IMG/VR virus record: IMGVR_UViG_3300028388_002247
Location: 1-28,456 of that record
Source: a virus
DNA: 28,456 nucleotides
Reading direction: 5' to 3' (one strand)
Part shown: positions 1-28,456 of the stretch, one piece after another
Layout of the letters: each line of letters opens with the position of its first letter
Position numbering within the stretch: position 1 is the stretch's first letter
Translations under genes and position numbers: made by a program
The notes under the pieces: model-generated
What the model was told of the DNA's origin: nothing
Databases searched by the model: none
The model's input: only the letters and a program-made list of their open reading frames with translations

Positions 1-16
1 GCTCTAGAGATTGCAA
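1..16 (-). CDS. start of a gene leaving the window (possibly TerS)
   Basis: After the HNH stop codon (27-29) the minus strand carries a strong Shine-Dalgarno sequence, GGGAGGGG (27-20), and five bases later a TTG (16-14). Only five codons fit before the window ends (M Q S L E). HNH genes of this type normally precede the small terminase gene, and the TerS at the other window end lacks its start, so this may be the TerS N-terminus. A direct join of the two ends is not in frame; a gap of 1 nt modulo 3 would be needed. This is inference. Confidence 0.3.
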
Positions 17-26
17 CCGCCCCTCC

Positions 27-320
27 CTATTGCCAGTGGTGATCTGGATCAATTGGCACGCCTTCTGCATCGCATCCAATGATAGCACCAGATTTTTCGG
101 CCCGCTGTTTATGGCTATCGTGGCAGTGTTTGCATAGTGATTGCCAATTGTCACTATTCCAGAATAAATCAGGGTCTTTCCTGTGAGGCTTGATGTGGTC
201 AACGACTGTTGCCGGTGTCCATTTGCCTAACTTTAAACACTCAACACACAACGGGTGCTGTGCCAAGTAAGCGGCGCGTGCTTTGCGCCATGCGCTGCCG
301 TAAGTTGCTTTACGCGCCAT
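27..320 (-). CDS. HNH endonuclease, terminase-associated type
   Basis: A 97-aa protein with a complete HNH zinc-finger nuclease core: C25-x2-C28, the DH pair D41-H42 followed by IKPH, N58 in the NWQSLC segment, C63-x2-C66 and H67. Length and layout match HNH proteins encoded beside terminase in HK97-like phages, where they assist TerL in cutting packaged DNA. It is the last complete gene of the leftward block, and TerS/TerL sit at the opposite window end. The ATG has no Shine-Dalgarno sequence: a T-run (complement of 321-327) directly precedes it, part of a terminator-like hairpin. The family assignment is secure; the packaging role is inferred from the family and layout. Confidence 0.9.
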   Translation of the reverse strand: MARKATYGSAWRKARAAYLAQHPLCVECLKLGKWTPATVVDHIKPHRKDPDLFWNSDNWQSLCKHCHDSHKQRAEKSGAIIGCDAEGVPIDPDHHWQ

Positions 321-348
321 AAAAAAATGCCCGACACTCAGGCCGGGC
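321..348 (-). terminator. intrinsic terminator-like hairpin before HNH
   Basis: On the minus strand GCCCG (348-344) pairs with CGGGC (333-329) around a 10-nt loop and is followed by a run of seven T that ends at the HNH ATG. The stem is short (5 bp, all G-C). It separates the replication genes from HNH and, if the window ends adjoin, from the late operon. Confidence 0.6.
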
Positions 349-376
349 TAATCCTCTGGGGTATGGAATACACACA

Positions 377-394
377 AGCTATAAACCAATAGCT
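377..394. promoter_or_regulatory. inverted repeat in gap before HNH
   Basis: The 103-nt gap between the VRR-NUC gene and HNH is AT-rich and contains a perfect inverted repeat, AGCTAT-AAACCA-ATAGCT. It could be an operator or part of a late promoter. I could not identify convincing -35/-10 boxes with normal spacing. Confidence 0.3.
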
Positions 395-423
395 GTAAAT
401 CTATCAGTGATATAAACACGCGT

Positions 424-714
424 CTATAGATAAAAGCTTTGCACAGAAGCGATCGCCTCTTCCGCGCTGCGCACAATAGCTGTTTGGCCTGACCATAAAG
501 CATGCCATGTTTCCTGTTGCTTGGTTAGCTTCTGCTGTGATGGTGCCTTATTGCCGTCTTTCACTTCCAACAGGATATTAACGCCAGCAACACCAACCAG
601 CAGATCAGGCACACCAGAACCAACCCCATGCAAAGGTTGAACACTGCATCCTATTTGACGCAATGCCTCTACAATTTCCGGCTGATTATCGTCTATACGT
701 GCGGCGCGTTTCAT
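424..714 (-). CDS. VRR-NUC domain nuclease
   Basis: A 96-aa single-domain protein of the PD-(D/E)xK superfamily. Visible motifs are the N-terminal DDNQPEIV segment, VPDLLVG (D37) and LLEVKDG (E50, K52), the expected catalytic triad of VRR-NUC (Holliday-junction-resolvase-like) phage nucleases. The start is placed at 714, not at the in-frame ATG at 732, because 714 forms an ATGA overlap with the stop of the preceding 67-aa gene. It lies between the replication genes and HNH, so a role in processing replication or recombination intermediates is likely. The actual substrate is unknown. Confidence 0.85.
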   Translation of the reverse strand: MKRAARIDDNQPEIVEALRQIGCSVQPLHGVGSGVPDLLVGVAGVNILLEVKDGNKAPSQQKLTKQQETWHALWSGQTAIVRSAEEAIASVQSFYL

Positions 715-914
715 ATCAACCCAACTGACCATTCTGCAACTTTGCGCTCTATGCCGGCCTCATATTCCATTATTGCCGCCCGCTCTTCCAAGCGTTCCGC
801 GCATCCTTTGCAAAAGTTGGGCCATATTTTCGAGTCAGCGATTGCAACGCACGTGCGACATTGCCGTGGCTGTTCAACCATTGAACCGCTGCGATTAACT
901 TTTTTTCTCGCCAT
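711..914 (-). CDS. small Cys-rich (zinc-ribbon-like) phage protein
   Basis: A 67-aa protein with two CxxC pairs (CRTC near residue 19 and CKGC near residue 35), which suggests a small zinc-binding fold. It starts 18 nt after the helicase-loader stop; AGAAGGA lies about 12 nt upstream of the ATG. Its stop overlaps the VRR-NUC ATG (ATGA), which argues for real translational coupling. It overlaps another plausible ORF (770-988) by 145 nt in a different frame. Function unknown. Confidence 0.6.
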   Translation of the reverse strand: MARKKVNRSGSMVEQPRQCRTCVAIADSKIWPNFCKGCAERLEERAAIMEYEAGIERKVAEWSVGLI

Positions 915-988
915 TGCTTGTATAAATCCTTCTTATGTTGCTCGATCTTCTGTTGTTCCAGTTTCGTCAGCCGGCAAAGGTTGTGCAT
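770..988 (-). CDS. small basic phage protein, overlapping ORF
   Basis: A 72-aa, strongly basic, mostly helical-looking protein (Lys/Gln-rich N-terminus, then an alternating helical pattern ending in KDARNAWKSGRQ). It begins inside the 3' end of the helicase-loader gene (56-nt overlap), with GGAAAAAGAGA just before the ATG. It resembles short uncharacterised proteins often found after the replication genes of lambdoid phages, but I cannot name a family. Most of it is also read in another frame by the 67-aa ORF; both may be translated or one may be spurious. Confidence 0.45.
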   Translation of the reverse strand: MHNLCRLTKLEQQKIEQHKKDLYKQWREKKLIAAVQWLNSHGNVARALQSLTRKYGPTFAKDARNAWKSGRQ

Positions 989-1562
989 TCTCTTTTTCCA
1001 GCTTTTGACTACATCGGTAACAAGTTACCCAAACATTCAAATTTGGCGCGTTACAGTTTGCGCATTTGATCGCTTTCGCGTCTTGTATGTGTCCGTGAAT
1101 TACCTGGCTTGTTGCTCGCGGCGTTTTTGGTGCCGGTTTGGTCTTTTCCAGTGCTTCCCGCATTTCCTGCAGATTTGCTTGCGCGACTTTCTTCTTTGCG
1201 CGTGGTTTTGGTAACTGCCGCTGAAACGGCTTGTAAGCCTCTGTGCGCTGTTCCCATCCTTGGCGGCATGATTCTATAAACTTTGGCAAAGACGGCGGGA
1301 AATCGCCGCTCAGAGCGTCTAGGCCCCGTTTAATCTCGTTATCAGTGAGTGTGTTTGTTTTGTCGGCCCATTCTGACGCTATCAGCTTCGCATTCCGTAA
1401 ATCCTGCAGCCTGGATTGCCAAGCCGGGCCGTAGTTCGCGCTCAGTTTGGCAAAAATCAATTGCACCCGCTCCATGTTCGGCACCGGCTTTCCAGAATTC
1501 TGGATTGTTGAGGTTTGCGATATTGTCGATTGCAGCGCTGCTTGCGGATTGATTTTTTCCAT
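933..1562 (-). CDS. replication protein P-like helicase loader
   Basis: A 209-aa protein. The segment MERVQLIFAKL...YG, then EWA...LTDNEIKRGLDAL and FPPSLPKFIESC, is the typical core of lambda P-like proteins that bring host DnaB helicase to the O-bound origin. The C-terminus adds two CxxC pairs (CANC, CYRC), probably a zinc finger. The start is placed at 1562 because AAGGGAAACACGA provides a good Shine-Dalgarno; the frame is open back to 1643 without ribosome-binding support. The O gene immediately upstream overlaps it by about 220 nt in another frame, an unusually long overlap. Confidence 0.8.
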   Translation of the reverse strand: MEKINPQAALQSTISQTSTIQNSGKPVPNMERVQLIFAKLSANYGPAWQSRLQDLRNAKLIASEWADKTNTLTDNEIKRGLDALSGDFPPSLPKFIESCRQGWEQRTEAYKPFQRQLPKPRAKKKVAQANLQEMREALEKTKPAPKTPRATSQVIHGHIQDAKAIKCANCNAPNLNVWVTCYRCSQKLEKENAQPLPADETGTTEDRAT

Positions 1563-2217
1563 TCGTGTTTCCCTTGAGGCGGTTTTGCAGCCAGTCGGCC
1601 TTAATGCCTTGCCAACCGGCGTCGATGGTTTCGTGAATTGCACGATCTGGCGAAATGCCGATCAGGTGGCTTGCCTTTATCGCCTGGCGCATTGCCCGGT
1701 TGAATGCGTTTTGCGTGAGTGGCGCTTTTTTGTTTTTCCGGTGCTGGATGAATTCGCGTGCGGCGTCTTCCGAAATTCCTGCTGGCAGGTCTTTGAGCGA
1801 AATTCCGTTTTTTTGTTGTTTGGCACTACTAATGTTTACTGTCTTTTCCCTTTTCTTTTCTTTGCCCCGTACTGTTTCGGTACGGGTTTTAGTTACCGAA
1901 TCGGTAACCGTTACTGTTTCGGTAACCGTTACTGTTTCAGTACGGGTTTCTGGTGTCTTTATTGTGTAAATCGCTGGCGAATTTCTGCCGCCGTTTCCAC
2001 TCTTTTCAAGCCATCCAAAATCAACAAGTCTTTTTGTGATTGTCGAGATTTTGCATAATGGCAACCCTGTCTGATAGGCCAATGTCTGCCGTTTTGGATG
2101 GCAGGTTTTTTTCTTCCCAGCTGCGCAACAAATTGCGATTAAAACCCGGTAGTCGTTTTTTGATAGGCGCGAATCGTTGGCCGCAGAAAGCGGAATCATG
2201 GCAAAGCGGTTCGTCAT
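1342..2217 (-). CDS. replication initiator O-like protein
   Basis: A 291-aa protein. The N-terminus (MTNRFAMIPLSAAND, then residues about 20-95) is a winged-helix DNA-binding domain typical of phage replication initiators. The middle is a Thr/Val/Glu-rich linker (TETVTVTETVTVTDSV) encoded by iteron-like DNA repeats. Next come a Lys-rich stretch and a DnaT-like domain (GISEDAAREF...KKAPLT...GWQGIKADWL). The start at 2217 has TAAGGT 8 nt upstream and lies 10 nt after the Cro-like gene. The last 70 or so codons overlap the P-like gene, and there the O frame loses recognisable conservation, so the O stop may have drifted downstream. Binding the iterons to start replication is inferred from the lambda model. 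Confidence 0.8.
   Translation of the reverse strand: MTNRFAMIPLSAANDSRLSKNDYRVLIAICCAAGKKKTCHPKRQTLAYQTGLPLCKISTITKRLVDFGWLEKSGNGGRNSPAIYTIKTPETRTETVTVTETVTVTDSVTKTRTETVRGKEKKREKTVNISSAKQQKNGISLKDLPAGISEDAAREFIQHRKNKKAPLTQNAFNRAMRQAIKASHLIGISPDRAIHETIDAGWQGIKADWLQNRLKGNTNGKNQSASSAAIDNIANLNNPEFWKAGAEHGAGAIDFCQTERELRPGLAIQAAGFTECEADSVRMGRQNKHTH
1790..1866. other. AT-rich strand-asymmetric tract, probable origin unwinding element
   Basis: Directly after the iterons (in the O coding direction) the O-coding strand is strongly purine- and A-rich (encoding GKEKKREKTVN), with long pyrimidine runs such as CTTTTCCCTTTTCTTTTC on the plus strand. In lambda the AT-rich unwinding region lies at the same place relative to the iterons. 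Inference by analogy. Confidence 0.5.
1869..1943. repeat. iterons of probable replication origin inside O
   Basis: Four similar, partly palindromic units: 1869-1883 GTACTGTTTCGGTAC, 1892-1908 GTTACCGAATCGGTAAC (near-perfect palindrome), 1910-1926 GTTACTGTTTCGGTAAC and 1928-1943 GTTACTGTTTCAGTAC. The last three have an exact 18-nt period, and 1903-1920 is identical to 1921-1938. Lambda ori has the same design: four iterons with dyad symmetry in the middle of gene O. The origin role is inferred. Confidence 0.75.
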
Positions 2218-2227
2218 TATTTTTACC

Positions 2228-2434
2228 TTAGTGGGAGGATTGCTGACGAAAATCTGCAAGCAAATCGACGGCCTTTATCCGGCCTTTTGTCATTTGCTCG
2301 ATAGTAACAGCGTGTTTTGCTGGCACTTTTCCGGTGCGCTTCCAATGGCACACGTTGGAATGATCAATTTCCAAAACTCGGCCCAGCGCATTAACGCCGC
2401 CGGCCCATTCGATTGCTTTTTGTAGTGTATTCAT
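2228..2434 (-). CDS. Cro/YdaS-like helix-turn-helix regulator
   Basis: A 68-aa protein with one helix-turn-helix: GGVNALGRVLEIDHSNVCHWKR, followed by VPAKHAVTIEQMTKGRI. This is the pattern of the YdaS/Cro family of small phage repressors, usually the first gene of the lytic replication operon. It is divergent from the 2599 gene and probably binds the two operator-like palindromes in between. No Shine-Dalgarno is visible before the ATG, so translation may be weak or leaderless. There is no CI partner in the window. Confidence 0.8.
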   Translation of the reverse strand: MNTLQKAIEWAGGVNALGRVLEIDHSNVCHWKRTGKVPAKHAVTIEQMTKGRIKAVDLLADFRQQSSH

Positions 2435-2447
2435 GTCACGAATGTTA

Positions 2448-2462
2448 GTGAGTAAAGCTCAC
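2448..2462. promoter_or_regulatory. operator candidate, left
   Basis: Palindrome GTGAG-TAAAG-CTCAC overlapping the probable -10 of the leftward cro promoter. It resembles the site at 2547-2561 in length, spacing and half-site, as expected for binding by one small helix-turn-helix dimer. Confidence 0.5.
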
Positions 2463-2546
2463 ATGCTCAAGGTACAAAATCAGCAATAAAAGCTATTGAA
2501 CCTGACAGCACGATAGAAAACGCATTGTTGTTTTACTCGCCTAGTG

Positions 2547-2561
2547 GTGTATTCTTCTCAC
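2547..2561. promoter_or_regulatory. operator candidate, right
   Basis: GTGTATTCTTCTCAC, whose complement reads GTGAG-AAGAA-TACAC: one half-site identical to the left operator and one degenerate. It covers the -10 of the rightward promoter. Confidence 0.45.
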
Positions 2562-2598
2562 TACCGAAGCAACACAAACCAACGAAAGGAAAGCAGCA

Positions 2599-2940
2599 AT
2601 GACTGACCAACTCACCAGCGACACCATTGCAGCCGATTTGTTTGCCGATCTGAGCGAGCAAGGCAAAGCCGAATCAATCTACGAAAGCGACGCCTTCAAT
2701 ATGGTGCTGGCGTCTGTTGTCAGTGCTTATACGGGAAGCGAAACCGACAAGGCAAACCTTGGCCGCGCAGTCCTGGCCTGCATTGACGATTTTTTGCGGC
2801 CTGAGATTGACAAGGAAATCGCATCCTTCCAACCGCGCGATTATGAACACGACGCGCAATCAGCATCAGACAAAATCGACCGCGACAACGCCAACGTCAT
2901 TCGTTGGTCAAATCGTGGTTGTTTCGATCCACAAGCTTAA
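2599..2940 (+). CDS. hypothetical early phage protein
   Basis: A 113-aa acidic protein, first gene of the rightward operon, preceded by a good Shine-Dalgarno (AAGGA). It looks mainly helical (TIAADLFADLSEQGKAE, then AVLACIDDFLRPEIDKEI) and has no recognised domain, membrane segment or metal motif. Its position next to the control region, where CI would sit in a lambdoid phage, invites comparison, but it contains no helix-turn-helix. Function unknown. Confidence 0.65.
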   Translation: MTDQLTSDTIAADLFADLSEQGKAESIYESDAFNMVLASVVSAYTGSETDKANLGRAVLACIDDFLRPEIDKEIASFQPRDYEHDAQSASDKIDRDNANVIRWSNRGCFDPQA

Positions 2941-3005
2941 TTTTTTAAACGGCACGCCTTGGCCGTCACTCATTGCAAGGCAATACACACTAAGAGGAAA
3001 GCATT

Positions 3006-3635
3006 ATGCCTATTCAACTCAAGCCCATCATGCCTAAAACCATTTCTTTTTGGATTTCTGGCACGTCACCTTTAATTCAGCATGCATGGAGCGAAAAAGG
3101 GCGCCGCCAATTGCGAATGACAGCAGCAGAGAGAAAAAAGCAGCCAAAGGTAGCAAGAAACCCAGACGAAGAAGCAACGAATGCAATGTATCGGTTGGCA
3201 AACGGCGAACCAGCTTTTCCAATGTTGGCATTTAAATGCGCGTTGATATCTGCCGCCCATAAAGATTTAGGTATCGAAAAAACAGTTGTCAGAAAATCGC
3301 TTTTTCTGCCCGCAAGTTGTTACGAATCAGGATTGCTTGCGCCATTGGTAGCAGATACGCCGGAAATACGTGAAGACATTGTGCGCGTTGGCGCTGGTTC
3401 AACGGATATTCGTTATCGTCCAGAGTTTGAGCATTGGAAAGTAGAGGTAAAAATCCAGATTGATTCTGATTTGCTCAATGAACAGGACGTTGTAAACCTG
3501 GTAAACCGTGCCGGTTTTAGTGTAGGCGTCGGAGAATGGAGGCCAGAAAAAGGTGGCGAATATGGACGTTTTGAATTTGACGTTAGCGAGCCTATTCGCG
3601 ATATCACAAACGAAAATCAGGATGAAGCAGCATGA
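3006..3635 (+). CDS. conserved phage early protein, unknown function
   Basis: A 209-aa protein with AGAGGAAAGCATT before the ATG. It has a pattern I recall from uncharacterised proteins in recombination operons of proteobacterial phages: SGTSPLIQHAW near the N-terminus, a PAFPMLAFKCALISAA segment, DIRYRPEFEHWKVEV in the middle and AGFSVGVGEWRPEKGG with a G-rich end. It is not a nuclease by any visible motif. It is coupled to the next gene by an ATGA overlap, and the operon leads to YqaJ exonuclease, so a DNA-metabolism or anti-host role is possible but unproven. Confidence 0.75.
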   Translation: MPIQLKPIMPKTISFWISGTSPLIQHAWSEKGRRQLRMTAAERKKQPKVARNPDEEATNAMYRLANGEPAFPMLAFKCALISAAHKDLGIEKTVVRKSLFLPASCYESGLLAPLVADTPEIREDIVRVGAGSTDIRYRPEFEHWKVEVKIQIDSDLLNEQDVVNLVNRAGFSVGVGEWRPEKGGEYGRFEFDVSEPIRDITNENQDEAA

Positions 3636-4147
3636 AGAAAGTGAAATGGAAACAAGGTGCGCGGTTTAAGTGCTCACCTGGCGCTGCGCATCGTTTTTTT
3701 GAAAACAACCGGCAAGAAAACGACGGCGCAATCAACTGGAAAGCAGCGGAAAAAGCCGCTCGATTGAAAGGCTGTCCGGTTCACAACGATTTAGAATGGG
3801 ACGATAAAACCTGCGGGCAAAAATACCGCATCGACCAATTGCAACGAATGGCAAGGCGCATAGAAGTTGTGCGCCCAGAAATTAAAGCAGCTTATCGGGC
3901 ATATGAAACGGTGAGCGTTGACGTGGTGCCAGACAAACTCGATAAATCGGGTTCTATTGAACAGCAACGCCAACAGCGCGTTTGGTCTTCAACCGAAGAA
4001 ATACTGGCAGATCCAGCCGGCCGTGCTGATCTGTTAAGCCGCGCGGTCAAAGATGCAATTGCATTTCGAAAACGTTATGCAATTTTGTCCGAATTGGCGC
4101 AATTAATCGAAGTTATCGACGAAGAAATTGCCAAGCTTGCCAAATAG
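3632..4147 (+). CDS. conserved phage protein, unknown function
   Basis: A 171-aa protein overlapping the previous gene by 4 nt (ATGA). The first 70 residues are basic and contain SPGAAHRFFE and a pair of Cys (GCPVH, KTCGQ). The rest is helical and charged (RIEVVRPEIKAAYRAYETV, then AIAFRKRYAILSELAQLIEVIDEE), perhaps forming a coiled coil. It is tied in expression to the 3006 gene. No known function. Confidence 0.7.
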   Translation: MKKVKWKQGARFKCSPGAAHRFFENNRQENDGAINWKAAEKAARLKGCPVHNDLEWDDKTCGQKYRIDQLQRMARRIEVVRPEIKAAYRAYETVSVDVVPDKLDKSGSIEQQRQQRVWSSTEEILADPAGRADLLSRAVKDAIAFRKRYAILSELAQLIEVIDEEIAKLAK

Positions 4148-4155
4148 GTGTCTCG

Positions 4156-4247
4156 GCTAGGCTGGGCGTGGCAGGCGAGGCACGGCAAGGCAAGGCCTAG
4201 GCAAGGCACGGCACAGCAAGGCCCGGCGAGGCAAGGCAGGCACGGCA
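4156..4247. repeat. pentanucleotide GGCAA/GGCAC-type repeat tract
   Basis: About 90 nt of imperfect 5-nt periodicity (units such as GGCAA, GGCAC, GGCGA, GGCCC) filling the gap between two early genes and ending at an A/T block (TTTTTAAAAAA). The ORF on the opposite strand (Pro/Cys/Leu-rich) is a by-product of the repeat. Confidence 0.8.
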
Positions 4248-4278
4248 TTTTTAAAAAATCAAATTTAAAGGTTAAGAA

Positions 4279-4566
4279 ATGAACAACCAATCAGAAGCGC
4301 GCAACCGATTAACCCATGCTGCAGACGAATTGCAGAAAGCGCGAGACAGCATTTTGCTGGCTCAGGCGGCATTAGATTGCGGGCGCGGATACCAAGCGCA
4401 TCGTGTAGCAGGAGACGCCTGCAAACAGCTTGAACAAGCGCTTGAAAGCATCAAATTTGCGTCACTTATTGGCGAGGTTATGGCGCAAGAGAAACAACGC
4501 GCTGGCGACTGTCCGCAATTCAAAGAGGCGGAAATTCCAGCATTTTTGAAGAGGCAGGCGGAATGA
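4279..4566 (+). CDS. hypothetical helical early protein
   Basis: A 95-aa protein, helical and rich in Ala/Gln/Glu (LTHAADELQKARDSILLAQ; ACKQLEQALESIKFASLIGE). AAAGGTTAAGAA provides a weak Shine-Dalgarno. Its stop overlaps the next start (ATGA), so it belongs to the same operon as the small membrane protein downstream. No domain recognised. Confidence 0.65.
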   Translation: MNNQSEARNRLTHAADELQKARDSILLAQAALDCGRGYQAHRVAGDACKQLEQALESIKFASLIGEVMAQEKQRAGDCPQFKEAEIPAFLKRQAE

Positions 4567-4718
4567 TTATGGAATGGCTTTTAACCCTTTGCATTATCCT
4601 GGCAGCGTTTTTTCCTGCCGCCTTGTTTGGATGGTTGATTGAAAAATATTTGAATCACCGCCGCGACCTTCGCGCTTTTCAATCTGGAATCGTAAGGAAA
4701 ACGAATTATGAAGACTAA
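4563..4718 (+). CDS. small membrane protein, 51 aa
   Basis: A short gene coupled to both neighbours: its ATG overlaps the 4279 gene's stop (ATGA), and its last codons overlap the 4708 start. The protein begins MIMEWLLTLCIILAAFFPAA, one strong transmembrane helix (about residues 4-26), followed by a basic tail (NHRRDLRAF, VRKTN). One-helix proteins of this size occur in phage early operons as inner-membrane modulators. A holin-like role cannot be excluded, but an early-operon place argues against lysis. Confidence 0.65.
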   Translation: MIMEWLLTLCIILAAFFPAALFGWLIEKYLNHRRDLRAFQSGIVRKTNYED

Positions 4719-4998
4719 AAGTATTTACGGCGATAAGCGCTTAGAGAAACAACAGCGAGGCTATTTCGCCAACTACCACAACAGCAAAACCGCCGGCGCA
4801 TTTGAATATGAAATGTGCGACCCACAAGGCGGACACATTTTGCACGGTGCATTTACTGGCACCGAACAGGAACTGCAAAAGATGCTGCTAAAAGCCATAA
4901 GAAGAAACAACGGCTTGTTTGGCGTTGGTGCTGGGTGGTCGTGGCGCAAGACAGCAGACGCCGCCGGAGAAAGGCGAGCAGGGAATTTTATCGTATGA
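4708..4998 (+). CDS. hypothetical early protein
   Basis: A 96-aa protein starting after AAGGAAAACGAATT (good Shine-Dalgarno). The N-terminal half looks beta-rich (GYFANYHNS, FEYEMCDPQGGHILHGAFTG); the C-terminal part is basic (LLKAIRRNNG, GERRAGNF). Its stop overlaps the exonuclease start by 4 nt (ATGA). No domain recognised. Confidence 0.65.
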   Translation: MKTKSIYGDKRLEKQQRGYFANYHNSKTAGAFEYEMCDPQGGHILHGAFTGTEQELQKMLLKAIRRNNGLFGVGAGWSWRKTADAAGERRAGNFIV

Positions 4999-5705
4999 GA
5001 ATACTTACACACTTTGAACAACGTTCGCCTGAATGGTTTGAAATCCGGCGCGGAAAATTGTCAATGTCACGCGCAAAAGATTTGCTGACAGGTGGCAAAG
5101 GAAAAACGCGAGCCAGTTATTTGCTGGAAGTTGCGGCGGAAATCTTGGCGCCAGGTTTTGAAAAAGACCATTTCAGCAATGTTCACATGCAACGCGGCAT
5201 CGAGCTGGAAACCTTCGCGGTTGACGCTTATGAAATGGTAACGCTTGAGAAAGTAAAACATTGCGGTTTTGTCCTGGCGGACAACGACAACATCGGGTGC
5301 AGCCCGGACGGTTTGACCGAAAAAGGCGGTCTGGAAATCAAAAGCCCAATGCCTAAAAACCACTTGCGCTATTTGGATCGCGACATTGTTGCGGCAGAAC
5401 ATGGGGCGCAGATACAGGGCAACATGTGGGTTTGCGAGCGGGACACTTGGGATTTTGTAAGTTTTTGCCCTTGGGTAAAACATGCCCCGATGATTATTCA
5501 TAAGTTCAAGCGAGACGAAGACACCGTTAAACGGCTTTCTGATTCGGCCTTGCGCGGTGTTGATGAAGTTGCGTCGCTGGTGGAAGAAGCGCGCAAATTT
5601 GCGCCGCCGAACAACCTTCAGAAAAACCTTCAGAACATTGCATCAGAAGCGATTACCGCTTGGCAATTGCTCAATGCCGAATATAAAGGCGAGGTGCAAT
5701 TGTGA
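4995..5705 (+). CDS. YqaJ/lambda-exonuclease family nuclease
   Basis: A 236-aa PD-(D/E)xK exonuclease. The N-terminal QRSPEWFEIRRGKLSMS is the standard opening of the YqaJ/lambda Exo family. Catalytic elements are E70 (QRGIELE), D105 in GCSPDGL, E114-x-K116 in GLEIKSP and the glutamine region near 139-141 (GAQIQGNMW). The start is at 4995 because the ATG overlaps the previous stop (ATGA) and begins where the family does; an upstream in-frame start at 4815 would add an unrelated Arg-rich extension. It probably resects double-strand ends 5' to 3' to feed phage recombination, with the next gene as partner. Confidence 0.9.
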   Translation: MRILTHFEQRSPEWFEIRRGKLSMSRAKDLLTGGKGKTRASYLLEVAAEILAPGFEKDHFSNVHMQRGIELETFAVDAYEMVTLEKVKHCGFVLADNDNIGCSPDGLTEKGGLEIKSPMPKNHLRYLDRDIVAAEHGAQIQGNMWVCERDTWDFVSFCPWVKHAPMIIHKFKRDEDTVKRLSDSALRGVDEVASLVEEARKFAPPNNLQKNLQNIASEAITAWQLLNAEYKGEVQL

Positions 5706-6277
5706 TTGATCTGCGCAAAACAATTGAACCGAAAAGCGACCAGTTAAACGCGGATGATTTGATTGCCGGCCCGATCATTGCAACCGTGCGCGAAGTCAAA
5801 CGCGGCCCGTCAGAGCAACAGCCTGTCGAGATTGTGATTGATGGGCATCGCCCATATCGCCCTTGCTTGTCTATGCGGCGCATCCTGATTCATGGCTGGG
5901 GAGACAAAGCGGAAACTTGGCCAGGCAAAAGCATGAAGCTCGTACACGATCCAAACGTTACTTATGGCGGGCAAGCGGTCGGCGGCATCAGGATTGCCGA
6001 ACTGTCCGACATTCCGCAGGCATTTCAAATACCGCTGACAGCCAGAAGAGGAAAGCGTGACCTTTACAAAGTCGAAATGTTGACCGTAACTGTAGAAAGT
6101 TACCCGGCTGACGAGTTCGAAAAGAATTTAGCCGCTTGGGTGAAACTGGTTCAAGACGGGAAACATACGGTGCCTGAAATCATCCAGCGCGCATCAGCAA
6201 AAGGTCAGTTTACAAGCGAGCAAATCGAACGGCTCAACCAAGCGGCAGGAGGTGCAGAAAATGGCGCTGATTCTTAA
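5702..6277 (+). CDS. conserved partner of YqaJ exonuclease
   Basis: A 191-aa protein starting with GTG in a 4-nt overlap (GTGA) with the exonuclease stop. Recognisable segments are KSDQLNADDLIAGP at the N-terminus, PYRPCLSMRRILIHGWG, YGGQAVGGIRIAELSDI and the C-terminal LTVTVESYPADEF. I recall this family as a frequent neighbour of phage YqaJ nucleases. It is usually unnamed, and a DNA-binding or annealing role beside the exonuclease is a reasonable guess only. It is not an obvious RecT, Erf or Redβ. Confidence 0.75.
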   Translation: MIDLRKTIEPKSDQLNADDLIAGPIIATVREVKRGPSEQQPVEIVIDGHRPYRPCLSMRRILIHGWGDKAETWPGKSMKLVHDPNVTYGGQAVGGIRIAELSDIPQAFQIPLTARRGKRDLYKVEMLTVTVESYPADEFEKNLAAWVKLVQDGKHTVPEIIQRASAKGQFTSEQIERLNQAAGGAENGADS

Positions 6278-6440
6278 CTATAGGCCAGGTATGCGCATTT
6301 TTATCGGGCATGAAATCGAACTGCGCTTCAGCGAATTTGGCAACAAGGTCACTATTGAAGCGCCACCGAACGTCACAATTCGGCGCAACGATATGAAGAA
6401 AGACCAAAACGGAAAGGACATTAAAGAAATTAAAAAATGA
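6261..6440 (+). CDS. CsrA/RsmA-like RNA-binding protein
   Basis: A 59-aa protein. Its first 45 residues follow the CsrA pattern: LILNYRPG, IFIGHEIEL, then GNKVTIEAPPNVTIRRNDM. CsrA proteins bind GGA motifs in mRNA leaders and control translation; L3/L5 and R41/R42 lie where the RNA-contacting residues occur. Compared with the bacterial protein, two residues appear missing in the strand after GNKV, and the tail is Lys-rich. The start at 6261 is chosen because AGGAGG lies 9 nt upstream; the GTG at 6252 is too close to it. It is coupled to the next gene by ATGA. It may rewire host carbon or virulence regulation, or regulate phage mRNAs (inference). Confidence 0.7.
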   Translation: MALILNYRPGMRIFIGHEIELRFSEFGNKVTIEAPPNVTIRRNDMKKDQNGKDIKEIKK

Positions 6441-6754
6441 CTTACATCAACATCATTGATGACTCGGAAGTCTATGCCACGGCTACAGACGATAAATGGG
6501 TATGGGTACTCCTGAGCAATACGATTGGCGTGATGACGCGCCAGCAATACGCGCATGAGCAGATCAAGGCGCAACCTTATTTTGGAGAGGTGCCTTGTGA
6601 TAACCCGCTTGACGAATTAACCAATCAGGCCCAAAAGCTTGATATGGGCTACGGAGGTAGCACGATGTTGTTTAACCCTGAAACCTTAGCAAGCGCGGTC
6701 GAGAAAGGCATACGCAATCCTTCTGAGCCGAAGGAGCCGTTAACTAGGGATTAA
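6437..6754 (+). CDS. hypothetical protein before the cassette array
   Basis: A 105-aa acidic protein starting in a 4-nt overlap with the CsrA-like gene. It has no recognised domain; YINIIDDSEVYATATDDKWVWVLLS suggests a beta-rich N-terminus, and the C-terminus is probably disordered. Its last codons (EPLTRD) and stop lie inside the left copy of the 34-nt repeat that borders the cassette array, so its original 3' end may have been altered by cassette insertion. Confidence 0.6.
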   Translation: MTYINIIDDSEVYATATDDKWVWVLLSNTIGVMTRQQYAHEQIKAQPYFGEVPCDNPLDELTNQAQKLDMGYGGSTMLFNPETLASAVEKGIRNPSEPKEPLTRD

Positions 6755-6774
6755 CAGACAACTTTGCCGCCTAA
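6741..6774 (+). repeat. left copy of 34-nt direct repeat flanking cassettes
   Basis: Starts TAACTAGGGATTAAC and ends TTTGCCGCCTAA. It matches 8278-8311 at 32 of 34 positions (A/C at the 16th base, C/A at the 22nd). It sits inside a wider inverted repeat, CCGTTA (6737-6742) with TAACGG (6772-6777). It is probably the attC-like site or insertion point bordering the cassette array. Confidence 0.7.
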
Positions 6775-6802
6775 CGGGTGGCATAACGATGGAGGTAAGC
6801 GC

Positions 6803-7009
6803 GTGAGTGAAGCGAATCCGATTGGCCGCCTTGTTATGTGGCTAAGGTGGCCGGAAAACAAACAGACCGGGATAGCGCCTTGGTTTGTGATTGCGTGGCG
6901 ATTGCCGTGGATGCCGTTGATTTATGCAGGTCTTGCAGTCGCGTGGCTTGGCGTTGCGATGGCCTACGGGATCAATAAGGCAAACTATTTTTGGCGTGAT
7001 GCAACATAA
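6803..7009 (+). CDS. cassette ORF 1: small membrane protein
   Basis: A 68-aa protein. GTG at 6803 is chosen because GGAGGTAA lies 7 nt upstream; the frame is open further back only through the repeat. The N-terminus is hydrophilic (SEANPIGRLVMWLRWPENK), followed by a hydrophobic stretch (about residues 25-55, LPWMPLIYAGLAVAWLGVAMA) that forms one or two membrane helices. The stop TAA lies inside the R'' box of the attC-like site that follows, the hallmark of an integron cassette. Function unknown; small membrane proteins are common in cassettes. Confidence 0.65.
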   Translation: MSEANPIGRLVMWLRWPENKQTGIAPWFVIAWRLPWMPLIYAGLAVAWLGVAMAYGINKANYFWRDAT

Positions 7010-7066
7010 CGCAGTTTTAAGGGGCGGGGGCGATAGCGACTGTTCCGCTTGAAAACCTTGTTATGG
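7005..7066 (+). other. attC-like site A
   Basis: CATAAC (7005-7010) and GTTATG (7060-7065) form outer R''/R' boxes. Inside, GTTTT-AAG..CGG pairs with CCGCTT-G-AAAAC, with an extra unpaired base in the right arm, as in integron attC folds. The core triplets AAC/GTT have the expected polarity for plus-strand cassettes. Length about 62 nt. Confidence 0.7.
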
Positions 7067-7085
7067 GTTTTTTTCGGAGATTGAT

Positions 7086-7373
7086 ATGACAGATGAAGCA
7101 TGGGTAGTACACGTAACCGGCGTTGATGACATTCACGACATGCCGGATGAACTGGCGGCATTGCGAGAAGCAAACGCCTTAAACAAACTGAACTGGCAAC
7201 AGCGTAAACGTCACGAATATGACCCGATTTGCGTGGCAATAGCGAAACCGGAAAGTGAGGAGTGGGCTGATGCGTTGAAGGCCGAGGATGCTGACAGAGA
7301 GGAGGCAGAAATTGGTATCAATGAAGAACAAGAGCGCGAACTTGATGAATTGCACGGCAAGGACGGTTGGTAA
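7086..7373 (+). CDS. cassette ORF 2: acidic hypothetical protein
   Basis: A 95-aa, very acidic protein (DMPDELAALREANAL, then DADREEAEIGINEEQEREL). CGGAGATTGAT gives a good Shine-Dalgarno in the short leader after attC-like site A. The stop lies 7 nt before attC-like site B. No domain recognised; the conserved-looking core is DEAWVVHVTGVDDIHDMPDE. Single-cassette organisation, one ORF between two sites. Confidence 0.65.
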   Translation: MTDEAWVVHVTGVDDIHDMPDELAALREANALNKLNWQQRKRHEYDPICVAIAKPESEEWADALKAEDADREEAEIGINEEQERELDELHGKDGW

Positions 7374-7377
7374 TACC

Positions 7378-7463
7378 CATAACGCCTTTATTAAGCAGCG
7401 CGCGGACTGCTACCAAATCAAACCGCCAGCGGTCGCCGCGTCTGCTGGAATTTATTGTTAGGT
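7378..7463 (+). other. attC-like site B
   Basis: R''-like CATAACG (7378-7384) and R'-like GTTAGGT (7457-7463). Inner arms GCAGCGCGCGG and CCGCGTCTGC pair imperfectly. About 86 nt. The outermost complementarity is limited to TAAC/GTTA, so this is weaker than site A. Confidence 0.6.
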
Positions 7464-7470
7464 GTTAGCG

Positions 7471-7683
7471 ATGGAATCAACTACTTGCTACCGAGTAACA
7501 GTGAAGACGACCAATTCAGGCGGCGGAACTTTTGTAGCCCACGAGCCGGAGACCAATCGCGAAATCTACTGCGATTGTGAAAACGGGGTTTTTTACTACT
7601 GCGGGGAGTTCCAAGACATTCATAAATTCCTGCCAGAATCGGAAATTTTGAAGATTGAGCGCATGGGTATTTCATACACCTAA
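7471..7683 (+). CDS. cassette ORF 3: hypothetical protein
   Basis: A 70-aa protein. The ATG at 7471 is preferred to the GTG at 7462, which lies in the attC R' box; AGGTG precedes it by 6 nt. The protein looks beta-rich (CYRVTVKTTNSGGGTFVAHE) with several Cys (YCDCENG, YYCGEF), possibly a small metal-binding or disulfide fold. The stop TAA is part of CCTAACGCC, the R'' end of the following, incomplete attC. Function unknown. Confidence 0.6.
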   Translation: MESTTCYRVTVKTTNSGGGTFVAHEPETNREIYCDCENGVFYYCGEFQDIHKFLPESEILKIERMGISYT

Positions 7684-7943
7684 CGCCCCGCAGCGAATGC
7701 GCCCAGTGTTTTAACGAACTCGCCATTCCGGTTGATGCCTACCTGAATGCGCTGCGCGACCATGGGACAATGCGGCGACTGAAGGATACCGAAGCGGAAC
7801 CTGACTATGTTGCTTGGGTAGCGGATGCGCTATTTGCCCTGCGAAATATCCCGGATGACGAACATAGCGAGGAAGTAGGCGAAACAATCGGCGCTGTGAT
7901 TGAGGACTTGGAAGGTGTGCTTTCATGGTTGCGAGGCGCCTAA
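7684..7943 (+). pseudogene. cassette 4: ORF without its 5' end
   Basis: An open plus-strand frame that reads in from the end of ORF 3 and encodes ECAQCFNELAIPVDAYLNAL..., then EPDYVAWVADALFALRNIP and EDLEGVLSWLRGA, ending at the TAA of GCCTAACG. It looks like a real protein, but no ATG, GTG or TTG lies in frame before the ATG at 7770, which would give only 57 aa. The attC that should separate it from ORF 3 consists only of an R'' box. A deletion that removed the rest of that attC and this cassette's start explains both facts. The long minus-strand ORF here is a shadow. Confidence 0.55.
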
Positions 7944-8013
7944 CGCCAACTATTAACGCGCCGCCGTAGGCGGTCGCAGCGAGGAACGAGCGATGTTGAA
8001 TGAATTGTTAGCT
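7938..8013 (+). other. attC-like site C
   Basis: R'' GCCTAACG (7938-7945) and R' GTTAGCT (8007-8013), 76 nt apart end to end, a typical chromosomal attC length. The centre holds a strong hairpin, CCGCC-GTA-GGCGG, and CAAC/GTTG pair further out. The stop codon of the preceding ORF lies in R''. Confidence 0.7.
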
Positions 8014-8280
8014 GGCGACTATGTGCTTGCTACGAAGTACAGCGACGGTGATCCGCAAGACCAATGGAGCATTGGGTTTTTCGACTCAATGCTCCCGAAA
8101 GCAGGCGGTAATAGGTACATGGTTGTAGGCGGCGACGGCAACCAATTTCGTGGTAACGGGTTTAGGCGAGCACAAAAGATCGGCGCGAACGAAGGGAAAT
8201 GGCTGCTTGAACACGCCGCAGAAATTGAATCATCGGGGCGCAGTTTGTGGGATTGGCTCGATTCCCTTTCTGACAGCTAA
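7993..8280 (+). CDS. cassette ORF 5: hypothetical protein
   Basis: A 95-aa protein. The first possible ATG (7993) and codons 1-6 overlap the right end of attC-like site C; GAGGAACGAGCG precedes it. The conserved-looking part starts around GDYVLATKYSDGDPQDQWSIGFF, so a start slightly downstream is possible. The C-terminus is Trp-rich (LWDWLDSLSDS). The TAA stop is in the R'' box of attC-like site D. No known function; I have the impression of similar cassette proteins but cannot name a family. Confidence 0.6.
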   Translation: MLNELLAGDYVLATKYSDGDPQDQWSIGFFDSMLPKAGGNRYMVVGGDGNQFRGNGFRRAQKIGANEGKWLLEHAAEIESSGRSLWDWLDSLSDS

Positions 8281-8321
8281 CTAGGGATTAACCGACAAAT
8301 TTGCCGCCTAATCCGTTAAAC
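8275..8321 (+). other. attC-like site D at end of array
   Basis: AGCTAAC (8275-8281) and GTTAAAC (8315-8321) as outer boxes. TAAC-TAG-GGATTA pairs with TAATCC-GTTA, leaving a TAG bulge, a short (47-nt) attC-like fold. It contains the right copy of the 34-nt repeat. Confidence 0.55.
8278..8311 (+). repeat. right copy of 34-nt direct repeat
   Basis: 32 of 34 positions identical to 6741-6774, 1537 nt apart. The copies bracket all five cassette ORFs. Confidence 0.7.
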
Positions 8322-8364
8322 TGAAAACGGGTTCCTGATTTCAAAGCGTTGGTCAGGCACCCGG

Positions 8365-8395
8365 CCCCGCGTTGGTGATGCTCGCGGGGTTTTTT
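8365..8395 (+). terminator. rho-independent terminator of the rightward operon
   Basis: CCCCGCG (8365-8371) pairs with CGCGGGG (8383-8389) around an 11-nt loop and is followed by six T (8390-8395). It ends the plus-strand block; the convergent minus-strand tail gene stops inside it (8394-8396). On the minus strand there is no T-run after the stem. Confidence 0.9.
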
Positions 8396-11300
8396 ATGTT
8401 GTTAAAGCCGCCCATCTATCGGAGATTTCCTGCGCGCTTAATGCCCTGTTATGGCGGATTAATTCGTCAATTTCTCCATTAAAATAATCGCTGTAAGTGC
8501 CAGAAGCGTTAAATGCGCCAACGGTGATATTTGCCAGCGTACCAAGCGTGTTTAACGCTGTCGTTCCTGTCGTACTACTCACAACACCATCAACATAAAG
8601 TTTTCGGCTGGTGTTTGATTCCTGAACAAACACCGCATAATGCCAGGCGTCATCGTTAACGCCGGTATTTTGGTGGGTAATGGTTTCGGTTGTGTAACCC
8701 TGGTCACGAATGAACACGCGCAATTCGTCGCCGCTTGATCCGGTATCAATTCGAATCTGGAATGCGCTGGTTGTGCTGTTCGATTCGGAATAGAAACACC
8801 CCATCGACGTCATATTGTGTTTAAACAGGAATTCGATGCTGACCGTTGCGGTGTTGGTGTAGTAGCCAGTTAAGCCTGTGATTCTGCCGCTTGATCCGTT
8901 GAGTGTTACAGCGTTATCGGTCAGATATGAATTTGCCGCGCTCAACGTATAGCCGCCTGCATACGTGCCATCATCTGAGCCAATGTAATCGGTTGCCGTT
9001 GTGCCGCTTGATTCGCCAAGACGGTGCCATGAATCCGGCGAAGACTTGATTACGTCAACGGTGAATTTATCTGAATCGTCAGCATATCCGCTAACCGGCG
9101 ACCAATTTCCCGTCACACCAGAAACAGCAGAGTCTTGACGAATTCGGAAAATAACGACATCTGGCGCGCTGCCACCGTGATCGCTGGCAATGTTGGCTGC
9201 GGTATAGGTGTAAGATTCGCCGCTAACGGAATAGGTGTTAAGCACGGTTGAAAAATCCGTATCCAAGATCTGCAGATCGCCGCTGTTTTCGTCTGACATG
9301 TTGCCGGCAACGCCGTCTGTCAAATCATAGGTGCCGCCATAGATACCGCCTGACCGTGTGCGCCAGTTCCAAGTTATATCTATATCAGAACCACTCGCAG
9401 TACCAGCCAGGTCAACCGGCGAATAAGGCACAAGCGCCGTATCTGAAACGGTGTAATCGTATGCGATGGCATCGGAAACCAATTGATCAGGTTTCGCAGC
9501 TTTCAAGAATCGCGTTTTGCCGATGGTGTCGGTAGACAGCACAAGTCGCTTCACTGCATCAGTAGATAGAACAACTATCCAATCACCGTCTTCGTGCGCG
9601 TCCATGTGCCCTTCAGTGCCACGCCTGCCACGTAACAAGTTTGAAAGCGTGTCAGTGTCACTATCAACAGCCGTAACGGTTTTGCACTGGATGATTTCCC
9701 AACGGCCAGGCTTGCCCCATGCAATCGCGTTGCCGCCGTCCAATACCGCCGCTTCTGTCATTGTTGAAAGCGTTTTGGTGTTGTACCAATCAACCGTCAG
9801 AGAGTTTGTTTCATCCCAGGTTTCGAAATCAACATCAACAGGCACCGTAGAACAGCGACCAATCTGCGGCTCAGTAAAGCTAGAATTGAAATTGTTGTAT
9901 GTTTGACCGTCAACGGATTCGTACCAGATAGCGCCAACAAAGCCGCTGCCATAGGTAAAAGCAGTCACGTTCGGACCTGGCTGGCTTGATTCTTCGTCAA
10001 TCAATGTAGGCGTGTCGAGCAACACAATCTGCGGCGGCGAATTACTCAAAATGGCGGCGTCTTCAACATAATGCCCGCCGACAATGCCATCGGTTTGCAG
10101 GTCTTCGGTGTTGTCTGACAGCGCGACAAACTGTTGCACACCATTAACGCCCTGATCGGCTTGCGTAATGCGCACACGCTGCGTTTCGCCATTCTGGTCG
10201 GTGATGTTTACCGGATCGGTTGGCTCAAGCCGGCAATATTTGCGCGGCAACGAGAAGCGATATTCCCTGACAGTGTGCTTTGAGTGCAAAATCTGATGCG
10301 CCAATTCAATCGCTTTCGTGTCTGTCATCGTCACGTTTAGCGAAATGGTTTCAATCCTGTCGGATCCCGCCGAATACCACTCAGCAACCGCCATTGCACC
10401 TTGGCAATCTGTGTCGCTGGAAATGTACCGCAGTTGCAATTTTCTCGGCGGGTCGATGTGATCTGGCAGTTTTGTCGTTACAGGCTCAACCGTTTGCCCG
10501 ACATCGCTGGCGCCCATGTAATTCGCGTCAACCGTATCGACAACGCTGCCGCCTAATTCAACAACTTTTAGCTTGTAGTCGGATTGCACTGCCTCTGCCA
10601 TGCTGACAAGCAATAATTGCTCCATAGGCTCGCGTGCGCTGCCTTGCTGGTAAGAGACAAAACCGCCAATCGTTTCAAGCGATGGCACATTAAGCGAGGC
10701 GGCTGCAATGCCTGCCAATTCTGCCAGGTCTTCTATCGCGTCTTCCGTGTCAATCGTCACTTTATCAACGGCGTGAATGTTTACCGCTGCGGCGCGTGTT
10801 TCGCTGCTCGGACTAAACCCTGCCGTCCAAACCTTCCCGGTTTGGTGATGATAGATAGCCATCGACCCATAAGAAGTAAGACCATCAGACCAAAATTCAC
10901 AGGTCTTTGCACTGCAATCGAAACGTTTTATTTTGCCGTCATACCGGAAGTAAATCGCGTCGCTCGGCTCATGGTAATGCAAGGCCGGTTGCCCGCCACT
11001 TGATGCGCCGTAACTGCCGGTGCTGCCGCCGATCGAGGAAATGTCTAAATCGTCAACTTCTGTTCCTTCGATATCGGTAGAAATCAAGCGCGCGGCATTG
11101 CCAGGGTTTTCAATCGGCCACCAGATAAGCCCGGCAGCATCTTGCACCGGCAGCGAATAAACGTTGTAAGTTGAATCTGACAAAGCAACTGGCGTTCCCC
11201 ATGCCCATGCTGCTGTTGCATGATCAAAATACAGTTCAACAAAATAATTATCCGAACTGCCGTCTGCTATCGCACACAAAAAACGCGCATCATCAGTTGC

Positions 11301-12419
11301 TATCGCATGACTCAAAAGCGAATAAGAAGCAGGTTTTGTTATGTTTGTGCGTTCATAAGTTAGCTTGTTAATCAAAAACGCATCGACTGATCCGCTTACG
11401 TCATACCACAACCAGTAAGTATCTGATTCCGCCATAAACTGCGCATCGCTGACGCTTGTCCAAGTTTGAAGCGTTGACATATCTTGCAGGTCAACCAAAA
11501 CCAGCGTGTTTGAATTCTTGTCGTTATAAATCAGGAGATCGCCGGTCGCAGGGATTAAGCCCTCTCGCAATCCCTTGTATCCAGAAACGACAGCCGTTGA
11601 CATGCGGTTGCCGCTTGGCAAATTGATGCGCTCAACAATGGTGCCGGTGTTGGGTTCAACCAGCCAAATATTATTACCACCGCTTGCTTGCGCTGCGCTG
11701 ATTACCAGCATTTGCCGGTAGTCGCTATACCAACACCATTCAATAGAATCTGAAGAATTAGCAAGTAATGTATATTCAGTGCTGGTTACGGTGTTTGTCC
11801 CGTCGATGCAAATCTCTGCTTCAATCAGCGGCATGGAGTTATTCGACAGTTCCGTGATGTTTAAGTCTTCAAACACCACGCCGCAAAAACCAGCAAAGGC
11901 CGGTGCGTTGTTCGTTCCTACATAAGCCTCAATAGTAGGATCTGCATCGGTTTGCGAGCCATCGAGCCAATCCATGCGCAACCCGTCTATCTCTGCAGCC
12001 TCGCCATCGCCTGAGCGGTTGACCGCAAGCTTTTTGTTGATCCACAAGCGGCGCAGCAAAGCGTTTCCGTTTCGTGGTGCGCCAAACAGCACGGCAAAAC
12101 TGAGTGTGTATGTATATGACGTGTGCGAGGCACCACCACCGATGCCTTTGCCTGCTTCTTGAGTGTTTGCATACTCTGTTACCGGCGCACGCCAAACCAA
12201 TTGCCCAGCTGCGCGGCAATGCCCGTAAAGCAATGGAATGTCTGAACCCTCAGACGCTTGGCCAATTAGCGGGTCAGAGATGCGCGGCCCTTTTGTTTCA
12301 ACACCATCAGCAAAAAGCATGTTGCCGACAGTGGCGCCAACCGTCCAACCAATCGACGCGCTGATGCCAATTGCATTAGCGCCAACGGCCCCTAATGATG
12401 CAAGCGCTAATGTTGCCAT
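8394..12419 (-). CDS. tail tip protein (J/GTA megatron-like) with lectin domain
   Basis: A 1341-aa protein, the largest in the window and the last gene of the late operon; its ATG follows the NlpC stop directly. Residues 1-210 contain the entry typical of J-like and GTA tip proteins (ISDPLIGQASEGSDIPLLYG, then SYTYTLSFAVLFG). Residues about 210-550 look like an inserted beta-propeller, with repeated strands such as NNIWLVEPNTGTIV, NTLVLVDLQ, DAFLINKLTYER and DGKIKRFDCSAKT. From about 551 (DKVTIDTEDAIEDLAELAGI) the conserved tip core resumes. Residues 1126-1341 resemble a concanavalin/LamG-like lectin fold (DAWHYAVFVQE, RKLYVDGV, NGEIDELIRHNRAL). It should close the tail and contact the receptor, probably a surface glycan. 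Confidence 0.85.
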   Translation of the reverse strand: MATLALASLGAVGANAIGISASIGWTVGATVGNMLFADGVETKGPRISDPLIGQASEGSDIPLLYGHCRAAGQLVWRAPVTEYANTQEAGKGIGGGASHTSYTYTLSFAVLFGAPRNGNALLRRLWINKKLAVNRSGDGEAAEIDGLRMDWLDGSQTDADPTIEAYVGTNNAPAFAGFCGVVFEDLNITELSNNSMPLIEAEICIDGTNTVTSTEYTLLANSSDSIEWCWYSDYRQMLVISAAQASGGNNIWLVEPNTGTIVERINLPSGNRMSTAVVSGYKGLREGLIPATGDLLIYNDKNSNTLVLVDLQDMSTLQTWTSVSDAQFMAESDTYWLWYDVSGSVDAFLINKLTYERTNITKPASYSLLSHAIATDDARFLCAIADGSSDNYFVELYFDHATAAWAWGTPVALSDSTYNVYSLPVQDAAGLIWWPIENPGNAARLISTDIEGTEVDDLDISSIGGSTGSYGASSGGQPALHYHEPSDAIYFRYDGKIKRFDCSAKTCEFWSDGLTSYGSMAIYHHQTGKVWTAGFSPSSETRAAAVNIHAVDKVTIDTEDAIEDLAELAGIAAASLNVPSLETIGGFVSYQQGSAREPMEQLLLVSMAEAVQSDYKLKVVELGGSVVDTVDANYMGASDVGQTVEPVTTKLPDHIDPPRKLQLRYISSDTDCQGAMAVAEWYSAGSDRIETISLNVTMTDTKAIELAHQILHSKHTVREYRFSLPRKYCRLEPTDPVNITDQNGETQRVRITQADQGVNGVQQFVALSDNTEDLQTDGIVGGHYVEDAAILSNSPPQIVLLDTPTLIDEESSQPGPNVTAFTYGSGFVGAIWYESVDGQTYNNFNSSFTEPQIGRCSTVPVDVDFETWDETNSLTVDWYNTKTLSTMTEAAVLDGGNAIAWGKPGRWEIIQCKTVTAVDSDTDTLSNLLRGRRGTEGHMDAHEDGDWIVVLSTDAVKRLVLSTDTIGKTRFLKAAKPDQLVSDAIAYDYTVSDTALVPYSPVDLAGTASGSDIDITWNWRTRSGGIYGGTYDLTDGVAGNMSDENSGDLQILDTDFSTVLNTYSVSGESYTYTAANIASDHGGSAPDVVIFRIRQDSAVSGVTGNWSPVSGYADDSDKFTVDVIKSSPDSWHRLGESSGTTATDYIGSDDGTYAGGYTLSAANSYLTDNAVTLNGSSGRITGLTGYYTNTATVSIEFLFKHNMTSMGCFYSESNSTTSAFQIRIDTGSSGDELRVFIRDQGYTTETITHQNTGVNDDAWHYAVFVQESNTSRKLYVDGVVSSTTGTTALNTLGTLANITVGAFNASGTYSDYFNGEIDELIRHNRALSAQEISDRWAALTT

Positions 12420-12842
12420 TTAACCAACCTCAACGCCTGGCACGCGGTAAACGCGGCGCATACGGCGCAACAAACTGCCAACAAGCCCAACTTCAACCAC
12501 TTTGCCAACTGAGCCATAAGAATGAATAACTGTTCCGCGCGAAGTAATAACGCCAAGATGTTGCGGTTCATTCGCCCAAGCAAACCAACCAATATCACCC
12601 TGTTGCATTTCTGCTTTCGGCACGCTGATTAGATACTGATCTAAAAGCTTGCGCATTCGGCCTGAGTTCGGATCGCGCGCATAATCCCTTTGTGGCACAT
12701 AGTCAGGCGCAAACCCTAAAGCCAGCAACGTCATTTCAGGCACACCAGCACAATCAACGCCGACCCCTTTAACCCTCGCCTGGTGTCGGTATGGCGTCCC
12801 TAACCATGTGCGTGCTTCGCGTTCAATGTCGCTGGTCTTCAC
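12420..12842 (-). CDS. NlpC/P60 tail peptidase
   Basis: A 140-aa cysteine peptidase of the NlpC/P60 fold: ARTWLGTPYRHQ, then VGVDCAGV with catalytic C31, QHLGVI with H95, and the third polar position at H107 (VIHSYG). In GTA and siphovirus tips this protein cleaves peptidoglycan cross-links during DNA entry (family knowledge). The start is GTG at 12842, overlapping the previous stop (GTGA). It is the only clear peptidoglycan-active enzyme in the window. Confidence 0.9.
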   Translation of the reverse strand: MKTSDIEREARTWLGTPYRHQARVKGVGVDCAGVPEMTLLALGFAPDYVPQRDYARDPNSGRMRKLLDQYLISVPKAEMQQGDIGWFAWANEPQHLGVITSRGTVIHSYGSVGKVVEVGLVGSLLRRMRRVYRVPGVEVG

Positions 12843-13915
12843 TTCACAACCCTAACGGCGTCGTCACCTGTTGGCAGATCAGGAAAGCCGCCAAAGTTTT
12901 TCACGTTTCCGTTATCTTCCTGATTGAACTTTGCCGCACAATCCCCTGTGTAATCGGTGCCCCATTCGTCAGACGGCAATCGCGCTAAGTGATTACAGCC
13001 AACGGTTACGGTCGCCGTGTCGCCAACGTCAATCGCGAACGGCATCGGCCCTTTTAGCGTGAACACGCCGGCATTGGTGCTGCTCTTAACGTCCTGCGAA
13101 GCGCCGGCATTATTTCCCGTCAGCCAGGTAACTTTGCCAAATCGAAACCAGCCATTTGCTTCGGTGCGGCTGGTATCAATGAATTCCTGCTTGTCGGCGC
13201 CAGTCGTCACCGTGATTTGCTTGGTATACGCGTCGTAACACGTCCAAACAACACCATCAGTTTCGGTTGTCGTGTTTCCTATGGTTGTGTCCCAAGTCGG
13301 CTCGCCTTCGGTGTCGTTGCTGGTGCCTGCGGTAGTGCAGACATAGCGCCGCCCGTCATACGTGGTTGGGGATACCGCATCACCAACCGCGTAAGCAGTG
13401 CTTGCCTGCCACTCTGACGGTGAAAGCTCAATGCCACAACTGCTATCGCCCAACGTGTGCCGACAATGCCTGTCGAGTTTGTAGCCTATGGTGTTGTTCA
13501 ACTGACGGAACAGAGAAACAAACTCTGCCTCAAAGGTTGATCGGTTTTGCGTGATTTCCCCAATATACCCATAATCAAGCTTATGGGCGCCTAAGCTTGT
13601 GTCGGTGTAATCCACTTGGAAGAATTCCACTTCTGCGCCAGTCCATAAACCTTTGGCAATATCGCTTGCCGTAATCAAATCAGAATCGAAGACAACCATT
13701 TGCATGTTGTCAGTATTCAACCCTGATTTGCTTGAGTGCGCGCTGCGCTTCAATCCGCCTGCTGCCTGGTACGTGTTGCCGTCAACAGTCAGATTCACTT
13801 GGTGCGAAGTTAGATAAACATTCAGCCCGTCGCGGCGCGTCAGCTTTGCGCAATCGGCAACCGTAGTTGAAGAACCAGAAAAAGCCGTTACAAGCCCTGC
13901 GCCTGTGCCTTTCAT
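12839..13915 (-). CDS. DUF2163/BR0599-type tail hub protein
   Basis: A 358-aa protein of the GTA orf13-like hub family. The N-terminus has LTRRDGLNVYLTSHQVNLTVDG and the family-typical GLKRSA; the C-terminus ends in CAAKFNQEDNGNVKNFGGFPDLP. C151, C160, C307 and C326 fit the conserved cysteines that hold an iron-sulfur cluster in lambda gpL-like hubs (inference). Residues about 168-231 (WQASTAYAVGDAV...GRRYVCTT...EPTWDT...GVVWTCYDA) form an inserted module like the chitin-type carbohydrate-binding motif often found in phage tail proteins. It overlaps DUF2460 by 4 nt upstream and NlpC downstream. Confidence 0.85.
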   Translation of the reverse strand: MKGTGAGLVTAFSGSSTTVADCAKLTRRDGLNVYLTSHQVNLTVDGNTYQAAGGLKRSAHSSKSGLNTDNMQMVVFDSDLITASDIAKGLWTGAEVEFFQVDYTDTSLGAHKLDYGYIGEITQNRSTFEAEFVSLFRQLNNTIGYKLDRHCRHTLGDSSCGIELSPSEWQASTAYAVGDAVSPTTYDGRRYVCTTAGTSNDTEGEPTWDTTIGNTTTETDGVVWTCYDAYTKQITVTTGADKQEFIDTSRTEANGWFRFGKVTWLTGNNAGASQDVKSSTNAGVFTLKGPMPFAIDVGDTATVTVGCNHLARLPSDEWGTDYTGDCAAKFNQEDNGNVKNFGGFPDLPTGDDAVRVVK

Positions 13916-14547
13916 TCGATTACCTCAACCAGCGGAATTGAAAACTCGCCGTTTAACAGTTCCTGCATCGTGATGCGCAATTGGTCTGTTCCAAAACGCA
14001 CGCGCACGTAAAATTCAAAGCCTGCGGTTATTTCATCATTCAAGACTAAACCGCCAACGAGAGTAATAATGCCAGTGGTGTAGTCAACTGTGTAATCGGT
14101 CGTTTCTGTCAGTGGGATACTATTTTTGGCAACGACAAGCGTGCCGGATTTCGGCAGGGTAATTTTTCGCTGTTGGGTTCGTCCGCCTTTGGTGTAATTT
14201 TTGACTAACTGAATTTCAAGGCCGGCGCCAACCGTTCCGGCTGCGGTGTAAAGCAACTGATCTTCGTCGTCAGGCGTGCTTCCATACGCACCGCTAACAT
14301 TGTCTAACGGGTCTTCGAAGGCAAACGTGTGCGCACGTCCAGCTGCTGCATAAAAGTATTCCTCTACCGTTTCCAATTCGGCAGGCGTTTTAACTGCTGT
14401 GCCAATATCGAAAACCTGCAGCGGATATTCGAGAACCGCGTTTCTTGATTCAATGCGCGCGTCTGTTTCAACAACATCAGTTACAAACTCAGGCCCGCGA
14501 CTACTGCCGGCGCCGATGCTGTTGGGAAATACGGTATTCAAGTGCAT
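13912..14547 (-). CDS. DUF2460 distal tail protein
   Basis: A 211-aa protein of the DUF2460 family (GTA orf12-like), which forms the ring between tail tube and hub. The N-terminal FPNSIGAGSSRGPEFVTDVVET and the ESRNAV...YPLQVFDIG segment are diagnostic; an AHTFAFEDPLDN loop follows and the C-terminal region is beta-rich. It lies directly after the tape measure gene and overlaps the hub gene by 4 nt, the standard order for GTA-like tails. Confidence 0.85.
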   Translation of the reverse strand: MHLNTVFPNSIGAGSSRGPEFVTDVVETDARIESRNAVLEYPLQVFDIGTAVKTPAELETVEEYFYAAAGRAHTFAFEDPLDNVSGAYGSTPDDEDQLLYTAAGTVGAGLEIQLVKNYTKGGRTQQRKITLPKSGTLVVAKNSIPLTETTDYTVDYTTGIITLVGGLVLNDEITAGFEFYVRVRFGTDQLRITMQELLNGEFSIPLVEVIE

Positions 14548-16404
14548 TTAGCTATACCTCGCCGCAGCACGTTGCGCTGCAAAGCCTGTTCTTAGCGCAA
14601 TCTGATCAGCTGTGCGGTTTATGTCGTCTTGGCGCCCGCCGGTAATGTAATTGGTTTGCTGCAGCATCAAAGACCGCATGCCGCCTCGCTTGTGGTCGAT
14701 AACCGTTTCGTCAGGGTGAACCATTGCCAGATAGCCGCCTTTGCCATCCAAACCGCCGACGCGCATGCCAGGCCCCGTATAACCGCCACCGTCAAAGCTA
14801 AACAGCCCGCTGATAAAGTCACCGATGCCGCTAAACAGATCGCCGCCGCCTGAAGGTTTCAACATGCTAGTGATGCTTTCTGTGAGAGGTTTTGTCACTA
14901 AACTGCGCGTTATTGTTCGCAAGATGTCTTGCTCTAATCCTTTCAAAACATCTGACAACTGCTCACCATTAACAATGGCATCTTCAAATGCACTGGAAAA
15001 AGAAAGGCCAAGTTCTTCTGCAACGTCTTTCGTTTTTTCTGTTTCGTCTAGAATTTCGCTCGTTTTGTCTTCTAACGAAGACATTGCATCAAATATTGCG
15101 CCTTCATAAGTTTCTGCGGAAATCCAACCTCTACGGAATGCCTCTTCTATTTTTGCCAAATCGTCCGCCACTTGCTGCGCCGGATTTTGTGTCCTTGTTA
15201 AAGAATCTGCATAATCTTTCAACTCTTGATCTGCGCGCTTTAATTCATTCGCAAGCATTTTTAATGCGCGCTGATATTCATCAACCCCCTTCGTTGCTTT
15301 GCTTACTTTTTCTTCGCTTCCATTAAACAAAACGGATGTGTCAATCGGCGGGGCATTTTCAGCATTTAGTTTTGCTTCAAAAAGCTTGTCGTTTAACTTT
15401 GCTTGCTCAATTTCTATGTAATCACGGACTTCGGCAAGCTTTTCTTGCAGATTTGAGATTCTGCCTCTTAATTCATCTTCGGAAGGCAACAAAAACAGAT
15501 CAAGAATATTTCCAGATTCTTCGCCTTCATTAATTGCTAAACGCCTTCTTAGTTTGTCTTGTTCGTCTTTTAATCTTTCTTCAAGGCGTGCAAACGTAAC
15601 TTTGAGGCCATCAATAGATTGTTTTGAAGGTTTGTCGAGAGAATTAAAAAACGCGGCAACTTTTGGCGCTGCATCGGCAAACGCTTGCCCAACTGAAGTA
15701 ATAATTGGCGCAAGGCTATTCAAGGCCACAACAACTTGCGTTTTCACCACGCTTGCCATGACGTTTAAATTATCATTCGCTTCGCTTGCGTTTTGAATTA
15801 TTGCATCATCAATAATCAAGCCAAGTTCATCGGCCTTCGTTGCAAAATCGTCTAGTGAATTGGTTCCGCCTTTTAATAAAACCCCCATCCTTTGCGCGTC
15901 ATCGCCAAACAGCCTAGTAGCTAATGCCAGGCGGTTTGTGTCGCTTTCCATTTCACCAAGCGTTGCAACTACTTGATTAAATACTTGCTCGTTGGTTTGC
16001 TTAAGATTGATACCTAAAGCTTGATAAGTTTTTGCCGCTGCGCCTGCGCCAGCGCGCGCCAAGCCTAAGCGTTTAGTGAATCGTCCTAAAGCACCTTCCA
16101 ATGTATTCCAAGAAATATCGTTTTGTTTTGCAGCAAACTTTAGTTCTTGAAGTCGCTTTGTTGTGAATGCAGTTTGTTCTGCAGCATTTGCTATGCTGTC
16201 CGCATAGTTCAGCGCGCCTTTAACTGCAGCAACAGAAAAAACACTACCAATAGTAACTGCTAACCCACTGAACGCGCCTTTCAGCCTGTTGGAAACCCTG
16301 TTAGCGCTCAACTCAAAACGATTGAGTTCGCGCCCCATTTTGTCCACTTGGTTGGAAAACTTTGCCACATTAGCAACAAAGTCTATCGTTACACCTTGAG
16401 GCAT
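14548..16404 (-). CDS. tail tape measure protein
   Basis: A 618-aa protein. N-terminal coiled coil (VAKFSNQVDKMGRELNRFELS), a hydrophobic stretch near 44-63, long charged helices in the middle (LEERLKDEQDKLRRRLAI, LQEKLAEVRDYIEIEQAKL), and the lambda-like C-terminus FDGGGYTGPGMRVGGLDGKG followed by HPDETVIDHKRGG. Tape measure proteins set tail length at about 0.15 nm per residue, so a tail near 90 nm is expected, a short siphovirus tail. The start overlaps the previous stop (TAATG). Confidence 0.9.
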   Translation of the reverse strand: MPQGVTIDFVANVAKFSNQVDKMGRELNRFELSANRVSNRLKGAFSGLAVTIGSVFSVAAVKGALNYADSIANAAEQTAFTTKRLQELKFAAKQNDISWNTLEGALGRFTKRLGLARAGAGAAAKTYQALGINLKQTNEQVFNQVVATLGEMESDTNRLALATRLFGDDAQRMGVLLKGGTNSLDDFATKADELGLIIDDAIIQNASEANDNLNVMASVVKTQVVVALNSLAPIITSVGQAFADAAPKVAAFFNSLDKPSKQSIDGLKVTFARLEERLKDEQDKLRRRLAINEGEESGNILDLFLLPSEDELRGRISNLQEKLAEVRDYIEIEQAKLNDKLFEAKLNAENAPPIDTSVLFNGSEEKVSKATKGVDEYQRALKMLANELKRADQELKDYADSLTRTQNPAQQVADDLAKIEEAFRRGWISAETYEGAIFDAMSSLEDKTSEILDETEKTKDVAEELGLSFSSAFEDAIVNGEQLSDVLKGLEQDILRTITRSLVTKPLTESITSMLKPSGGGDLFSGIGDFISGLFSFDGGGYTGPGMRVGGLDGKGGYLAMVHPDETVIDHKRGGMRSLMLQQTNYITGGRQDDINRTADQIALRTGFAAQRAAARYS

Positions 16405-16907
16405 TATCTAAATCCCGATTTTTTGGCTAAGATGTTTGCCGCAGATCGCGCAGCTTTAATAGTAACCCGTATTGCATAAGTTCGACTGCTGCTAAAACCT
16501 TTTTGCATAAAACTTTTTGGAAGTATGTCGCGCTTACCTGGCAACGTTTTTCGCTCTTTTCCTTTTCTGCCAAAAGGTCGCAATTTGCCTCGAACGTTCC
16601 AACCGTCATTTTGAAATCGTCCATAATATGCGTCTCTTTCGCCGGCTTTTGGACCTCGCCTTATCGTTATATACAAGCCGCGCTTAGTTCCTCTTCGCTT
16701 GCTGTGTATTTTTGACCTTTTAATAATTATCCCCTTGCGTAAAACACCAGTGCGCACTGGCACGCGTCGTTTTATATCATCGACTATTACACGCGCACCA
16801 AGTCTTAACGATTTATAAACGATTTTGTCGCCAAACTTTGTGCCAAACCGATATAAATTACGCTTAACGTCTTCCAACCCATCAACTTTTATCTCTATGT
16901 CAGACAC
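16404..16907 (-). CDS. HK97 gp10-like protein
   Basis: A 167-aa, highly basic protein. VDGLEDVKRNLYRFG...LRLGARVIVDDIKRRVPVRTGVLRKG is the HK97 gp10 family core (tail completion or head-tail joining role). Start is GTG at 16907 with GGGA 8 nt upstream; the gene begins just before the stop of the chaperone frameshift frame. Its place is unusual: members normally stand between connector and tail tube, but here the gene lies between the tail chaperones and the tape measure. Either the tail order was shuffled or this protein has a chaperone-side role. Confidence 0.75.
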   Translation of the reverse strand: MSDIEIKVDGLEDVKRNLYRFGTKFGDKIVYKSLRLGARVIVDDIKRRVPVRTGVLRKGIIIKRSKIHSKRRGTKRGLYITIRRGPKAGERDAYYGRFQNDGWNVRGKLRPFGRKGKERKTLPGKRDILPKSFMQKGFSSSRTYAIRVTIKAARSAANILAKKSGFR

Positions 16908-17462
16908 GGTTGAAATCCCGAATAATGGTTAATTGGTCAACAAGCCATTCTATGTCCTGAATACCTAGCAACTCGGCAACCGTTTCCAATCCTGACCAGT
17001 TAAGCCCGCCGAGAAGATTCCACGCCCGCAACACCATCTGCATTTGCGGGTCGTCCGGTTGTTTGAAGTTCGCTTGCTGCTGGCCTGGAAGCGGTTGCAA
17101 ACTGCTCTCAAGCCAGCATCTTAGTTTCCCGCGTCGGCCTCAAGCTTCGCCGCGTGCGTCTGATAGGCACTGGAAACGCCTTTCATTATGTCCGCCCACG
17201 CGTCAGGGTGATCCGCCGCCCATTCTTCAAACGCTTCGACATCAAACGGCGCAGGATCTCCAACGCCGCCAGGTATTAAATCCGATTCCTTCAAATCCCA
17301 ACCGACAACAAACCGCAGCACGTTGCGAATGGTCAAACCGCCATCGGCTTGCTGCAGTTCCAGCACTTCCAAATGCGTTGGCCTGCGAATGGTGAACCGA
17401 TGCCCACAAGAAGACACGGCAGATTGCCGCGCCTTCCTGATCTTTTCCGCTAGTGCGCCCAT
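16900..17462 (-). CDS. tail assembly chaperone, -1 frameshift fusion (lambda G-T-like)
   Basis: Programmed -1 shifting at 17124-17130 would join the 113-aa frame to the downstream frame, giving about 187 aa. The junction reads ...LEADAGN, then LRCWLESS, then LQPLPGQQQ. The added part contains MQMVLRAWNLLGGLNWSGLE and VAELLGIQDIEWLVDQLTIIRD, typical of T-type extensions. The downstream frame is open across the junction but has only a TTG and no ATG near its beginning, and no good Shine-Dalgarno, so fusion is the likely expression route. Coordinates cover both frames. Confidence 0.7.
17121..17462 (-). CDS. tail assembly chaperone, unshifted product (lambda G-like)
   Basis: A 113-aa protein between tail tube and tape measure, the normal position of lambda G. 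HRFTIRRPTHLEVLELQQ and LRFVVGWDLKESDLIPGG match short tail-chaperone proteins that bind the tape measure during tail assembly. The start overlaps the tube stop (TGATG). It ends at TAA immediately after the slippery heptamer GGGAAAC, so most ribosomes should release this short form. Confidence 0.75.
   Translation of the reverse strand: MGALAEKIRKARQSAVSSCGHRFTIRRPTHLEVLELQQADGGLTIRNVLRFVVGWDLKESDLIPGGVGDPAPFDVEAFEEWAADHPDAWADIMKGVSSAYQTHAAKLEADAGN
17124..17130 (-). promoter_or_regulatory. -1 ribosomal slippery site GGGAAAC
   Basis: The heptamer reads G GGA AAC in the zero frame (codons GCG GGA AAC TAA), the X XXY YYZ form, directly before the stop. Lambda uses G GGA AAG for gpG/gpGT. The -1 frame continues CTA AGA TGC TGG. 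Confidence 0.8.
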
Positions 17463-18100
17463 CAGCTGCTGTAATTGGTCACGCTGTTAGACGCGGTAAT
17501 TGTTGCCGGCGTCGTAACAACGTCCTGAGCGTTACCAGTAGGCACGAACACAAAACCCACATAACCATAGAACGTAGAAATTGCGCCACTCGCAAAGGTG
17601 AATTTGATTGCGCGTTGCGCCTTCGAATCGTTCGCGGTCTTCATAGCGGCAAGGCCTGCGTCGTCAGGTTCCCAACGGTTCTGCAAACTGAATGACAGAG
17701 CAGAAGCAACAGTCGGAATCTGTGTTCTGATTTTGTCGTGAATAGTGGTCGTGTCCGCGAATTCAGTTTCGCCACCAGATGCCGACACACCTTGAATAGT
17801 GCCAAGACTGGTTCCAAAGGTAATCACGGCAAACGTGCCACTCGAAAAAGTGCCAAAGTCTGTCGTGTCTTCGCCTTCAAGTTCAAACGAGCCTGCCGCT
17901 TGGTTAGCCACTCGGAAAACGCGCTCGTTGAGTTCGGTCATGCCGTCAACCAGTAACAACACATAGTCTCCGTCGCTCGGATCAGTGCCAGAATGTGAAA
18001 CCACGCCTGGCGATGCCTTGGTGATTCCGGTAATCGTTACAGCGGTCGCCAAAGCTGATTGCATGGCAACTTGAACATTCGACCATACTTGTGCGGCCAT
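17462..18100 (-). CDS. major tail (tube) protein
   Basis: A 212-aa beta-rich protein located between tail completion and chaperone genes. VWSNVQVAMQSALATAVTITGITKA is the opening of tube proteins of the TTP_3 type, and the C-terminal half has FTFASGAISTFYGYVGFVFVPTG, the typical reporting strand of a tube beta-sandwich. Hexameric rings of this protein should build the tail tube. The stop overlaps the chaperone ATG (TGATG). Confidence 0.85.
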   Translation of the reverse strand: MAAQVWSNVQVAMQSALATAVTITGITKASPGVVSHSGTDPSDGDYVLLLVDGMTELNERVFRVANQAAGSFELEGEDTTDFGTFSSGTFAVITFGTSLGTIQGVSASGGETEFADTTTIHDKIRTQIPTVASALSFSLQNRWEPDDAGLAAMKTANDSKAQRAIKFTFASGAISTFYGYVGFVFVPTGNAQDVVTTPATITASNSVTNYSS

Positions 18101-18112
18101 TGTGTTTTGCTC

Positions 18113-18574
18113 CTATGTCAAAGTTTGCGGCGCGCTTTGGGTCGTGTGAACATCAACCCTGAAATCGAGCGCCACTTCTAAAAACGTGCGCGCGTCGTCG
18201 TCTTCGACTTCTTGCACACCTGTCGATTCAAGTTGCAGAATATGCAGCTTGTTGCTGAGTTGCGCCGCCATTGCGGCAAACGTCAATGTTTGTTCAATCG
18301 TTTCGCAAAAGTCGTCCGCGCGGTCTTCGTCCGGTTCGCCTTCCCAATCCCGCAAGCGTCCGCGAATGGACAACAACATTTCGCGGCGTTGCAAAGCGTC
18401 TTGTTCAATGCCAAGCGTTTCAACGGTTTCCGATTCAACATACACCAATACATAATCGCCGCCGGCGCCTCTGTCGGGCGGGTCACGGTGTTGCCAAATC
18501 AAACCAAGGTCAGGCACTACGGCATCCAGTAATGTCGCAGCCGCTTTCCTTACTTGTTCCTTAGCGTGTGCCAT
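18113..18574 (-). CDS. tail completion/terminator protein (lambda U-like)
   Basis: A 153-aa protein directly after the connector and before the tube gene. Segments such as RREMLLSIRGRLR, DFCETIEQTLTF, HILQLESTGVQEVE and the ending ARTFLEVALDFRVDVHT match the tail terminator family that caps the tube at its head side. Its ATG overlaps the connector stop (TGATG). Confidence 0.75.
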   Translation of the reverse strand: MAHAKEQVRKAAATLLDAVVPDLGLIWQHRDPPDRGAGGDYVLVYVESETVETLGIEQDALQRREMLLSIRGRLRDWEGEPDEDRADDFCETIEQTLTFAAMAAQLSNKLHILQLESTGVQEVEDDDARTFLEVALDFRVDVHTTQSAPQTLT

Positions 18575-19146
18575 CAGATCAAAACTCGCCGATACCCGCT
18601 TAACAAATCATAGAACTGTTTAGGTATTCTGCTCGGCCCGATGCCGCTTTCTGCCTCTTTCTGGAACCGCAGCCAATGCCCAACAAGAATAATAATCGCC
18701 TGTTTAATCTTGCCAGGCACGTCTGCAGGATCGTCGCCCCAGCCTGATACATAACGGATTTTGACGGCATTAGCTACAGCTTGTGTGTTCGGCCAATCTT
18801 CGCCGTATGCCGGCAACAACCAATCGACCAGCCCGTAATTATCAAGCGAATAATCTGCAGAATCTAACGTCTGCTCGGTGCCGTTTTCGTCCACATATTT
18901 GACAGAAGTGATCGACTGAACCGGTCCAGATTCTAGTTCAATGTTGTAGGTAAAAACGTCCAAAACCATTTCAACGGTTTGAGAAATAATCCGGCGCCGC
19001 AAGTAATGCTCTGCCTCTTCGCGCGCCGCCGCAATGTAAGCGGTAATATTGTCGTCGTCTCTATCATCAGAAATAGAAAGCCGCGTTTTTACATCAGCCA
19101 GCGTAATCGGCTCGTTTGCAGGTTCAGTTATTGTCTTGACGGCCAT
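18574..19146 (-). CDS. head-tail connector (HK97 gp6-like)
   Basis: A 190-aa protein. The helical N-terminus EPITLADVKTRLSISDDRDDDNITAYI, then AAREEAEHYLRRRI, is the hallmark of gp6-like head-tail connectors, a ring beneath the portal. The C-terminal portion, KIRYVSGWGDDPADVPGKIKQAI, is also typical. The start lies inside the 3' end of the repeat-protein gene (19-nt overlap). Confidence 0.85.
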   Translation of the reverse strand: MAVKTITEPANEPITLADVKTRLSISDDRDDDNITAYIAAAREEAEHYLRRRIISQTVEMVLDVFTYNIELESGPVQSITSVKYVDENGTEQTLDSADYSLDNYGLVDWLLPAYGEDWPNTQAVANAVKIRYVSGWGDDPADVPGKIKQAIIILVGHWLRFQKEAESGIGPSRIPKQFYDLLSGYRRVLI

Positions 19147-20972
19147 TTTCTAACACCTCTTGATCGGCTTATGCGCATTGGCCTATCGCCTGATTTTCTA
19201 GCGGCTGAACGTATAGCGCCGTAAGGTTGCACCAATGGCGCATCAAGTGCCGGCGCGCTAATTTCTGTGCTTGATTCTATGTCAGTTGCAGCAATTACGT
19301 GTGTTTGCGTTATTGCAGGCGCGACAATTTCTGACGTGCTGAAAACTTCCTGCGCGGTAAAGTTATGCGTTTGACCAATTGCCGGCGAATCAACTTCGCT
19401 CGTTGATTCAACGTCATCAGGCAGCAAGTTATGGTCAGCGGTGTTTTCTGTCAGGCTTGGCGCGCTAACCTGCGAAGCACTCTGAACGTCAGTTGCTGCC
19501 AAGCTATGAGCTTGCGCGATTGCTGGCGAATCAACCTCGGTCGATGAATCAATATCTATCGCTGCAAGATTATGCGCCTGACCAATGGCCGGGGTATCGA
19601 GATCGACAGCAGATTCGACGTCCGTTGCAGTTAACTGGTGTCCGGTAGAAAGTGCCGGTGTATCGAGTTCCGTTGTCGCGTCAAGATTAACAGCCGTTAG
19701 CGCGTGGGTTTGCGTGAGCGACGGAGTATCTAATTCGGTTGTTGCGTCAAGGTCTGTTGCGGTTAAATCGTCAGCACCACCCGCCGAACTATCGCCAATG
19801 GTGAAAACAAGCGCCTTAAATGCGCTTGAAGCATTGTCCGAATAGCTAAGGGTGAAGCCGTCAGAATTCAGGCTAGATAAAGACGCAACCGCATTTTGCG
19901 TGGTCGTCTGGTCGTAGAAATCGACAACGTTTGATGTGTTTCTTGAACTATTGGTATCTGAAGTCGCTTGTGCATCTTCTGACGAAGCAGATATCGATAC
20001 TTCATCATCTGTATCAGCCGCACCAAGCATGAATGCAAAGCCATCTGCCTTCGTCTGGTTAGCTGTTGCCTGACTAACTACCAATCCAACCAAATCAGGC
20101 TCATGTGGTGAACTGCTGTAACTGTCTGTCGTTCCACTGGTGGCTAATGTGTCAAACCCTATATGAAAATCATCATCGTTCGGCGCTTCTAACGCCAGAA
20201 TAAAAATGTAGTCACTTACGGGATTGGTGTCAGTAGTTAGCGTGAAACCTTGAGAATCAAAAGAGCCAACAGAGCCACGCCAGGACGGGCTGGCAGCATC
20301 GTTATAATGTTGGCCTACACAATGCGACTGGTCAAACCAACTATGCGAAATTGATTGAGCAGATTCGGCATTTTTATCACCTAAAATTACGCAGCCTTGC
20401 GTCGTGCTTGTACCGTTATGAAAAGCACCAAATGAAAACAAGTTTTCCACTTCTTGATCATCGGCACTACCCGCATAGCCGACTGTTCCTATAAATCCGC
20501 AGTTAGGTTCAAACCCGATTGTGTTTATATCGTAAGTTGTTCCGCTCCCTAATTTATAACTGAGTGCTTTGGCATTAGTCAGTCCGCTAATCAGTATGGC
20601 TTGTACTTTGTAGGAAACTCCTGCGACGGTTGTATCAGTTGTCAGCGTTATGCCATCGGTTTTAGCTGATGCCGTAACCTCTAGCGCATCAAAATCGGGT
20701 CCGAATGCAGTAAGACTATCTGAGTTAGCAGCCCTCTTAGTTACGGTAACTGAAGTAGCATCTTCCGACCTAACACCAAAGCTTATATTATTTGTACCAT
20801 CCCAAAAGCCAACACTGACAAACGCATTCGCACGCGGATTCGCCGCATAGACGAAGTTCATGTAAATAATAGCGGCGTCAACAGTACCAAAACCAGTAGG
20901 CCCGGTTAAGTCTACTGTTCCCGTTGCGGTATCTGATAAAGTACCTTCAACGACGCATGCCTTAGTCGCCAT
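19128..20972 (-). CDS. three-domain structural protein with C-terminal repeats
   Basis: A 614-aa protein. Three related beta-rich domains follow each other: residues about 25-130 (FGTVDAAIIY... ending DGITLTTDT), 153-262 (FEPNCGFIG... ending SQGFTLTTDT) and 290-394 (EPDLVGLVV... ending SDGFTLSYSD). Each follows a scheme known from phage surface-exposed proteins: PDxV start, FG-rich strand, SFDxDGFTL end. Residues 402-579 are eight 22-aa repeats of the type LTATDLDATTELDTPALGQTH, probably an extended stalk or linker. The tail is basic (RSAARKSGDRPMR). It may be a head fibre or decoration protein; its place between capsid and connector genes is atypical for a tail fibre. Confidence 0.7.
   Translation of the reverse strand: MATKACVVEGTLSDTATGTVDLTGPTGFGTVDAAIIYMNFVYAANPRANAFVSVGFWDGTNNISFGVRSEDATSVTVTKRAANSDSLTAFGPDFDALEVTASAKTDGITLTTDTTVAGVSYKVQAILISGLTNAKALSYKLGSGTTYDINTIGFEPNCGFIGTVGYAGSADDQEVENLFSFGAFHNGTSTTQGCVILGDKNAESAQSISHSWFDQSHCVGQHYNDAASPSWRGSVGSFDSQGFTLTTDTNPVSDYIFILALEAPNDDDFHIGFDTLATSGTTDSYSSSPHEPDLVGLVVSQATANQTKADGFAFMLGAADTDDEVSISASSEDAQATSDTNSSRNTSNVVDFYDQTTTQNAVASLSSLNSDGFTLSYSDNASSAFKALVFTIGDSSAGGADDLTATDLDATTELDTPSLTQTHALTAVNLDATTELDTPALSTGHQLTATDVESAVDLDTPAIGQAHNLAAIDIDSSTEVDSPAIAQAHSLAATDVQSASQVSAPSLTENTADHNLLPDDVESTSEVDSPAIGQTHNFTAQEVFSTSEIVAPAITQTHVIAATDIESSTEISAPALDAPLVQPYGAIRSAARKSGDRPMRISRSRGVRKWPSRQ
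19236..19769 (-). repeat. eight tandem 66-nt coding repeats
   Basis: Encodes residues 402-579 of the preceding structural protein. Units align at L-A-A-T-D-[LVI]-x-S-x-T-E-[LV]-D-[ST]-P-A-[LI]-x-Q-x-H. The fifth is lengthened by three residues (TENTADHN). Diverged DNA copies show the repeat is old rather than recent slippage. Confidence 0.8.
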
Positions 20973-20973
20973 T

Positions 20974-21288
20974 TTAAGCGGTCAACCTTGCTGCAATATC
21001 ACCGTTCGTGGTATATCCAGGCACTTGTGATTCAGCCATGATGAAACACACGCGCAGCAGTTCAATATACTTTTCCTTCGCCGCCGCATTGGGCTGTGCG
21101 TTGTACTGGTCAATAATCCACTGCAATTCGCTCTCTTCCGTAGCATCAAGCTCAAAGTAAGCCACAATCTGCGCCTTAGTGACTTGTCCTGCGGCCAGTT
21201 CATACATAGCAGCATGAAACGTATTTACGGCAAGTTTGCCCTCACCTTCAGGGAGGCCAATGCCTGCGAGTCTTTCAATCAGTGCCAT
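20974..21288 (-). CDS. hypothetical head-region protein
   Basis: A 104-aa protein, helical (FHAAMYELAAGQVTKAQIVAYFEL; EESELQWIIDQYNAQP; KEKYIELLRVCFIM). It follows the 47-aa gene with a 14-nt overlap and ends 1 nt before the repeat-protein start codon. Small helical proteins of this type often accompany phage fibre genes, and a chaperone role is possible, but no family is recognised. Confidence 0.7.
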   Translation of the reverse strand: MALIERLAGIGLPEGEGKLAVNTFHAAMYELAAGQVTKAQIVAYFELDATEESELQWIIDQYNAQPNAAAKEKYIELLRVCFIMAESQVPGYTTNGDIAARLTA

Positions 21289-21418
21289 TTACCTTCTCCC
21301 ACTCCGCTTCGATTTGTTCCTGCCATTGCTCAAGCGCGCCAAGCCGCTCTTGCATGTCTGCCTGTTGCTCGATTTCGTCCAACAGGATTTTGATCACTTT
21401 GATCAGCGTTTTATCCAT
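21275..21418 (-). CDS. small coiled-coil protein, 47 aa
   Basis: Begins MDKTLIKVIKILLDEIEQQA and continues with Glu/Gln/Leu heptads ending in WEKVNGTD; probably one long amphipathic helix. The ATG overlaps the previous stop (TGATG), and the last 14 nt overlap the next gene, so it sits exactly in the operon. Function unknown. Confidence 0.7.
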   Translation of the reverse strand: MDKTLIKVIKILLDEIEQQADMQERLGALEQWQEQIEAEWEKVNGTD

Positions 21419-21852
21419 CAGAACCTCATCTCGTATTGCAGGCCATAAGAGTGCCCGCGTTCGGTTACGTTCAGATGCGGCACCACCATGCCACGCTTGC
21501 CTTGTCGGAATTCCTGCCTAGCTTGCAGTTTCTCTTCATCAGACTGACTAGCATCGATAATTGCCATCAGCACACCAACCGCCACAGCCGCGCCGATCAG
21601 CTTCTCTTTGTCGTCGTCATCGTCAGACTTGGCAACGGAAGTCTCTCCACCTGTATCGGTGCCGGTATCCGTTCCGGTATCGTTGCCAGCGTCTTGGTTG
21701 CCCTCGCCATCGTTGCAATTGTCGCCCTGGCAAACAGGATCATCGACGTTACACCACGCACAACCGAATGAATCTTTCGCAGAGGCTATAGAAGAAAACC
21801 CCAGCATAATTGCCACTGCCAACATCACCAAAAAACTCTGCCAAATTTTCAT
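21418..21852 (-). CDS. exported acidic protein with TDTG repeats
   Basis: A 144-aa protein. Residues 1-25 are a clear Sec signal peptide (MKIWQSFLVMLAVAIMLGF, cleavage after ASA). The mature part starts with a Cys-rich stretch (CAWCNVDDPVC, GDNC), then a low-complexity TDTGTDTGTDTGG segment and five Asp in a row, then a second hydrophobic stretch (LIGAAVAVGVLMAIID), and ends GLQYEMRF, which resembles an outer-membrane-type terminal strand but is too short to be a barrel. ATGA overlap with the upstream gene. An exported protein in a head module is unusual; an envelope or superinfection-exclusion role is possible but unproven. Confidence 0.65.
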   Translation of the reverse strand: MKIWQSFLVMLAVAIMLGFSSIASAKDSFGCAWCNVDDPVCQGDNCNDGEGNQDAGNDTGTDTGTDTGGETSVAKSDDDDDKEKLIGAAVAVGVLMAIIDASQSDEEKLQARQEFRQGKRGMVVPHLNVTERGHSYGLQYEMRF

Positions 21853-22223
21853 TGCTTATCACCTCTGGTTAACCACTCAATACGTTGCTTCAAAGACTCA
21901 ATCTTTGCCTGATTGCGTGTACAGTTTGCCTCTAAAATCCTCATCCTGCCGTAGCCATCTACGGCAGATCTGCGATGATCGTTGTCAAGGATTTGATCGT
22001 GCTCAAGCTTTTCAATACGTCTAGCCAGTTCCTTGCCCATCGTGCCTGTGAACGGATCGCTGCGGGCATCTGGATTGGTCTTGATATATCCAACCCCTCC
22101 ACCAGCACCAAGAACAGCAGCAACAAACAGCATAGCGATGCGATTCTCTAGGGCAGTGTTAAGGCGACCCAAGAGGCCACCCATACCATCACCACCGCCA
22201 GCAGTATCACGTCTATCAACCAT
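21849..22223 (-). CDS. membrane protein with periplasmic coiled coil
   Basis: A 124-aa protein. A short Gly-rich N-terminus (residues 1-27, GGGDGMGGLLGRLN) is followed by one membrane helix (about 29-46, AMLFVAAVLGAGGGVGYI). A charged region with coiled-coil character then runs to the end (MGKELARRIEKLEHDQIL; QAKIESLKQRIEWLTR). The layout resembles holin-associated or spanin-like inner-membrane proteins but has no signature. It is coupled to the exported protein by ATGA. A 33-aa hydrophobic ORF overlaps its first third in another frame. Confidence 0.6.
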   Translation of the reverse strand: MVDRRDTAGGGDGMGGLLGRLNTALENRIAMLFVAAVLGAGGGVGYIKTNPDARSDPFTGTMGKELARRIEKLEHDQILDNDHRRSAVDGYGRMRILEANCTRNQAKIESLKQRIEWLTRGDKQ

Positions 22224-22249
22224 TCTCTTGCCTGTTGCTTTTTGTTCAT
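22148..22249 (-). CDS. nested 33-aa hydrophobic ORF
   Basis: Begins 1 nt after the stop of the 22251 gene (TAG-G-ATG) and encodes a basic N-terminus (MNKKQQARE) followed by one membrane helix (WLIDVILLAVVMVWVASWVA) and LTLP. It overlaps the 124-aa gene in another frame. There is no independent Shine-Dalgarno, so it would depend on translational coupling. It could be a real small membrane peptide or a chance ORF. Confidence 0.35.
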   Translation of the reverse strand: MNKKQQAREWLIDVILLAVVMVWVASWVALTLP

Positions 22250-22250
22250 C

Positions 22251-22616
22251 CTATGACGGGTCGCGGACCGTTATATCAATTGCGCCAAGGGTAAAGGTGT
22301 TTCCGCTGGTTACTGCTTGAGAAGCAGACAAAGCGCCAGAAGCAACCACCGTATCGGTGCCATTGGTCAAGGCCCAATGCGTTGCCGTGCCGGTGCCGGT
22401 CACAGACCCAGCCGTGATAGCAGGCACTACCACTTTCCGCCCGTCTGTATCGCCGTTTTCGGTCGCGCCAGTGTTTACCGTGTCATTGCCGAGTGTGTTG
22501 CTTGTCACTGTTGCATAGGTGCCACCGGGATCGGTTGAAACAATATCAATACGCGTTCCGTTAGTGTCGGCCCAATCAAGACCCTGATCAAAAACCTCAT
22601 CATTGATAAAAGCCAT
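22251..22616 (-). CDS. conserved phage structural protein, unnamed
   Basis: A 121-aa Thr/Gly-rich beta protein. DEVFDQGLDWADTNGTRIDIVS, GRKVVVPAITAGSVTGTGTA and the end GNTFTLGAIDITVRDPS match a widespread family of small phage proteins found among head genes, which I recall without an assigned function. It may be a decoration protein. The stop of the previous gene directly precedes its ATG (TAAATG). Confidence 0.7.
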   Translation of the reverse strand: MAFINDEVFDQGLDWADTNGTRIDIVSTDPGGTYATVTSNTLGNDTVNTGATENGDTDGRKVVVPAITAGSVTGTGTATHWALTNGTDTVVASGALSASQAVTSGNTFTLGAIDITVRDPS

Positions 22617-22829
22617 TTATTCAGCCTCTTTCTGTGCGGAAACTTTTTTGGTTACTTTCTTTCGGCCTGGCGAGGCTTTTTCGATAGCAACCGCTTTGCC
22701 GCGATTGATCCAATGTTGTGCCGAAGCTTCGGGCATTTCTACCGACTGACCTTCGGCATAACTTTCTTCCTCTTTGGTGCCAACGCGGTAATCATTAACA
22801 ACCGCATCAGCAATAAAATTAATCTTCAA
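22617..22829 (-). CDS. small basic head-region protein
   Basis: A 70-aa protein starting with TTG; AGGGG lies 7 nt upstream. The N-terminal half (FIADAVVNDYRVGTKEEESYAEG, then VEMPEASAQHWINRGKAV) has the look of the small Lys-tailed proteins often downstream of phage capsid genes; the C-terminus is very Lys-rich (GRKKVTKKVSAQKE). Function not known. Confidence 0.65.
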   Translation of the reverse strand: MKINFIADAVVNDYRVGTKEEESYAEGQSVEMPEASAQHWINRGKAVAIEKASPGRKKVTKKVSAQKEAE

Positions 22830-22851
22830 GGTTCAGCCCCTGTAATCAAAT

Positions 22852-22871
22852 GGGGCGACTCGCGCCGCCCC
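22852..22871 (-). other. RNA hairpin before small head gene
   Basis: GGGGCG/CGCCCC stem with an 8-nt loop in the 49-nt gap, with no T-run on the minus strand. More likely an mRNA-processing or stability hairpin than a terminator. Confidence 0.4.
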
Positions 22872-22878
22872 TGTTAAG

Positions 22879-23331
22879 TTAGGCAACGATTTCGTCAACC
22901 GATGCCAAGTCGCTATCGCTGGCAGGCGCATAACGCGGATTCAGGCCAAGAATAACGCCGCCGCCGTCGCTCGATGCAGTGGCCACGGTGATGGTTAGCG
23001 CGACATGGGTAAAGCCGTTATCCAAATCCAGTTCTTCCGCACGGCAATTGATAATCGCCTGTTTGTCGGAATCGGTGCCGGCTTCCGTCAGCTGGGTAAT
23101 CGCCTTGCCGGTAATGTCTTTGGAATCGGTGCCGCTGGCGTCAGTGGCTTGAACAAGCTTTGCATCCATCGTTGCTGAACTGCCAAGGGTTCCAGCCATC
23201 ACAATCGCCATGATTGATTCAAAATCCGCCATGCTCACATAGTCGCTAGTGTGCGCGGCTGCGGTCAAAACGTCAGGGTCCACGGTTGCCAAAACTGCAA
23301 CCTTTTCGCTCGGAAGTGCGTTCATAGTCAT
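22879..23331 (-). CDS. head decoration/minor capsid-like protein
   Basis: A 150-aa protein, first gene after the capsid. ADFESIMAIVMAGTLGSSATMDAK followed by QATDASGTDSKDITGKAITQLTEAGTDSDKQ is a pattern I recall from a family of small structural proteins next to HK97-type capsid genes. The start is placed at 23331 (MTMNALPSEK), with GGAG 10 nt upstream; the longer TTG start at 23346 would use the Shine-Dalgarno itself as codons. Probably decoration or head completion. Confidence 0.75.
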   Translation of the reverse strand: MTMNALPSEKVAVLATVDPDVLTAAAHTSDYVSMADFESIMAIVMAGTLGSSATMDAKLVQATDASGTDSKDITGKAITQLTEAGTDSDKQAIINCRAEELDLDNGFTHVALTITVATASSDGGGVILGLNPRYAPASDSDLASVDEIVA

Positions 23332-23348
23332 TTGATTTTGCTCCAATA

Positions 23349-23366
23349 GCCCGGCTAACGCCGGGC
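23349..23366 (-). other. perfect hairpin between capsid and next gene
   Basis: GCCCGGC and GCCGGGC, a 7-bp G-C stem with loop GTTA on the minus strand, followed by TATTGGAGC (Shine-Dalgarno of the next gene), not a T-run. It may reduce read-through or protect the 3' end of capsid mRNA. Confidence 0.5.
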
Positions 23367-23383
23367 GTTTATCAGGTTACAGG

Positions 23384-24745
23384 TTAGGCGCGCTCGTCAA
23401 GGGTCACAAAGCAACCCAAGGTGTTCGAACCGTCACGCGGGGAAATCGCAGAATTCCACCAAGGTTGGCCGCCAACGCGGAAGATGAAGCGATAAGCGCT
23501 CATGTCGTAATCGAACCACAAGTGCATGGAAACGTCCTGGCGAATGCCGCCGGTTTTCAGGACCGACAGATATTTGGACATATCAGCAAAGATGATGTCT
23601 CCCTTATCGCCAAGGGTTTCACAGGCTTGCGTCGGGATTACCGGACGACCGAACAAAGTGCCATACGGTGACTGGCTGATACCGCCTGGCGGCATGTAAA
23701 CATGCGAGCCGCCAACGTTTTCGGAACCGGCAACGTTTTTGATCTTCAGGTTGGCTTGCATCAACTGCGGTTCAATGTCCTGATTAATCAGCCACACCGC
23801 ATTAGAGCGGCAAGGCCCGTACATGCGGCTGTACATTTTCAACAGGTTTTCAGCGACCACGGTGTCAGCAACTTGCGAGGTTTCCTTCGCAACCGACACA
23901 GTGCAATCAGCGCCCAGAATGCCTTGCGGACGGCCGACGCCGTTACCCTGCAGCAAGGCAAGGTTCACAGCAAAGTCGAATTTCTCAGGCACCTTACGAG
24001 ACAGATAACCGTCAAGGGTCGGGGCATCGTCCAACAGTTCTTCGGTAACAGGAACAAGTGCGGTCAGCTTGTTGAGGCGAATCTGCTCGCTGTTCAGGCT
24101 CAGTTTGCTTTGGGTGATCTGGTTGCCTTCGCCTTCCCAATACGCCTGCACCCCTCCTGTGGTCTGCCAAGGCGTAGTCTCGTCGGTCGGAATGGTTACG
24201 CTGTTGCTGCCAGTGGTCAGCACGTCAGTACGCGACAAGAGCGAATCTTCGCCCATTACCTTTTCCATGATCGCTTGACGGAAGTCAGGCGGCACGGCAA
24301 AGCCACCATCAGCGCCAACGCCTTCGGTAGAATAGGTTGAAGGTGCGTTCGCAATCAGACGCGGGTCAACGTTGCCGCGCACACCTTGGCGAACAGAAGA
24401 GGCAAACTCGCCAAAGTTGCGGAAACCCCACTGACCGCGCGGGCCATCGTTGATTTCAACGCGAGTGCTTTGACGGCGTGCGGCAGGCTCTTCGATGCCT
24501 TCCGGCTGAGTGCGTCGGCCAAAGCTTTCATTCAGCTTGTTTTGCTGTGCAGCCAGTTTGTTGCGGCGGTCGATCTTTGCGGTCACAGATTCAAACTCTG
24601 CAGAAATCGCATCAATTTGCGCTTCTTCTTCTTCGCTCAGGTCGCGGTTGTCCGCGTCGGCTTGCGCCTGGATAGATTGCGCCTTTTCGTTCAGATCAAG
24701 CAACCGCTCTTGCAGCGCTTCAATTGCGTCGGTTGGTTCGTTCAT
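23384..24745 (-). CDS. major capsid protein, HK97 fold
   Basis: A 453-aa protein. The N-terminal 100 residues are a scaffold-like delta domain: coiled coil (EALQERLLDLNEKAQSIQAQ, then LSEEEEAQIDAISAEFESV) and a polar linker, probably removed by the protease encoded upstream. The HK97-fold part begins near FGEFASSVRQ, with ADGGFAVPPDFR, SRTDVLTTGSNSVTIPTDET, LTALVPVTEELLDDAP and RPVIPTQACETLGDKGDIIFADMSKYL. The start at 24745 (MNEPTDAIE) has GAGG 9 nt upstream; an ATG at 24760 lacks support. Confidence 0.9.
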   Translation of the reverse strand: MNEPTDAIEALQERLLDLNEKAQSIQAQADADNRDLSEEEEAQIDAISAEFESVTAKIDRRNKLAAQQNKLNESFGRRTQPEGIEEPAARRQSTRVEINDGPRGQWGFRNFGEFASSVRQGVRGNVDPRLIANAPSTYSTEGVGADGGFAVPPDFRQAIMEKVMGEDSLLSRTDVLTTGSNSVTIPTDETTPWQTTGGVQAYWEGEGNQITQSKLSLNSEQIRLNKLTALVPVTEELLDDAPTLDGYLSRKVPEKFDFAVNLALLQGNGVGRPQGILGADCTVSVAKETSQVADTVVAENLLKMYSRMYGPCRSNAVWLINQDIEPQLMQANLKIKNVAGSENVGGSHVYMPPGGISQSPYGTLFGRPVIPTQACETLGDKGDIIFADMSKYLSVLKTGGIRQDVSMHLWFDYDMSAYRFIFRVGGQPWWNSAISPRDGSNTLGCFVTLDERA

Positions 24746-24760
24746 TACTGAATTCCTCAT

Positions 24761-25474
24761 TTAACATGATTTTGCGCGTTCTGCGCGTTTACGGACGGCT
24801 TGCGGTACAAGCCGAGTGCAGGCGCCACGCATTCGCTCAATTCGCGCGTCGCGGTTAGCCTTTTTGCTCGGCGCGGCTGCGATTGCTTCCGGCGCCTTGC
24901 GATAGTGATACCGAGAGACATCAACAGCCGCAGCCATTTTTGCCTCTTCGGTTATAGTGTCTGCAAAGCCAAGTGATTTGGCCTGTTCAGCATCCATCCA
25001 TGTTTCATTTGCCATCATTTCGGCAATCAATGCCTTTTCCTGCCCGGTGCGTTTGGCATAGGTGTCGATCAGCGTTTGTTTCACCGTATCCAAAACGTTT
25101 GCTTCTGCGCGCATGTCTTCGGCTGTTCCCATCGACATGCCCCAAGGATCATGGATCATCATCAGCGCATTATCGGCCATGTGTATTTGGTCGCCGGCCA
25201 TTGCGATGATTGAGGCAATTGAAGCGGCAAGACCGTCAACATAAGTCGTCACGTTGGCACTATTGCTCTTGAGTACATTGTAGATTGTCACGCCGTCGAA
25301 AACCGAACCACCTGGCGAGTTGATGCGCACATCAAGCTGGTTCAGGTTGCCCAACGCCTTCAAATCTTCCATAAAAGATTTTGCGGAAACACCACCGAAC
25401 CAGCCTTCGCCGATGTCTTCGTATAGGTGAATCTCGGCGCTTTTATTCGCCTTGTTCAGTATCTGGTAAGCCAT
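24761..25474 (-). CDS. ClpP-like prohead protease
   Basis: A 237-aa protein of the phage ClpP/S14 protease type. RINSPGGSVFDGVTIYN is the oxyanion region, GLAAS85IASIIAMAG carries the catalytic serine, MMIH108DPW the histidine, and the acidic third residue is probably E157 (NETWMDAEQAKSLGFAD). It should trim the capsid delta domain during maturation. The C-terminus is unusually basic (RRxRIERMRG, VRKRAERAKS). Its ATG overlaps the portal gene by 32 nt. Confidence 0.9.
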   Translation of the reverse strand: MAYQILNKANKSAEIHLYEDIGEGWFGGVSAKSFMEDLKALGNLNQLDVRINSPGGSVFDGVTIYNVLKSNSANVTTYVDGLAASIASIIAMAGDQIHMADNALMMIHDPWGMSMGTAEDMRAEANVLDTVKQTLIDTYAKRTGQEKALIAEMMANETWMDAEQAKSLGFADTITEEAKMAAAVDVSRYHYRKAPEAIAAAPSKKANRDARIERMRGACTRLVPQAVRKRAERAKSC

Positions 25475-26579
25475 CGTTTTCTATCTCTGTTTCAGTTTCG
25501 GTTTCCGGCTCTTCCGGCATTTCAGGCTCTTCGCCGATTTTCTCAAGGGTCGTTTGATTCAGTTGAACAAGCCGCTTGTCGCCTTCCGGCCCGATTGGGT
25601 CGATGTCTTCAAGCTCGCGAATGTCGTTCACGCTGAAAACACCAAGGTTTGCCATTGTCTGATAGTACGCCGCACGCGCCTGTGAATCACCGCGTAACAA
25701 TCCATTCACCACAATTTTAGAATATGGCCGGCTACCTCGCCCACGCCCCAGCAATTTGCGGTCTACTTCCTGCTCAAGCCGGACAATCCAAGGCATAAGG
25801 GAATCGCCAACGAATTCGCGCGACTGGCTTTCAATGTTGGAAAAGGTAGCACGTTCCAAATCGGCAAGCTTATGCGGCGGAACCCTGAACCAGCGCGCAA
25901 CCTCGGTAATCTGAAATTTTCGCGTTTCCAAGAATTGCGCGTCTTCCGGCGGTATACCGATAGACATCAAATCCATGCCTTCTTCAAGAATCCATGTTTT
26001 GCCGGCGTTGCGTGTCCCTGATTTTTCCTTAACTTCAGCCTGCAGCCGCTGGTGCGCTTCGTCAGAAAGTCGCATCGGATGCTTAAGTGCTGCGTTTGGC
26101 ATAGCGCCATTGGCAAAAAGGTGCACGCGATAAAACTTTTCGCCGGTATCAGGGTCGCGTTTTGGTTCAACGAGGTCGGGACCAATCGGCCAAAGTTCCT
26201 TAACTCTGCCGGCGTTATCCCTGACGATTTCGGCATAACCATTGCCCCAAGTCAGTGCATGCGCAACGAGAATCGAGCGAAACGCCATTGGCGTCATTTC
26301 AGGGTTAGGCGAACGATTTAAAACCGATTCAACCGGCGACGTTGGCAAGCGCTCGCGTGTGCCGTCAGGGTTGCGCATCAACACATGCCAAGGCAGCGTG
26401 GCAATGGTTTCGGAAATCAAACGAGTTGCGGCGAAAACCGCCGAATAGGTCAACGCGCGATCATGGTCAACGTGCATGCCTGCGCCGATCAAAGGCACTT
26501 GCACCGTGCGCGCGTCACCTTGAGGCAACCCGCTGCGCGGTTTGTTAAAAATTCCAAGCAGGCTTTTAAATGGGTTCAT
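25443..26579 (-). CDS. portal protein, HK97 type, with apparent internal deletion
   Basis: A 378-aa protein. Typical portal segments are LTYSAVFAATRLISETIATLPW, WGNGYAEIVRDNAGRV, WPIGPDLVEP, LSDEAHQRL, WILEEGMDLMSIGIPPEDAQ, FLETRKFQITEVARWFRVPP and SNIESQSREFV. Between KFYRV (residue 152) and FANGAMP (155-161) the family normally has about 45-50 more residues (a stretch ending in a helix that runs into RFFxNGAxP). Here the two parts are fused in frame. Either the gene has a real in-frame deletion or the assembly lost about 140 bp. The C-terminus is Glu/Thr-rich (EEPETETETEIEN). Confidence 0.9.
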   Translation of the reverse strand: MNPFKSLLGIFNKPRSGLPQGDARTVQVPLIGAGMHVDHDRALTYSAVFAATRLISETIATLPWHVLMRNPDGTRERLPTSPVESVLNRSPNPEMTPMAFRSILVAHALTWGNGYAEIVRDNAGRVKELWPIGPDLVEPKRDPDTGEKFYRVHLFANGAMPNAALKHPMRLSDEAHQRLQAEVKEKSGTRNAGKTWILEEGMDLMSIGIPPEDAQFLETRKFQITEVARWFRVPPHKLADLERATFSNIESQSREFVGDSLMPWIVRLEQEVDRKLLGRGRGSRPYSKIVVNGLLRGDSQARAAYYQTMANLGVFSVNDIRELEDIDPIGPEGDKRLVQLNQTTLEKIGEEPEMPEEPETETETEIENDGLPDTEQGE

Positions 26580-28090
26580 ATTGTGAGAATCCCGCGAGTT
26601 TCGTATACGCTTTCGGTTTCAAGTTCGCCGCTGATACCTAGCGACATTGCCAGAGCAACCATGCCGTCGATACGACCAGTAGCTTTGTGTTTGTCGAGTT
26701 TTCTATTGCCTGCAGGGTCTTTTGTGACCACGGCATTAGCGGCGCACATTGTTAAAACCGGATGCCCACCATGTTTAATCCGCTCGTTTAGCAGTTCTGC
26801 CTCAACCGTGTCAAGTGCCGGCGACATGTCTTTAAAGCCTTGACCAAACGGAATTAAGGGTAATTTTAACCCAATATATTCGAATTCGCGTTTCAACACG
26901 TCCATTCTCCACCGGTCGTAGGCGATTGCCTCAACGTCAACATCGGCCAGGATTTCGGCTATTTCCTGCGCAATCCAGCGATAATCGACTGTTGCGCCCG
27001 GTGTTGTTCGCAGCCAACCTTCAGAAACCCACACGTCATAGGGTACGCGGTCGCGTTTTGCCCGTTCGTGCAATCCTTGTTCCGGTGTCCAGAAAAAAGG
27101 CCAAACGCGCGTCTCTTCCTGTTCACGGCATGCCACCACAAACGCGGTCAAGTCAGTTCGCGCCGACAAATCAAGCCCGCAGGTCACAGTGCCGTTAAGC
27201 GGTCCAGGCTCCTCGGAATTCGCCGCCCAAATCGAGCGAGAGACAAACGGCGAAACGGTGTCGATTCGCTGATTCAGTATCAGATTGCGATAAGACGCCT
27301 CGCGCGATGGCATTCTGCTTGCTTCAAATGCCTGGCGTTTTACTTCGTCGATGTTCATAAAGTTATCAAGATGCGGGTTCGCTTTCCTGATCGTCTTTAT
27401 TGAGAACGGGTCGCCGTCTTCCGGCGCCGTATACAAAACGCATTTAACGCGAGGGTCAGATCCTGTCAGCGCGTCATCAATCAGCACAGACAGCAAATCG
27501 GCATCGGTTGGCGCCTGAGTGCTGATAATGATTGAAAGAGGTTCGTCTTGCGCTGCGCTGGCAGTCTCTAGCGCTTCGTATAATTCAGATCGCGGCCCTC
27601 TCACCTGGCCTAATTCGTCGTGAACAACAAAAACAGGGGAATAACCGTAAGCGGTGGCAGCATCAGCAGACAATGCACGATAGACAGAACCCAAATCCGG
27701 GCATATCAGCTTTTTCGCAGATTCCTTTACCTCGACAACTTCTGACAAGGCCGGCGACATGCGCACAATCTTTGCCGCAAGTGCAAAAAGTATCGCCGCC
27801 TGATCGCGTGATTTGGCGGCACTATATAGCTGCGAATTAGGTCTGGCTTCGGGTCCAGCGATATGCAACAGCAATAAAAAGGCACTAAACGCCGTCTTAG
27901 CGTTTTTGCGCCCCATTGAAAGGATAAAGGTACGCGTTGGCGTGTCGTAAATATCCCGCAGCCATTTTTTTTGTTTTGGCGTCAGGTTGACCGGCTCGCC
28001 AACGTGTTTGCCTTCAGGAATGAAACAGTGCGTTTCAATCCATAAGGCATTGCGCTGCCCGCGCGTCAGTCTTCGTTGTCGAACTGCCAC
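26576..28090 (-). CDS. terminase large subunit
   Basis: A 504-aa HK97-type TerL. ATPase: Walker A-like G60-R-K-N-A-K-T66, Walker B FVVHD158E159, coupling motif STQAPTD (190-196). Nuclease: D307 in GLDLSARTD, D392 in AYDRWR and D475 in GRIDGMVALAM, the RNase H-like metal ligands. It drives DNA into the prohead and cuts concatemers with help from TerS and HNH. Start is GTG at 28090, overlapping TerS by 25 nt; the stop overlaps the portal start (ATGA). Confidence 0.95.
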   Translation of the reverse strand: MAVRQRRLTRGQRNALWIETHCFIPEGKHVGEPVNLTPKQKKWLRDIYDTPTRTFILSMGRKNAKTAFSAFLLLLHIAGPEARPNSQLYSAAKSRDQAAILFALAAKIVRMSPALSEVVEVKESAKKLICPDLGSVYRALSADAATAYGYSPVFVVHDELGQVRGPRSELYEALETASAAQDEPLSIIISTQAPTDADLLSVLIDDALTGSDPRVKCVLYTAPEDGDPFSIKTIRKANPHLDNFMNIDEVKRQAFEASRMPSREASYRNLILNQRIDTVSPFVSRSIWAANSEEPGPLNGTVTCGLDLSARTDLTAFVVACREQEETRVWPFFWTPEQGLHERAKRDRVPYDVWVSEGWLRTTPGATVDYRWIAQEIAEILADVDVEAIAYDRWRMDVLKREFEYIGLKLPLIPFGQGFKDMSPALDTVEAELLNERIKHGGHPVLTMCAANAVVTKDPAGNRKLDKHKATGRIDGMVALAMSLGISGELETESVYETRGILTI

Positions 28091-28456
28091 GGTTTCCGCT
28101 TTGATGTGTTGCGCTCGCGAGTGCCGGCGCTTTCAGGGTGAACGCGTGTTGACGGGGTAATCCGAAGTTTTACCGCAAGCGATGTCATGCCGCGCGCGTT
28201 TCTGTCCTGTGCCTTGGTCAGTTTGTCATACCGGCTCAACCCGTCTTCGTCTTCAAGCCAAACTGGATCGAAATTGTTTATCTGCGTCGCCAGCTGCTGC
28301 GCAATCGTTACGGCGCGGCAGTATTCGACCAAAACCGGGTAGCTTTCAGGCTGGATAAAATCGCCAGCGCTCGAACCCATCACCCGAGCCCATACTTCCG
28401 CTTGATCAGGCGTTAATGCTTGTGGTGGCTCGGGAAGTTTTTGCAGTTCAGAAACC
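28066..28456 (-). CDS. terminase small subunit, P27-like, partial (5' end outside)
   Basis: The frame is open to the window edge, and codons upstream of the first internal GTG/ATG (28383/28380) clearly code: LQKLPEPPQALTPDQAEVW, then the family-like QPESYPVLVEYCRAV, LEDEDGLSRYDKLTKAQDRN and ITPSTRVHPE. Restricting it to the first internal start would remove the conserved N-terminal part. TerS binds the packaging start site and recruits TerL, whose gene follows with a 25-nt overlap. Only the first few to about 20 residues are missing. Confidence 0.85.
   Translation of the reverse strand, partial: VSELQKLPEPPQALTPDQAEVWARVMGSSAGDFIQPESYPVLVEYCRAVTIAQQLATQINNFDPVWLEDEDGLSRYDKLTKAQDRNARGMTSLAVKLRITPSTRVHPESAGTRERNTSKRKPWQFDNED

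Follow-up and report, generated by a model that had tools for sequence, protein, structure and literature searches.

We identified a junction between two overlapping reading frames in the tail genes of a phage that is very probably a programmed −1 ribosomal frameshift site, by which two tail assembly chaperones (TACs), G and the fusion GT, would be made from one start codon. The window, that is, the whole stretch of DNA analysed here, comprises 28,456 nucleotides (positions 1 to 28,456 of IMG/VR virus record IMGVR_UViG_3300028388_002247). The whole frameshift site lies on its minus strand, where the letters read ...GAG GCC GAC GCG GGA AAC TAA GAT GCT GGC TTG..., and its core consists of the following features:

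17124 to 17130, minus strand: slippery heptamer G GGA AAC in the phase X XXY YYZ; an in-phase heptamer stands at the homologous place in 101/102 distinct relatives.
17121 to 17123, minus strand: zero-frame stop TAA abutting the heptamer, read from the sequence; the stop abuts in 69/101 relatives.
17121 to 17462, minus strand: G, the 113-aa product of standard decoding, from the ORF call (ATG at 17462, TAA at 17123-17121).
16900 to 17139, minus strand: T, in the −1 frame, with its stop at 16902-16900; the T domain is the 74 aa past the heptamer (17124-16903).

A sequence-only reading of the window had placed GGGAAAC in the phase G GGA AAC right before the stop of the 113-aa ORF. This is what we saw, at 17130-17124 with TAA directly following, and we add the strand, which was missing from that reading. 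It had also described the −1 frame as open into a 66-aa extension. The frame is indeed open, from 17139 to 16900, with the nearest upstream stop (TGA) at 17142-17140; the length has to be corrected, as 74 residues of the 187-aa GT fusion come from the −1 frame after the heptamer. The figure of 66 aa belongs to a mechanical ORF that begins at a TTG at 17100, beyond an invariant W-L motif. The overlap between G and the −1 frame leaves only about 5 in-phase positions, among which an XXXYYYZ heptamer (Y = A or T) is expected by chance in about 1% of cases. On its own, the 7-mer GGGAAAC occurs in the window about as often as expected (3 observed vs 3.7 expected), so the weight is carried by its phase, its place and its conservation. 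Scanning the window for Rfam families and tRNAs gave no matches.

To place the junction among its neighbours, the adjoining genes are listed below:

17462 to 18100, minus strand: major tail tube protein (Phage_tail_3, PF08813, E 1e-25), a profile match directly upstream of G.
16404 to 16907, minus strand: HK97-gp10-like protein (PF04883, phrog_5), between GT and the tape measure gene.
14548 to 16404, minus strand: tape measure protein of 618 aa (phrog_9483 and others).

The gene order is thus tail tube, G, GT, HK97-gp10-like and tape measure. Besides the tail tube gene, a tail terminator and a head-tail adaptor are encoded further upstream of G, and a DUF2460 protein and a hub protein follow the tape measure protein, which is the presumed client of the chaperone. 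Together these genes make up the minus-strand tail module of an HK97-like siphophage. The HK97-gp10-like gene starts at a GTG that overlaps the last bases of T (16900-16907, minus strand), and this arrangement suggests that translation of the gene may be coupled to the ribosomes that make GT. Between the Gp84_N and BR0599 domains of the hub-type protein (12839-13915, minus strand), residues 168-201 resemble a carbohydrate-binding module (CBM_5_12), with a score below the Pfam cut-off. In addition, the translation of a 614-aa ORF (19128-20972, minus strand), flanked by the head genes on one side and the head-tail adaptor on the other, shows a unit like 'LTATDLDATTELDTPSLTQTHA' repeated imperfectly several times.

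No match to a curated TAC family in Pfam or NCBIfam was obtained for the G and T of the window. The 113-aa protein gave one weak PHROG match (phrog_569, E 6e-4, labelled tape measure), and its relatives matched phrog_569 in 13 of 41 cases and phrog_313, 'Tail assembly chaperone', in 3 of 41. The AlphaFold model of G reached a pLDDT of 93.7. Among its best viral fold matches are proteins named as tail assembly or tape measure chaperones (Foldseek probability 0.8-1.0, E at best 3e-3); the top solved structure is the HK97 TAC 2ob9, at an E of 1.6 against the PDB, which by itself is no evidence. Taken together, the gene order, the weak TAC profile matches in relatives and the predicted fold would be consistent with a lambda G/GT-type tail assembly chaperone. 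Pfam and NCBIfam gave no match for the chaperone family to which the G and T of the window would belong.

Single-protein searches with the GT fusion returned no relatives from viral contigs, genome contigs or named phages, and the broad alignments A4 and A5 were too diverged to serve as search queries. Relatives were therefore gathered by tail-tube searches followed by profile searches of viral contigs, which yielded more than 200 loci. From these, 102 distinct junctions were retained, at most 80% identical over 110 nt and with both domains recognisable. T lies in the −1 frame in all 102. The T domain of the window shares 30-52% identity with the T domains of 41 relatives, and W117 is invariant. 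Conservation of the heptamer in relatives had been set as a test beforehand; with the window included, it is kept in phase in all junctions except one (L036). The heptamer is AAAAAAC in 74 of these 101 junctions, GGGAAAC in 8, GGGAAAG in 8, AAAAAAG in 7 and AAAAAAA in 4.

The sequence-only reading was right about the heptamer and the frame and had overlooked the likely boosters of the site, namely a downstream stem-loop and an upstream sequence resembling a Shine-Dalgarno (SD) motif:

17078 to 17118, minus strand: stem-loop with a 10-bp outer stem and an inner stem, starting 5 nt after the heptamer; from folding energy and covariation.
17138 to 17141, minus strand: SD-like GAGG, ending 7 nt upstream of the heptamer; the family consensus is GGAGG at −12 to −8.

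The stem-loop of the window has a folding energy of about −24 kcal/mol, with a z of about −2.4 to −3.5. Over 51 relatives, the mean z of the 60-nt stretch counted from the heptamer was −3.4, and the windows on either side were near 0. Further, the fold energy of the relatives was −24.4, vs −18.7 ± 0.45 in synonymous shuffles of the T frame (0/100 shuffles). Because loop lengths differ, the pairing of the two arms was examined by a swap test in place of an alignment by MAFFT plus RNAalifold. When the 3' halves were exchanged between relatives, the energy was −18.9, vs −24.9 for own halves (0/5000 permutations). Own halves fold better than swapped ones, which indicates that the two stem arms covary.

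For the SD-like sequence of the window, the duplex formed with its neighbouring bases was calculated at −5.6 kcal/mol, a moderate value. Among the relatives with a C-ending heptamer, the anti-SD pairing was −5.39, vs −3.96 ± 0.27 in synonymous shuffles (0/300), and the Glu codon at −11 is GAG in a ratio of 43:9, vs 475:381 elsewhere (p 8e-5). The null of the synonymous shuffles itself lies at about −4.0, vs about −1.8 elsewhere in G; part of the signal thus survives shuffling, and that part is due to amino acid content. An upstream SD-like stimulator is active at 6-17 nt, and conserved SDs were reported in 3/13 clusters of insertion sequences (IS) and prophages (PMC4066793). The position of the putative SD-like stimulator falls within this range at the family level and, with GAGG ending at 7 nt, in the window itself. 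The predictor PRFect scores an RBS for such genes. In the literature searched, we found no description of the combination of SD-like sequence, heptamer and stem-loop for tail assembly chaperones.

We considered whether the downstream pairing and the GGAGG-like motif might reflect constraint on the protein, through the conserved W-L-E motif and the Glu-Ala codons, and have no RNA function. The 5' arm of the stem does code for W-L-E, and the partial persistence of the SD-like signal in the shuffles points the same way. However, both the stem-loop and the SD-like signals beat their synonymous-shuffle nulls, and the stem halves covary between relatives, so that an origin in protein constraint is improbable.

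Another reading is that T is a separate gene, translated either from the TTG at 17100 or by ribosomes that re-initiate past the stop of G, and that the heptamer is coincidental. This TTG is preceded by a weak GAGAG, and many relatives have SD-like motifs ahead of the junction. However, a start at 17100 would drop the invariant W-L motif. In 66 of 101 relatives, the T frame contains no ATG, GTG or TTG at all before the conserved W, and an ATG together with an SD occurs there in 0 of 101. The two observations named beforehand as refuting, relatives that lack the heptamer and relatives with an own ATG and Shine-Dalgarno for T, were looked for and not made, apart from one relative without a heptamer (L036) and a contig with an in-frame fusion (L070/L235). 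Together with the retention of the heptamer, these results make a separately started T very improbable. Fusion through slippage of RNA polymerase on a homopolymer run, for which the A6 runs of most relatives and a single contig whose A7 run places G and T in the same frame might speak, is less credible still, as GGGAAAN in the window and 15 other relatives offers no run longer than 3, the downstream stem-loop and the SD-like element suit ribosomal slippage, and transcriptional slippage uses runs of about nine A or T according to a review (PMC5009743).

Two exceptions deserve description. In L036 (852-1412), both domains are in the −1 relation, the overlap contains no XXXYYYZ heptamer, and GGGGGAG is present; either the shift site is non-standard or the sequence contains an error. 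In L070 (and L235, on the same contig), which comes in addition to the 102 junctions, seven A's stand in place of six, which puts G and T in one frame; the fusion may be natural or may stem from an error in the homopolymer. These exceptions mean that slippage is not strictly universal in the family.

The sequence-only reading had proposed a −1 frameshift of the lambda G/G-T type in the tail assembly chaperone. Our results strongly support this proposal, through the near-universal heptamer, the lack of an ATG plus SD for T in 101 relatives, the gene order and the predicted fold. We infer that slippage occurs from the observed sequence, phase, conservation, stem-loop covariation and SD-like excess. 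Most ribosomes would end at the TAA and release G (113 aa). A minority would slip back by one base, with both tRNAs re-pairing from G GGA AAC to GGG AAA, and would continue to give GT (187 aa). The stem-loop, 5 nt downstream, would resist or delay the ribosome, and the upstream GAGG would, by pairing with 16S rRNA, draw the ribosome backwards in the way known from E. coli dnaX, so that heptamer, stem-loop and GAGG may work jointly; the abutting stop may contribute an extra pause. By analogy with lambda, G would coat the tape measure protein, the T part of GT would recruit the tail tube protein, and the ratio of G to GT would be set by slippage.

The G/GT frameshift in the tail assembly chaperone of lambda is reportedly described in work by Levin in 1993 and by Xu in 2004, 2013 and 2014. 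In that phage, the tape measure protein is the binding partner of G, and T brings in the tail tube subunit (PMC5009743). Shared with the window are a G ORF after the tail tube gene, a GGGAAAN −1 heptamer near the end of G, a T domain found in the fusion only, and a location before the tape measure gene. Unlike lambda, the window has a heptamer that ends in C, a stop that abuts it and an HK97-gp10-like gene between GT and tape measure, and the proteins have no detectable sequence relation. An SD-like sequence and a stem-loop also flank the window's site, a comparison that covers the flanks of the window and not those of lambda.

A C-ending heptamer with an abutting stop was already published in 2012 for Burkholderia phage KL1 (PMC3483164). 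In gp18/gp19 of this phage (JF939047), we confirmed from the record that GGGAAAC stands right before the TGA of G and is followed by a −1 extension; likewise, one gene separates GT from tape measure. KL1 differs in that its G is only marginally similar (profile E 5e-4 in a three-protein search), its T gave no match, and its predicted stem is weak (−10.6 kcal/mol). E. coli dnaX (PMC3711429, PMC5600365, PMC7282821) has the same order of SD-like sequence, heptamer and stem-loop a few nt downstream. However, dnaX is a different gene, its heptamer is A AAA AAG, and shifting there yields the shorter of the two products, at about 50%, whereas the heptamer of the window ends in C and the shift would give the longer product. 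The transposase frameshifts of the IS1/IS3 family (PMC4066793) concern another gene with another role.

Related tail tube proteins are also found in Acidovorax phage Aval, Pseudomonas phage PS-1 and Variovorax phage VarioGold, whose G proteins have no recognisable relation to that of the window. Right before the G stop, Aval and PS-1 have GGGAAAC and VarioGold has AAAAAAC. The loci with these in-phase heptamers are L257 3207-3925 (VarioGold), L256 3254-4002 (Aval) and L255 3172-3794 (PS-1). In the three records the shift is unannotated and separate ORFs are given, the second being labelled DUF1799 in VarioGold and FAD-dependent oxidoreductase in Aval.

The sequence-only reading had suggested that shifting may be raised by the C at the end of the heptamer and by the stop that abuts it, for which we found no support. 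The motifs G_GGA_AAC and A_AAA_AAC shift with low efficiency in E. coli, where X_XXA_AAG is the strongest, although C-ending motifs are nonetheless used by insertion sequences (PMC4066793). It is therefore unlikely that the final C raises shifting; by analogy with E. coli, it should lower it. Both features are, moreover, ordinary in this phage group, with the precedent in KL1. Among relatives with a C-ending heptamer, the stop abuts in 66 of 82, and in unrelated chaperone ORFs beside related tail tube genes it abuts in 21 of 26 C-ending sites. In L007, L069, L073, L088 and others, sequence-unrelated chaperone ORFs adjoining related tail tube genes terminate with Lys-Asn-stop, encoded by A AAA AAC followed by TGA, TAA or TAG, and the same junction thus seems to recur where the proteins differ. 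A C-ending heptamer followed by Leu CTN in the −1 frame readily gives TGA or TAA in frame 0, while G-ending heptamers are mostly followed by Ala GCN. The link between final C and abutting stop is thus partly mechanical and is not by itself a sign of selection on the stop.

The stem-loop differed between the two kinds of heptamer. At C-ending sites the mean z was −3.33, with 69 of 82 below −2, vs −0.89 at G-ending sites, with 2 of 15 below −2 (Mann-Whitney p 1e-6, ignoring relatedness). GC content also differs between C-ending and G-ending sites (0.61 vs 0.54), for which the z-scores allow. The 15 G-ending sites represent about 3 (supported branches) to 6 (best tree) independent switches. Among the 3 supported heptamer switches, 1 or 2 are informative, and all informative ones go in the expected direction, too few for significance. 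Tentatively, we speculated from these sequence patterns that a family-wide target ratio of G to GT is held by trading parts, in which case the frameshift rate, and no single element, would be what is conserved. C-ending heptamers, weak for bacterial ribosomes, might on this speculation be the ones to keep a strong stem-loop, the SD-like pull and usually the abutting stop. G-ending heptamers, which are strong, could possibly do without the stem-loop and the abutting stop and have lost them.

In summary, the frameshift site is real, strongly conserved and of a known type, and its heptamer-stop layout has a published precedent. What the analysis adds is a covarying three-part cassette of heptamer, stem-loop and SD-like sequence across a large family, together with a testable idea of compensation, and an unannotated, predicted fusion protein is recognised in an uncultivated phage. 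The family provides about 100 natural variants of one site, in which heptamer, hairpin, SD-like sequence and stop vary, as a ready test set for the control of frameshift rate in bacteria. The same set is suited to asking whether stimulators compensate for weak slippery sites.
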